From Chitinophaga pinensis (GTDB lineage Bacteria > Bacteroidota > Bacteroidia > Chitinophagales > CAMDFR01): a DNA stretch of 64,000 nucleotides. A model generated the notes under the pieces. The model saw only the letters and a program-made list of their open reading frames with translations, was not told the DNA's origin and searched no databases. The position numbers were made by a program, and so were the translations under genes. Positions within the stretch are counted from its first letter, which is position 1; each line of letters starts with the position of its first letter. This document shows, piece by piece, positions 1-64,000 of this stretch. The stretch lies in contig CAMDFR010000002.1 in NCBI GenBank assembly GCA_945897725.1, forward strand, positions 1 to 64,000, written 5' to 3'.

Positions 1-205
1 AATCTCAAATCAAAAAAACGGATCTATAATCTGTCACTAACTTATCATCATCACTATTTTGTTGATGATAAAAAGAACTAGATAAATACAGATAATATTT
101 CCCAAAGTAATGATAGGTGATTTTCGCCTCACGAATGATTCACAAAACAAAAAAAATGTACGTTGTTAATCTGTCGGGTGAGCCACCCGCCAGGGGATTG
201 TGGTA
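1..205. repeat. Direct repeat copy 1 (left side, truncated by window edge) flanking the secreted-protein operon
   Basis: aatctcaaatcaaaaaaacggatctataatctgtcac...ataggtgattttcgcctcacgaatg...gtcgggtgagccacccgccaggggatt aligns with 5119-5310 over its whole length with small indels. Confidence 0.85.
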
Positions 206-349
206 TGGGATTGAGGCGTTTTGCAGTAAAGACACGAGAGAGAAACTCTTGTTGCAGTGGGGAACTGCCATTTTAAGATTGGAATGAAGAAGTACCTCTC
301 TTATATGATTGAAGTAATATGCAAATTAGAAGCACATACGTTTAATGAA

Positions 350-389
350 CCCACAACCGCAACCACCGGAGGGTAGTTGTGATTGTGGG
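350..389. terminator. Long hairpin 11 nt past the last stop codon of the minus-strand operon
   Basis: CCCACAACCGCAACCACC-GGAG-GGTAGTTGTGATTGTGGG: 18-bp stem with about 2 mismatches; no strong U-tract. Confidence 0.5.
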
Positions 390-399
390 CTAGTTGTGG

Positions 400-1353
400 T
401 TACCACCATCCAATAACATTATAAGTTACAGATTTAGGTTGTCCGTTTCCGTAAGCGACACCAACGTCTCTATACGCTTTAATTCTTTCGCTTTCTTGAG
501 CTTGTTCTTTTAAAGTATAGTTCCACTCACGAGCGTCAAGTTCTTTAACTCTCGCTGCAATTTTGCTTGAAAGTGTTTTTACTTCTGCAAAGCAAGCAGC
601 GCTAGGATCTATCGTTGAAAGAATTTCGCCTGCCGTATTTCCTGCATCAACAGTTTGATTGGCAGCCCATAAGTTTGAAGCTTCTGCTAATTTTAATTTA
701 CACTGTCTGTCAATCTGTAGTTTGTAAATTGGAGCAACAGCATCCATGCATTTATCATAGCACGTTTTACAAACTTCAGGTACGCTAGTCAATTTATAAA
801 TCGCTTCTTCGTATTTGTTCTGGCTAGCTAAAGTTTGAGCTTCCTTAACAATAAAGTCACATTTACTATTGTAGTATTCAACAATTTTAGTCTTTCCTTT
901 TTCAATAAATGCTTGGTAATTTGGATCGGTGGTTTTTAAATTTTTAAGTGCAGAGATATATGCTTTGGTTTCATTTTCTCCTACTCCTTTTACAGTTGTA
1001 GAAATACTTGCAAATTTAGTACCATCAATTCCGTCTCCAATATACAATGTTACATCCAATGTAAATGCTTGCATTGGAGGTGCGGTAGGTGTAATATCCT
1101 TAGACATTACATTGATATTTGCAGTTATAATAAAGCGTTGATTTGAAGCACTACCACCCATACCGTTTTGCGTCACAATCTGACTTAGTTTGTTTGCCAA
1201 CATGCTGCGAGCAGCTTCCGGCATATTGTTAATTTGTTGTGGCACGTAAGCAGCTAAAGTAATTCGAGCCATATCATCACTTTTGCCAGCCGTATTTTGT
1301 GCATAGATATTACAACCTACAACAATTAAGATACTTAGAATTATTGATTTCAT
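400..1353 (-). CDS. Secreted protein of unknown function (Bacteroidota operon, terminal gene)
   Basis: ORF with signal peptide MKSIILSILIVVGCNIYAQ; start trimmed to internal ATG at 1353 so that it does not overlap the upstream gene. Confidence 0.8.
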   Translation of the reverse strand: MKSIILSILIVVGCNIYAQNTAGKSDDMARITLAAYVPQQINNMPEAARSMLANKLSQIVTQNGMGGSASNQRFIITANINVMSKDITPTAPPMQAFTLDVTLYIGDGIDGTKFASISTTVKGVGENETKAYISALKNLKTTDPNYQAFIEKGKTKIVEYYNSKCDFIVKEAQTLASQNKYEEAIYKLTSVPEVCKTCYDKCMDAVAPIYKLQIDRQCKLKLAEASNLWAANQTVDAGNTAGEILSTIDPSAACFAEVKTLSSKIAARVKELDAREWNYTLKEQAQESERIKAYRDVGVAYGNGQPKSVTYNVIGWW

Positions 1354-1372
1354 AATTATATTTTTTTTAGTG

Positions 1373-2332
1373 TTATTTTTCTCCAAGCACTATTGATGCT
1401 TGTCCTAAACCTTTCATCATTAATTTGTTTGTGATTAAAAAAGGTTCCTTTTTCAAATAGCTTTGTAATCCTTTGCAAAAACCTTTGGCATCAATTGCCA
1501 CGCCTGCTTCGTTGTACATCGGAATTCTCACTTGTTTAAACAACATCATGTTTTCTGTAGATTCACTGGTGCTAAAACGACCTTTGACACAATTTTTTGT
1601 GAACCATTCTTCAATATAACTATTTAATTCTTTTCCGTCATACTCTGATTCTAAATCACCATCCCAAGAATCGAATTTTTTGATACGTACTATTATTTCT
1701 CTACCGTTAGCAAACATGTCGTCAAAATGAGCCATTAATTGAACATTAAAGTTGTCAAGATGAGAAAGCACAGCAGTTTGAAGCATTACTGGTAAGGTAG
1801 CACCTATAAGTTCGTTACCTGTTCCTGATGCCCCAGCTATTTGTTTATCTGTATACGCATCTAAACCTTGAAGAATAAATGTGATAGATTTTTTTGGCCC
1901 TACTTGATTTATTGTCCAAGTAACCTGCATCCAAATATCAGCTTTGGCTGTTTTCTTTAATTTATCAATCGGGCTTTCGCTAACACCTGCACCGGTTTTA
2001 CTTGTCAATAAAGCATCCTCTGCGCTCTCAGATGCTAGTGTTTTTAAAACACCTTCCATTGACTCTAATGGGAAACCTCTTTCTGCCATTAACTCACCAA
2101 GCTTAGCAACGACCAACAAAAGATCTGCGTTTTCTTGAAATGCTCTTTTGTAATCAGGAACTTTAACTTTCGTACCTTGATTGTCAAACTCCAACATGTA
2201 GCCATTTGTGTTACACCAAACATCACTTGGCACGACCATTATCGTTGGCTTTTTAGCTTGTGAAAAAACTAAGGTAGTTGCGCCAAAAGTTACGATAGCA
2301 ACTACTATTATCTTTTTTAAAAAATTTTTCAT
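1373..2332 (-). CDS. Secreted protein, DUF6175-like (family recalled from memory)
   Basis: Signal peptide, then PTIMVVPSDVWCNTNGYMLEFDNQG...; TolB/CsgG-like feel of the N-terminal module. Confidence 0.7.
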   Translation of the reverse strand: MKNFLKKIIVVAIVTFGATTLVFSQAKKPTIMVVPSDVWCNTNGYMLEFDNQGTKVKVPDYKRAFQENADLLLVVAKLGELMAERGFPLESMEGVLKTLASESAEDALLTSKTGAGVSESPIDKLKKTAKADIWMQVTWTINQVGPKKSITFILQGLDAYTDKQIAGASGTGNELIGATLPVMLQTAVLSHLDNFNVQLMAHFDDMFANGREIIVRIKKFDSWDGDLESEYDGKELNSYIEEWFTKNCVKGRFSTSESTENMMLFKQVRIPMYNEAGVAIDAKGFCKGLQSYLKKEPFLITNKLMMKGLGQASIVLGEK

Positions 2333-2342
2333 ATTTCTCTTT

Positions 2343-2822
2343 TTAATTGTTTAAAATTTTATCTGCAATCATTTGTTTTTTTAGGTCACTTCTCAAAACT
2401 CGAATAATAAAGCCATACATTACATCACCATCACGTCCTTTTGCTTTTTCTTTTTTGCCAAAAGACTCATCTTTATCAGAGGTAAATTTTTTGTAATCGC
2501 CACCATCTTTAAAGAAGTTGTTGAAATAATCAGCTTTGTTTTCGCGAATATTAGGGGCGTTTAGAATGGGTCTTGTTTCACAATCGGGCTTACCGTTTCT
2601 AATACCAACAAACAAAACAGCGTTTATTACTTCTTTTCTTGCTTGCTCCAAAGCATCTGCTCTATTTTTTCCTTTGCCCCATGCTTTTAAAGTAATACTG
2701 CCATCAAGCTCAGCACCCATACACTCTATTTCGTGTGTATAGTTCCCTGATAATTTATTGTTTGCTTTAGAACCGACAAAAAGCAACAAATTTATTGTAA
2801 GTAAGAATATTGTTGTTTTCAT
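2343..2822 (-). CDS. Small secreted protein, paralogue A of tandem pair
   Basis: Signal peptide; shares layout LKAWGKGKNRADALEQARKEVINAVLFVGI...ENKADYFNNFFKDGGDYKKFTS with the 2838-3359 protein. Confidence 0.8.
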   Translation of the reverse strand: MKTTIFLLTINLLLFVGSKANNKLSGNYTHEIECMGAELDGSITLKAWGKGKNRADALEQARKEVINAVLFVGIRNGKPDCETRPILNAPNIRENKADYFNNFFKDGGDYKKFTSDKDESFGKKEKAKGRDGDVMYGFIIRVLRSDLKKQMIADKILNN

Positions 2823-2837
2823 ATTTTTAATTTTTGG

Positions 2838-3359
2838 TTAGAAACCTGCATTAAGTGATTTAATAATTCCTGCATCTTCTAAATCTTTTCTTAAAGCAGA
2901 TACATTTACAGAAACAACTACTCCAATTTTATATTCTTTACCAATTTTCATTCTGTCTTCAGCGGCAACAGCACCATCGTTAGAAGTAGAAACAAATTTC
3001 ATATACTTACCACCATCAGCAAAAAACGGTTTAAAAAAATCTGCTTTTTCATTTTCCAGATTAACATTACTTGTTAATGCTTTTTGGCCCTCTACAGGGC
3101 CTGTTCCAGTAAACCCTTTAAAAATAATACCATGAACAGCATTTTTTTTCGCTTGCTCTATAGCAACATCAGGTTTTTTGGAGTAAGACCATACCTTAAT
3201 TAAATAGGTGCCTTGGGTACCCGTCTGCACTACATTGATTTCATATCTCCACTCTTCAGTGTCTTGGTCCGCATTTTTTTTTGCTTGAGCATTTGCTACA
3301 GATGAGCAACCTATAATAAGCATAAGCAAAAGGCTCATTTTCTTTTTGATATTTTTCAT
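2838..3359 (-). CDS. Small secreted protein, paralogue B of tandem pair
   Basis: IKVWSYSKKPDVAIEQAKKNAVHGIIFKGF...ENEKADFFKPFFADGGKYMKFVS parallels paralogue A; start trimmed to ATG at 3359. Confidence 0.8.
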   Translation of the reverse strand: MKNIKKKMSLLLMLIIGCSSVANAQAKKNADQDTEEWRYEINVVQTGTQGTYLIKVWSYSKKPDVAIEQAKKNAVHGIIFKGFTGTGPVEGQKALTSNVNLENEKADFFKPFFADGGKYMKFVSTSNDGAVAAEDRMKIGKEYKIGVVVSVNVSALRKDLEDAGIIKSLNAGF

Positions 3360-3429
3360 TTTTGTTTTTTTAATGGTAAATAAAAAGTATTGCAATCAGC
3401 CATAAGCCAATTGCAATACCTGATGTTAA

Positions 3430-4755
3430 TTATTTCATTTGTTTAATAAGCAAACCAGAGTAAAATTTCTTACCTCCCTTAAATGTAGTACGATCAATCA
3501 CCGGTGCAGCTTCTTTTCCATCAGCAGCTGGTTGAGCCACGGGCGCTTCGTCACCATTATAGGTATTGTCCCAAATTAATTCTTTATCTGCTACAATAGT
3601 ACCAATACTTTTATAGGTTGCTACTCCAGTTTTAGGGTCTATGTTTTGCTCAAGTACTTCAAACTTTTCACCACCTTCTAAACCTTCTTTTTTACCAATT
3701 TTAGCAGTGATAGGGTTGCCAGTATAAAGAGGTGTTTTTGTTTTAAACACCTCATATGTTTTCTGAAGCTTAGCGTAAACATTGTCAATAATTCTTACTG
3801 TAGAAAGAGCGATGATTTGATCCTCCGTTCTTTTTTCAGTTAAAGAGAAAGTTATTAAACCTGTAGCATTGGCATCACCAACAAACTCAAGCTTAAATAA
3901 ATCTGTTTTGTCAAAAGCCTCTTTCTTTTTAGGATCAACACCACCTTTTTCCATATACATGTCTGTGAAGAATGCATTTTGAATTGTGTCGTTCCATACC
4001 AATTTGTATAGGTAAGATGTTGCGAAAATAGAATAACCCTCTTTTGTCTTTTCGTAAACAGCATCGATACCTTGGTTCGCTTTATCTAAAAGCGCAGGTA
4101 CAGTAATCTTTGCAGCAGCCTCTGCTTTTGCCAAATCTCTAACAACAGCAGCTACAGGCTCATTAGGATAGAAATTAAATTTGTTGATCACCACAAACGT
4201 ATTTCCTATTAATTCAAAGCCGGCAGTTTTTAATAATGCCTGTCCATCAGAAGAAGCTTGAGCAGACTTTGCTTCTAGAAAAGAAGCATTAAATACACCT
4301 CTATCAGCAACCAAATTCCAATCAAAACTACCATCTGCTTGTCTGTTAAACCATTTAGCAACAAGTTTGTTGGCTATTTTTTCTTTTGATAGATATTTTT
4401 GAATTCTATAAGGTAATTCTCTAGCAACAGAATCGATTTTTATAGACGCTGCACTTGCTAACATACCACCTACTTGAGAAGGCTTATAAATGAGAGACTT
4501 TTCTTCTGCAGTTAAAGTGTAATTAGCAGGATTGAATGATTTTTGATCAATGGTGTGGTCGTTATATTTATCAGGGAAAGGAGCAGTGTTGAATGCCTTT
4601 AAAACGATATCTTTTTTAGGAAATTTTTCAGATTCAACAACCATGGTGTGTAAAGAGCTTCTACGAAACTTTACGTCTAATGGTTTGTCTTGTGTTTGGG
4701 CGAATAAGCTAGTACCCAATGTCAATAAGCTAAATGCAATAATTGTTTGTTTCAT
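3430..4755 (-). CDS. Secreted protein of unknown function, first gene of operon
   Basis: Signal peptide MKQTIIAFSLLTLGTSLFAQ at trimmed start 4755; about 440 aa. Confidence 0.8.
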   Translation of the reverse strand: MKQTIIAFSLLTLGTSLFAQTQDKPLDVKFRRSSLHTMVVESEKFPKKDIVLKAFNTAPFPDKYNDHTIDQKSFNPANYTLTAEEKSLIYKPSQVGGMLASAASIKIDSVARELPYRIQKYLSKEKIANKLVAKWFNRQADGSFDWNLVADRGVFNASFLEAKSAQASSDGQALLKTAGFELIGNTFVVINKFNFYPNEPVAAVVRDLAKAEAAAKITVPALLDKANQGIDAVYEKTKEGYSIFATSYLYKLVWNDTIQNAFFTDMYMEKGGVDPKKKEAFDKTDLFKLEFVGDANATGLITFSLTEKRTEDQIIALSTVRIIDNVYAKLQKTYEVFKTKTPLYTGNPITAKIGKKEGLEGGEKFEVLEQNIDPKTGVATYKSIGTIVADKELIWDNTYNGDEAPVAQPAADGKEAAPVIDRTTFKGGKKFYSGLLIKQMK

Positions 4756-5091
4756 TTTTGTGTTTTTGTATGTAATTAAATTTTTCCTACTCATATGGCT
4801 TTTCGGATGCGCCCCGTTTTTTAAAGTGGGTTCTGGTCGCCACTTGTATTTGCAATATTAGTAAATGTTTATCAAATACCACCGATATTGTCCTTAGTGG
4901 GGTGTCTAAAAACGCGAGAACCAAGGACATAAGTAGCGCTAAGGCTTGTCTTTGCGTCAGTTTATGACCTCAGAATGCTGAATCTATGGCGGGTGACACC
5001 CAACATGGGTTCAGAAGGAAACTTCTTGCATTGAGCAGAAATGTAAGGTTGATGAAAGTTATCTTTTGAAACATTACCTACGAACGCTGAA

Positions 5092-5120
5092 TTGATGTCG
5101 GGTGGCTCACCCGACATCAA
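5092..5120. repeat. Perfect 12-bp-stem hairpin
   Basis: TTGATGTCGGGT-GGCTC-ACCCGACATCAA. Confidence 0.9.
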
Positions 5121-5310
5121 TCTCAAATCAAAAAACGGACCTATAATCTGTCACGAACTCATCATGATCACTAATTTTTTGAAGATACAAAGAACTAGAT
5201 GAATACGACTAATCGATGAACGATAGGTGGTTTTCGCCTCATGAATGTTACATAAAGTAATAAAAACATGTTTTGTTATGATGTCGGGTGAGCCACCCGC
5301 CATGGGATTC
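5119..5310. repeat. Direct repeat copy 2 (right side) flanking the secreted-protein operon
   Basis: Aligns with 1-205. Confidence 0.85.
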
Positions 5311-5447
5311 GCGAGTAATACGGACCAATAATCACACAAAATAAATAAACTAAACTTGACGTTGTATAATAAACACAAGTATGAGAAGTTTGGGCTTATT
5401 GATTCTGATGTCCCTTTTTTTAATGGGATGTCTAACCACGCAAGCCT

Positions 5448-6443
5448 TCACTTCTTACTTACCCCCTTTTGTTGATGTTGTAGAATGATAGTTGATATTT
5501 TCTCAGAAAAAAGCCCGGCTCCCTTTTTATTCAAGTGCTGATACTCGTAATACATACTATCATTCAACTCCGGCAAATCATTATTGTAAAAATCATACAC
5601 CTCCATATTCGTATACTTCTTTGTCGCCTCCACTAATTTCTTTGAATACATCAACTCAGCTTTGTCAATAAATGTTCCCCTGGTAAGCTGCTTCCAATAA
5701 GGTGAAGCTGGAGGCTGATACATGATAAAATAGGATTTATTTGTACTCAATGCTTGTAGCACTTCTTGAAATTTTGTCCAGCGGACATCGCTATTGGAAA
5801 AGTGCTTATACCAAGCATGGTTCTCAAAATACTTAGTGGTCTCGATAGAATCTTTTAATAATTGAAAATAACCAGTATTGCCACGGAAACCCTTGTTATT
5901 TTTGATAGCAAGCGCTTCACCATCCGTTAGCTCTTTAGGTCTATCTAAAATATCATTGAAGGTTTCTGATAATAGCACAAAATACATTGAAATAAATTCT
6001 CTTGGATTGTCCCTATGCAACCTCAGCCTTTCTAAAAACGACATTTGCTGAAAGCCCTTGTTTGACAAGTAGCCAAAATCTATGGCACCGTCATTAATTT
6101 GCCAGCTACTCACACTCACCACAAAGATGAGGTTTGAAGAAGAATAGCGATTTTTTATAGCGTAAAGAAAGGACACAAGGTCTCCTCCTTTTGTTGCAAT
6201 ATTGATCGTATTATATCCTGTGTTTTTTTCAATAATGGATGGAAACAATTGTTTTTCTGCTCTAGAATCTCCAGCAATAATGATATTTACTTTTGTCGTA
6301 TCAATCTTCAATCTGGTGATCTTATTTTCCATGTCACTGATACTTTTATCTTCCAACCTATAGTTGATTATGTTATGCACAAAGAAAAACAGCACCGAAG
6401 GAATGATCAGAAAAAGGAAAGTATGGTATAGAAACTTTTTCAT
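5448..6443 (-). CDS. SGNH/GDSL-hydrolase-fold protein, AlgJ/AlgX-like partner of the MBOAT acyltransferase
   Basis: N-terminal TM helix, IIIAGDSRAE block I and C-terminal D..YYEYQHLNKKGAGLFS block V; adjacent to MBOAT; start trimmed to MKKFLYHTF at 6443. Confidence 0.75.
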   Translation of the reverse strand: MKKFLYHTFLFLIIPSVLFFFVHNIINYRLEDKSISDMENKITRLKIDTTKVNIIIAGDSRAEKQLFPSIIEKNTGYNTINIATKGGDLVSFLYAIKNRYSSSNLIFVVSVSSWQINDGAIDFGYLSNKGFQQMSFLERLRLHRDNPREFISMYFVLLSETFNDILDRPKELTDGEALAIKNNKGFRGNTGYFQLLKDSIETTKYFENHAWYKHFSNSDVRWTKFQEVLQALSTNKSYFIMYQPPASPYWKQLTRGTFIDKAELMYSKKLVEATKKYTNMEVYDFYNNDLPELNDSMYYEYQHLNKKGAGLFSEKISTIILQHQQKGVSKK

Positions 6444-6451
6444 GTCGATTC

Positions 6452-7900
6452 CTAAAATTGAAAATAAATAAATTGTTGTTCCTTGCCAACGAACCAAATA
6501 ATTGTAGCAATGATTCCATAGTACATTGACCATCTCAAAGGCTTATACCACGTGTTTCCTAGACGTGCTATCGCAAATTGCTCCTCTCTTCCAATCCATT
6601 CTATCAGAATAAATACGCCCGTCAATGCAATAATGGGAGGGGTAAGCCCTATGCCTGGAAAATAAGGAACTGTAAAGATAGACATGGAGAAAATTTCTCT
6701 AACATAGTAATAAGCATCGTGAACATTTGCTGCCCTAAAAAATATCCAAGCAAATACTGTTAAGCTAAAAGTTAGTCCAATTGAAAAAACATCTTTTATT
6801 GTTGGTAGGTACTTCCCTTTTGCTACAATATCCAAATTATTTCTATTTGTATTGGATAGAATGGATGGCATTATATATAAGGCATTTAAAAAGCCCCAAA
6901 TTAAAAAAGTCCAGTTGGCACCATGCCAAAAACCACTCACCAAGAAGATGATAAATGTGTTTCTGACTTTGATCCATGTACCTCCCTTACTTCCCCCTAA
7001 TGGAATATAGAGATAGTCTTTAAACCAAGAAGAGAGAGAGATGTGCCATCGACGCCAGAACTCTGCTATGTCCCTTGAAAAATAAGGGAAAGCAAAATTT
7101 CTTAACAGGTCAATCCCAAATAATCTTGCTGTTCCAATTGCAATATCTGAGTATCCTGAAAAATCGCAATAGATTTGAAAAGTAAAGAACAGTGCACCTA
7201 AAACATGTGTACTTCCTGAATAGTCAGCAGAATTATTAAAAATCTTGTTTGCATATTCAGCACAATTATCGGCTATCACAATCTTCTTAAACAAACCCCA
7301 TAAAATCTGTCGTAAACCATCCACTGCCTTTGCATAATCAAATTGTCTCTTTTTCAATATTTGTGGTAAAAGATGCGTCGCTCTTTCTATAGGACCTGCG
7401 ACTAGCAAAGGAAAGAAACTAACAAAAACGGCGTAATCAATAAAATTTCTTTCCGGCCTCATCCTGTCTTTATAAAGATCCAGCACATAAGATAAACCAT
7501 GAAAAGTATAGAAGGAAATCCCCACAGGTAAGATAACTTGTAAGGAACTTAAGCTCGTATTAAAACCAAGCAATGAAAGTCCGTCGGCAAAAGAGTCTGC
7601 GAAGAAATTATAATATTTAAATACACCTAGAAAGCCAAGATTAATAACAATACTTATCTGTAACCAAATTAATTTGCTTCGTTGTTGCTTAGCTTCACAG
7701 ATCTTGATACCGGTATAAAAATCTAATAGCGTTGAGAAGACTAGCAAAAACATAAAGCGCCAGTCCCAGCAAGCATAAAAAAAGTAGCTAGAAACGAGCA
7801 GTAAAATATTTTGAAGTCTTACATTTCTTTTAGTTGCAAACCAGTAAAGTATAAAAACAATCGGTAAGAATATTGCAAAGCTTAAGGAGTTGAAAAACAT
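6452..7900 (-). CDS. MBOAT family O-acyltransferase (AlgI/DltB-like)
   Basis: Polytopic; FFPLLVAGPIERATHLLPQ, FSGYSDIAIGTARLFGI, NFAFPYFSRDIAEFWRRWHISLSSWFKDYLYIPLGGSKGG, SGFWHGANWTF. Confidence 0.95.
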   Translation of the reverse strand: MFFNSLSFAIFLPIVFILYWFATKRNVRLQNILLLVSSYFFYACWDWRFMFLLVFSTLLDFYTGIKICEAKQQRSKLIWLQISIVINLGFLGVFKYYNFFADSFADGLSLLGFNTSLSSLQVILPVGISFYTFHGLSYVLDLYKDRMRPERNFIDYAVFVSFFPLLVAGPIERATHLLPQILKKRQFDYAKAVDGLRQILWGLFKKIVIADNCAEYANKIFNNSADYSGSTHVLGALFFTFQIYCDFSGYSDIAIGTARLFGIDLLRNFAFPYFSRDIAEFWRRWHISLSSWFKDYLYIPLGGSKGGTWIKVRNTFIIFLVSGFWHGANWTFLIWGFLNALYIMPSILSNTNRNNLDIVAKGKYLPTIKDVFSIGLTFSLTVFAWIFFRAANVHDAYYYVREIFSMSIFTVPYFPGIGLTPPIIALTGVFILIEWIGREEQFAIARLGNTWYKPLRWSMYYGIIATIIWFVGKEQQFIYFQF

Positions 7901-8244
7901 ATTTTCTATCTATTTCAAAGCTTTAAGTGGCTAGCTGTTTGTGTCATTTTTGTTACTAGTGATAACGTTTTGCTATACGCTACCCCTTTTTCACCACTTT
8001 CGGTAGGTCACCACTTTTATAACGAGTCACCTTGCTTGTTAATAATATCAACAAAGTTAGTATTTTATTAACTACAAGTGCGCATAAAATAACTTTGTGT
8101 AAGGAACTTAGACTTTTGAGAGAACTGTTTTACAGATTTGTTTTTGAGACATTTTTTAGAATGCTAGACCAAAGGATAGAAGCGTAAAGACACCGTTGAT
8201 AGAAGTTTATAATAGCGGCGAGGCCGATACCGATGCCCGCGAAA

Positions 8245-8288
8245 GCGATGGCAGCAAGTATCTTGTACTGCGTACAGCGCGCTGGCTC
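8245..8288 (+). repeat. Dispersed palindromic element (family P), copy 1
   Basis: GCGATGGCAGCAAGTATCTTGTACTGCGTACAGCGCGCTGGCTCC matches the family core. Confidence 0.6.
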
Positions 8289-8452
8289 CTTCTCAATGCC
8301 TTCTATGGCCTACAACATATGCAGGAGCCATTCGCCCAAAACCTTAAAGTCATCAGCAATAACACAAACATATTATCAATAGCCCTTATACCTATATTCT
8401 ACTTGTATTTTCGACGATTTGCTTTATTTTTACAAAACAGTTTAAACGAAAT

Positions 8453-9319
8453 ATGAAAGGAATTATTTTGGCAGGCGGAGCTGGTACAAGGCTTCATCCA
8501 ATTACATTAGCGATTAGTAAACAGAGTATGCCCATTTATGATAAGCCGATGATTTATTATCCGCTTTCTACGCTGATGTTGGCTGGTATCAATGAAATTT
8601 TAATTATTTCTACGCCTGTTGATTTGCCGAACTTTGAACGCTTATTGGGCGATGGAAGTCAGTTGGGATGCAAGTTTTCGTATAAAGTGCAGGAAACACC
8701 GAATGGTTTGGCTCAGGCTTTTGTACTAGGCAAAGAATTTATTGGCGACGATGATGTTGCTTTGGTTTTGGGCGATAATATTTTTTATGGCGCAGGCATG
8801 GGTCGCATGCTGAAATCCTATACCAAACCGAAAGGGGGGGTTATTTTTGCGTATCATGTCTCTGATCCTGAAAGATACGGTGTGGTGGAGTTTGACGCTA
8901 CGGGCAAAGCGATCTCTATAGAAGAAAAGCCAGCGCAACCTAAATCTAATTATGCGGTGCCGGGCTTATATTTTTATGACAATAGTGTGGTGGATATTGC
9001 TAGAGATTTGAAACCTAGCGCGAGAGGAGAATACGAGATTACGGATATCAACAAGGAATATTTGAATCGAGGGGCACTACAAGTAGGTATCCTAGACAGA
9101 GGTACTGCTTGGTTGGATACAGGTACTTTTAATTCCTTGATGCAGGCTTCTTTGTTTGTACAAGTGATTGAAGAAAGACAGGGCTTAAAAATTGGATGTA
9201 TTGAAGAGATTGCCTTTGAAGAAGGTTTTATTAATAAACAACAATTGATAGATATTGCTCAAGCATTATTGAAAAGTGGCTATGGTCAATATTTATTAGA
9301 CATCGCAAATACCAAGTAG
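8453..9319 (+). CDS. rfbA: Glucose-1-phosphate thymidylyltransferase
   Basis: [46 protein letters not shown]. Confidence 0.96.
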
Positions 9320-9320
9320 T

Positions 9321-10265
9321 ATGACGTATAAGAGATATATTTTAGTGACCGGTGGTGCAGGATTTGTAGGCAGCTGGATGGCGAAAAGGATGATTTCGGA
9401 CCCTGCTAATTTTGTGGTAATCGTAGATAATTTATTAACAGGAAGCCTGCGCAGACTGCCTTCTAAAGAATTAAGCAATTGGCGTTTTGTAAAAGGTGAC
9501 GTGAATAATTATGATGAGTTGGCGGCTATCCTGCTGAGCAATAATTTCGATTATGTGTTTCATTATGCGGCTGTAGTTGGTGTTAAACGGACCTTAGACA
9601 ATCCTATCATGGTATTGAATGACATTCAAGGCTTCAAATATTTGTTGGATTTGTGTAAGAATACAGGTGTACAAAGAGTCTTCTTTTCATCATCGTCAGA
9701 AGTATATGGCGAACCATTTGAGCATCCACAAAACGAGTTAACCACGCCTTTAAATTCACGTCTTCCTTATGCGGTTGTAAAAAATGTAGGCGAATCTTTT
9801 TTGAAGTCTTATGAAAAAGAATATGGCTTAAGCTATACGGTGTTTCGTTTCTTTAATACTTATGGTCCGAAGCAAAGCACGGATTTTGTGATGTCGAAAT
9901 TTATTAAGGAAGCATTGGCTGGTAAAGATTTGACGATATATGGTGATGGTTTGCAAACAAGAACTTTTTGCTTTATTGAAGACAATATTGAGGCTACTGC
10001 CAATGCCGCTTATGGAGATAAATTTATCAATGATGTGGTGAATATTGGTAGTGATAATGAGGTGACAATTATTGATTTGGCAAAAACGATTATTCGCTTG
10101 AGCGGTTCTAGTTCTGGTCTTAAATTTTTGCCACCCTTGGAAGAAGGCGATATGACACGAAGAAAACCAGATATCTCTAAAATGAGAACTTTATTGGGCA
10201 GAGATTTAACATCGATGGAAGTAGGTATTCAGCGTTTGCTTGAGAATCCCAAATCAATTATTTAA
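9321..10265 (+). CDS. NAD-dependent epimerase/dehydratase (extended SDR)
   Basis: TGGAGFVGSWMAKRM, FSSSSEVYG, YAVVKN; 1-bp gap from rfbA. Confidence 0.9.
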   Translation: MTYKRYILVTGGAGFVGSWMAKRMISDPANFVVIVDNLLTGSLRRLPSKELSNWRFVKGDVNNYDELAAILLSNNFDYVFHYAAVVGVKRTLDNPIMVLNDIQGFKYLLDLCKNTGVQRVFFSSSSEVYGEPFEHPQNELTTPLNSRLPYAVVKNVGESFLKSYEKEYGLSYTVFRFFNTYGPKQSTDFVMSKFIKEALAGKDLTIYGDGLQTRTFCFIEDNIEATANAAYGDKFINDVVNIGSDNEVTIIDLAKTIIRLSGSSSGLKFLPPLEEGDMTRRKPDISKMRTLLGRDLTSMEVGIQRLLENPKSII

Positions 10266-10268
10266 TAG

Positions 10269-11291
10269 ATGTCGAAAGTATTGGTAACAGGTGGTTGTGG
10301 CTATATAGGCTCACATATGATTGTCGACTTGTTGCAAAAAGGTTACGACCTTATTTCTGTAGATAATTACAGTAATTCATTCGAAAAAACATATGCAGCT
10401 ATAGAAAAAATCTGTGGCCGTACAGTCGAGTACGAAGCACTTGATTTATGTGATAAAGCGGCAACACTCGCCTTTTTTAAAAATCATCCTGAGATTACTA
10501 GTGTCATTCATTTCGCAGCGCATAAGTCTGTTCCTGAAAGTGTTTTAGACCCGCTTGCCTATTATGAAAACAATATTCAGTCGATGACAAATGTATTGTC
10601 TGCTGTATCTTTTTCAAACATTAAACAATTTGTTTTTTCTTCTTCATGCTCGGTATATGGCAACCCGACCAGCTTGCCTGTGATCGAAGAGAGCCCGATA
10701 AAACCAGCATCTCCCTATGCTTTTAGCAAGCATGTTGGCGAACAAATGATCATGGATTATGTAAAGCAGTATCAAAACTGTCAGTTTCATCTGTTGCGCT
10801 ATTTTAATCCTGCGGGCAATCATGCGTCTGCATTGATAGGTGAATTGCCAAGAAAAGTGTATTTGAATTTGGTGCCTGTTATCACTAGAACGGCCATTGG
10901 CAAATTAGCGCCTATGAAAGTTTTTGGCGACGATTTTAATACGAGGGATGGGTCCTGTATCCGTGATTATGTGCATGTAATGGATATTACAAAAGCACAT
11001 CTTCTGTCCTTGCAGTACATGATAGAAGGCAAGGAGCAAAAGGGTTACGATGTTTTTAATCTAGGAACAGGTAATGGTATTACCACATTAGAGGCGATCC
11101 ATTCTTTTGAAAAAGTGAGTGGAAAAAAATTAGCATTCAACATCGCTGAGCGAAGAGCGGGTGATGTTGAATGCATTTATGCGAATAATGATAAAGCGAA
11201 AAAGGTCTTCGGTTGGGAACCAATGTATTCCTTAGATGACATTATGAAAAGCGCATGGGACTGGGAGTTAAAGCAAGTGGAAAGCGAATAA
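10269..11291 (+). CDS. galE: UDP-glucose 4-epimerase
   Basis: VLVTGGCGYIGSHMIVDLLQKG, SSSCSVYG, YAFSKHVGEQM, RYFNPAGNH. Confidence 0.93.
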   Translation: MSKVLVTGGCGYIGSHMIVDLLQKGYDLISVDNYSNSFEKTYAAIEKICGRTVEYEALDLCDKAATLAFFKNHPEITSVIHFAAHKSVPESVLDPLAYYENNIQSMTNVLSAVSFSNIKQFVFSSSCSVYGNPTSLPVIEESPIKPASPYAFSKHVGEQMIMDYVKQYQNCQFHLLRYFNPAGNHASALIGELPRKVYLNLVPVITRTAIGKLAPMKVFGDDFNTRDGSCIRDYVHVMDITKAHLLSLQYMIEGKEQKGYDVFNLGTGNGITTLEAIHSFEKVSGKKLAFNIAERRAGDVECIYANNDKAKKVFGWEPMYSLDDIMKSAWDWELKQVESE

Positions 11292-11468
11292 GCTAGGTAA
11301 AGAAATGAGTAATACTTTTTGTCTTGCTTCGCTGTTTATAGATGCATCAACTTAAGAATTCATTTTAATTGTTTCCATTGTTCGCATTGGAAATTGTTGT
11401 AGTACAAAGTTCGTCTATCACTTCTACATCATTGCTCTGCACTCTAAATTTTTCTATAAATTATAATG

Positions 11469-11510
11469 CCTTACATTTTCCTTGATGAAAAAGCCACAAA
11501 AAATCAAGGG
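11469..11510. repeat. Dispersed TTTTCCTTGATGAAAAAG..ACAAAAAATCAAGG element, copy 1
   Basis: Near-identical to 15159-15198. Confidence 0.8.
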
Positions 11511-11520
11511 CCAAAAAAAG

Positions 11521-11830
11521 GGACATTCGACACTGATGGGGTCGCACCAATACAAATGTTTGGTCTATAAATGCGCCATCCCTTTGGGATGAGAAAACAC
11601 CTGGTTCCTATTCAACTCCGTAGGTCATTCACCCCAATGGCTTTCGGGAGGAACCATCTCTATTTGAAAGAAGAATTCAATCTCTATTCCAAGGTTTGTG
11701 TCGTCAAAAACCTTTATTTAATAGATCTTTCAGCGTTTTTAATAATTTACCGATTCGTTATTGACGATTCGGCTCTTGAATGGTTTGTGGGGACACAAAC
11801 GATGGTGTTAAGGTATGCTGAAAGCTGAAT
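11521..11830. repeat. Mini-hairpin array, copy 1
   Basis: CATCCC-TTT-GGGATG (11577-11591), AAGGTTT..AAACCTT (11691-11714), GTTTGTG-GGGA-CACAAAC (11783-11800). Confidence 0.7.
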
Positions 11831-11918
11831 GTGTAACTCACTTATACGTAGCCTTAATTAGTCATTTTTAAGTTCTTATATTTTAAGTATATTTACACCA
11901 ATAAACAGCATCTGTGAT

Positions 11919-13037
11919 ATGATAATAGGTATTTTAAAAGAACCCGATTTTGAAAAAAGAGTAGCCTTGCTACCTATAGAAATCAACAATCTTACAAAGC
12001 AAAATATTAATGTTTGGATAGAGCGCAATGCAGGAGCAAAGTCTTTTGCTGGCGATGATGCTTATACGGCTTCCAAAGCAGAGATAAAGGATAGAAAAGA
12101 AATTTTAGAGCAAGCAGATTTGTTGTTTTGTATCAACGGTATCGGTGAATCTGAAATCGCTTCCTTAAAAGAAAACGCTGTCATCTTTGGTATGTTTTCG
12201 CCTTTAGATAATATTGGCCTTATCAAAAATTTTCAACAGAAAAAAATTACTTGTTTCAGTTTAGAGTTTGTGCCTCGTACAACCAGAGCACAAAGCATGG
12301 ACGTATTGAGTAGTATGGCTACCGTGTCTGGATATAAGGCGGTATTGAATGCAGCGATGGAATTGCCACATTTCTTCCCGATGTTTATGACCGCCGCTGG
12401 AACAATCACACCGGCAAAAGTTTTGATACTAGGAGCTGGAGTGGCTGGTTTGCAAGCTATTTCAACGGCTCGACGTTTGGGTGGCGTAGTAGAAGCCTTC
12501 GACGTAAGAAGCGCGGTAAAAGAAGAGGTTCAAAGTTTAGGAGCAAAGTTTGTAGAGGTAGAAGGTGCGAAAGATGACAAGGCAGCAGGTGGATATGCTG
12601 TTGAACAAACCGAAGAATTTAAACAAAAACAACAACAAGCGATTCATTTATCAGCGATAAAAAGCGATGTGATTATTTGTACAGCACAAATACCAGGTAG
12701 AAAAGCACCAGTACTAATCCCTGCATCAACAGTGGCTGAAATGAAGGCTGGTTCTGTGATTGTGGATATGGCAGCCAGTTCGGGTGGCAATTGCGAATTG
12801 ACTAAAAACAACGAAACTGTGGTAAGCAATGGCGTGTCTATCATTGGTAATTCTTATTTGTCTTCCACTATTCCTACAGATGCTAGTAAAATGTATGGCA
12901 AAAACTTGATGAACTTTCTAAAGTTGATTGTTAAAGAAGGGGTATTGGATTTGAATTTCGAAGACGATATTGTAAAAGGTACTTGCATCACGCATGGTGG
13001 AGAGATCACCAACGAAAGAGTAAAGGCACTTGCCTAA
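11919..13037 (+). CDS. pntA: NAD(P) transhydrogenase subunit alpha part 1
   Basis: AlaDH/PNT fold; PAKVLILGAGVAGLQAISTARRLGGVVEAFDVR. Confidence 0.93.
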   Translation: MIIGILKEPDFEKRVALLPIEINNLTKQNINVWIERNAGAKSFAGDDAYTASKAEIKDRKEILEQADLLFCINGIGESEIASLKENAVIFGMFSPLDNIGLIKNFQQKKITCFSLEFVPRTTRAQSMDVLSSMATVSGYKAVLNAAMELPHFFPMFMTAAGTITPAKVLILGAGVAGLQAISTARRLGGVVEAFDVRSAVKEEVQSLGAKFVEVEGAKDDKAAGGYAVEQTEEFKQKQQQAIHLSAIKSDVIICTAQIPGRKAPVLIPASTVAEMKAGSVIVDMAASSGGNCELTKNNETVVSNGVSIIGNSYLSSTIPTDASKMYGKNLMNFLKLIVKEGVLDLNFEDDIVKGTCITHGGEITNERVKALA

Positions 13038-13068
13038 TTAAATTATTGTAGATAAACTTTTAATTATT

Positions 13069-13398
13069 ATGGATATTAATTTCACACTTTTCTTGATTTT
13101 AAACTTCTTCTATAGCTATAGAGAGTTAATCACGATTGTCATCTTGTCAATTTTTTTAGGAATCGAAATTATTGGCTCCGTGCCGTCTGTATTGCATACG
13201 CCGCTTATGTCAGGCGCCAACGCTATTCACGGGGTGGTGATTATCGGTGCCATCATTGTAATGGGAAAAGCAGAACCAGACAATTATTTAGCCTTGATCT
13301 TGGGGTTCCTAGCCGTAATCCTTGGTACACTTAACGTGGTGGGTGGTTTTGTGGTAACCGATAGAATGTTGGAGATGTTTAAAAAGAAGAAAAAATAG
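13069..13398 (+). CDS. NAD(P) transhydrogenase subunit alpha part 2 (membrane segment)
   Basis: IEIIGSVPSVLHTPLMSGANAIHGVVIIGAI; located between pntA and pntB. Confidence 0.93.
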   Translation: MDINFTLFLILNFFYSYRELITIVILSIFLGIEIIGSVPSVLHTPLMSGANAIHGVVIIGAIIVMGKAEPDNYLALILGFLAVILGTLNVVGGFVVTDRMLEMFKKKKK

Positions 13399-13484
13399 GG
13401 AAGCTTTTTTGCTGCGCTTCTTTCGCATAAGAAGTTTGGAAAGGAGAATGCTTTACATACAAATAAAAATAGAACACAAAATAT

Positions 13485-14921
13485 ATGGAAACGAATTTAC
13501 TTGAAATTATATACTTGATTGGTTCAATCACTTTTATTTTAGGATTGAAAATGTTAAGCCATCCCGATTCGGCAAGAAAGGGAAACCTCATTGCAGCAGC
13601 AGGTATGATCACGGCTATTTTCGGTACGATCTTTTTGTATCACGATGTTGAAGGAAACAGTCTTGGTAATTATATTTGGATTTTTGCAGCTTTGATTATC
13701 GGTACTGTTGTAGGTTTTTATTCTGCCAAAAAAGTACAAATGACAGCCATGCCCGAAATGGTTTCTTTGTTCAATGGAATGGGTGGGGCATGTGCGGCCA
13801 TCATTTCTATCGTTGAGTTGAATCACTTTTTTCATGCGCCACACCCGATAGAATCATTCGTCACCAATGGGCATCCATTGTTGAATGGACAAGTATTGAT
13901 CATGTCTTTAGGTTTAATCATTGGTTCTGTTTCCTTTGCTGGAAGTATGGTGGCTTGGGGTAAATTGAATGGTAAGGTAAAAGATTTTTCTTTCCCTGGT
14001 CAGCAGTTTATGAATATCGGTTTAATGCTCGCTATCTTAGCATTGACAGTGTTCATGATGTTCGTAGATGTAGAAACGGCGCAAATGTTGATGTATGTGA
14101 TTTTTAGTTTGTCTCTTGTCTATGGAGTTTTATTTGTATTTCCAATTGGCGGAGCAGATATGCCAGTGGTTATTTCTTTATTAAATTCATTTACTGGTGT
14201 GGCTGCTGCCTGTGGAGGGTTCTTGTATAGTAACTCGGTAATGTTAACGGGTGGTATTTTAGTGGGTTCTGCAGGAACCATTTTAACGATCTTGATGTGT
14301 AAAGCGATGAATCGTTCTTTGATGAATGTTATCATCGGTTCGTTTGGTGGGGCAAGTGCTTCAAATCCAGCTGCAGCAGGCGCCGCAGGGGATATTCGTG
14401 AAATCACGATGAATGATACTGCGGTATTGTTGAGCTATAGTAAAAGTGTAGTGATCGTTCCAGGATACGGATTAGCGGTTGCTCAAGCACAACATGTTTG
14501 TCATGAATTAGAAAAAACATTAGAAGAAAAAGGTGTTGAAGTGAGATATGCGATTCATCCAGTGGCAGGTCGTATGCCAGGCCACATGAACGTTTTACTC
14601 GCAGAAGCAGATGTTCCTTATACTAAATTGTTGGAGATGGAAGAAATCAATCCTGAGTTTCCAAATACTGACGTTGTATTGGTGATTGGTGCCAATGACG
14701 TTGTAAACCCTGCTGCAAAACGCGACCCATCAAGTCCTATCTACGGTATGCCGGTATTGGATGTTGAATTGGCCGCTACCACCATCGTCTTGAAAAGAGG
14801 TATGGCAAAAGGTTATGCCGGTATCGAAAATGAACTTTTCTACGAACCAAAAACAAGAATGCTTTTTGGTGATGCCAAAGCTACTTTGCAAAAATTGGTA
14901 GCAGAGATTAAAGCACTTTAA
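13485..14921 (+). CDS. pntB: NAD(P) transhydrogenase subunit beta
   Basis: FNGMGGACAAIIS, IVPGYGLAVAQAQH, HPVAGRMPGHMNVLLAEADVPY, VLVIGANDVVNPAA. Confidence 0.96.
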   Translation: METNLLEIIYLIGSITFILGLKMLSHPDSARKGNLIAAAGMITAIFGTIFLYHDVEGNSLGNYIWIFAALIIGTVVGFYSAKKVQMTAMPEMVSLFNGMGGACAAIISIVELNHFFHAPHPIESFVTNGHPLLNGQVLIMSLGLIIGSVSFAGSMVAWGKLNGKVKDFSFPGQQFMNIGLMLAILALTVFMMFVDVETAQMLMYVIFSLSLVYGVLFVFPIGGADMPVVISLLNSFTGVAAACGGFLYSNSVMLTGGILVGSAGTILTILMCKAMNRSLMNVIIGSFGGASASNPAAAGAAGDIREITMNDTAVLLSYSKSVVIVPGYGLAVAQAQHVCHELEKTLEEKGVEVRYAIHPVAGRMPGHMNVLLAEADVPYTKLLEMEEINPEFPNTDVVLVIGANDVVNPAAKRDPSSPIYGMPVLDVELAATTIVLKRGMAKGYAGIENELFYEPKTRMLFGDAKATLQKLVAEIKAL

Positions 14922-15022
14922 TCAATAATTTCCTATCATTTTCTTGTCATAGTGATATGGCACAAAAAATATTTTTCATAAATTAGAGTAATTTTGTCCT
15001 GCCCTTGTTGCTGTTTCCTTTT

Positions 15023-15157
15023 CGCCCTTGTTGGTGTTATTCACCAACAAGTATTTTTGTTCTGACCGTTCGAAGTTAAAAACATCGGTTTCCCTCCTTT
15101 ATTTGTGTTCCTAACCAAGGGATACAAGTACCGCTACCGCTCATGCCAATTTGGTAG
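15023..15157. repeat. ~135-bp direct repeat, unit 1
   Basis: cgcccttgttggtgttattcaccaacaagtatttttgttctgaccgttcgaagttaaaaacatcggtttccctcc...aagggatacaagtaccgctaccgctcatgccaatttggta; near-identical to unit 2. Confidence 0.93.
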
Positions 15158-15158
15158 C

Positions 15159-15198
15159 CTTACTTTTTCCTTGATGAAAAAGTAACAAAAAATCAAGG
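15159..15198. repeat. Dispersed TTTTTCCTTGATGAAAAAGTAACAAAAAATCAAGG element, copy 2
   Basis: Near-identical to 11469-11510. Confidence 0.8.
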
Positions 15199-15402
15199 CC
15201 TGCACCGGCTAGGGCTAAAACTTCATTGCGTATCGCGGCACAAAAAAAACTCGCTGCGCTCAAACAGTTTTTTGTGCTTATCGCTTCACTTCATTTCGTT
15301 TTAAGCACCTACCCGCTGAGGGCCGTCCTTTCGTTCCAAATGATGTCTTCACATTTCTAAACATTCACAAAACAGTTTCCTACTCTTGTTGGTGTATCTT
15401 TT

Positions 15403-15538
15403 TCGCCCTTGTTGGTGTTATTCACCAACAAGTATTTTTGTTCTGACCGTTCGAAGTTAAAAACATCGGTTTCCCTCCCTTATTGTTGTTCTTCACCAAG
15501 GGATACAAGTACCGCTACCGCTCATGCCAATTTGGTAA
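15403..15538. repeat. ~135-bp direct repeat, unit 2
   Basis: See unit 1 at 15023-15157. Confidence 0.93.
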
Positions 15539-15638
15539 GCTACCTGCCATGAATCTGCTCGTGTAAAAAACTTATGGCATAAATATTGTTTTGCATAAAT
15601 TAGAGCAATCCTCGTTATAAGAAAAGAGCATCTAAACA

Positions 15639-16451
15639 ATGAAAGCAATAAAATTAAGTATATCTATTTTGGTGGTCCTGCTATTGAATTCTTTTTCAAT
15701 CAAAGAAAGCAAGTCGCCCAACAACGAATTTAGCAAACTGAGAAAGATTGATAATAAAGCTTTTCAGGCGGGTGAAAAATTGGAATATCGTTTGCATTAT
15801 GGATTGATTAATGCGGGCACTGCAAGTTTAGCGGTAGAAAAAAGCACGCAAAAAATCGGGAATAGAGAACTCTTGCACATCATCGGCAAAGGCAATACGA
15901 ACAGCTCTTTCGACTGGATGTACAAGGTTCGAGATAGATACGAATCCTACATAGATGCAGAAGGCATTTTTCCATGGTTGTTTGTCAGAGATGTGGATGA
16001 AGGCGGATTTAAAATCAACCAATCGTATGAGTTTTTGCAACATAAACAAACCGTAGCTACTTCAGAAGGAAAAACATTCGAAACACCAGAGGCTGTACAG
16101 GACATGCTTTCTAGTTTTTACTTTGCACGTACCATCGATTTTTCAGATGCCAAAGTCGGAGAAGTTTTTACCATCACTTCTTTTGTCGATGGCAAGGTGT
16201 GGCCACTCAAAATTCGCTTTGCCGGCAGAGAGGAATTGAAAACGAATGGACATAAATATAAGACATTGAAATTTCATCCAGTCGTTCAAACGGGTCGTAT
16301 GTTTAAGGACGAAGAAGATGTCGCTGTCTGGGTTTCGGACGATGAAAATAAAATTCCATTGCTGGCACAAGGCAAAATATTTATCGGCTCCATCAAGATG
16401 GAAATCACTAAGTACGAAGGCTTGGCGCATCCCATTGCTCTGATCGAATAG
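15639..16451 (+). CDS. DUF3108 domain-containing protein
   Basis: AFQAGEKLEYRLHYGLINAGTASLAVEK ... VWVSDDENKIPLLAQGKIFIGSIKMEIT. Confidence 0.85.
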   Translation: MKAIKLSISILVVLLLNSFSIKESKSPNNEFSKLRKIDNKAFQAGEKLEYRLHYGLINAGTASLAVEKSTQKIGNRELLHIIGKGNTNSSFDWMYKVRDRYESYIDAEGIFPWLFVRDVDEGGFKINQSYEFLQHKQTVATSEGKTFETPEAVQDMLSSFYFARTIDFSDAKVGEVFTITSFVDGKVWPLKIRFAGREELKTNGHKYKTLKFHPVVQTGRMFKDEEDVAVWVSDDENKIPLLAQGKIFIGSIKMEITKYEGLAHPIALIE

Positions 16452-16476
16452 TTTTATTTTCATTTCTGAAATTCTT

Positions 16477-16562
16477 GGGCATGCCCCAGCTATGAGATAC
16501 AAGATAGCTGGGTCGGGCTCTTCGGGGTACGAGGTACTCCCTGCGATCCCTCATGCAAATTT
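16477..16562 (-). repeat. Dispersed palindromic element (family P)
   Basis: Reverse complement reads ATTTGCATGAGGGATCGCAGGGAGTACCTCGTACCCCGAAGAGCCCGACCCAGCTATC...GATAGCTGGGGCATGCCC-like. Confidence 0.8.
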
Positions 16563-16714
16563 GACATCCTTTGAAAAAATTGTTTTTAAGCTTTAATTTA
16601 ATTTTTAAAATTGTAGGGTGCGTCACCCACCAACGATTCTGAAGATTACTCACACCCATAGTCACTCTTTGGAGCACTCTGAGAACTTCATGCCGAAATC
16701 TTTATCTTTACCGC

Positions 16715-17350
16715 ATGAATTTACTCAGCAAAGCATTAGATAATTATATCGCCTCTCATAGCTCCGAAGAAGATGCAATTCTCAAAGCATTAGATAGAGA
16801 AACACACCTAAAAGTACTGATGCCACAAATGCTTTCAGGACATGTGCAAGGTAGTTTTCTAAGCCTATTGAGTACCTTGGCGCAACCGAAAAGAATTTTG
16901 GAAATAGGCACCTTTACTGGTTACGCAACGATTTGTTTAGCGAAAGGCATGAGTAAAGATGGTTTGTTGTATACCATCGACATCAATCAAGAGCTAGAAA
17001 CACTCTCGAATAAATATTTTGAAAAGGCAGGCTTAAGAGATAAAATTATTTCTTTATATGGCAATGCTATGCAATTGATACCTGACTTAAAGGAAACTTT
17101 TGATTTGGTTTTTATCGATGCTGACAAATCGAATTATGCCAATTATTATGATTTGGTTTTTGACAAAGTAAGGTCCGGTGGACTTATCATTGCAGACAAT
17201 GTGTTGTGGAGTGGCAAAGTGGTGGACGAAAAAAAGGATAAGGATACGCTAGCAATGCATCTCTTCAATCAAAAAATTCAAGAAGACCAAAGGGTAGAGA
17301 ATGTTTTGATTTCTGTGAGAGATGGATTGATGATTGCAAGAAAAAAATAA
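16715..17350 (+). CDS. SAM-dependent O-methyltransferase (caffeoyl-CoA OMT/COMT-like)
   Basis: ILEIGTFTGYATICLAKGM, DLVFIDADKSNYANYYDLVFDKVRSGGLIIADNVLWSG. Confidence 0.93.
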   Translation: MNLLSKALDNYIASHSSEEDAILKALDRETHLKVLMPQMLSGHVQGSFLSLLSTLAQPKRILEIGTFTGYATICLAKGMSKDGLLYTIDINQELETLSNKYFEKAGLRDKIISLYGNAMQLIPDLKETFDLVFIDADKSNYANYYDLVFDKVRSGGLIIADNVLWSGKVVDEKKDKDTLAMHLFNQKIQEDQRVENVLISVRDGLMIARKK

Positions 17351-17374
17351 TCGATCGGTTCTGATAGGTCTCAT

Positions 17375-18289
17375 TTATTCATAATGGCAATTGCCATGCT
17401 CGCAGTCATATTCTATTTGTTTATCCTTGATACCAGTTTTTAAATCGGCAATCCTTTGACTGATTCTATCATGGTCTTCATCTGTAATCATAGGAGCGCC
17501 GGCCAAGACTTTTTCCAACTCTGCTAATACTTGGCTCTTACTTTTTCCAAACTTTGAATAGCTAAGAATGTCGTTGATAAGATCAGCATACAAGCTCGTT
17601 AATTGGCTTTTAAAAGAAGTCCCAGCTGTTTCTTGAGCAGCTATACTGGTCAATATTTTTGTAACCGTATAATCACCTAGTTTCATATATCCACTATAGT
17701 CCGTGGTTTGTGTCATCCAAATAGGAAAAGAAATTTCCTTATTTCCTTCAGCACCATAGGTTTCTATCATCAAATTAAAAAAGGCGTCATCATCTTTTTG
17801 CTTCGTACTTTTCGAAAGCTTTAAAAAAGCATCCTTAGCAATCACAAAATAGGGTTCAGTCTCTTCCGCTACATAGGTAAACTTGAAAAGTTTAGTTTTC
17901 GCAGCAAACGTATCGCAAGACATCGTAAATAGTGCTTTCAGTGAATCACGCTTCAAGATCTTTTCTTTTTCAAACTGAAGCCCAATACATTCATTCAAAA
18001 TGCTTTGAATAGAAAGCGCCTGTGCATATACGGTGGCCACATCAGCACTGCTTTTGGCGCCATTTAAAGCAATACTTAAATTTTGGAGTTTATAATCAAG
18101 TCCCGATTTCAATTGTAGTTCATAGGTATTGGGCATCATCATTGAGTCCTGCGTACGGCTTACGGCAGAGTCAATAAACGTATCATTGTTGTCTTGTGGA
18201 ACGGTTTCTTGTTTTGGGTTTGAGGGTTGACATGCATAGAAGAAGAGGGCTATTAAACAGAAAATAAAAATATAGCGAGTTCTTTTCAT
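17375..18289 (-). CDS. Putative lipoprotein of unknown function
   Basis: Lipobox-like MKRTRYIFIFCLIALFFYAC; intact 304-aa ORF. Confidence 0.75.
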   Translation of the reverse strand: MKRTRYIFIFCLIALFFYACQPSNPKQETVPQDNNDTFIDSAVSRTQDSMMMPNTYELQLKSGLDYKLQNLSIALNGAKSSADVATVYAQALSIQSILNECIGLQFEKEKILKRDSLKALFTMSCDTFAAKTKLFKFTYVAEETEPYFVIAKDAFLKLSKSTKQKDDDAFFNLMIETYGAEGNKEISFPIWMTQTTDYSGYMKLGDYTVTKILTSIAAQETAGTSFKSQLTSLYADLINDILSYSKFGKSKSQVLAELEKVLAGAPMITDEDHDRISQRIADLKTGIKDKQIEYDCEHGNCHYE

Positions 18290-18382
18290 CTTGTAAAATT
18301 AAATGATTTAGTTGAATGAAAATTAATTAATCAATAGCCTACAAAAAAATAAAATAAATAAGGATTAATGTAACTTTGCCAA

Positions 18383-20656
18383 ATGTCTTCTTATCTAAAC
18401 GAACTAAACGAATCGCAACAACAAGCAGTACTTCAGATTGATGGACCAGTCATGATTGTGGCAGGACCGGGCTCTGGAAAAACGCGTGTATTAACCTATC
18501 GAATTGCCAATATGATTGAGAAAGGAATCGATCCTTTTTCAATTATGTCGCTCACCTTTACCAATAAGGCCGCAGCCGAGATGCGCCATCGAATTGAAAA
18601 GATCTGTGGCAACGAAGCAAGGAATATTTTTATGGGCACATTTCACTCTGTCTTTGCACGCCTGCTGCGCATCGATGCACCTAAATTGGGCTATCCTTCC
18701 AACTTTACAATCTACGATTCTCAGGATTCTCTTAGTCTAATTAAAACTATTGTTAAGGAACTTCAACTGAACGACAAGACTTATAAAGCCAATCAAGTTT
18801 TTAGTCGAATTAGCAATGCCAAAAATGCCTTGATTAGTCCTAAAGCCTATAAATTGGATGCAGAGATTATGAGCGAAGACATGCAGATGCAAAAACCATT
18901 GATGGGGCAATTATATGAGATATATGCGAAACGTTGCTTTCAGAGTGGGGCCATGGATTTTGATGATTTATTATACAAAACCTATGAGCTATTAGTAAAA
19001 TTTCCAGAGGTATTATATCACTACCAACATCGTTTTAAATACTTGATGATAGATGAGTTTCAGGATACCAATTTCGCGCAATATTCTATTGTAAAAAAAA
19101 TAGCAGATGTCTATCAGAATATTTGTGCCGTGGGCGACGATGCCCAAAGTATCTATGCTTTTAGAGGGGCTACCATCGAAAATATTTTGAATTTTCAAAA
19201 AGATTATCCTGATTTGCGTGTCTTTAAATTGGAGCAAAATTATCGCTCCACAAAAAATATTGTCAAAGCGGCCAATCATTTAATCGTCAATAATAAAAAT
19301 CAATTACAAAAAACGATTTGGACAGATAATGGCGATGGCGAGGCAATCAAATTATTGAAGTCGAGTAGCGATAATGAAGAGGCAAAGTTAACGGCCGATT
19401 TAATTTTTGAATATAAAATGCGCCATCATTTAAAGAACAATGATTTTGCTATTTTGTATAGAACCAATGCCCAGTCAAGGTCTTATGAGGAGGCATTGCG
19501 TCGATTGAATATTCCATATGTGATATATGGAGGCATGAGTTTTTATCAAAGAAAAGAAATCAAAGACATCATTGCTTACCTGCGCATCACAGTCAATCAT
19601 AATGACGAAGAAGCTTGGCGACGCATCATTAATTATCCGGTGCGAGGGATTGGTAAAACGACCGTGGAGCGAGTAACCGTTATCGCAAATGAGAGGGAGA
19701 CCTCTATTTTTGAGGTTTGTGAAAACATTTATACGACAGATATCACTGGCAAGGCAGCTCAAAACTTAATGGCATTTACGATGATGATTAAGAGTTATAA
19801 AACCATGCTTGATAAACAGAATGCGTTTGAACTCGCCACACATATTGCCAAATCAAGTGGTATACTCAAAGAATTGTATGAAGATAAAACTGTAGAAGGA
19901 GTGGTTCGCTACGAGAACATTCAAGAATTACTAAATGGTATCAAGGAGTTTTCGGAAGAAGATACCGTGGAAGAAGGCCATGAGGAGGAGTTTAGCGTCG
20001 ATAGAAGTCTTGGTGCTTATTTACAGAATATTACTTTATTGACTACTCAAGATCAGAAGGCTGACAATAATGACAGCGTGAAGATGATGACGATACACTC
20101 TGCTAAAGGCCTAGAGTTTCCTGCAGTATTTATTGGTGGTCTTGAAGAAAATTTATTTCCAAGCAGCATGGCATTGTATAGCAGAGAAGAGTTGGAAGAA
20201 GAGCGCCGTCTTTTTTATGTGGCGGTGACAAGAGCGATGACCTATTTGACTTTAAGTTTTGCAACTTCTAGATATAAGTTTGGTAACCTACAGTATTGCG
20301 AGCCATCAAGATTTTTGGGAGAAATTCCGAAAGAGATACTTGCCATGCATGGTGAAGATAAAATGAAGAAAGAAGAGGCCATGTTTGATGAAGATTTTGT
20401 AGCGCCAGTAAAAAGAAGAATTGTGAATACGGGTAATTTTTCTGCGTCGCGTCCAGCAACCGTAGATCCTAACTTTCAAGCGGATGATCCTTCAAAAATA
20501 TTAGTCGGCTCAGAAGTAGCACATCAACGATTTGGTAATGGAAAGGTTGTAGCGATTGATGGCTTAGGCGTCAATAAAATGGCAACCATTTTCTTTCAAG
20601 GCGAGGGACAAAAGAAATTAATGTTGAAGTTCGCGAAGCTAAAAGTGCTTGAATAA
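18383..20656 (+). CDS. ATP-dependent DNA helicase UvrD/PcrA
   Basis: Walker A VAGPGSGKTRVLTYRI, MIDEFQDTN, AVGDDAQSIYAFRGA, MTIHSAKGLEFPAVFIGGLEE, LFYVAVTRA. Confidence 0.96.
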   Translation: MSSYLNELNESQQQAVLQIDGPVMIVAGPGSGKTRVLTYRIANMIEKGIDPFSIMSLTFTNKAAAEMRHRIEKICGNEARNIFMGTFHSVFARLLRIDAPKLGYPSNFTIYDSQDSLSLIKTIVKELQLNDKTYKANQVFSRISNAKNALISPKAYKLDAEIMSEDMQMQKPLMGQLYEIYAKRCFQSGAMDFDDLLYKTYELLVKFPEVLYHYQHRFKYLMIDEFQDTNFAQYSIVKKIADVYQNICAVGDDAQSIYAFRGATIENILNFQKDYPDLRVFKLEQNYRSTKNIVKAANHLIVNNKNQLQKTIWTDNGDGEAIKLLKSSSDNEEAKLTADLIFEYKMRHHLKNNDFAILYRTNAQSRSYEEALRRLNIPYVIYGGMSFYQRKEIKDIIAYLRITVNHNDEEAWRRIINYPVRGIGKTTVERVTVIANERETSIFEVCENIYTTDITGKAAQNLMAFTMMIKSYKTMLDKQNAFELATHIAKSSGILKELYEDKTVEGVVRYENIQELLNGIKEFSEEDTVEEGHEEEFSVDRSLGAYLQNITLLTTQDQKADNNDSVKMMTIHSAKGLEFPAVFIGGLEENLFPSSMALYSREELEEERRLFYVAVTRAMTYLTLSFATSRYKFGNLQYCEPSRFLGEIPKEILAMHGEDKMKKEEAMFDEDFVAPVKRRIVNTGNFSASRPATVDPNFQADDPSKILVGSEVAHQRFGNGKVVAIDGLGVNKMATIFFQGEGQKKLMLKFAKLKVLE

Positions 20657-20667
20657 TATTGCAAATC

Positions 20668-21636
20668 ATGGCAACAATTGGAACAGATATTGAAAAAACT
20701 GCCGCCCTACTCAGAGCAGGTGAAGTGATTGCTATTCCTACAGAAACGGTGTATGGGTTGGCAGGCAATGCATTAAATCCTGAGGCGATTGTCAACATTT
20801 TCAAGATAAAAAACAGACCTTTTTTTGATCCATTGATTTGTCATTTTAAAGACATCGATGCGATTCGTCCATATGTAAAAAGCATACCAACAAAAGCACT
20901 TTTATTGGCAAATCAATTTATGCCAGGTCCTTTGACTTTGTTATTGGAAAAGCATGATTCAATTCCAGATTTGATTACCAATGGCAGTGACTTGGTGGCA
21001 GTTCGCGTGCCGAATCATCCTATGACACGCGCATTGTTGGCTTTATTAGATTTTCCATTGGCGGCACCTAGTGCCAATCCCTTTGGCTATATTAGTCCCA
21101 CAAGTGCGCAGCATGTCGCCGATCAATTGGGCGATAAAATTCCCTATATCCTTGATGGTGGAGATTGTAGTTTAGGTATTGAAAGTACCATTGTGATGTT
21201 TGAAAATGAAGCGCCAGTAATACTTCGTTTAGGAGCATTAAAAATTGAAGAGATAGAAAATTGTATTGGTAAAGTAGGTGTGAGAAGTCACTCTAGTTCG
21301 AATCCCCAAGCACCGGGACAATTAGAGAAACATTATTCTCCGCATACAAAAATTGTGTTGAGTGAAGATGTTAATGAGACAATAAGTTCTATCAATAACA
21401 AAGAAAATATAGCAGCACTTTTGTTTTCTAAATATTCAGAAGCCTTAAATCAAAGCAATCAATTATTGCTCTCTACATCAGGCAATGCAGACGAGGCAGC
21501 AAAAAATCTATTTGCGTTCTTACGTCAATTGGATGGCAGAGGTTTTGATATGATCATTGCAGAAGTATTGCCTGATCAAGGTTTGGGAAGAGCCATCAAT
21601 GATCGATTGCTAAGGGCAGCCGCTAAGCAGCACTAA
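20668..21636 (+). CDS. L-threonylcarbamoyladenylate synthase (Sua5/YciO/YrdC/YwlC)
   Basis: GEVIAIPTETVYGLAGNALNPEAIVNIFKIKNRPFFDPLICH, SANPFG, APGQLEKHYSP. Confidence 0.95.
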   Translation: MATIGTDIEKTAALLRAGEVIAIPTETVYGLAGNALNPEAIVNIFKIKNRPFFDPLICHFKDIDAIRPYVKSIPTKALLLANQFMPGPLTLLLEKHDSIPDLITNGSDLVAVRVPNHPMTRALLALLDFPLAAPSANPFGYISPTSAQHVADQLGDKIPYILDGGDCSLGIESTIVMFENEAPVILRLGALKIEEIENCIGKVGVRSHSSSNPQAPGQLEKHYSPHTKIVLSEDVNETISSINNKENIAALLFSKYSEALNQSNQLLLSTSGNADEAAKNLFAFLRQLDGRGFDMIIAEVLPDQGLGRAINDRLLRAAAKQH

Positions 21637-21657
21637 TTTGAATGATAATTGAATCAC

Positions 21658-21732
21658 TGCCTGAGTGATAGCAGCAGCTACCATGTAGCGCGTATAGCAC
21701 GACCCTGCTAGGTTTTTGGCAGGGGCAGGCCA
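21658..21732 (+). repeat. Dispersed palindromic element (family P)
   Basis: TGCCTGAGTGATAGCAGCAGCTACCATGTAGCGCGTATAGCACGACCCTGC-taggttttt-GGCAGGGGCAGGCC. Confidence 0.8.
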
Positions 21733-21746
21733 AATGTAATGACATG

Positions 21747-24566
21747 TTAATGTGCTTCTAACCAATTTCTACCATCGCCAATCTCCGCGATAATAGGCAC
21801 TTCCATCGGAATGGCACTTTGCATTTTTTCGAGGATGATTTGTTTCACCTCATCCAGTTCTGGCGTATAGGCATCGAAAACCAATTCGTCATGCACTTGC
21901 AAGGTCATCTTGGTTTTTAGTTTTCTCTTTATCAATTCATCATGAATTTGTATCATTGCGACTTTAATCATGTCGGCCGCAGAACCTTGTATAGGTGCAT
22001 TTACAGCCTCTCGCTCCGCAGCACTGCGAACCGTATGATTCGCAGAATTGATGTCTTTTAAATATCTTCGTCGACCGAGAATCGTTTTTACATAACCGTG
22101 TGACCTTGCAAATTCAAGGGTTTCATTCATATAGTTTTTGATTCCTGGATATTGAATAAAATAATTGTCGATCAATTCGGCTGCCTCTTTTCTTGGAATA
22201 CGCAGTCTTTGCGAAAGTCCAAAAGCAGAGATGGCATAGATAATACCGAAGTTGACCATCTTAGCATTGCTTCTTTGTGTTTTAGTAACCTCTTCGATAG
22301 AAACGCCGTACACCTTGGCGGCTGTGGCTGTGTGAATATCTATTCCTTTTCTGAAATCTTCGAGCATGTTTTTTTCTTTGCTCATTTCTGCCACGATGCG
22401 CAATTCTATTTGCGAATAATCGGCGGAAAGGATTGTATAATCATCGTTTTTAGGGATAAAGGCTTTTCTTATTTCTTTACCGCGATCAGTTTTAATTGGA
22501 ATATTTTGTAAATTAGGATTCACAGAACTCAATCTACCAGTAGCAGCAATCGTTTGGTTAAAGGTAGTATGCAAGCGATGAGTCTTAGGATTGATCAATG
22601 CTGGGATGGCATCTACATAAGTTGATTTTAATTTTGCAAGCTCTCTATAATCAAGAATATGATCAATGATTTCGTAGTCCTTGGCCAACTTACTCAAAGT
22701 TTCTTCATTGGTAGAAAATTGTCCTGTAGCTGTTTTTTTATCTGTATAAGGAATCGCGAGTTTGATGAATAGTACGTCTCCCAATTGTTTGGGCGAATCC
22801 ATATTAAATACCACACCGGCTAATTCAAATATTTTTGTTTTGAGCAATTCAATTTCTTTGCCAATTTCAACCGAATAATTATTTAAAAAAGCCACATCAA
22901 TCTTCACGCCTTCTTCTTCCATATCAGCCAATACGGGGATTAATGGCAGTTCAAGCTCGTGACATAAACTATCCAATTCTCTTTCTGTAATTTTTGGTTC
23001 GAGGAAATCAAATAGCTGTAAAGTAACATCAGCATCCTCTGCAGCGTATTCTGTAATTTTATCCAAAGCCACATCGCGCATACTTAATTGACCTTTTCCT
23101 TTTTTGCCAATCAATGTTTCAATTGAAATGGGACTATAACCTAAATAGGTTTCCGATAAATAATTCATGCCATGACGTAAGTCGGGCTCTAAGAGATAAT
23201 GCATAATCATGGTATCAAGCACAATTCCTTTCACAGCAATATCATATTGTTTTAAAACAAGGATATCGAACTTTATATTCTGACCAATCTTTTTGATGTT
23301 TTCATTTTCAAAAAAAGTTTTAAACAGATTCAATGTATGCTTTGCCTCTTCTTGATTTGCGGAGATGGGCACATAATAGGCTTCATGTATTTTAAATGAA
23401 AATGAAAGACCAACAATTTCAGTATGATTAGCGTCAAGCCCTGTTGTTTCAGAATCAAAACAAACTTGTTTTTGTTGACAGAGCAATTCAACAAAGGCCA
23501 TTATTTTTTCTTCAGTATCTATGCTTTGATAATCGTGTATAATGTTTTCGATGCTATTTCCTCGCGTCACTTCCTCAGTGGCAAGAGTTGATGAGCCAAT
23601 GCTTTCACCTGAAAAAAGATCGATCTGATTGACATCTTTATTCTTCTTGGTAGCGGTTGAAGATGTATCATTGTTTTGATTGACAGTATAAGTATCACCA
23701 ATAATTCTTTTACCTAAACCTCTAAATTCTAATTCAGTAAAGAGAGCGGTGAGTTTTTCTTTATCAATTGGAGTGATGAGTAAATCTTCGTCACTGACTT
23801 CTATGGGAGAGTCAATAATAATAGTTGCTAATTTTTTAGAGATGATGCCCTGTGCAGCATGTGTCGCAATGTTTTCACCAAGTTTGCCTTTGATATTGGC
23901 AGCATTGGCAATTACATTTTCCATGCTTCCATATTCTTTAATTAATTTTTTTGCGGTCTTTTCGCCGACGCTAGGAATACCAGGAATATTATCTACGGCA
24001 TCGCCCCACATGCCGAGAATGTCGATGACTTGCAAAGGATTGTCCACTTCCCATTTTTCTAAGACTTCTTTTACACCAAGGATTTCGAAGCTATTACCCA
24101 TACGCGCGGGCTTATATATTTTAATATTTTCTTCTACAAGTTGACAGAAATCTTTATCAGGTGTAACCATATATACAACATGATTTTCACGTGCTTTTTG
24201 TTTAGCGATAGTGCCGATAACATCATCTGCTTCGAAGCCCGCCAATTCTAATATAGGAATATGAAAACCTTGAATGATTTCTTTGATGTAAGGAATGGCA
24301 CTTCTGATGCCCTCTGGCATTTCTTCTCTATTGGCTTTGTAAAATTCGAACTCTACTGCTCTATCGGTGGGACCAGCCATATCAAAAACCACGGCAAGAT
24401 GCGTAGGTTTTTCTTTTTCCATAAGATCAACCAATGTGTTTGTAAAGCCGAAAATAGCACTTACGTTCATTCCTTTTGAATTGATCATAGGGTTTTTGGC
24501 AAAGGCGAAATAGGAGCGGTAGATGAGCGCAAAGGCATCTAACAAAAACAATCTTTTATCTTCCAT
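21747..24566 (-). CDS. polA: DNA polymerase I
   Basis: 5'-nuclease domain, 3'-5' exonuclease motif VCFDSETTGLD, polymerase motifs LSADYSQIELRIVAE, QRSNAKMVNFGIIYAIS, MTLQVHDELVFDA. Confidence 0.97.
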   Translation of the reverse strand: MEDKRLFLLDAFALIYRSYFAFAKNPMINSKGMNVSAIFGFTNTLVDLMEKEKPTHLAVVFDMAGPTDRAVEFEFYKANREEMPEGIRSAIPYIKEIIQGFHIPILELAGFEADDVIGTIAKQKARENHVVYMVTPDKDFCQLVEENIKIYKPARMGNSFEILGVKEVLEKWEVDNPLQVIDILGMWGDAVDNIPGIPSVGEKTAKKLIKEYGSMENVIANAANIKGKLGENIATHAAQGIISKKLATIIIDSPIEVSDEDLLITPIDKEKLTALFTELEFRGLGKRIIGDTYTVNQNNDTSSTATKKNKDVNQIDLFSGESIGSSTLATEEVTRGNSIENIIHDYQSIDTEEKIMAFVELLCQQKQVCFDSETTGLDANHTEIVGLSFSFKIHEAYYVPISANQEEAKHTLNLFKTFFENENIKKIGQNIKFDILVLKQYDIAVKGIVLDTMIMHYLLEPDLRHGMNYLSETYLGYSPISIETLIGKKGKGQLSMRDVALDKITEYAAEDADVTLQLFDFLEPKITERELDSLCHELELPLIPVLADMEEEGVKIDVAFLNNYSVEIGKEIELLKTKIFELAGVVFNMDSPKQLGDVLFIKLAIPYTDKKTATGQFSTNEETLSKLAKDYEIIDHILDYRELAKLKSTYVDAIPALINPKTHRLHTTFNQTIAATGRLSSVNPNLQNIPIKTDRGKEIRKAFIPKNDDYTILSADYSQIELRIVAEMSKEKNMLEDFRKGIDIHTATAAKVYGVSIEEVTKTQRSNAKMVNFGIIYAISAFGLSQRLRIPRKEAAELIDNYFIQYPGIKNYMNETLEFARSHGYVKTILGRRRYLKDINSANHTVRSAAEREAVNAPIQGSAADMIKVAMIQIHDELIKRKLKTKMTLQVHDELVFDAYTPELDEVKQIILEKMQSAIPMEVPIIAEIGDGRNWLEAH

Positions 24567-24756
24567 GTTATATCTTTAATGTTCGCTGTAATATTAAGTG
24601 AATTAACGCAGAAAATGGATGAATATCTTTAGGAGATACTAAAAAAATTGGCAATCTTAAAAAATAATTCTAATTTTGTGTCAAAGGCGTTCTTGGTTTT
24701 GAAAGCTATATAAATAAATGATTATAGCCAATTCAAAAATAATTTTAAAATAATTC

Positions 24757-24781
24757 CAAAACGCAAATACGTTGCGTTTTG
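24757..24781. promoter_or_regulatory. Perfect inverted repeat in the recA promoter region
   Basis: CAAAACGCAA-ATACG-TTGCGTTTTG: 10-bp arms, 5-bp spacer, 57 bp upstream of the recA ATG. Confidence 0.75.
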
Positions 24782-24787
24782 CTATAG

Positions 24788-24795
24788 TATGTTTG
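24788..24795 (+). promoter_or_regulatory. Candidate Bacteroidota -7 element for recA
   Basis: TATGTTTG matches TAnnTTTG. Confidence 0.4.
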
Positions 24796-24837
24796 CATCA
24801 TTAAATAAATGTTTTACTTTTACTAAAAAAATTAGCA

Positions 24838-25872
24838 ATGGCAGAGAAAGAAATATCAACAAAAGAAGCTACAATGGAAAGCAAAGAAAAATTACAAGCG
24901 CTTAAATTAACGCTTGAAAAATTAGATAAGGCCTATGGAAAAGGCACAGTAATGAAAATGGGCGATAAGCCTATCTTAGAATCTGAAGTGTATTCATCAG
25001 GATCTATCGGATTAGATATCGCCTTAGGTATAGGTGGATTACCAAAAGGAAGAGTAGTAGAAATCTATGGACCAGAATCTTCTGGTAAAACTACCCTTAC
25101 ATTACACCTAATTGCAGAAGTTCAAAAGAAAGGTGGTACGGCCGCTTTTATTGATGCTGAGCATGCTTTTGATGCAGTCTATGCACAGAAATTAGGAGTC
25201 GATACAGATAATTTATTGATCTCTCAACCTGATTGTGGTGAGCAGGCATTAGACATTGCGGAGCATTTGATTCGTTCAGGTGCGATAGATGTTTGTGTGA
25301 TTGATTCAGTAGCAGCCTTGGTTCCAAGAAGCGAATTGGAAGGTGATATGGGTGATAGTAAAATGGGATTGCAAGCCAGATTGATGTCGCAAGCACTCCG
25401 AAAATTAACAGGAACCATCAGCAAGACAGGCTGTATCTGTGTATTCATTAATCAGCTTCGTGAAAAAATAGGAATTGTTTTTGGAAATCCAGAAACAACT
25501 ACTGGCGGTAACGCTTTGAAATTTTATGCATCGATTAGACTAGACATAAGAAGAATCGGTCAATTAAAAGACAAAGAGGATTTGATTGGTAACAGAACCA
25601 AAGTGAAAGTGGTAAAAAATAAAGTGGCGCCTCCTTTCAAAACTTGCGAATTTGATATTTTGTATGGCGAAGGAATTTCTAAATTGGGAGAGATCATCGA
25701 TATGGGCGTAGAGTATGATGTTTTGCAAAAAAGTGGAAGTTGGTATAGCTACGAAGGCACCAAATTAGGACAAGGTAGAGAAGGTGTTAAAGAGATTTTA
25801 AAAGACAATCCCGAGATGGCAAATGAAGTAGAAAAAAAGATAAGAGACAAAATTGCTGCCTCGATGGCATAA
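24838..25872 (+). CDS. recA: Recombinase RecA
   Basis: [65 protein letters not shown]. Confidence 0.99.
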
Positions 25873-25893
25873 GGATCAAAATTGTTGTTGTAC

Positions 25894-25927
25894 AAACCCA
25901 TGCATTCTTGTTAATGTATGGGTTTTT
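25894..25927 (+). terminator. Rho-independent terminator after recA
   Basis: AAACCCATGCATT-cttgtt-AATGTATGGGTTT followed by T-run. Confidence 0.85.
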
Positions 25928-26041
25928 TTAATTCATAACTTTATGAAAACCATTAAACGCAAAATATACACCATTTATATCATCTAAAATTAATGTTTGT
26001 TTTGTTTTGATTGTCTACATTTATAATAATAAAACATTTCA

Positions 26042-26887
26042 ATGTCATACAAAATACATCATTTGAATTGCGCTACTTTATGTCCAATGGGCTCTAAACT
26101 CATCAATGGTGTTGGATCCTATATAGAAAGGACAAAAATGATTTGTCATTGTTTGTTGATTGAAACAAATAGCGGATTAGTTTTAATAGATACAGGATTA
26201 GGTACGCAAGATATACTTCAACCAAAGCGAATGGGACTCTTCTTTAACTTGATGGTGCGCCCAAAACTGGACATAGAAGAAACTGCTCTCTACCAAATTC
26301 AAAAACTTGGCTTCAAGAAAGAGGATGTGAAGCACATCATCTTAACACACTTGCATGTCGATCATGCAGGAGGCATTTCAGATTTTCCGCATGCAAAAAT
26401 TCATGTTTATAAAAAGGAGTACAATCAGATTGTCGGTAACAAAAGTTTAAAATTGGGATATGTGGCAGCACAGTTTCAACACAATCCTCATTGGCGCGTT
26501 CATAATAGTACTGGTGAAAAATGGAATGGTTTTAATTGTGTCAAAACCTTTGAACCAGAAATACAGGACATTCTATTAGTTCCTTTACATGGTCATAGCG
26601 CAGGCCATACAGGCGTATATATTCCTTCAAACAACGAAAGTGTTTTTCATTGTGGAGACGCCTACTTCCATCACAATACAATAAGTAAATCTTATAAAGA
26701 TGTTCCATTGGGAATTAAAGTTTTTCAAAAATTGGTAGAATACGATACTACCGCAAGAATTCGAAATCAAATTCGTTTGACAGAATTGTTTAATAAACAA
26801 AAATCAAATATGCGTTTTATTTGCTCGCACGATCTGAGCGAATTCGAATATTGTAGTTGCGGAAAGAACCCAAATAATATTGTCTAA
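26042..26887 (+). CDS. MBL-fold metallo-hydrolase (AHL-lactonase-like layout)
   Basis: IILTHLHVDHAGG, PLHGHSAGHTGVY, FHCGDAYFH. Confidence 0.88.
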   Translation: MSYKIHHLNCATLCPMGSKLINGVGSYIERTKMICHCLLIETNSGLVLIDTGLGTQDILQPKRMGLFFNLMVRPKLDIEETALYQIQKLGFKKEDVKHIILTHLHVDHAGGISDFPHAKIHVYKKEYNQIVGNKSLKLGYVAAQFQHNPHWRVHNSTGEKWNGFNCVKTFEPEIQDILLVPLHGHSAGHTGVYIPSNNESVFHCGDAYFHHNTISKSYKDVPLGIKVFQKLVEYDTTARIRNQIRLTELFNKQKSNMRFICSHDLSEFEYCSCGKNPNNIV

Positions 26888-27147
26888 ACAATCATTGCGC
26901 TTTTTGCTGATCGAAGAGGGTATAAATTTTGGTGTATTAGCACTTTTTATCTTCAGTAGCTTTGCTTTATAAGCTATATTATATAAGCACTTCAGCGTTT
27001 ATGGGTATAAAAATATCAACAAATTAATTCTTTTCTTCGCGGATTTTACTTTTGTTAAAACACTAACAATCAATACTTTGTGTTTTTTGCTATATTTAAC
27101 AATGTTTTCAGCACTTCGGTTATCCACATAGCTATATGTACCAATAC

Positions 27148-27177
27148 TTGCAGACAAGAGCCAAGACATTAACTTTG
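27148..27177 (+). promoter_or_regulatory. Bacteroidota-type promoter for HU gene
   Basis: TTG (27148-27150) - 19 bp - TAACTTTG (27170-27177), about 40 bp upstream of ATG. Confidence 0.6.
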
Positions 27178-27216
27178 TGTTGTCAATATTTTTTAACAAA
27201 TTAAAAACTTCCAAAA

Positions 27217-27495
27217 ATGAACAAAGGAGACTTAATCGACAAAATCGCTAAAGACACTGGTTTAACAAAAGTACAATCAGCAGCAGCATTAGACGCAACT
27301 TTAAAAGGAGTTCAGTCTGGTCTTAAAAAAGAAAAAGACAGAGTAACTTTAGTTGGCTTCGGTACATTTACTGTTTCTAAAAGATCTGCAAGAAAAGGCA
27401 GAAACCCTAAAACAGGTAAAGAAATCAAAATCGCTGCTAAAAAAGTAGTAAGATTTAAAGCTGGTAAAGGCTTAGCTGAGAAAGTAGCAAAATAG
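27217..27495 (+). CDS. hup: HU-family DNA-binding protein
   Basis: MNKGDLIDKIAKDTGLTKVQSAAALDATLKGV...GFGTFTVSKRSARKGRNPKTGKEIKIAAKKVVRFKAGKGL. Confidence 0.97.
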   Translation: MNKGDLIDKIAKDTGLTKVQSAAALDATLKGVQSGLKKEKDRVTLVGFGTFTVSKRSARKGRNPKTGKEIKIAAKKVVRFKAGKGLAEKVAK

Positions 27496-27518
27496 TATTT
27501 GCTCTTTTGAAACAAAAT

Positions 27519-27550
27519 AATCCTATCTCATTGAGGTGGGATTTTTTTTT
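27519..27550 (+). terminator. Terminator after HU gene
   Basis: AATCCTATCTC-ATT-GAGGTGGGATT (with G:U pairs) followed by T-run. Confidence 0.75.
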
Positions 27551-27670
27551 GCTAGTATTGGTCATCTCTCCAACATTACATGGATCGATGGTGATGCGTG
27601 GAATAGATGTTGTAACATGTAAATATTTATGACGTTTCAAAGAAAAAAAACGTTGCTTAAAAATTTTCAA

Positions 27671-27704
27671 AAAAAAACTCTGTCACACCTGACAGAGTTT
27701 TTTT
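27671..27704. terminator. Bidirectional terminator between hup and acn
   Basis: AAAAAAACTCTGTCA-CACC-TGACAGAGTTTTTTT: perfect 15-bp stem. Confidence 0.9.
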
Positions 27705-27736
27705 GAAAGCGCGATCCAATGCTTTATGAATGCTGA

Positions 27737-30001
27737 TTAAGTCAACGCCATTCTGATAATATTTAATGCACCACCTGCCTTAAACCATTCAATTTGTTGT
27801 TCATTGTAAGTGTGATTCGCTTTTATTTCTTCTGTTGTTCCATCAGCATGATTTAAAACTAAAGTCAATGGCTGGTTAGGAGTAAAAGTAGTTAAGCCAA
27901 CAACATCGATGATGTCATCTTCTTTTATTTTATCATAGTCACTTTTCTCTGCAAAAGTAATACCCAACATGCCTTGCTTCTTTAAATTGGTTTCGTGAAT
28001 TCTAGCAAATGATTTTACCAAAACCACACGCACACCTAAGAAACGAGGCTCCATCGCTGCATGCTCTCTGGAACTACCTTCGCCATAGTTTTCGTCACCA
28101 ACCACAATAGATCCAATGTTCATTGCTTTGTAGGCACGTTGTACTCTAGGTACTTCGTCATAAGCTCCGGTGAATTGATTCTTTACGTTGTTTGTTTTTT
28201 CATTAAAAAAGTTGGTCGCCCCAATCAACATATTATTGGAAATATTATCAAGGTGTCCTCTATATTTTAACCAAGGTCCAGCCATAGAAATATGATCCGT
28301 TGTACATTTCCCTTTGGCTTTAATCAATAAGCGCAAACCTTTTATATCCGTACCTTCCCAAGCAGTGAAAGGCGCCAATAATTGCAATCTATCAGATGTT
28401 TCAGAAACTTTAATTTCAATAGCACTACCATCTGCTGCTGGTGCCATAAATCCAGCATCATCTACATCAAATCCTTTGATTGGTAATTCATATCCTGTTG
28501 GTGGATCTAACATGACTTGTTCTCCGTTTTCATTCGTCAAGGTATCTGTTAATGGATTAAAAGTTAAATCACCAGCAATCGCTAAAGCTGTAGTTAATTC
28601 TGGCGAAGCAACGAAAGCAAAAGTATTTGGATTGCCATCCTGACGTGCCGCAAAGTTTCTATTGAAGGAGTGAACGATTGTATTTTTTTCTTTTTTATCT
28701 GCGCCCGCTCTCGCCCACATGCCAATACAAGGACCACAGGCATTAGCATAAACGGTAGCACCAATTTTATTAAATGTTTCGATAAAACCATCTCTTTCTA
28801 TCGTGAAACGAATTTGCTCAGAACCTGGTGTGATGCTGAATTCAGACTTCGCTTTTAAATTTTTATCTGCTACTTGTTGAGCTAAAGACACCGCACGAGA
28901 AATATCTTCATAAGAGCTATTGGTACAGCTACCAATCAATCCCACTTTAATATTCGTAGGCCAACCATTGGCTGCCGCTACTTCTTTCATTTTAGACACA
29001 GGTGTTGCTAGATCCGGCGTGAAAGGCCCGTTAATATGAGGTTCTAGAGTGTTCAAATCAATTTCAATCACTTGATCAAAATACTTTTCAGCATTGGCAT
29101 ACACTTCGGCATCACCTGTTAAATGTTCTTTAATTTGATTGGCAGCATCAGCCACATCTGCTCTTCCTGTGGCACGTAAATATCGCTCCATGCTTTCGTC
29201 ATAACCAAAAGTAGAAGTGGTTGCTCCAATCTCAGCACCCATATTGGCAATGGTTCCTTTTCCTGTACAACTCATTGCTGTAACACCTTCGCCAAAATAT
29301 TCAACTACAGCACCAGTTCCTCCTTTCACTGTCAAGATTCCTGCCACTTTTAAAATTACATCTTTAGGAGTCGCCCAGCCACTCAATTTTCCTATCAATC
29401 GTACACCAATCAATTTAGGCATCTTTAATTCCCATGCTAAACCAGCCATTACATCACAAGCATCAGCTCCACCAACACCTACAGCAATCATGCCTAAACC
29501 ACCTGCATTCACGGTATGAGAGTCGGTACCGATCATCAACCCTCCAGGAAATGCATAATTCTCTAAAACAATTTGGTGAATAATTCCAGCGCCTGGCTTC
29601 CAGAAGCCAATGCCATATTTGTTAGATACAGAAGCTAAGAAATCATACACCTCTTTGTTGCCTGTATTTGCTTCGTTCAAATCCGTACCTGATCCGTTTT
29701 TTGCAGTGATCAAGTGATCGCAATGTACGGTAGAAGGAACTGCTACTTGTGGTCTACCAGCTTGCATAAACTGTAATAAAGCCATTTGTGCAGTGGCATC
29801 TTGCATTGCTACTCTATCGGGTGCAAAATCTACATAAGAAGAGCCTCTGCCAAAGTTTTCAAGTGCTTGAGCACTGTGTAGATGGGAGTATAAAATCTTT
29901 TCAGTTAGCGTAAGTGGGTGATTCAGTAATTGACGAGCTGCCGCAATTTTTGCAGGCATTTCTGCGTATACTTTCTGTATCATTTTAATGTCGTATGCCA
30001 T
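27737..30001 (-). CDS. acn: Aconitate hydratase
   Basis: [73 protein letters not shown]. Confidence 0.97.
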
Positions 30002-30213
30002 AAGAAGATATTGTTTTATATGAGTAATAAATTTTTTTTCAATAATGTCATCTGGAGAAGAAGTTTTTTAGATGTTCGCATTGGTTTAATCTTTCAAGCC
30101 TTGTTGAGAATGTATGCAAGGTAAATGATTGCTCTTTGTGCTGCTCTATCTTCTTTTGATGAATATAGTGTGCAAATTTATAAATTTTAAACGACTTTTG
30201 TCATCAGAATTAG

Positions 30214-31437
30214 ATGCCTTTTAGTGAATACATAAAATTAGCTTGGCGTAGTATCTCGTCTAGCTTACTTCGCTCCATCCTCACGCTATTGGTGATTGGC
30301 TTGGGTATCGGAGCGTTAATTGCCATCATCACTTCTATACAAGCTCTCGAAAATTCTATGCGCACTAATTTTGCCACCATGGGCACCAATACCTTTACTA
30401 TTGTTGATCAGGGTCAGGTATTCGATGGACAAAGGGACGTGAAGACCAACGAAAAAATCAATGTGCATCAAGCTGAATTATTTAAGCAGAATTTTAAATT
30501 GAATGCAAAAATTGCGATTCATGCCGTAGTCAATGGGAACTCGGTATTGAAGTTTGAGAGTAAAAAAACAAACCCAAATGTAAACGTGACAGCGATAGAC
30601 GAAAACTATCTTTCCATTGCTGGTCTGTTGATAGAAGAGGGCAGAAATTTCACCACACTAGAAATCGAAAACGGCGTCTCCGTAGCTTTGGTTGGCGAAG
30701 ATGTTGTCAGCAAATTATACCCCGACAGGAAGAAGGTGCTTGGTAGTTTATTGACCATTGGCTCGGCTAAATATAAAGTGATTGGAGTATTAAAGAGCAA
30801 GGGTTCTAGTTCTGGAAGCAACGACAATCTTACGTTGATAGGCTATACGTCGGCTAGACAAAACTATGACATGAAAGACGTGAGTTATAATATTAGTATT
30901 TTTTGTGACAATGCTGAAGACATTGATAAAACGATCGAAGAGGCCTCAGGTGTTTTTAGAAACATCAGAAAAGTTCGTCCGGGCGAAGAAGACCACTTTG
31001 AAATTAATAAAAGTGATAGCAATGCTGAAAAATTAATCAGTATTCTATCGAATATAAAAATCGCTACCATTGTGATTGGCATTCTTACGCTTATCGGAGC
31101 AGGCATCGGCTTGATGAATATTTTGTTGGTGTCGGTCAATGAAAGAACACGTGAAATAGGCGTCAGTAAAGCTATGGGCGCCACACGAAGAAATATCATG
31201 ATGCAGTTTTTGAGCGAGTCTGTGATGATTTGTTTGCTCGGTGGTATCGCAGGCATCATCTTAGGAATTTTGTTTGGAAACGCCGTCGCACTTGGATTAC
31301 ACTCCTCCTTTATCATGCCTTGGAATTGGGTTTTTTATGGCTTGCTTTTCTGTACCATCATCGGCTTATCGGCAGGTATCTATCCTGCATTAAAAGCAGG
31401 AAACCTCAATCCTGTAGAGGCTTTACGTTACGAATAG
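30214..31437 (+). CDS. ABC transporter permease, MacB/FtsX family
   Basis: MacB periplasmic core, NILLVSVNERTREIGVSKAMGATRRNIMMQFLSESV, AGIYPALKAGNLNPVEALRYE. Confidence 0.92.
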   Translation: MPFSEYIKLAWRSISSSLLRSILTLLVIGLGIGALIAIITSIQALENSMRTNFATMGTNTFTIVDQGQVFDGQRDVKTNEKINVHQAELFKQNFKLNAKIAIHAVVNGNSVLKFESKKTNPNVNVTAIDENYLSIAGLLIEEGRNFTTLEIENGVSVALVGEDVVSKLYPDRKKVLGSLLTIGSAKYKVIGVLKSKGSSSGSNDNLTLIGYTSARQNYDMKDVSYNISIFCDNAEDIDKTIEEASGVFRNIRKVRPGEEDHFEINKSDSNAEKLISILSNIKIATIVIGILTLIGAGIGLMNILLVSVNERTREIGVSKAMGATRRNIMMQFLSESVMICLLGGIAGIILGILFGNAVALGLHSSFIMPWNWVFYGLLFCTIIGLSAGIYPALKAGNLNPVEALRYE

Positions 31438-31449
31438 AGAATCTTTTGT

Positions 31450-31514
31450 TGGGTGTGCCGCCATGCAAAAAAAACAATGCATGTCGTCCTGCTATCCATT
31501 ACAAGCTGCTGTAA
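31450..31514 (-). repeat. Dispersed palindromic element (family P)
   Basis: Reverse complement: ACAGCAGCTTGTAATGGATAGCAGGACGACATGCattgttttttttGCATGGCGGCACACCC. Confidence 0.7.
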
Positions 31515-31612
31515 GACACAAACAGCAGGCTTTTCATTGCTATCAGTCACACAGCATCTTCTTTCAATCATACTCATTTTTGCTGTTCATGTCTAGTATC
31601 ATTGCGAAACGA

Positions 31613-31695
31613 ATGCCGCAGCAGAGGGTGCAGCAAGTACCATGTACTGCGAAACACTCGGTAGCCAAAGGCTTTAGCCTGGCTAGCTGCCCCTC
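31613..31695 (+). repeat. Dispersed palindromic element (family P)
   Basis: GCAGAGGGTGCAGCAAGTACCATGTACTGCGAAACACTCGG... Confidence 0.7.
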
Positions 31696-31706
31696 AACAA
31701 TAGAGA

Positions 31707-32255
31707 TTAACTTTGTTTATGTAATTCAAATTTGATGGCATCCATCAGTGTATTCTCTTTTTCGAAAAAGTCCTTTATCTTCCCTTTGTTAATAAAACCC
31801 GCCTTTTCAGCCACTCTTTGAGAAGCTTTATTGAACTCAAAAGTATGTGCGCAAATGCAAGTAACTTGTGTGTGCTCAAATAAATAATCGCAAAAAGCTT
31901 TTAATGCCGAAGTCATGATACCCTTATTCCAAAAGGGTTTTGCTAGCCAGTAACCAATTTCTATACAAGCATCAGACTGTTGAAGGGCTTCCGCGTTTTC
32001 TATATGCATGCCAATACCACCAATCGTTTTATGCATAGTGGTTCGAATACTCCAATGTTTTTGAACTCCATTTTTTTGGATAAACTCAAGTTCTTTCTCC
32101 ATCCAATCGATGGCGTGTTGTCTGAGATAAGGAGAGGGTAATTGCAAGGTATTGTCATAAATCTCTGGCTCGTTTAAATAAAGGACATAGTCATCAAGGT
32201 CTGCCATACTTGGCAAATCGAGGCATATTTGATTATTTACAATAATTTTTGTCAT
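31707..32255 (-). CDS. GNAT family N-acetyltransferase
   Basis: GIGMHIENAE...IEIGYWLAKPFWNKGIMTSALKAFCDYLF...ICAHTFEFNKASQRVAEKAGF (RimJ/RimL-type). Confidence 0.92.
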   Translation of the reverse strand: MTKIIVNNQICLDLPSMADLDDYVLYLNEPEIYDNTLQLPSPYLRQHAIDWMEKELEFIQKNGVQKHWSIRTTMHKTIGGIGMHIENAEALQQSDACIEIGYWLAKPFWNKGIMTSALKAFCDYLFEHTQVTCICAHTFEFNKASQRVAEKAGFINKGKIKDFFEKENTLMDAIKFELHKQS

Positions 32256-32335
32256 ATCTATGTTGAATCCAATATTAATTCTTAATTTTAAACATCATTG
32301 AAAAAGCGACTATACTTTCATTTGAAATAAACAGT

Positions 32336-34570
32336 ATGGCATTTCCGACAAAAAATATTCACATTAAAAATACGAGTTTTAAGCAAGTATTTAAAACCTT
32401 TCAGTTCATCAATCTTGGCATTTTTGGAACTATTATTCTGATGTTCTTGATGATGCGTATAGGCGCTTGTGGCTATATTCCAGACTTAGAAGAAATCAAA
32501 AATCCTAAAAGTTTATTAGCAACAAATATCTACTCAGAAGACTACGAATTATTGGGCTCTTACTATATTCAAAATAGAACAGAAGTGAGGTATGAAGAAT
32601 TGTCGCCATGGTTGGTGAAAGCCTTAGTTGCTACGGAAGATAAAAGGTTTTACGAACATAGCGGTATCGATTTTAAAGGAACGGTGCGTGCTTTTGCCAA
32701 GCTAGGCAGAGATGGTGGCGGCAGTACTTTAAGCCAGCAAACAGCAAAGAATTTGTTTTTTGATGCCGATCGTTCCAGTAAAATAAAACGCTTGTTTCAA
32801 AAAATAAAAGAGCAATATTTAGCTGTTCAATTAGAAAGAAACTTCTCTAAAGAAGAGATTGTCGCTCTTTATTTCAATACGGTATTTTATAATTATAATG
32901 CCTATGGAATAAAGACAGCAGCCCATACTTATTTCAATAAAAATCAAAAAGATTTAACGGTTGAAGAAGCGGCGTTGTTGGTAGGTATGCTCAAAGGACC
33001 AAGCATGTATAACCCACGTTTAAAAGCAGATGCAGCCACCAGAAGAAGAAATACGGTCTTGGATTTAATGGCGGATCAAACAGTGATTACACAAGGTCAA
33101 GCGGATTCTATCAAAAAAATCCCCATCAAATTAAATTATAAGAGCAATAGCACAGATGCGGGTTTAGCAACCTATTTCAGAGACCAAATTTCTATTGATT
33201 TAAAAAAATGGATCAGTGAACATCCTAAGCCTGATGGAACTAAATATAATCTGTATACAGACGGTTTACAAATACACACCACCATCAATAGCAAAATGCA
33301 ACAGTATGCAGAAGACGCGGTGCAGCAGCATTTGAAGCAAATGCAAAAACAGTTTTTTAAAGAGTGGCATGGCAAAGATCCTTGGAAAACAGGAGAGCGA
33401 GCGAACCCTACCTTGCTAGAAAAACTAGTTAAGAGAACCGCACTTTACAAACAATTGGTAGAGGATGGATTGAACGAAAGGCAGATAGAGCGAGAAATGG
33501 AATTAAAAAGACCAATGACCATTTTCGCATATGGTGGAGATAGAGATACGCTTTTGAGTATTTACGATTCCTTACGTTATTACAAGCAAATCTTACAAAC
33601 AGGCTTTGTGGTGCTTGATCCTAAAACCGGCTTTGTGAAAGCCTGGGTTGGCGGACCAGATTTTACATACTTTCAATTAGATCATGTGCGCGCTACAAGA
33701 CGTCAGGTAGGTAGTACCATGAAACCCTTATTGTATGGAGCAGCCATGGATATGGGAATGACGCCACAAAGCACCGTTCCTTACGATTGTCCAAACATAG
33801 CAAGCAATCCAAATTGGTGCCCCGCAGGAACGGGTACCTGGCCAATAGGCACAGAAGTCACCCTGAGTGAAGGATTGAAGTATTCTGACAATATGATTAC
33901 TTCTCAAGTGATGAAGATTGTTGGGCCACAAGCCTTGATTAATATGGCACGCAAGCTAGGTATCAATTCCGAAATGGATGCCGTTCCTTCGCTCGCGTTA
34001 GGCACTTGTGATGTTTCCGTAATAGATATGGCGGGCGCTTACACAGCCTTTGCCAATAGAGGTGTTTATTCAAAACCCATGTATATCACCCGTATCACGG
34101 ATAGAAATGGCAAAGTATTAGATGAGTTTACTCCGACCAAGAAAAATGAATTAAGTGAACGAACTGCTTTCTGTGTCATTAACATGATGCGTGGTGTAGT
34201 GACAGGTGGAACCGCTAAAAGACTTCAGTCGCAATATGGTCTACGAAATGTGATTGCAGGAAAAACAGGAACGACACAAAGCAATAGCGATGCATGGTTT
34301 GTAGGGGTAACACCCAATTTGTTAGGCGTGGTGTGGGTAGGTTGTGATGAGCCGAGTATTCATTTTGCCACGACTGGTGCAGGACAAGGCGCAAGTGCGG
34401 CCTTACCTATTTGGGCATTGTTCTTTAAAAAAGTATATGCCGATAGATCTTTAAAAATACGACCTAGCGATAGTTTTGATGCTCCTGATGGTTTCACCAC
34501 CGACACCACTGGTGCATTAATTCCTGTGTTAGTTGATTCATTGAGTAGCGATGATGCCGTAGCTCCCTAG
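32336..34570 (+). CDS. Penicillin-binding protein 1A (transglycosylase/transpeptidase)
   Basis: ATEDKRFYEHSGIDFKGTVRA, GGSTLSQQTAKNLFF, RQVGSTMKPLLYGAAMD, YSDNMITSQ, AGKTGTTQSNSDAWFVG. Confidence 0.96.
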   Translation: MAFPTKNIHIKNTSFKQVFKTFQFINLGIFGTIILMFLMMRIGACGYIPDLEEIKNPKSLLATNIYSEDYELLGSYYIQNRTEVRYEELSPWLVKALVATEDKRFYEHSGIDFKGTVRAFAKLGRDGGGSTLSQQTAKNLFFDADRSSKIKRLFQKIKEQYLAVQLERNFSKEEIVALYFNTVFYNYNAYGIKTAAHTYFNKNQKDLTVEEAALLVGMLKGPSMYNPRLKADAATRRRNTVLDLMADQTVITQGQADSIKKIPIKLNYKSNSTDAGLATYFRDQISIDLKKWISEHPKPDGTKYNLYTDGLQIHTTINSKMQQYAEDAVQQHLKQMQKQFFKEWHGKDPWKTGERANPTLLEKLVKRTALYKQLVEDGLNERQIEREMELKRPMTIFAYGGDRDTLLSIYDSLRYYKQILQTGFVVLDPKTGFVKAWVGGPDFTYFQLDHVRATRRQVGSTMKPLLYGAAMDMGMTPQSTVPYDCPNIASNPNWCPAGTGTWPIGTEVTLSEGLKYSDNMITSQVMKIVGPQALINMARKLGINSEMDAVPSLALGTCDVSVIDMAGAYTAFANRGVYSKPMYITRITDRNGKVLDEFTPTKKNELSERTAFCVINMMRGVVTGGTAKRLQSQYGLRNVIAGKTGTTQSNSDAWFVGVTPNLLGVVWVGCDEPSIHFATTGAGQGASAALPIWALFFKKVYADRSLKIRPSDSFDAPDGFTTDTTGALIPVLVDSLSSDDAVAP

Positions 34571-34665
34571 CAGCAAACTATTCAACACCAATTGTATTCC
34601 AATCTTTAATTTTTTTACAAGTAGTCTGTTTTTTGATTTGATTAAAGAGGACAAAGGCACAAAAA

Positions 34666-34700
34666 AAACACCTGCCTCATATTTAACGAAACAGGTGTTT
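34666..34700. terminator. Terminator hairpin between convergent genes
   Basis: AAACACCTG ... CAGGTGTTT. Confidence 0.6.
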
Positions 34701-34722
34701 AGAGATTGAATCAATAAGAAAT

Positions 34723-36498
34723 TTACTCCGCAGTGTTTTGTTTGCCCTTTAACTTAAATTCACTTTCTAAGTATCCTGGACGTGCTGCGTAAATACCGGC
34801 ATCAAAGCGTTTGCTGACAACCAATCTGTTTTTTGGTTGGTATAAAAAGATGTAAGGAATAGCGTTGTGTACCATGTTTTGGAACTCTTTAAACAAAGCC
34901 TCTCTTTTCGTTTGATCTAATTCTACGCGTAACTTATCAATCAACATATCAGAATTTTGATCACCATAAGAAACATAATTGCTACCGCCGTTTTTGGATG
35001 AGGTATGCCATATTTGTTTGGGGTCATCATTAATAGGATCTCCTACCCAACCACCAACATACAAATCAAAATTATGTTTTTTTGTTTCATCAATAAATAC
35101 GGTCCATTCTTTAGGTTGTGTGTTTAGCTCTATGCCTACTTTTTTAGCATTTTCACCTAATAGCAAACAGATTTTTTCTCTGGTATCATTTCCTTGATTG
35201 AACTTGATGCTAAAACTTAATTTTAATTTTGCGCCATTGACAATCTTATCACGAATACCATCTCCATCCGTATCTTTCCAACCATCTTCCTCCAATAATT
35301 TTTTAGCCAATTCAAGATCAAAAGCAAAAGGCTTCATCGTTTTGTCATAATATTTTTTTGCAACCTGTACCGGACCATCCATTGGATCTGCCAATCCATA
35401 TAATAGCGATTTGATAATATCCTCCCTATCTACGCAGTGTGCTAATGCCTCACGAACCTTGATATCACTCAATCTTGCATCCTTCATGTTTAAACCGATA
35501 TAGATATAAGATAATTCTTCAGGTGTTTCAAATTTATACGAATTGTTTAATTCTTTATCGTCTCGATTGGTGATAAAGTCTTTAGGTTTCATAGCACGCA
35601 CCACATCTATACTCTTGTTTTTGATAGAAGAATTTACGGAGGACCAATCGTTGATAATTTCGTAAGTGATCTTATCAGGATAGGCCGGAATGTTGGCTGC
35701 GTCGCCCCACCATCCTTTTTTCTTTATCAAAACAATTCTCTGTGTAGTTGCCCAGCTTTCGAAGGCATAAGGACCGCAACCTACAACAAAACCTTTTTCG
35801 CGTTGAAACTTATCGCCGTTAAACTCTTTTGCAAAATCTTGTTGATTCTGATCTGCCTTTATGGCATCTGTGTTTTTAGGATTGCAGATAAAGTATAGTG
35901 TCGTGTTTTTTAGTAGATGAGTAGGGTCGTATATATATTCTGGCAGCACATACACAGAGCCAGTGACAAACTCAGATAAGTAGTGCTTTTGGTTGGTAAT
36001 CAACGTAAATTTTCTTGGATTGCTCGGGTCTATTTTGATATCTTTTAAAAAGTCTAAGGTGCTTCTTCCTTGTTCGTTATCAAGCAAAGGATGCAACATT
36101 GTTTTGTAAGTAAAATCAAAGTCTGACGCTAATACAGGACTTCCATTATCCCATTTCGCATCGCTTCTAATTTCGAAAGTGATGGCTAAGCCGCCTTTAA
36201 ATTCACCATCTAAGACCTCTGTTACAGTAGGGCGAGCAATGGCTAATTCAGGAACAATCTGCATCGATTTTTTATCTATATCAAGCAATTGCATAAACAA
36301 CATGTCTTCGATATATATAGCGCCAGCGTCTGTACTATTGGTAGGGTTTAATTTGTCAGCATCTGAAAGCTCATGAACCACTAATTCATTCTTCCCATAA
36401 TCTTTGTTTTCGTCATTGCTTTTTTTGTTTCCACAATTGCACGAGGAGAGCATGCATAGTGCAGAAAACATTATAAATAGATGCGCTTTTCTTAACAT
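34723..36498 (-). CDS. Peptide/nickel-type ABC transporter substrate-binding lipoprotein (SBP family 5)
   Basis: Lipobox MLSSCNCG; KWDNGSPVLASDFDFTYKTML, LSDIKVREALAHCVDREDII, YVGGWVGDPINDDPKQIWH. Confidence 0.92.
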   Translation of the reverse strand: MLRKAHLFIMFSALCMLSSCNCGNKKSNDENKDYGKNELVVHELSDADKLNPTNSTDAGAIYIEDMLFMQLLDIDKKSMQIVPELAIARPTVTEVLDGEFKGGLAITFEIRSDAKWDNGSPVLASDFDFTYKTMLHPLLDNEQGRSTLDFLKDIKIDPSNPRKFTLITNQKHYLSEFVTGSVYVLPEYIYDPTHLLKNTTLYFICNPKNTDAIKADQNQQDFAKEFNGDKFQREKGFVVGCGPYAFESWATTQRIVLIKKKGWWGDAANIPAYPDKITYEIINDWSSVNSSIKNKSIDVVRAMKPKDFITNRDDKELNNSYKFETPEELSYIYIGLNMKDARLSDIKVREALAHCVDREDIIKSLLYGLADPMDGPVQVAKKYYDKTMKPFAFDLELAKKLLEEDGWKDTDGDGIRDKIVNGAKLKLSFSIKFNQGNDTREKICLLLGENAKKVGIELNTQPKEWTVFIDETKKHNFDLYVGGWVGDPINDDPKQIWHTSSKNGGSNYVSYGDQNSDMLIDKLRVELDQTKREALFKEFQNMVHNAIPYIFLYQPKNRLVVSKRFDAGIYAARPGYLESEFKLKGKQNTAE

Positions 36499-36578
36499 AA
36501 TAGAATTTAATTTAAATGTGGATTGTAAATATATAAAAAATCGTTCTCTATCTATGGAAGTATCCTTGTGAGAAGAAA

Positions 36579-37856
36579 TTAGATGCGGTCGTTAAAAAGA
36601 TATTTTAATTTATCGAAGAACTTAGTGATTAAACGCTTCTTATCGGTAATAATATCCGCTACACCACGCATGTCTTGTTGCATGCTGAGTTGCTTATGAT
36701 AGGAGGTTTCGTTCATTTTAGGAAGACTCACTTCCACAATATATTTTCCATCCACTGGCACAGAAGAAATATTTTCGATAACAGCATCGAGTGTGCCAAA
36801 TTCTTGATAAGGATAGTTGTCGAGCTTGATCATTACTCTTTGTCCTTTCTTCACCTTTCCAGCGTTTTGTGTTGGCAACATAATTTGACCTATAAAAAAA
36901 TCGTTTTTCTGTACAATGCTCAGAACCGTTTTGCCTATTTCTACAAATTGATTTTCGTTGCGTATAGTATTGAATGAAACAGAACCTTTGGCAGGAGAGG
37001 TAATAAGGAAGGTGTTTTTCCAGCTTTTAATTTTGCTTCTTAGGTTATTGAAATTTTCAATAATAGAAGATTTTTTGTCTAAACTATTCTGGGCATCCAT
37101 CACATTCACATCAGTGAGTTGCTTTTCAAAATTGGCAATACTCATCTGACCATTAGAGATATTGGCGTTCATGCTCTGAATCTGGTTTTGCAAACGAATG
37201 CTGCTGCTTTCGGACTCTTGAAGTTCACGAGTAGATATAATGCCTTTCTGATAAAGTTTCAAGTCATTCGAATATTTAAGCTCAGCATTATTCAATTCTT
37301 TTCTTATCGAAGCAATTTGTCTTTTATACGAAGCGATCAATTCATTCTGAAAAACGATAGACTCTCTGATTTTATTGATTTGTTGGTTTTTATAATTCGA
37401 TAATGCAAACAAATCTTGGTCCTGCATGGAGTTTAGAAATTGCGAATAATCGGCCTGCAATTCCCCCATTTGTTTTTTAGGATCAAGCTGCTGAAGTGTC
37501 TCGCGCAGCAGGATGCTGTCATCGTCTAATAGACTATCTAGATAAAGCACATAAGTATAATCAGCAACACTTTCAATCACCCCTACTAACTGATTGCTAT
37601 CGACGCTCTCATTATCTTTTACCAACAAATGAGTAAGCTTGCCACTTGTTTTTGCAATCATGGGAATGGGTGGCGTAGAGGTGCTTATGATCACTGGAGC
37701 CGACACCACATCGGGATACTTAATGATATAACTAAAGGCAAGCAAACCAGCTAATACCAATAGAACCACCGTAGAGCCCCATCTTACGATCCAAGTAGGC
37801 ACCGCTCCGATGAGTTCTTGTACTTCATTGCTTCTGATATCAAATTTTTCTTCCAC
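36579..37856 (-). CDS. HlyD-family secretion periplasmic adaptor
   Basis: N-terminal TM, SGKLTHLLVKDNESVDSNQLVGVIES, long coiled coil, SPAKGSVSFNTIRNENQFVEIGKTVLSI. Confidence 0.92.
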   Translation of the reverse strand: MEEKFDIRSNEVQELIGAVPTWIVRWGSTVVLLVLAGLLAFSYIIKYPDVVSAPVIISTSTPPIPMIAKTSGKLTHLLVKDNESVDSNQLVGVIESVADYTYVLYLDSLLDDDSILLRETLQQLDPKKQMGELQADYSQFLNSMQDQDLFALSNYKNQQINKIRESIVFQNELIASYKRQIASIRKELNNAELKYSNDLKLYQKGIISTRELQESESSSIRLQNQIQSMNANISNGQMSIANFEKQLTDVNVMDAQNSLDKKSSIIENFNNLRSKIKSWKNTFLITSPAKGSVSFNTIRNENQFVEIGKTVLSIVQKNDFFIGQIMLPTQNAGKVKKGQRVMIKLDNYPYQEFGTLDAVIENISSVPVDGKYIVEVSLPKMNETSYHKQLSMQQDMRGVADIITDKKRLITKFFDKLKYLFNDRI

Positions 37857-37892
37857 GCTCTAAATTATTATCTGTGCTTCTTTTTAATCTTA

Positions 37893-40091
37893 TTAATTGC
37901 CCAATTCCAACTGGTTTTTTACTAGGTTATAATAAGCCCCCTTGCTAGACACAAGGCTATTATGTGTGCCTTGTTCTATCACTTTACCCTTTTCTAAAAC
38001 AATAATATTATCTGCATTTTTAACGGTACTTAATCGATGCGCAACAATCACCGCGGTTTTGCCTTGCAAGATGTGTTGTAGGTTTTCTACAATCACCTTT
38101 TCATTGTTTGCGTCTAATGCATTGGTGGCTTCATCAAAGAAAAAATAATCAGGGTTTTTGTAGACTGTTCTTGCAATGAGCAGTCTCTGTTTTTGTCCTT
38201 GACTTAAGCCAATACCCTCTTGACCAATCTTTGTATTGTAGCCCAATGGCATGGCTTCAATGTAGGCCTGTATATTTGCTACGTGCACCGCTTGCAATAA
38301 TCTCCGTTTGTTGATGTTCTCTTCACCTACCGCAATATTTCTTGCAATGGTGTCTGAAAAAATATAACCGTCTTGCATCACAGTACCGCAATGACTTCTC
38401 CATAAACGTGCACTAATATTATTGAGGTGTATATTGCCTGCTCTAATATCCCCCTGCTGTGGTTTATAGAATTTCAGCAATAATTTTATTAAGGTGGTTT
38501 TGCCACTGCCGCTCGTGCCCACAATGGCCGTAACCTTACCTTCTGGAATCACAATATTGATATTGTCCAATACTTTATCACTATCTGGTCCGCTATATTG
38601 AAAGGACACATTTTCTAATACAATGCTCTTTGATTCTGGCATCAATTGAAGCAGGCCTGTCGCATCTTCTTCCTCCTCTTCTTTGTTATGAATTTCACCA
38701 ATTCTATCTAAACTAATCCTTGCGTATTGTGCTGCCTGTATAAATCCCACCAATTGATTTAAGGGTGCATTCATCTGACCAATGATGTATTGAATGGCCA
38801 ACATCATTCCCAATGTCATCCCATCTACTCCAGAAATAACAGCTTTCGCTGCCACGTAGGTAATCAGAATATTTTTTGTTTGATTGATGACAGAAGCACC
38901 AGCACTCTGCCATTGTTCTAAGGAAAGGTTTTTAATATTGACCCGAAAAATACCCGCTTGTATACGCTCCCATTCCCAACGTTTTTGTGTCTCAGAACCT
39001 GTTAACTTAATCTCCTGTATGCCTTGTATGATTTGATAAATCTTGCTTTGATTGCTGGCTAATTGATCAAACATTTTATAGTCCAATTCTTTTCTCTTGT
39101 TTAAAAAAAGAAAAATCCAAACAACATATAATACCGAACCACCTAAATAGATGGAGAAGATCGTGCTATTGTAAATGAACAAAACAACACCAAATACTAA
39201 AAGATTAAACACAGAAAAAATCGAAGATAGCGTAGAAGTGGTTAAAAACTCTTTCACTCGAGCATGGTCATTAATTCTCTGTAAAATATCGCCCACCATT
39301 TTTGTATCGAAAAATCCTAATGGCAACTTCATTAACTTGATCAAAAAATCTGATATCAATGATATATTGATTCGGGCACTTAAGTGAAGCAATATCCAAC
39401 CACGAATAAACTCTATACTCAACTGTCCAGCAAACATGGCGAGCATGGCGAACAGTATCAGATTTACTAAATTGTAATCACGATATTGAATACCCATATC
39501 CACCAATGATTGTGTCAGAAAAGGACCAATCAGCATGATGATACTTCCGGCAAACAATCCAACCACTAATTGAGCTAATAAACCTTTGTATTTGTAGAGG
39601 TAACTTAGTAAGAAACCCCAACTGTTTTTATTGTTTTTGTCTCCTTCTGTTTCATAAAAGGGAGGAGTGGTTTCTAATAAAAGGGCGATACCATAGTCCA
39701 CATTATCAGAGCTATCACTAATCCAACCATCACAAAATTCCTGTCTACTCATGGTGACCAATCCATGCGCTGGGTCTGCCACATATACTTTATTCTTCTT
39801 TACCTTATAGACCACTACAAAATGTTTTTGTCTCCAATGGGCAATAAAAGGCACCACATCTTCATCTAACAATTGTTGAAAGGGTATTTTTACAGACATG
39901 GTTCTAAAACCAATGGCCTCTGCGGCATAGCTTATTCCTAATAAAGAAACACCTTCTCTGTCGATAAAACTTTTTTCACGTAAATAAGGCAAGGAAAAAT
40001 GCTTGCCATAGAATTTTGCAATCATGCGCAGACATGCTGGACCACAGTCCATGGCATCTGATTGTTTAAAGAAAGGGAATTTATTCAACAA
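37893..40091 (-). CDS. Peptidase-domain (C39) ABC transporter, bacteriocin/RiPP-type exporter
   Basis: FKQSDAMDCGPACLRMIAKFYGK (C39 Cys), HFVVVYKVKKNKVYVADPAHG, ABC motifs VGTSGSGKTTLIKLLL, GLSQGQKQRLLIARTVYKNPDYFFFDEATNALD. Confidence 0.96.
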   Translation of the reverse strand: MLNKFPFFKQSDAMDCGPACLRMIAKFYGKHFSLPYLREKSFIDREGVSLLGISYAAEAIGFRTMSVKIPFQQLLDEDVVPFIAHWRQKHFVVVYKVKKNKVYVADPAHGLVTMSRQEFCDGWISDSSDNVDYGIALLLETTPPFYETEGDKNNKNSWGFLLSYLYKYKGLLAQLVVGLFAGSIIMLIGPFLTQSLVDMGIQYRDYNLVNLILFAMLAMFAGQLSIEFIRGWILLHLSARINISLISDFLIKLMKLPLGFFDTKMVGDILQRINDHARVKEFLTTSTLSSIFSVFNLLVFGVVLFIYNSTIFSIYLGGSVLYVVWIFLFLNKRKELDYKMFDQLASNQSKIYQIIQGIQEIKLTGSETQKRWEWERIQAGIFRVNIKNLSLEQWQSAGASVINQTKNILITYVAAKAVISGVDGMTLGMMLAIQYIIGQMNAPLNQLVGFIQAAQYARISLDRIGEIHNKEEEEEDATGLLQLMPESKSIVLENVSFQYSGPDSDKVLDNINIVIPEGKVTAIVGTSGSGKTTLIKLLLKFYKPQQGDIRAGNIHLNNISARLWRSHCGTVMQDGYIFSDTIARNIAVGEENINKRRLLQAVHVANIQAYIEAMPLGYNTKIGQEGIGLSQGQKQRLLIARTVYKNPDYFFFDEATNALDANNEKVIVENLQHILQGKTAVIVAHRLSTVKNADNIIVLEKGKVIEQGTHNSLVSSKGAYYNLVKNQLELGN

Positions 40092-40262
40092 TAATATTAT
40101 GCTTTAACAGGTTGCTATTATGATGATTTGCATGGCAAATGTAGCCATTGAAGGGCTTTTATTTGTGCCTATTGACTCAAAAATATACAATTTTACTGTG
40201 CGAGTGTATAGTATTGTGGATAGAACAAGAGATAAGCATATTCTATGAGCAATAAAACGGCG

Positions 40263-41402
40263 CTATCGAATTTCTGTATTCTTTCTTCGAGCAATCATTG
40301 CAATAACAACTAGAATGGCAATAATCACAGACAAAGCAATTAACAAAATATAAAAGAGTTGTTTGTTAAAAAATGAATTCATCGAAATTTCATTGAGCTC
40401 TTTGCTGACATCCAAAGTACCATCCAAAAAATGAGCCTGTTCCAAATCGGCTTTCGCTACATCATATTTTTTAATTTCCTTATTGCTAAGTCCTCTATAA
40501 TAATAACTTTCTGCATCTTTATCATCTATGGAAAGTGCCTTGCTATAATAATCGATTGCTTTTTGATATTCTTTTTTTTCATAATGCACCAAGCCTACAT
40601 TAGAATAAAAAACGGCTTCTGTGCTGTCTAACTGAATGGCTAGTTTATAATTTTTATTCGCTAGTTCATATTCTTTTAACTTGTAGTAGCATCTACCCAA
40701 ACCGTTGTAACCATCGGGCAGTGTCGCGTCTAGACGAATACAAGTTTTGTAGTCAGTCATCGCATCTGTGTATTTATATTGATCGTAAAAGGCATCTCCT
40801 CTACCCCAGTATGCTTTAACGTATTCAGGTGCAATATCTATGGCACGGTTAAAATCCGCTTCAGCCAATATATATTTCTCCTGACTTAAATAGGCAAGCC
40901 CTCTATTATAGTAGCCAAGCTTATTTTCTGGTGCAAGCTCTATAGCCTTTGTCTCCTCAAGGATCGTATTTTTGTAGTCGTTTTTGTTATAATAGCATAC
41001 GCCACAAGTGATATAGGCGGAGGCATATTCAGGATTGGTTTCATGTAATGTCTTGAAATCTTCAATGGCCCCATCATAGTTGCCCAATTCATAGTCGCAA
41101 TAGGCTTTATAATACAATGCCTCATAATCATCAGGTGCATTCAAATATACTGCCTGAAAATCGGCTTTTGCTTTTCGATATTCTCCTTGGTCAAACAAAC
41201 TTAGGCCTCTGTTAAAATGGGCACTATAGTCCTGGTCATTATTTTGTAAATGCAGCGTATAATAATACACAGCACTATCTAGTTGATTGGCGTCATGAAA
41301 ATCATAGGCTTTCTTGAAATAACCGTCAGATGAGGCATTGACTTGTGTGTTACTGCAACATAAAACCAAACATAAAAAAAGGAGGCTTGTTAATTTTCTC
41401 AT
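40263..41402 (-). CDS. Tetratricopeptide-repeat protein with signal peptide and C-terminal TM
   Basis: Multiple TPRs (e.g. AYWGRGDAFYDQYKYTDAMTDYKTCIRLDATLPDGYNGLGRCYYKLKEYELA). Confidence 0.92.
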   Translation of the reverse strand: MRKLTSLLFLCLVLCCSNTQVNASSDGYFKKAYDFHDANQLDSAVYYYTLHLQNNDQDYSAHFNRGLSLFDQGEYRKAKADFQAVYLNAPDDYEALYYKAYCDYELGNYDGAIEDFKTLHETNPEYASAYITCGVCYYNKNDYKNTILEETKAIELAPENKLGYYNRGLAYLSQEKYILAEADFNRAIDIAPEYVKAYWGRGDAFYDQYKYTDAMTDYKTCIRLDATLPDGYNGLGRCYYKLKEYELANKNYKLAIQLDSTEAVFYSNVGLVHYEKKEYQKAIDYYSKALSIDDKDAESYYYRGLSNKEIKKYDVAKADLEQAHFLDGTLDVSKELNEISMNSFFNKQLFYILLIALSVIIAILVVIAMIARRKNTEIR

Positions 41403-41405
41403 GAT

Positions 41406-42677
41406 TTAAACGTATAGTGGAAATTGTTTCATAAATACATTAACTTCGTTTTTTGTGTTTGCAATAATGCTTTCATCATCTGCATTCATCAACAAAAGAT
41501 CTAACCATTCAACAATCTGAGCCATATGCGATTCGTTCATGCCACGTGAGGTGATGGCTGCTGTACCAATTCGAATACCCGATGTAATGAACGGCGACTT
41601 ATCATCAAATGGCACCATGTTTTTATTTAAAGTGATATCTGCTTTTACCAAAGTATTTTCAGCTTTCTTACCACTGATGTTTTTATTTCTAAGATCTATC
41701 AACATTAAATGATTGTCTGTTCCACCACTAACGATATCATAACCCTTTGCTACCAATGCCTTTGCAAATGCCTGTGCATTGTTTTTTACTTGCGTTGCAT
41801 AGACTCTAAATTCTGGCTGTAGTATTTCGAAAAAGGCGATGGCTTTTGCAGCGATCACATGTTCGAGCGGACCTCCTTGTGTACCGGGGAATACAGCGCT
41901 ATCTAATACAGCACTCATCATTTTTATTTCACCTTTTGGAGTGGTATATCCCCAAGGGTTTTCAAAATCTTTGCCCATCAAAATAAGTCCGCCACGTGGA
42001 CCTCTCAAGGTTTTGTGCGTAGTGGTGGTAACGATATGACAATGAGGAATAGGGTCCGCCAAAAGCTTGGCTGCAATCAAACCAGCGGGATGAGAAATGT
42101 CTGCCAATAAAAGCGCACCAACCTTATCGGCAATACTTCTAAAGCGGGCATAATCCCAATCGCGAGAATAGGCAGAAGCCCCGCATATAATCATTTTAGG
42201 CTTTACTTCTATAGCCTTCGCCTCTACTTGATCCATGTCAATTCTACCCGTTGCTTGTTCCACCCCATAAAAGTTTGGACTATATAATTGTCCCGAAAAA
42301 TTAACTGAAGAGCCATGTGTTAAATGTCCGCCATGACTTAAGTCAAAGCCCAATATCGCATCACCTGGTTTAAGGCAACCAAGCATTACAGCAGCATTTG
42401 CCTGTGCGCCACTGTGTGGTTGTACATTGGCCCAAGCCGCACCAAAAATTTCTTTTGCCCTATCAATCGCCAATTGCTCGCTTTCATCTACACATTGGCA
42501 ACCACCGTAATAACGACGTCCTGGATAGCCTTCAGCGTATTTGTTGGTCAAGCAGCTGCCCATGGCATCCATCACTTGCTGACTGGTAAAATTTTCTGAA
42601 GCAATCAATTCGATGCCCTCTTGTTGTCTGTGTAATTCTTTCTGAATGATATCGAATATGGCGTTATCTCTTTTCAT
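41406..42677 (-). CDS. glyA: Serine hydroxymethyltransferase
   Basis: [65 protein letters not shown]. Confidence 0.97.
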
Positions 42678-42704
42678 GGTGCTTTTTTGTGAGTGATTGA
42701 CGCA

Positions 42705-42712
42705 ACAAAGTT
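42705..42712 (-). promoter_or_regulatory. Candidate -7 element for glyA
   Basis: TAACTTTG on the minus strand, 28 bp upstream of ATG. Confidence 0.45.
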
Positions 42713-42796
42713 ACAAGGATGAAAGAAATTTAAAAGCCATCATCTCATTTTATCGGTCTATCGCTAGTGATGTGCGCTTGGCCCATTCTTTTTAGG

Positions 42797-42916
42797 AGGG
42801 CCTGCCCACGGCTATAATCATTAATTTCAAGGCTTTCAGCCATTGGTCCTAAACATCCTTGGCCGTGGTCGCGCTTTCTGTCGTACAAGGTACTCCTGCC
42901 AATCGCTCAGGCAAAT
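42797..42916 (-). repeat. Dispersed palindromic element (family P)
   Basis: Reverse complement: ATTTGCCTGAGCGATTGGCAGGAGTACCTTGTACGACAGAAAGCGCGACCACGGCC...CCGTGGGCAGGCCC. Confidence 0.75.
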
Positions 42917-43004
42917 CTCGTACAAGAAGCATGTATTTAATAAGCATGGAAATCTCGATTTCTCTAATCCGCCAGATTCAATTTTTATAATACAAACAGC
43001 AGAT

Positions 43005-43114
43005 ATTCGACCCCGATGGGGTCGAATAAAACCACCACAACATTAGCTATAAATATTTAATCCCTTTGGGATTGTGCGAAGAAACTAGCTTCTTTATTGG
43101 AATCCGAAGGATTC
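43005..43114. repeat. Triple mini-hairpin array, copy 2
   Basis: ATTCGACCCC-GAT-GGGGTCGAAT (43005-43027), AATCCC-TTT-GGGATT (43059-43073), GAATCC-GAA-GGATTC (43100-43114). Confidence 0.9.
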
Positions 43115-43200
43115 ATATATTAATAACACCCCCACGCTCCGAAATAAAAAATTTATTTAAAAAAATGTTCTTAATTTTGTGCATCATTAAAGAAAACGTT

Positions 43201-43371
43201 ATGACAGTTAGAGATAATACAGGAATGAAAAAAAGCACTTTTGTAATCATGTTTGTGGTTTCATTAATTGCAACCTTTGTTTTTATGTTCGCTACGCCAT
43301 ATCCTGAATGGTTTTGGGTTTGCTTGCCAACCTTAACGGCCGGTTTGACAGGTAGTTTAGATTCTATGTAG
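43201..43371 (+). CDS. Small (56 aa) two-TM hydrophobic protein
   Basis: MTVRDNTGMKKSTFVIMFVVSLIATFVFMFATPYPEWFWVCLPTLTAGLTGSLDSM; TAATTTTG (43172-43179) sits upstream. Confidence 0.6.
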   Translation: MTVRDNTGMKKSTFVIMFVVSLIATFVFMFATPYPEWFWVCLPTLTAGLTGSLDSM

Positions 43372-43399
43372 TTTTTACCTGATGGAGGTACAATTTAAA

Positions 43400-43740
43400 G
43401 AAATGCCTGCATTCCATATGGTAGGCTATCCTTCATTGCTTCGTCATCGCAATCACTTTCCGTCAAGCTCGTCATTCATCCCGATGTCAATCGGGATTAA
43501 ACTTCTTGAAAAAAAATCAAATCACAAATTGATATAGGTATTATTGTTTGAAGAAGATGTTTTTCAATTAAATTGTGTACGTTGCAATACGTGGAAATTT
43601 TCTTTAAAAGATCATTCCTATTCACTCTTAAGCTTTGAATCCTAGGCGAGAAGTTTCCTTCTGAATGACGGTTGGTATTGAATATTACCGCCCTTGTCGG
43701 TGTTATTCACCAACAAGTAATCAAAGGAAAATCATCCATC
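43400..43740. repeat. Composite intergenic repeat region
   Basis: ATCCCGAT-gtca-ATCGGGAT hairpin; ccttctgaatg/gaagtttcc block is the inverse of 5004-5024; CTTGTCGGTGttattCACCAACAAG hairpin matches the head of the 15023/15403 repeats. Confidence 0.7.
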
Positions 43741-43832
43741 TATTCTTCAATAATTTCTATGGCCGAAACGCCCGCGTAATGGATAGAAGCGGCTATCCTT
43801 TTTGATCTTGCCTTTTATTAAAAAGATAGTAG

Positions 43833-45446
<1,614 letters not shown>

Positions 45447-45460
45447 TGTTTGTGTTGAAG

Positions 45461-45518
45461 CACGAGTGAAAAACACTCGCGCTAAATTGTGAACACGAGT
45501 GAAAAATACTCGCGCTAG
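45461..45518. repeat. Tandem hairpin repeat downstream of glpK
   Basis: CACGAGTGAAAAACACTCGCGCTAA and CACGAGTGAAAAATACTCGCGCTAG; third dispersed copy at 54060-54084. Confidence 0.85.
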
Positions 45519-45586
45519 CTTAGTGGCTAGATTAGGGATTCCTTCAAAATTGTACGTATATTTATTGAATCATAAATTGAAATCAG

Positions 45587-46417
45587 ATGATACATCAAGA
45601 AAAATTTTTGCAAAGTGGCAAGCAAAAAATATATACACAGTCATGGGAAATAGAGAATCCGAAAGGATTGGTAGGTATGATTCACGGTATGTGGGAACAT
45701 AGTGGTCGATATGCACATGTAGCTGCCTTTTTAAACGAACATGGTTATAATGCTTATGCGATGGATCATATAGGACATGGTAAAAGTGATGGTCAGAGAG
45801 GTCATGTTGATGATTATGATTTATTATTAGATTCGGTTCAAGTTTTTTTCGATGAAATGAAAAGCAGAAATACAAATGCGAAGCCAGTATTTTTGTATGG
45901 ACATAGCATGGGTGGTAATGTATTAACTAATTTTTTACTACGCCGAAAACCTATATTGCAAGGAGCGGTTTTGTCGGCACCATGGTATAGGCTAGCCTTT
46001 GAGCCACCGATGTTTCAATTGCTATTAGCGAAAATCATGATGAAGATTTATCCTGCTTTTTCTGACAAAGCAAAGATAGATGCAGGGGCCATTTCTAAAG
46101 ATCCAGTAGAAGTAGAAAAGTATAAGAATGATCCAATGGTGTTTTCGAATATCACTCCAGCATTTTTCTTGCCAACATTCGAAAATGGTTTATGGGCATT
46201 AGAACATGCCAAAGAAATCACCATGCCTATTTTGATTTATCATGGTACTGCTGATAGATTAATTTCGTCAGATGGCGCTAAAGAATTTAAACAAAATACG
46301 GGTGACAATGTGACGTTGAAACTATGGGAGGGTGTGTATCACGAAGCACATAATGATTTTGAAAAGCAAGAAGTGATGAGCTTTATGACGAATTGGTTAG
46401 ATCAACATCTTGCTTAG
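45587..46417 (+). CDS. Alpha/beta hydrolase (monoacylglycerol-lipase-like)
   Basis: MIHGMWEHSGRYAHVAAFLNEHGYNAYAMDHIGHGKSDGQRGHV, LYGHSMGGNVL. Confidence 0.92.
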   Translation: MIHQEKFLQSGKQKIYTQSWEIENPKGLVGMIHGMWEHSGRYAHVAAFLNEHGYNAYAMDHIGHGKSDGQRGHVDDYDLLLDSVQVFFDEMKSRNTNAKPVFLYGHSMGGNVLTNFLLRRKPILQGAVLSAPWYRLAFEPPMFQLLLAKIMMKIYPAFSDKAKIDAGAISKDPVEVEKYKNDPMVFSNITPAFFLPTFENGLWALEHAKEITMPILIYHGTADRLISSDGAKEFKQNTGDNVTLKLWEGVYHEAHNDFEKQEVMSFMTNWLDQHLA

Positions 46418-46446
46418 TTTTATTTATAAATAGCGACTTATCTGCA

Positions 46447-47070
46447 ATGAATAAAGCAAAGAAATATCTCCTGTGGTTCGCCATTTGCTTAGCAATGTTA
46501 TTCATCTTATCATTCGTTTTTCGATATGCCATCTTTGCGGCATTGGGTCATTATTTAGTGCACGAAGAAAAAATAGAGCAAGCGATACCAATTTTTGTAT
46601 TGTCTGGAAATGCCTACGACAGGGGCAATACAGCGGCTTCCCTTTTTAAAGCCAATAAAGCCACAAAAATATTTTGTACAGGCGCCAATATTTCCAATGA
46701 TCTAAAAGCAGAAGGTATTTTAAAGACAGAAGCACAAGTAACAAAAGATTTCTTACTGAAATGCCAAGTGCCAGATTCCTTGATGCAATTGATTCCAGAA
46801 GGTACTAGTACGATGGAAGAAAGAAATTTAATTCATAGTTATTGTATTCAATATCATATCAGAGAGATAGGCATAGTGACATCCAAATTCCATACACGAA
46901 GAGTCAATTCCATTTTTAAAAAGTCCTTTTCTAAGCAAGGTATCAAAGTAAAAATTGTTGGCGCTAAGAATTCTACCTTCGATGAAGAACATTGGTGGCA
47001 AAGTGAAAATGGCCTCATCGCCTTTGCTGTAGAGTATATCAAGCTCTTTTATTATAAGCTAAAGTATTGA
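46447..47070 (+). CDS. YdcF-family (DUF218) membrane-anchored protein
   Basis: IPIFVLSGNAYDRGNTAASLFKANKATKIFCTG...EERNLIHSYCIQYHIREIGIVTSKFHTRRV; start trimmed to ATG 46447. Confidence 0.85.
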   Translation: MNKAKKYLLWFAICLAMLFILSFVFRYAIFAALGHYLVHEEKIEQAIPIFVLSGNAYDRGNTAASLFKANKATKIFCTGANISNDLKAEGILKTEAQVTKDFLLKCQVPDSLMQLIPEGTSTMEERNLIHSYCIQYHIREIGIVTSKFHTRRVNSIFKKSFSKQGIKVKIVGAKNSTFDEEHWWQSENGLIAFAVEYIKLFYYKLKY

Positions 47071-47133
47071 TTCGATGCTTTAAATAATTCTATGTAAATT
47101 TGCATTGTTACTAGAGATTGAAAAAAACGTTAA

Positions 47134-47158
47134 GGTGCCGGGATTTCCCGTTAGCACC
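47134..47158 (+). promoter_or_regulatory. Bulged hairpin in the likely mfd 5' UTR
   Basis: GGTGC-CGGG-attt-CCCG-tta-GCACC, between a TAAATTTG -7-like box (47095-47102) and the mfd ATG (47185). Confidence 0.45.
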
Positions 47159-47184
47159 CACATTTATATTTAGGAAAAGCAGAC

Positions 47185-50100
47185 ATGGAATTAGAGAATA
47201 TTATTGAATACTATCAAAAGGATAGTAAAACCAAGAGGATTGTAGAGCATTTAAAAGAGCCGCAACCTATCATACACTTAAAAGGAATGAATGGCGCGGC
47301 AGAAGCTTTTGTGGCGGCATCCTTGTTTCGATCTACTTCCTATCATCATTTGTTTATCATGAGCGATAAAGAGGAGGCTGCTTATCTGTTAGAGAATATT
47401 AGCCATATCCTTCCAAGCAAAGAAGTCTTGTTTTTGCCAGATTCTTTTAAAAAATCAAGAAAGTACGATGAAATCAATAATCATCATATTTTGCAAAGAA
47501 CAGAGGTGATCAATAAAATTAGTCATCCTTATTCAAAAGCAGAAATCATCGTTACGTACCCAGAGGCATTATTCGAAAAAGTGGTGAGTGCGGAGGCTTT
47601 GCATAAGTCTTCTATCTATATCAAAACAGGAGAAAAATTGGATATAGAAACCATCACCGAATTGCTCACCGATTATGATTTTGAGTTTGTTGATTTTGTA
47701 TATGAGCCCGGTCAATTCTCGATTAGAGGAGGTATCATCGACATTTTTTCCTATGCTAATGAATATCCTTATCGTATCGAGTTATTTGATGTGGAAGTAG
47801 AGTCGATCAGAACTTTTCATCCCGATACTCAATTGAGTGAGAAAAAAATATCCAGCATTTCTATCGTTCCAAACCTAAGAACACAGTTTAGTAGTTCTGA
47901 AAAAAATTCCTTTTTTAAAACATTAAATCCATCGCAAACCATTGTTTGGACAAAAAGCATCAGCAATACAATGGAGGTGATCAATCAATGTTTTAATGAT
48001 GCGGTGGATGCACGAGAATTGATGTTGCAAAACAAAGAAGAATTTGTAGAACACCCTTTTGTCAATGCTGAACTGATAGATTTGTTTGTGCCAAGTAAAA
48101 TGATTCTTGAAGAATTAATGCAATGCAAGATCATCGGTTTTGGTTATGACAAAGAGGAAAATACCAGTCTGGAAGTGGTGTATAATATCAGCCCACAACC
48201 TTCATTTAATAAGAATTTTGAGCTATTAATCAAAGATTTGAAATCGAATATTGCTGACAAATATTTGAATTTTATTTTCAGTGATAATATTAAACAAGTA
48301 GAGCGTTTCTATCATATTTTTACTGACCTTCAAGCAGAGGTGGAGTTCTATCCTATTTATACTTCATTACATGCTGGCTTTATCGACCACGATTTAAAAT
48401 TGGCATGTTATACCGATCATCAAATCTTTAATCGATTCCATAAGTATAGTGTCAAGCAAGGTTATACCAAAGACAAAGCCCTACTGTTAAAGAGTTTGAG
48501 AGAATTGCAAGTGGGCGATTTTGTAACCCATATCGATCATGGGGTGGGGAGGTATTCTGGTTTGGAAAAGATAGAAGTGAATGGACAATTGCAAGAAGCG
48601 GTTCGATTGATTTATGCGAGTAATGATATTTTATATGTGTCCATCAACTCCTTGCATAAAATTTCTAAGTATAGCGGTAAAGAAGGTCAAGTGCCTAAGA
48701 TTCATAAGCTAGGTTCAGATACATGGAATAACCTGAAAGCAAGAACCAAGGCTAAGATTAAGGATATTGCTGAAGATTTGATTCAGTTATATGCCAAGAG
48801 AAAAATTCAAAAAGGATTTCAATATTCTCCAGATTCCTATTTGCAAACAGAGTTGGAAGCATCGTTTGAATACGAAGATACACCAGATCAATTGAAGGCA
48901 ACGAATGATGTGAAAGCCGATATGGAAAAAGGTATTACCATGGACAGATTGGTTTGTGGTGATGTAGGCTTCGGCAAAACAGAAGTCGCCATACGTGCAG
49001 CTTTTAAAGCAGTATGCGATAGCAAGCAAGTAGCAATCCTTGTCCCTACAACCATCTTAGCCCAGCAACATTATCAATCCTTTAAAGAACGATTGGATGA
49101 GTTTAGAGTAAGTATAGATTATGTCAATCGATTCAGAACTGCTAAAGAGAAAAAAGATATCGCAGTTAAATTAGAAGAAGGTAAAATAGATATCATCATC
49201 GGCACGCATTCTATCGTGAGTAAGCAAATCAAATTTAAAAATCTTGGTTTATTGGTCATTGACGAAGAGCATAAGTTTGGTGTGGCTGTAAAGGAAAAAC
49301 TAAAAGAGATTAAAGCCAATGTGGATGCCTTAACGCTCACTGCTACACCCATTCCACGTACACTGCAGTTTTCATTGATGGGAGCCCGTGATTTAAGTGT
49401 GATTAATACTCCACCACCAAATAGACAACCAGTAACCACAGAAGTAAAAGCATTCAATAGTGATGTGATTAAAGAGGCCATAGAATACGAAGTATATCGT
49501 GGAGGTCAAGTTTTCTTTGTACACAATAAAGTAAAAGACATCATGGAAGTGAAAGCCATGATTAATAAAATTTGTCCGGATGTGAGTGTTGAGGTAGCGC
49601 ATGGACAAATGGAAGGAGACAAACTCGAGCAGGCTATGATGCGCTTTATCAATAAAGAATCGGATGTTTTATTGTCGACCAATATTATCGAGTCAGGATT
49701 GAATGTACCGAATGCAAATACCATCATCATCAATAGTGCGCATTGGTTTGGTTTGAGTGATCTGCATCAACTTCGTGGAAGGGTAGGAAGAGGAAATAAA
49801 AAAGCATTCTGTTATTTGATTGCACCATCTTTTGTGAATTTGACACAAGAAGCAAGGCAACGTTTGCGAACCATTGAGGAGTTTTCGGACCTAGGTTCTG
49901 GTTTTAATATTTCGATGCGAGATTTGGATATTCGCGGTGCTGGAAATATTTTAGGTGGCGAACAAAGTGGTTTTATTTCAGAAATAGGATACGATATGTA
50001 TCATAAAATTCTGGATGAGGCTATTCGTGAATTGAAAGAAAATAAATTTAAAGATTTATATAAAGATGAGCTGGCCAAAGAGACCGACAAACAATATGTT

Positions 50101-50550
50101 CGAGATTGTCAGATTGATACCGATTTAGAGATGTTGATACCAGATAAATATATCAAAAACATCAGCGAAAGGATGAGTATCTATACTGAACTAAATAATA
50201 TCGAGGATGAAGAGCAATTGTTGAAATTCGCCGAAAAACTCGTCGATCGATTCGGTAAAATACCACATCAGGTGGAGGAATTATTCAATGCTATTAGAAT
50301 GAAATGGTGCGCCAAGAGAATGGGTATGGAAAGAATAGTATTTAAGAACAAACAATTGAAATGTTATTTCACGGCAAACGAAAATTCTGCATTTTTTCAA
50401 TCTGTCATTTTTGGCAATATCATGAAGTATATCCAAGAAAACCATAGAGGCGCTTCTCTGAAACAGGCCAATGCCAACTTGGTGCTTTCTTTTGAAGGCA
50501 TAACCACCATGAGTTTTGCCTATCGTAAGTTGACCGAGTTACTGGCTTAG
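47185..50550 (+). CDS. mfd: Transcription-repair coupling factor
   Basis: [87 protein letters not shown]. Confidence 0.97.
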   Translation: [1121 protein letters not shown]

Positions 50551-50675
50551 AATAATACACAGAGTTTTTGAAAATTATTTATATTTGCAAAGAAGCTTGA
50601 TTAGCTGATGCTATTAGCTTGGCAAAAAGATATTACAAAATTATTTTATCATTTACCATCGCTTTTTCTTTCCAT

Positions 50676-51893
50676 ATGAAATCTTTTATAACGAACACTC
50701 TTAATCATCTTTCTATATATGTTTATTCTATCATTTTTGTTTTTTTATGCATAGGTGTTTTTAGTATTTCTAATTTTAAGTTTTTTCCTTCTTTGCTGCT
50801 TTTCTTCATTGTGTTGATCATTGCTTATACCTTATTAGTTCGATTCAAGCCTTTGCAAAATCAGACCTTACAGTTTCTAAAGAATTTCAGCGTCCCAGAA
50901 AACACACAAAAAATGGTGATTTATTTTTTGATCATTATCACTCCGATTTTTATCGTGTATCATTGGTATGTTTTGGGAGGAATACCTACCATTAGAGGCT
51001 ATGGTAGTCATAATTCCTTTTATATTTATCAACTACGAAACTCTGTGACCAAGGCAGGCACTTTTGTCAACTATATGTACAGCTTCGAAACCAAGGCCAT
51101 CCTTCCTTTCCTCATCATGTATTTGTATAAAACAAAGAGCAAATTGTTTTATCCCATTCTCATCATTGGCTCGGCTTATGGTCTTTCTTTAGTCATGAAA
51201 AGCATCATCATTTCTATCTTATTGCCAGTGGGTATTTATTGTGTGTTTGACAGAAAATTTGTTACGGCAGCTATTGTTTTATTGATCACTGTATTGGGTT
51301 TGTTTATGCTTACTTTCTGTGCCAATCCAGCACTTCGCGGAGGCGACACCTATCAGCCAAATGGTAAAAACATAGAAATGCAACAGCCCACCTCTGTTTT
51401 TACTTCTGCCAACAATAGTTTTAAAGGACTTAAAAACAGGGTGATTTATATACCTGGAAAGACCGTCGCCTATTGGTTTTTATGCATTCCAAAACATGCA
51501 CCATTCTTACATGGCGATGGCTATAAACCTATTGCAAAAATAAAGGGAAGACCGTTTCATGATTATTCCACCGAACTCTATCAATATGTTTATCCTACTT
51601 GGTATGCCCAAGGTTTCAGAGGCACCGTCAATTGCGCGTCGTTTATGTACGACTATGCAAATTTTGGAAATTGGGGTATGGTATTGAGCGGTATGGTATT
51701 GGCTATTTTGTTTTACGCGATGTATTTATTGAATAGATATAATCTTGCTGCCTCCACCTCCATGAATGTGATTCATTATTTGATGATTTCATCTTCTTCT
51801 TTAACCACTATGATGTTGTCTGGTGGATGGGGCCTTTTTTTGGCGCTCTTTATGCTCACAAAAGATAAATTAGAAGAGAAAGTTGAAGCCTAA
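50676..51893 (+). CDS. O-antigen/oligosaccharide repeat-unit polymerase-like membrane protein (Wzy-like)
   Basis: Polytopic, large loop with YQYVYPTWYAQGFRGTVNCASFMYDYANFGNWGMV; ATG start at 50676 preferred over TTG at 50619. Confidence 0.6.
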   Translation: MKSFITNTLNHLSIYVYSIIFVFLCIGVFSISNFKFFPSLLLFFIVLIIAYTLLVRFKPLQNQTLQFLKNFSVPENTQKMVIYFLIIITPIFIVYHWYVLGGIPTIRGYGSHNSFYIYQLRNSVTKAGTFVNYMYSFETKAILPFLIMYLYKTKSKLFYPILIIGSAYGLSLVMKSIIISILLPVGIYCVFDRKFVTAAIVLLITVLGLFMLTFCANPALRGGDTYQPNGKNIEMQQPTSVFTSANNSFKGLKNRVIYIPGKTVAYWFLCIPKHAPFLHGDGYKPIAKIKGRPFHDYSTELYQYVYPTWYAQGFRGTVNCASFMYDYANFGNWGMVLSGMVLAILFYAMYLLNRYNLAASTSMNVIHYLMISSSSLTTMMLSGGWGLFLALFMLTKDKLEEKVEA

Positions 51894-51986
51894 GGTTACT
51901 TATACGCCAAGGTTTCTTCAAGTGGAATCATCTTGCTTAGTGACACTCACGAAACAAAGCACGTTCATTCTAATACTATCCAACCA

Positions 51987-53183
51987 ATGAAACGACTGTA
52001 TGCGATTATCGTAGCATGTATTGTGATCGCTTTATTATGGTCGCGAGGCGGTACTAGTATTCCTATTCTTCTGCTCGCTATGTTTTGGTTGTTCAGTGGT
52101 GATTGGAAGGAAAAAGGTGCTCAAATAAAACAACACGCATTACACATTGCCCCTTTTGCAATTTATTTTTTAGTGCATGTCTTTGCTATGCTCTATACAC
52201 CTGATACAGCAAGCGGTTGGACAGATGTTTCAAAGAAATTAAATCTTTTCTTTTTACCTTTTTTACTTTTTAGCATAGGAATATATCTTGCGCCATACAG
52301 AAAGCAAATGTATCAGGTATTTATAGCTACGATTATCCTGTTTTTTCTCGTGGCCGTTTATCTAGCTATTCCGCAGTATAAGGCAGGCAATCAACTCGCT
52401 TTTTTTTATGTGCATTTGGTTAATTTTAGCAATATGCATCCGAGTTATCTTGCTATGTACGCCTTGCTGGCTATAGCTTTGTGTTATGATATGGCAGTGC
52501 GGCATAGCAAAATATATTTGCTGCTTATCTTGCCGCTCTTTGCTTTTATTGTTGTGTTGGTTGCTCGCACGGAGCTCATCATCCTATTTGTGTTGCTGAT
52601 ATTTATTTGGCTATATCATTTTTTGAAAAGAAAAAAATATGTGATAGGTATCGGTGGAGTTGCTTTAATAGTGTTTGTTTCAGTTCTTTCGGTATGGAAA
52701 ATTCCAGAGTTGAATGCCCGTTTTTTTGATGTACTCACCGACAAAAAACAAGTCAAAAATACTTGGTCGATAAAAAACGAAAGAGAATCTATCTGGGATG
52801 TGGCATGGGATCGTATCAAACAGAAGCCAATGCTAGGTGTCGGTACAGGCGCTGGGGCTGCTATTCTGACAGAAGATTTTAAAAAAGATGGCTATATTTT
52901 ATTGGCTAAAAAAACATCTTTAAATAATGTACACAATCAATTTATACAACAGTGGTTTATCTTGGGCGTCTTAGGTTTGCTCTCTTGTTTGTATTTATAT
53001 GCCAATCTTTTTTGGCAAGCCTATGTTTCAAAAAGCTTTATACTCTTCGTCCTGGCGATGATTCTGACAATAGCTTCCCTCACTGAATGCATCTTAGAAT
53101 CGCAAAGCGGAATCGTCTTCTTTGTTCTTTTTTATGCGTTTTTTTTGGTCGAGCAGAAGGAAGAACCAATTACAAATACTTAA
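51987..53183 (+). CDS. O-antigen ligase family protein (Wzy_C/WaaL-like)
   Basis: Polytopic; WDVAWDRIKQKPMLGVGTGAGAAILTEDF...LNNVHNQFIQQWFILGVLGLL; ATG at 51987 preferred. Confidence 0.88.
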   Translation: MKRLYAIIVACIVIALLWSRGGTSIPILLLAMFWLFSGDWKEKGAQIKQHALHIAPFAIYFLVHVFAMLYTPDTASGWTDVSKKLNLFFLPFLLFSIGIYLAPYRKQMYQVFIATIILFFLVAVYLAIPQYKAGNQLAFFYVHLVNFSNMHPSYLAMYALLAIALCYDMAVRHSKIYLLLILPLFAFIVVLVARTELIILFVLLIFIWLYHFLKRKKYVIGIGGVALIVFVSVLSVWKIPELNARFFDVLTDKKQVKNTWSIKNERESIWDVAWDRIKQKPMLGVGTGAGAAILTEDFKKDGYILLAKKTSLNNVHNQFIQQWFILGVLGLLSCLYLYANLFWQAYVSKSFILFVLAMILTIASLTECILESQSGIVFFVLFYAFFLVEQKEEPITNT

Positions 53184-53191
53184 TTTTTTTA

Positions 53192-53279
53192 GGACGTGCC
53201 CCCTGCAAAAAGCCCAGGGGTCATGCTCTCCGCAGTACCCCGATAACTTAACGGGGGTACTGCTTTCGATCATTCACGT
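53192..53279 (-). repeat. Dispersed palindromic element (family P)
   Basis: Reverse complement: TGAATGATCGAAAGCAGTACCCCCGTTAAGTTATCGGGGTACTGCGGAGAGCATGACCCCTGGGCTTTTTGCAGGGGGCACGTCC. Confidence 0.8.
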
Positions 53280-53387
53280 ATAATCTTCGAGCCACTATTT
53301 AACTTTTTTTTCACAATGTCAGGCATTTGTTGCTGCTCATGAGTGGTGAGTGATAGACACAAGAATTGAATGCGTAAAAATCATTTG

Positions 53388-53915
53388 CTACTTTGTCGTT
53401 TCGCTTCCAAGTTCTTGCCCCATTCTTTCATACACGATATCATTGGCTTCCCACAATTCAATTTTGTTTCCCTCAATATCCATGATATGCACAAACTTAC
53501 CATAGTCGTAGGTTTCAATAGTATCTGTCAAGCTAACGCCTTCTTTTTTTAGTTGCTCGACTAAGGCTGTTAAATTATCAACCCTATAATTAATCATGAA
53601 TTCTTTATTGGATGGTTCAAAATATTTTGTCTTTTCAGAAAATGGACTCCATTGTGAAAAACCTTTTTTAGTCGAGTCTTCAGCATGTCTCCATTCAAAG
53701 ACGGTACCATATGGGTTGGTGTTTAAACCTAAGTGTGTTTTATACCACTCTCTCACTTTTTTAGGGTCCTTGCATTTGAAAAAGATACCACCAATGCTGG
53801 TCACCCTTTTTAGTTTGCCATTATCGTTGGGATGATAGCTGATGATAGATTTGAACGCGAAACCAAAACAGAAGGAAGTGAGCAATGCTATGCTTATAAA
53901 GATTATTTTTTTCAT
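53388..53915 (-). CDS. VOC-family (glyoxalase/bleomycin-resistance fold) protein with signal peptide
   Basis: GGIFFKCKDPKKVREWYKTHLGLNTNPYGTVFEWR...ETYDYGKFVHIMDIEGNKIELWE. Confidence 0.92.
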   Translation of the reverse strand: MKKIIFISIALLTSFCFGFAFKSIISYHPNDNGKLKRVTSIGGIFFKCKDPKKVREWYKTHLGLNTNPYGTVFEWRHAEDSTKKGFSQWSPFSEKTKYFEPSNKEFMINYRVDNLTALVEQLKKEGVSLTDTIETYDYGKFVHIMDIEGNKIELWEANDIVYERMGQELGSETTK

Positions 53916-54113
53916 GATGCTATTTTTACAAAGTTAGTTTCTGCACGCCTAATTTTATAATATACAAAGTTGTTCAATTGAACTATAGTCTATAACGGTA
54001 GACTTATACAAGCGATTGACAAGTTCGATTTGTCAAATGATGCATGAGGTTATCGATAGCACGAATGAAAAAACACTCGCGCCAAAAAGAAAATTAATAC
54101 AATATCGAAAACC

Positions 54114-54212
54114 GCGCAAGGGATGGCAGCGATAGCCCACAGCCATGAGGTACGAAGGGCGAGGACTATTAGCGTACAGCCCGGTGGCTCGATGGAGAGC
54201 CGCTGCGAAGGA
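54114..54212 (+). repeat. Dispersed palindromic element (family P), variant
   Basis: GCAAGGGATGGCAGCGATAGCCCACAGCCATGAGGTACGAAGGGC...AGCGTACAGCCCGGTGGCTC. Confidence 0.65.
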
Positions 54213-54292
54213 GAAATTTAATAGAGCCATGCGCCCTTATTCTTCATAATGTTTTGCTATCTTGCTGTTTTAATCATCAAATGTGTAGCGAT

Positions 54293-54526
54293 ATGTGGGA
54301 AGAAAAAAATAATGAATTGTGCCGTGCCTTTGAGTTTGCTGACTTTTCGGAGGCCTTTGCTTTTATGACACAGGTGGCTTTGGTGTCAGAAAAACAGGGG
54401 CATCATCCTTGGTGGAGTAATGTGTGGAACAAAGTGGAGATAAGGCTTTCGACGCATGAGGCGGGCAATACTGTGACAGAAAAAGATAGCTTGTTGGCGG
54501 CGGCGATCGATAAAATTGTTGGCTAG
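54293..54526 (+). CDS. Pterin-4a-carbinolamine dehydratase family protein
   Basis: [65 protein letters not shown]. Confidence 0.88.
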
Positions 54527-54559
54527 GCGAGTGAGGAAAAGCTTTATCTTTGGCAGCAA

Positions 54560-55033
54560 ATGAATGAGACTTTGTTGGAAATTAGTACAGATGAATTTTA
54601 TATGCGCGAGGCGCTAAAGCTTGCCAGAAGGGCAATGGAAGAAGGAGAGGTGCCGATTGGTGCTTTGTTGGTTTGCAATAATCAGATGATTGCGAAGGCT
54701 TATAATCAAACGGAAAAACTGACGGATACCACGGCGCATGCGGAGATTATTGGCATTACGAGTGCGAGTGAATATTTGGGTGCGAAGTTTTTGAATCAAT
54801 GTACGATGTATGTGACATTAGAGCCATGCATGATGTGTGCAGGTGCGATTAAATGGAGTAGGATTAGCCGACTGGTCATTGGTGCTATGGACGAGAAGGA
54901 GGGCTTTATTTCTAAATATGATGCAGTGGGTGTGCTGCATCCAAAAACATTAGTGACACATGGTATCCTTGCGAATGAGTCGGCACAATTATTAAGGGAG
55001 TTCTTTATGAGTAAAAGAAATGGGAAAGGCTAG
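54560..55033 (+). CDS. tadA: Nucleoside deaminase (tRNA adenosine deaminase)
   Basis: GEVPIGALLVCNNQMIAKAYN, TAHAEIIGI, LEPCMMCAGAIKWSRI. Confidence 0.93.
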   Translation: MNETLLEISTDEFYMREALKLARRAMEEGEVPIGALLVCNNQMIAKAYNQTEKLTDTTAHAEIIGITSASEYLGAKFLNQCTMYVTLEPCMMCAGAIKWSRISRLVIGAMDEKEGFISKYDAVGVLHPKTLVTHGILANESAQLLREFFMSKRNGKG

Positions 55034-55142
55034 GGATCACTCGCTTGGGTTTTTTGACTTGAATGTTGCTGAACTTTTCTATATTCGTGTTTGTTAGACT
55101 AAGACAGTTTAGATTTTAATCACAAAAAATAAATAAAATAAT

Positions 55143-55751
55143 ATGGCATTTGAATTACCAAAATTAGGCTACGAGTATAACGCATTGGAACCACATATTG
55201 ATGCGAAGACAATGGAGATACACCATTCAAAACATCATCAAGCATATGTGACCAACTTGAACAATGCATTGGTAGGAACTGAATGGGAAGGAAAATCTTT
55301 AGAAGAGTTGATGAAAAACATTTCGAAAATTTCACCAGCAGTGAGAAATAATGGAGGTGGACATTTTAATCACTCTTTGTTTTGGACAGTAATCAAACCA
55401 AATGGCGGCGGGAATCCTACAGGTGCCATTGCTGAAGTGATTGACAAAACTTTTGGTTCTTATGATAAGATGAAAGAAGAATTTACGAAAGCAGCAACCA
55501 CCCGTTTTGGTTCTGGTTGGGCTTGGCTTTGTGTAAAAGCAGATAAGAGTATTTGTATTTGCTCTTCGCCAAATCAAGATAATCCAACCATGGATATCTC
55601 TGAATGTCCTGGTACACCTATCTTAGGGTTGGATGTTTGGGAACATGCTTATTATCTACATTATCAAAATCGTCGTCCTGACTATATCGCAGCATTTTAC
55701 AATTTGATTAATTGGGATGAGGTGAACAAAAGATATGCAGCAGCGATCTAA
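55143..55751 (+). CDS. Superoxide dismutase (Fe/Mn)
   Basis: [74 protein letters not shown]. Confidence 0.97.
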
Positions 55752-55802
55752 TTAGATTTATGCTTTTCTTGTGATAATGATTGCAAGATTTGAATAATAC
55801 AC

Positions 55803-55830
55803 AAAACGCATCTTTATTAAGATGCGTTTT
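55803..55830. terminator. Terminator after sod
   Basis: AAAACGCATCTT-TATT-AAGATGCGTTTT plus T-run; perfect 12-bp stem. Confidence 0.9.
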
Positions 55831-55866
55831 TTTATGCAATGCTGTGATAAGTTTGGAGTGCTATAC

Positions 55867-57834
55867 TTATTGCAACATCAATTGACGAATGTTTTTTACA
55901 GGAATATTTCCGTAGCTTAAGAATTTTTCGTTAAAACTTTTTAGACTAAACTTTTCTCCTTCTTTCTTTTTCATCTCCTCTCGTAGGTCAATAATTTCTT
56001 TAAAACCATTGAAATAGCTGCATAGTTGTACACTTGTTAATTGTGCTCTTTTCCACTTTCCATCTGCTTCTGCTGCTTGTTGAAACGCTTCGGTGATGAG
56101 TAGTTTTTTTGCTTCTTCTTCACTCATGTCTAGAGTGTGCACGCTAATATCAAGTATGGTATTGCATACACTTCTTAAATTCCATTTGTCATACATCAAT
56201 CGCATTTCTGAAGTGTTATCACCATAGCCATTTTCGATCATCATCAATTCGCTATATACTGCCCATCCCTCCACCATAGAGCCATTGCCTAAAATAGTTT
56301 TGATAATACTTGGAGATTGATTGGCATAAATGCCTTGTGTGTAATGGCCAGGAATGGCTTCATGAATGTTTAATATTTGCAGAATATAATCATTGTATTC
56401 GCGTAGGTAGCTTTCTTGTTCCTTCTCGCTCATGTAGGCTAAAGAACCAACATTATAATAGGTGTTTCCATTTTTGTCGTATGGACCTGGAGCAGAGATA
56501 GAAGCACCAGCAACACCGGCCATATAATCTGGTTCTTTTCTTACTTTTAAGGGTTTAGAAGGGTCTAGATATATTAATTTTTTATCGTTGATAAACTTGA
56601 TCAGTAAAGGAATTTGTTTTTCGATATTACTTTGAAAGTTTTCTGGGCTACTATGCTGTGTAGAGATGGTGTCGATTACCATTCTGATAAGCATAAATTT
56701 TTCTGCCGGCATTGGTTTTTCTGGAAAATATTTGCTCCACATTGAGATCGCCAATTGAAGCATGTCTTCGTGCAAGAAAGCCTTACGATCCTTTGCTAGT
56801 TGCAGTAATTCTTTCGTAGAATAATTACTTTGAATATCATACTTAAATTTAGATTCATACAAAACAGCGCGTAATCGAAAGCTTCGAGCGGTGGTAAGGT
56901 CTATGCTTTGAAGAAAAGTGATAAACATTTCTGTACTCGACGCACAAAGGGCTGCTCTGCGAATAAATTCTGCTTTTACATCTGCAGGAAGGGTAGATTT
57001 TTTTAAGGAATCTAAGACGTCTGTCGTAAATACAGAAAGGCCTCCCTTCAATTGAGAGATTGCAAGAGCCGTATGTTCTTTAGTGGGGTTTTGAATATTT
57101 TTGCGAGCAGCAGCATAGTATGCATCTACATAATTCATCTTATTGAATAAGCTCTTAAGTCGTTCGTTCAGGGTTGAGTAATTTTCTGTTAAGATAAAAG
57201 AGAAATTGCCAGCCACATTATACATGGAAGGGTCCCATTGATATTGCTTCAATTGACTACTACTCCATAGGTTTTGTTCAAGAAAATTATTGATTTGCAA
57301 ATAATCCATTTGGTCTGAGGTAGACAGGCTATCCTTATTAATAGCTAGCAACATCGCTTTAGATTTTTGAATAAAGTTAGACTCTCTTAATCTAAATTGA
57401 TCATCAGACACAGTTAGCAAACTATCATAATTATGATAGCCTACACTAGTAGCCCATTCGGGATACATCTTCCAAAGATTTTTAATAAAATTTTCCTTAT
57501 AACTGGCAAAGGCATTTCTAAAACCCATTTTATCTTTGATGCTGAGAGCAATAGGTGCTGGATTATTGCTCTTTATTCCAATGGCGCTTGCAGCATTTGG
57601 ATTTTTGATAAGCGACGGATCGGCGGTAGAGTTGCTATTGTTTGTCTTGTTTTGAGTGCTTAAAAGTTGTTTTAAAGCCACACTATCAACCTTGCCGTTA
57701 CTGGTTAGTCTTGCGGTAGCATTAGCGACTGTTTCATTGTTAACGCCTTGATTGAAGCTGCTGCTATTCGTCTGTGCATAGGACTGGTGAAACAGGAAAC
57801 AGGTGATAAATAATAACATAATACTTTTCTTCAT
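55867..57834 (-). CDS. DUF885 family protein (secreted)
   Basis: LWKMYPEWATSVGYHNYDSLL, NIHEAIPGHYTQGIYANQ, GSMVEGWAVYSELMMIENGYG. Confidence 0.93.
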   Translation of the reverse strand: MKKSIMLLFITCFLFHQSYAQTNSSSFNQGVNNETVANATARLTSNGKVDSVALKQLLSTQNKTNNSNSTADPSLIKNPNAASAIGIKSNNPAPIALSIKDKMGFRNAFASYKENFIKNLWKMYPEWATSVGYHNYDSLLTVSDDQFRLRESNFIQKSKAMLLAINKDSLSTSDQMDYLQINNFLEQNLWSSSQLKQYQWDPSMYNVAGNFSFILTENYSTLNERLKSLFNKMNYVDAYYAAARKNIQNPTKEHTALAISQLKGGLSVFTTDVLDSLKKSTLPADVKAEFIRRAALCASSTEMFITFLQSIDLTTARSFRLRAVLYESKFKYDIQSNYSTKELLQLAKDRKAFLHEDMLQLAISMWSKYFPEKPMPAEKFMLIRMVIDTISTQHSSPENFQSNIEKQIPLLIKFINDKKLIYLDPSKPLKVRKEPDYMAGVAGASISAPGPYDKNGNTYYNVGSLAYMSEKEQESYLREYNDYILQILNIHEAIPGHYTQGIYANQSPSIIKTILGNGSMVEGWAVYSELMMIENGYGDNTSEMRLMYDKWNLRSVCNTILDISVHTLDMSEEEAKKLLITEAFQQAAEADGKWKRAQLTSVQLCSYFNGFKEIIDLREEMKKKEGEKFSLKSFNEKFLSYGNIPVKNIRQLMLQ

Positions 57835-58021
57835 TGGAATAATTTTAGAACGATAAATATAGGAAAATATTTAACTGAAAAACAATAAATATACAGGTGA
57901 AACGTATTGTTATGCTTTCTGGAATTGATTTGCCACACCAATGGCATTTATAAACAAGCAGGATGAATCATGTTTACCACAGGATGGATATTACAATAGA
58001 ATAATACCTTTGACGGAGCAA

Positions 58022-58050
58022 AAAAGCCATCTCATTTGGAGATGGCTTTT
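58022..58050. terminator. Terminator downstream of glmS
   Basis: AAAAGCCATCTC-ATTTG-GAGATGGCTTTT. Confidence 0.88.
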
Positions 58051-58068
58051 GTCTGCGATATTTTATCA

Positions 58069-59913
58069 TTATTCTACGGTAACGCTTTTAGCGAGATTTC
58101 TGGGTTGGTCCACGTTTTTACCTAAATATACTGCGATGTAATAAGAAAGCAATTGCAATGGAATGACAGAGAGTAAAGGACTGAATGGTTCTTCTGTTTC
58201 TGGTATCTCTATGACATGTTCTGCTAGTTCTTTGATGGTATTATCAGCCTTATTAACGATGGCAATAACACGACCTTTTCTAGCAGCTACTTCTTGAATA
58301 TTGCTAATGATTTTTTCGTAAGCACTTTGGTTGGTAGCAACCACTACCACAGGCATTTTTTCGTCAATTAACGCAATAGGACCATGTTTCATTTCAGCTG
58401 CTGGATAGCCTTCTGCATGGATATAGGAAATCTCTTTTAATTTAAGGGCACCTTCAAGAGCCACAGGGAAATTATAGCCACGTCCTAGATATAAAAAGTT
58501 AGGAGCATCTTTCAGCGATTGAGCAATGTTTTTTATTTGTTCGTTGGTATTGTCGATGACTTGTTTCACTTTATCTGGAATACAGTCTAATTCGGTGATG
58601 AGCTGATGGTACCTGCTATCAGAAATTGTTCCTCTTTTGTGAGCGATATAGATAGCCATTAATGACAGAACGGTTACCTGAGCGGTGAATGCTTTAGTAG
58701 AAGCGACACCGATTTCAGGACCAGCATGTGTATAAGATCCAGCGTGTGAGCTTCTAGGTATTGAAGAGCCTACTACATTACAAATACCAATAATTGTCGC
58801 CCCTTTTTGTTTGGCTAATTGAATAGCTGCTAAGGTATCGGCCGTTTCTCCACTTTGAGAAATGGCAATAACTACATCTGTTTCATGAATCACCGGATTT
58901 CTATAACGAAATTCGGAAGCATATTCTACTTCTACCGGAATTCTTGCTAAGTCTTCGAATAAATATTCAGCTACCAAACCTGCATGCCAGCTAGTGCCAC
59001 ACGCTACAATAATAATTCTATTGGCATTGATTAATTTTTGGTCATATTCTTTAATTCCTCCAAGGCGAATATATCCCTCCATGGCATTTAAACGTCCTCT
59101 CATACTGTCTTTGATGGAACGAGGTTGCTCGTGAATCTCCTTAAGCATGAAATGATCATAGCCACCTTTTTCTAACATCTCGAGTTTTAGTTCGAGTTCC
59201 TGAATGTATGGGGTTTTTAATTGATTTTGAATGTTCTTTATGGTAAAACCATTGTTTCTTGTAACGATGGCAATCTCCTCGTCATTAAGGTATACTACGT
59301 TTTTTGTATATTCAACAATTGGAGTGGCGTCCGAAGCCATAAAATATTCGTTTTCACCAACTCCAATCACTAAAGGGCTACCCTTGCGTGCCGCATACAT
59401 GATATCTGGGTTGTTTTTGCACATTAAGACGATGGCATAAGCGCCTGTAACCTCACTTAAGGCTTGTAGTAAGGCTTCTTCTAGTCCAATCTTTTCGTTG
59501 AGCTGAATATCTTCGATTAAATGGATTAAAACTTCAGTATCTGTGTCTGAGACAAAAGTATGCCCACGCTTTACCATTTCTTCTTTAAGAATGGCATAAT
59601 TTTCGATGATTCCGTTGTGAATAAGCGCTAAATCCTTACTTTCAGAATAATGGGGGTGTGCATTTACATCATTCGGAACGCCGTGTGTGGCCCATCTTGT
59701 ATGCCCCATTCCTGAAGTACCTTCTATGTTTTTGCCTTCTAAAAAGTCCTGTAGATTACTTACTTTCCCTTTTGTTTTATAAATATTTAGTTCTTTTCCT
59801 TGTTGTAAAGCGATCCCGGCACTATCATAACCTCTGTATTCTAGTCTTTGTAGACCTTTTATGATGATAGGACAAGCCTCCTTAGAACCGATATATGCAA
59901 CTATACCACACAT
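58069..59913 (-). CDS. glmS: Glutamine--fructose-6-phosphate transaminase (isomerizing)
   Basis: MCGIVAYIGSKEACPIIIKGLQRLEYRGYDSAGIAL, SQSGETADTLAAIQLAK, KEISYIHAEGYPAAEMKHGPIALID, NLAKSVTVE C-terminus. Confidence 0.98.
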   Translation of the reverse strand: MCGIVAYIGSKEACPIIIKGLQRLEYRGYDSAGIALQQGKELNIYKTKGKVSNLQDFLEGKNIEGTSGMGHTRWATHGVPNDVNAHPHYSESKDLALIHNGIIENYAILKEEMVKRGHTFVSDTDTEVLIHLIEDIQLNEKIGLEEALLQALSEVTGAYAIVLMCKNNPDIMYAARKGSPLVIGVGENEYFMASDATPIVEYTKNVVYLNDEEIAIVTRNNGFTIKNIQNQLKTPYIQELELKLEMLEKGGYDHFMLKEIHEQPRSIKDSMRGRLNAMEGYIRLGGIKEYDQKLINANRIIIVACGTSWHAGLVAEYLFEDLARIPVEVEYASEFRYRNPVIHETDVVIAISQSGETADTLAAIQLAKQKGATIIGICNVVGSSIPRSSHAGSYTHAGPEIGVASTKAFTAQVTVLSLMAIYIAHKRGTISDSRYHQLITELDCIPDKVKQVIDNTNEQIKNIAQSLKDAPNFLYLGRGYNFPVALEGALKLKEISYIHAEGYPAAEMKHGPIALIDEKMPVVVVATNQSAYEKIISNIQEVAARKGRVIAIVNKADNTIKELAEHVIEIPETEEPFSPLLSVIPLQLLSYYIAVYLGKNVDQPRNLAKSVTVE

Positions 59914-59916
59914 ATT

Positions 59917-61182
59917 TTAATTAGTTTTTGTTGTAATTAATTTGAATTTCATGGGGAAGTTGAGGTTGCTACCGCCTCCTAAAACTACCCTTTCTGCTGT
60001 AATATTAGTGGGAAAAACATACAAACGCAAGCCATTATTATTAAACTCGTGATTAATAATACTCTGTGCATATCGAGTAAGATTAATTTTATAAACCGGT
60101 ACGATATTACCTCCAACAATAGTGGTGTCTTTATCTCCTGCCATACTGCCTGAAAGGAAATCTAATAGCTGAACGTCATTTGCGTTGTCGTTGATTCGAG
60201 ATGCATAGATCGTTTGTGGTAGTTTGTAAGTTGTATCAACACTGGAGCCGATGATTGGGTATACCCATAGTTCCGCTTTATTAACTGCTACATTGGTAAA
60301 AGTGTCTAGGTTTTCAATCAAAACTTTTGTGCGAAAACTTGTTAGACCTTGCAGAAAGACCTTGTCATCTCCTGCACTAGAAGCTATGTCGCTCGCCAAC
60401 TGAGCTGGACTGCCTGAAGCAGCCTTGTAGTAGTGGTTCACACGAGTACATAAGTCATTCACAGGGATGTCATATTTTTTAACGGTATCTCCAGCTGCAT
60501 GATAATAGAGCGTTAATTTAGAACCTCCACCAATGAGGCTTAGGTTTAACATTCCATCACCTGCTGTCGAGCTATTGGTGCTCACATAAACCCCTTTAAA
60601 AAAAGATTGGAAAGCATCATTGCTAGCAAAATTTGCACCGCCACTTTGATTGAGTATATTTTGTCCAAAACTATTATCGAGCTTTATATTGATACTTCCA
60701 GCAGTTGTATAAGGAATTGTGACATTTGCAATTTGTGGTAGCTTGATGCCAAAAGATCTATTGGTAAAATAATTGGCTGAGTTATCTAGTGCTTCGTTCA
60801 GTTCATAAACCACCACGTTGATGGGACTTGTAAATGAACCATAGGCACTAGAAACACCATAGGTCAAATAGCAAGAATCAATCAACAAACTACTTCCTAA
60901 ATTTACATTATTGGAGATCAATCTAAAATTGTTATAGAAAGACGCATACAATTTACCAAAGCGAGGGTCGTTGGTGCTTCCTAATAAAGTTTGTGTAAGA
61001 TTTTGTGCCTGCAACATCGTATCGTTTTCTGTTATTGCTTTTAAAACGAATTGATCTGAGTACTTAACATTGAAGTTGTCTCCATTCAAAAGGAGGTTAT
61101 CGTCAGTGAAGGAAGGATCTTTACAAGAATTTAATAATAAAACGGAACATAGCAATGCTACGCAAGAGGTGATAAATTTCAA
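59917..61182 (-). CDS. DUF4270 family lipoprotein
   Basis: Lipobox LLLNSCKDP; LLGSTNDPRFGKLYASFYNNFRL; 3 bp upstream of glmS. Confidence 0.85.
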   Translation of the reverse strand: MKFITSCVALLCSVLLLNSCKDPSFTDDNLLLNGDNFNVKYSDQFVLKAITENDTMLQAQNLTQTLLGSTNDPRFGKLYASFYNNFRLISNNVNLGSSLLIDSCYLTYGVSSAYGSFTSPINVVVYELNEALDNSANYFTNRSFGIKLPQIANVTIPYTTAGSINIKLDNSFGQNILNQSGGANFASNDAFQSFFKGVYVSTNSSTAGDGMLNLSLIGGGSKLTLYYHAAGDTVKKYDIPVNDLCTRVNHYYKAASGSPAQLASDIASSAGDDKVFLQGLTSFRTKVLIENLDTFTNVAVNKAELWVYPIIGSSVDTTYKLPQTIYASRINDNANDVQLLDFLSGSMAGDKDTTIVGGNIVPVYKINLTRYAQSIINHEFNNNGLRLYVFPTNITAERVVLGGGSNLNFPMKFKLITTKTN

Positions 61183-61203
61183 TTTCTTTTACACTTTAAA
61201 TGA

Positions 61204-62025
61204 TTAGTTAGATAGTAATGTCTGATAAAAATCGGCATATCCTTGTAAATACTCTTCTTCATTCTCGAAATGCTCAAGGACTGGTTTTTTATTCATGTTT
61301 TTAATGATGTGGTCACCCACTTTCTTGTCAATCGATTTACTTCCCTTCACCAATGCATCGGCATATTCAGCACCAGCCAAGTAAAGGCTCGAAATGTCAG
61401 TGTCTTTGAATGCTTTTAGTTCGGCAGACTCAATATGTCCATGAATGGCTGCTAATTCGGAAAACTTCGTAGATAATTGTTTTTCGAAAGTGTTTTCATA
61501 AACAGAAAATACAACTTTTGATTTCACAAATATAGGTTCGTCCTTGTATGCTGTTTTTAAGTAGAAAGGAATTAAAGAAGTCATCCAACCATGGCAATGA
61601 ATAATATCTGGAGCCCATCCAAATTTTTTGACAGTATCTAATACACCTTTGCAGAAAAAAACCATTCTTTCGCCGTTATCATCATAGAAAACGTTGTTTT
61701 CGTCAGAAAAGGCAGATTTTCTCTTGAAAAATTCATCGTTATCTAAAAAGTATACTTGTAATCTGGCATTCGGTAAAGAAGCGACCTTAATGATGAGTGG
61801 ATAATCTTCATCATCCATAATGATATTGATACCACTCAAACGAACTACTTCGTGGAGACGATGTCTTCTTTCATTGATGTTTCCAAATTTTGGCATTAAA
61901 ACTCTGATTTCCATTCCTTTGTCGTGAAGGTGCTTAGGTAGCTTAGAAGTTATATTAGAGATGTCGGACAAATTTAAGTAGGGGTCCATTTCCTGTGTTA
62001 CAATTAAAACGCGCGTTTTTTCCAT
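61204..62025 (-). CDS. Glycogen/starch synthase N-terminal (GT5 catalytic) domain protein, ~270 aa
   Basis: VLIVTQEMDPYLNLSDISNITSKLPKHLHDKGMEIRVLMPKFGNINERRHRLHEVVRLSG...PDIIHCHGWMTSLIPFYLK. Confidence 0.88.
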   Translation of the reverse strand: MEKTRVLIVTQEMDPYLNLSDISNITSKLPKHLHDKGMEIRVLMPKFGNINERRHRLHEVVRLSGINIIMDDEDYPLIIKVASLPNARLQVYFLDNDEFFKRKSAFSDENNVFYDDNGERMVFFCKGVLDTVKKFGWAPDIIHCHGWMTSLIPFYLKTAYKDEPIFVKSKVVFSVYENTFEKQLSTKFSELAAIHGHIESAELKAFKDTDISSLYLAGAEYADALVKGSKSIDKKVGDHIIKNMNKKPVLEHFENEEEYLQGYADFYQTLLSN

Positions 62026-62144
62026 AAATACTTATTATTTTTTCAGAAAATGATAAAATTTCATTTAGACTTGCAAAGATATACTAAAAAAATATGATTT
62101 TTTATAGTAAAGGTCCAACAAAATAAAAAGCTTGTGTTGTAGGT

Positions 62145-62993
62145 ATGTTGTGTTATAAGCGTAGAGAGGATATAGTAAGGTTTTTAAAAATTGTTAAAGC
62201 ACAGGGTAAAAAGCTGGGCTTTGTGCCTACCATGGGGGCGTTGCATGACGGACATATGAGCTTAATAGCTAAAAGTAAATCTGAGAATGATCTTACGATA
62301 TGTAGTGTTTTTGTGAATCCGACCCAATTTAATCATCAAGAAGACTTTGATAAATACCCCATCAGTACCACTGATGACTTGTTAAAATTGAATCATAACG
62401 CGTGCGATATCGTCTTTTTACCAGAGATGATAGACATTTATCCTAATGGGACCAAGAACACTAAATTGCCGAGCTTAGGTAAGATTACCTCTGTTTTAGA
62501 AGGAGCACATCGACCTGGGCATTTTGATGGAGTCGCTCAAGTAGTGGGCCTTTTGTTGGATATTGTGCAGCCAGATCATCTTTATATGGGTCAGAAAGAT
62601 TATCAGCAAGCGCTCGTAGTTCAAAAATTGCTAGAAGTAGAAAAAAGACACAATACTGCTCTTGTAGTTTGTCCTACTCAAAGAGAAGCAGATGGTCTAG
62701 CGATGAGCTCAAGAAATATCAGATTGAGTGAAGAGCAAAGAACGCATGCCTTGGGCCTATCAAAAGCCCTATTCTATATCAAAAGCAATTACAAGCTATG
62801 CAGCAATGAGCAGTTGATAGAACATGTGTCTCAACTACTGAGAGAAATTCCAGAATTAAAGCTTGAATATGTGAGCATAGCGAGCCAAGCGCAGCTAGAG
62901 CCTTTGACGTCTAGTGAAACGCATGAAGCAGCAGTGGCCTTAGTAGCTGCTTGGGTGGGCAATGTAAGATTAATAGACAATATCCTTTTGTAG
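62145..62993 (+). CDS. panC: Pantoate--beta-alanine ligase
   Basis: LGFVPTMGALHDGHMSLI, VFVNPTQFN, HRPGHFDGVAQVV, YMGQKDYQQALVV, READGLAMSSRN. Confidence 0.97.
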   Translation: MLCYKRREDIVRFLKIVKAQGKKLGFVPTMGALHDGHMSLIAKSKSENDLTICSVFVNPTQFNHQEDFDKYPISTTDDLLKLNHNACDIVFLPEMIDIYPNGTKNTKLPSLGKITSVLEGAHRPGHFDGVAQVVGLLLDIVQPDHLYMGQKDYQQALVVQKLLEVEKRHNTALVVCPTQREADGLAMSSRNIRLSEEQRTHALGLSKALFYIKSNYKLCSNEQLIEHVSQLLREIPELKLEYVSIASQAQLEPLTSSETHEAAVALVAAWVGNVRLIDNILL

Positions 62994-63073
62994 TGCGCTT
63001 TCCTTGATTTCGATAAAATCTACAGAAATTCCATTAGGTTTGCACATTGTTTAAAGAAACAACGGAATTGGAT

Positions 63074-63424
63074 ATGCAAATAGAAATGTTTAAATCGAAG
63101 ATACATCGTGCCACCGTTACAGAGGCTAATTTGAATTATGTAGGAAGTATCACCTTGGATGAAAATCTTATGAACGCCGCTAATTTATTAGAACACGAAA
63201 AAGTACAGGTCGTTAATATCAATAATGGTGAACGGTTAGAAACCTATGTAATCAAGGGAGAAAGAGGAAGTGGTGTTGTTTGTTTAAACGGTCCAGCAGC
63301 TAGAAAAGTGGCGGTTGGAGATATCATCATCGTGATTTCTTATTGTCTGTTGACGCCAGAAGAGGCGCAACATCATATACCCTTGACGGCTCATGTGGAT
63401 GCAAACAATATGTTAAGCAATTAA
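63074..63424 (+). CDS. panD: Aspartate 1-decarboxylase
   Basis: [26 protein letters not shown] (Gly-Ser self-cleavage site), [27 protein letters not shown]. Confidence 0.97.
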
Positions 63425-63439
63425 TTTAATTCAGCCTCA

Positions 63440-64000
63440 TTGAAACAAAATCTATCCAAAGCACTTAAATTGATTCTTTCCCTTGGTTTGGGTGTTTTTT
63501 TAATTGCTTTTTTTTATCATAGCATTTCCAAACCCAAGACGCTTTTATTAGATAAAAAAAAGTACCCTGCTTTAGACTACAAGATATCAAAGGTTTATAG
63601 GCCCTTAGGCGGCGAAGTGCTCCTAGGAGACACTTTGTTTGAGCTACAAAGTAATGCCGTCACATCGTTTTATCTAGCTGAAACAGAAGCGAGATATCTG
63701 GTGGTCGCACAAACAGGAGCAGAGATCAATCATGAAAGCATATTAGGAAGCTATCAAATAGATTTGTTTAAGATTATAAAAAAGGTATTTCGTTCGGCTT
63801 CTTGGTTTTGGCTTGTTTTGTCGTTGATTGCATCTCTCTTAGGTCATGTGATGCGCTCCTTAAGATGGCGGATGATGCTTCAATCGATGGGGTATGAACC
63901 AAAAATGTATAATACTTTTTTTGCGGTGGTCATCATGTACATGGCCAATATGGCATTGCCCCGATTGGGTGAAGTGATGAGGTGCGAAGTCATTCGGCGT
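63440..64000 (+). CDS. Flippase-like/LPG synthase TM domain (UPF0104-like) protein, truncated by window end; absent from ORF track
   Basis: TTG-initiated open frame, 187 codons with no stop: LKQNLSKALKLILSLGLGVFLIAFFYH...ASLLGHVMRSLRWRMMLQSMGYEPKMYNTFFAVVIMYMANMALPRLGEVMRCEVIRR. Confidence 0.85.
   Translation, partial: MKQNLSKALKLILSLGLGVFLIAFFYHSISKPKTLLLDKKKYPALDYKISKVYRPLGGEVLLGDTLFELQSNAVTSFYLAETEARYLVVAQTGAEINHESILGSYQIDLFKIIKKVFRSASWFWLVLSLIASLLGHVMRSLRWRMMLQSMGYEPKMYNTFFAVVIMYMANMALPRLGEVMRCEVIRR

Follow-up and report, generated by a model that had tools for sequence, protein, structure and literature searches.

The window, the 64,000-nucleotide stretch of Chitinophaga pinensis DNA that was analysed, begins with the first base of contig C2, and the ORF listing, with best starts, gives five consecutive minus-strand ORFs at 400–4755, transcribed in the order E-D-C-B-A. 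The features of the locus are as follows:

1–199, plus strand: dispersed palindromic repeat, the copy lying at the end of the contig
391–4855, minus strand: transferred block (operon and RNA leader), as delimited by blastn matches to the DNA of Flavobacterium and other relatives
400–1353, minus strand: gene A, 317 aa, exported; N-terminal domain in common with the LPP20-family C-terminus, then a helical TPR-like region with conserved cysteines
1373–2332, minus strand: gene B, 319 aa, DUF6175; CsgG/GNA1162/PelC-like predicted fold
2343–2822, minus strand: gene C, 159 aa, small exported protein; a lipoprotein by lipobox pattern in about one third of relatives
2838–3359, minus strand: gene D, 173 aa, small exported protein; paralogue of C
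3385–3421, minus strand: terminator-like hairpin between E and D (possible attenuator), a 17-pair stem followed by TTTATTTA
3430–4755, minus strand: gene E, 441 aa, exported; FlgT-like predicted fold, ending in a predicted SH3-like domain of the FlgT-C type
4780–4848, minus strand: DUF805 RNA (RF03081), the operon leader, 69 nt, ending 24 nt before the gene E ATG
4864–4968, no strand assigned: host flank, with a single-copy counterpart in sister species G047 (contig C57:3-107; 76% over 106 nt)
5095–5310, plus strand: dispersed palindromic repeat copy; repeat match from 5119, with an additional inverted palindrome at 5095–5119

The initial annotation had described this region as five secreted-protein genes, which was confirmed, and had missed the RNA leader. 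A hydrophobic signal-like N-terminal segment is present in all five proteins and, by a crude count, in nearly all of their relatives. The conserved synteny that it anticipated was also found. Among 80 loci fetched from public genomes, 55 show the order E-D-C-B-A and 22 the order E-D-B-A, two are cut by contig ends and one is rearranged, such that the gene set is kept at all 80 and the same order at 79. Rearrangement to E-B-A-D-C, and additional E- or D-like copies upstream, were observed among L115 (from Flavobacteriales UBA4466), L054 and L059. No conserved neighbours were found beyond the five genes and, since no other neighbour is common to more than 9 of 88 loci, the five-gene module is considered self-contained. 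An apparent fusion of E and D in a single ORF at L051 was rejected and not counted, because the signal peptide of D lies within the ORF. The hairpin between E and D, lying on the operon strand, could possibly adjust the level of E relative to D-A. The proposal of an undescribed secreted or envelope gene set is supported.

It had also been proposed that the operon is bracketed by direct repeats of about 190 bp acting as the ends of a mobile unit. The repeats exist, and two copies (1–199 and 5119–5310) do flank the operon in the same orientation, such that excision or insertion of the block by recombination between them might be envisaged. However, they are only 77–80% identical, with gaps, and agree exactly over at most 21 nt, in the palindrome TGTCGGGTGAGCCACCCGCCA. 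A check of genomic copy number counted against repeat-based mobility, with 17 matches of the repeat query on four contigs of the host genome, mostly to the palindromic part, and with the family also present in two of three congeners. Moreover, the left copy is a mere assembly stop, because the window begins at the first base of the contig, no integrase, recombinase or transposase gene occurs among the five genes between the copies, and the block edges lie 190–260 bp inside the repeats. Belonging to a dispersed palindromic family, and with the left copy marking a contig end, the repeats are not marks of a mobile unit, and we regard recombination between them as a highly improbable explanation for the block. 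A 160-bp repeat elsewhere in the window (14997–15537; two copies, 94%, 381 bp apart), the palindromic part of which recurs at 43689–43719, looks like another dispersed palindromic repeat family.

The extent of the shared DNA was defined by blastn homology, which covers 401–4845 in Flavobacterium swingsii (L042), starts at 391 in F. psychrophilum (L043) and reaches 4855 in a further relative (L050), while homology to sister species G047 starts at 4864. From these limits (391/401, 4845–4855 and 4864) it follows that the shared unit consists of the operon and its 69-nt leader, with both repeats outside. The edges, at about 391–401 and 4855–4864, are placed to within about 10 bp either side. G047 lacks the operon and its contig ends exactly at the junction; in the other direction, beyond a variable stretch, it is collinear with the window through rfbA and the alanine dehydrogenase gene at 82–86% DNA identity. 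An empty site was looked for and none was read, since the sequence to the right belongs to an exopolysaccharide region with other content in the sister species, while to the left the block edge lies near the contig end. The neighbourhood itself is variable, because G047 carries different genes in the three kilobases to the right. At 5448–7900 SGNH-like and MBOAT-like genes were recognised by eye in this exopolysaccharide region, where G047 has three different genes, as at a variable surface locus.

The relationships of the operon differ from those of its host. A FastTree tree groups it, at full local support (100), with F. swingsii, F. psychrophilum and F. frigoris, and proteins A, B, D and E are 69–85%, and C 45–75%, identical to those of the three Flavobacterium species, while for host ribosomal protein S2 (RpsB) the identity to the Flavobacterium noncentrifugens protein is only 56%. 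One congener carries an operon version of which the DUF6175 protein is only 49% identical, and the operon, or its DUF6175 gene, is absent from a second congener, rated 100% complete, and from the near sister. The GC3 values of the five operon genes range from 0.22 to 0.28, against 0.29–0.37 in seven nearby genes. DUF6175 is also patchily distributed, occurring in 22 of 199 genomes of the order and in 19 of 398 in a sample of the phylum. Horizontal transfer of the operon is therefore well supported and the module has moved between distantly related Bacteroidota. The earlier suggestion that the block is gained or lost as a unit holds in this form, with an operon missing or divergent in congeners and shared DNA consisting of operon and leader.

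The leader was identified by cmscan against Rfam as RF03081, with 79.1 bits relative to a gathering score of 51.1. An RNA model built from 14 examples was searched over about 1 Mb from 89 sources, and the RNA was found ahead of E in the window and in 13 other operons, in every case in sense orientation, 4–24 nt before the start codon; these represent only 14 of about 71 scorable leaders. The same search detected the RNA twice more in the F. frigoris locus, where genes other than E follow it, and gave a single marginal match. Pairing in helix 1 reaches 94.9%, and four of its five pairs show compensatory changes. Its covariation, 18 double-change cells relative to 4.5 in shuffles, scored above every shuffle and every slid control; the alignment had been fitted to helix 1, and the slid controls were far lower. 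Folded alone, the leader showed no unusual stability (z 0.34) and, for this reason, the assignment rests on the covariation and the Rfam model. The presence and placement of the leader, like the gene set and its order, are well supported.

Elsewhere in the host and sister genomes, DUF805 RNA sites were found ahead of one DUF805 gene, one TM2 gene and two Por_Secre_tail genes. Those of the host (G000 C48:1255-1323, C6:127262-127683 and C26:2354-2437) lie 12–19 nt before genes for small membrane or secreted proteins, one carrying a TM2 domain, and the sites on C6 and C26 fall below the gathering score. A single F. frigoris locus (L041:371-3562) carries three DUF805 RNA copies together with one DUF805b RNA.

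Gene B is the most readily classified of the five proteins. It matches DUF6175 (PF19672) with 396.1 bits, against a cut-off of 23, over model positions 1–293 of 293, which bears out the tentative assignment of the 1373–2332 product made in the initial annotation. The CsgG-like character suggested there gains some support from the predicted structure (pLDDT 84.8), for which Foldseek matched CsgG 4uv2 with probability 0.99 and E 8e-4, at a TM-score of only 0.27, and also GNA1162, PelC and FlgT. For gene E, the AlphaFold2 model (pLDDT 81, pTM 0.79) gave significant PDB matches only to FlgT of the Vibrio flagellar LPHT ring (8z5n and 3w1e; probability 1.00, E 1.4e-5 and 1.1e-4), again with low TM-scores of 0.19–0.23; the FlgT C-terminal domain was also its top match in a viral library, with probability 0.97 but E 0.067. 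Because the Foldseek TM-scores are low (0.19–0.27), the resemblances of E and B are domain-level at best, and both folds are predictions. Pfam revealed no FlgT_N, FlgT_M or FlgT_C sequence domain in E, and for A, C, D and E nothing credible emerged from Pfam, NCBIfam and PADLOC. Among PDB sequences, the profiles of A, B, D and E retrieved no credible relative. Matches of E to ribosomal protein eL14 (best E 7e-4) are confined to its first 90 residues and were dismissed as chance hits.

C and D are paralogues (hhalign probability 99.95), and D is also related to lipoprotein-like proteins of distant operons (99.5). A crude regular-expression count found a lipobox pattern in 20 of 62 relatives of C. 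A match of D to CodY-HTH was below the cut-off, spanned 27 residues only and was discarded. The N-terminal domain of A was linked to the LPP20-family C-terminus by hhalign via distant A homologues (probabilities 100 and 93.9), and members of the A family show weak TPR-type Pfam matches. None of the five proteins, C and D included, has an above-cut-off match to LPP20 (PF02169), nor does any protein of the whole host genome.

The domain-level resemblance is strengthened by distant DUF6175 loci, at several of which the gene at the E position encodes a protein that scores above the Pfam cut-off for the CsgG/LpoB family and carries an SH3-like tail. Among these position-E relatives LpoB is the most frequent Pfam match (six of seven) but, since the CsgG model covers the identical stretch, the LpoB match is not specific; one distant position-E protein has a weak FlgT_M match (E 0.005, below cut-off). 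The CsgG Pfam domain was found in none of the window proteins and, because comparison of the E profile with CsgG-like proteins gave a probability of only 15%, sequence homology between E and CsgG is not demonstrated. In five distant genomes the C/D domain and DUF6175 form one protein, and the next gene encodes an LPP20-domain protein, which carries at its C-terminus a relative of the N-terminal domain of A. In distant genome G301, the position-E protein (L224:3623-5323) has a long C-terminal region that appears, by eye, outer-membrane beta-barrel-like.

Taken together, these results point to an undescribed, CsgG/FlgT-like module associated with the outer membrane, under RNA control and acquired with its leader from a Flavobacterium-like donor, a reading to which we assign a probability of about 0.55. 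Its products would form a periplasmic assembly at the outer membrane made of CsgG/FlgT/LPP20-type domains, most likely as a ring or scaffold. E, with its FlgT/CsgG-like predicted fold and SH3-like C-terminus, would constitute the core, while C and D, small proteins that are lipoproteins in a third of relatives, would provide the outer-membrane anchor and may contact B, the CsgG-like DUF6175 protein to which the C/D domain is joined in distant relatives, with A possibly serving as an adaptor. The DUF805 RNA, situated at or just before the ribosome-binding region, may set translation of the first gene. The operon would have arrived from the donor with this RNA as its 5' leader. A wider and more tentative proposal, which we hold to be possible rather than probable, is that of a phylum-wide, horizontally moving Bacteroidota outer-membrane machine, distinct from curli, type IX and flagellar systems, with FlgT modules split over several proteins and switched by the DUF805 RNA via its first gene.

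Other functions can be considered for the same genes. The CsgG/LpoB proteins at position E of distant operons and the CsgG-like predicted fold of B would also be consistent with a genuine exporter, namely a type VIII-like pore that secretes a substrate of its own. This we consider unlikely, given that neither curli subunit or accessory genes, including CsgA/B/E/F-type genes, nor a substrate gene are conserved near the operon loci and that, by a crude count, the lipobox pattern is absent from E of the window and present in only one of 84 E relatives. LpoB, PelC, GNA1162 and FlgT share the same fold and are not known to be pores. A similarly low weight is given to a group of lipoproteins that would control a cell-wall enzyme in the manner of LpoB, or support another envelope machine without forming one, for which the prevalence of LpoB among the Pfam matches could be cited; that match is unspecific, however, and five conserved genes with an FlgT-like architecture exceed a simple activator. 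A stress, sensing or cell-death module is less probable still. It is prompted by a C-family protein fused to caspase (Peptidase_C14, PF00656, 74 bits) in Bacteroidetes bacterium GWA2_32_17 (L052:2324-3691) and by a gene with a NADase-translocation domain just upstream of E in F. frigoris, but each was seen only once, and PADLOC matched none of the five window proteins and only the caspase part of the fusion.

The outer-membrane-associated module can be compared with several known systems. Its leader resembles other DUF805 RNAs in sequence, structure and location upstream of a start codon, and in the sister species such an RNA also precedes a DUF805 gene; the leader differs in heading a five-gene envelope operon. 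No report of such an association was found, and the open-access literature searched held no text on DUF805 RNA. This orphan RNA thereby gains a large conserved target operon with a measurable output, which can be used in searches for ligands or proteins. Gene B is a full-length member of DUF6175, described in its Pfam entry as a family of unknown function and mentioned in no paper found in the open-access literature. Neither its operon context nor its fold or RNA leader appears to have been described, and the family now gains a conserved set of partners, a regulatory RNA and a class of predicted fold. With the LPP20 family there is a domain common to A and to the LPP20 proteins adjoining DUF6175 in distant genomes, although the window proteins miss the LPP20 model. 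The likeness to CsgG and curli export (type VIII), PelC, GNA1162 and LpoB would lie in the predicted fold of B and in the CsgG/LpoB proteins at the E position of distant operons, whereas the CsgG model is missed by the window proteins and curli genes are absent nearby.

Papers linking FlgT with CsgG or with Bacteroidetes were not found in the open-access literature. In Vibrio, a single ring contains FlgT, FlgO and the lipoprotein FlgP as components linked to the outer membrane (PMC6504787). The module may have in common with this H ring the FlgT-like fold predicted for E, including the SH3-like C-terminal domain, but differs in lacking FlgT Pfam matches and flagellar genes among the conserved neighbours of the operon loci, and FlgT-type modules appear to be spread over several proteins. 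The comparison suggests that ring building blocks of the H-ring/curli type are reused in non-flagellar Bacteroidota envelopes, where they would sit in a cassette that moves between families.
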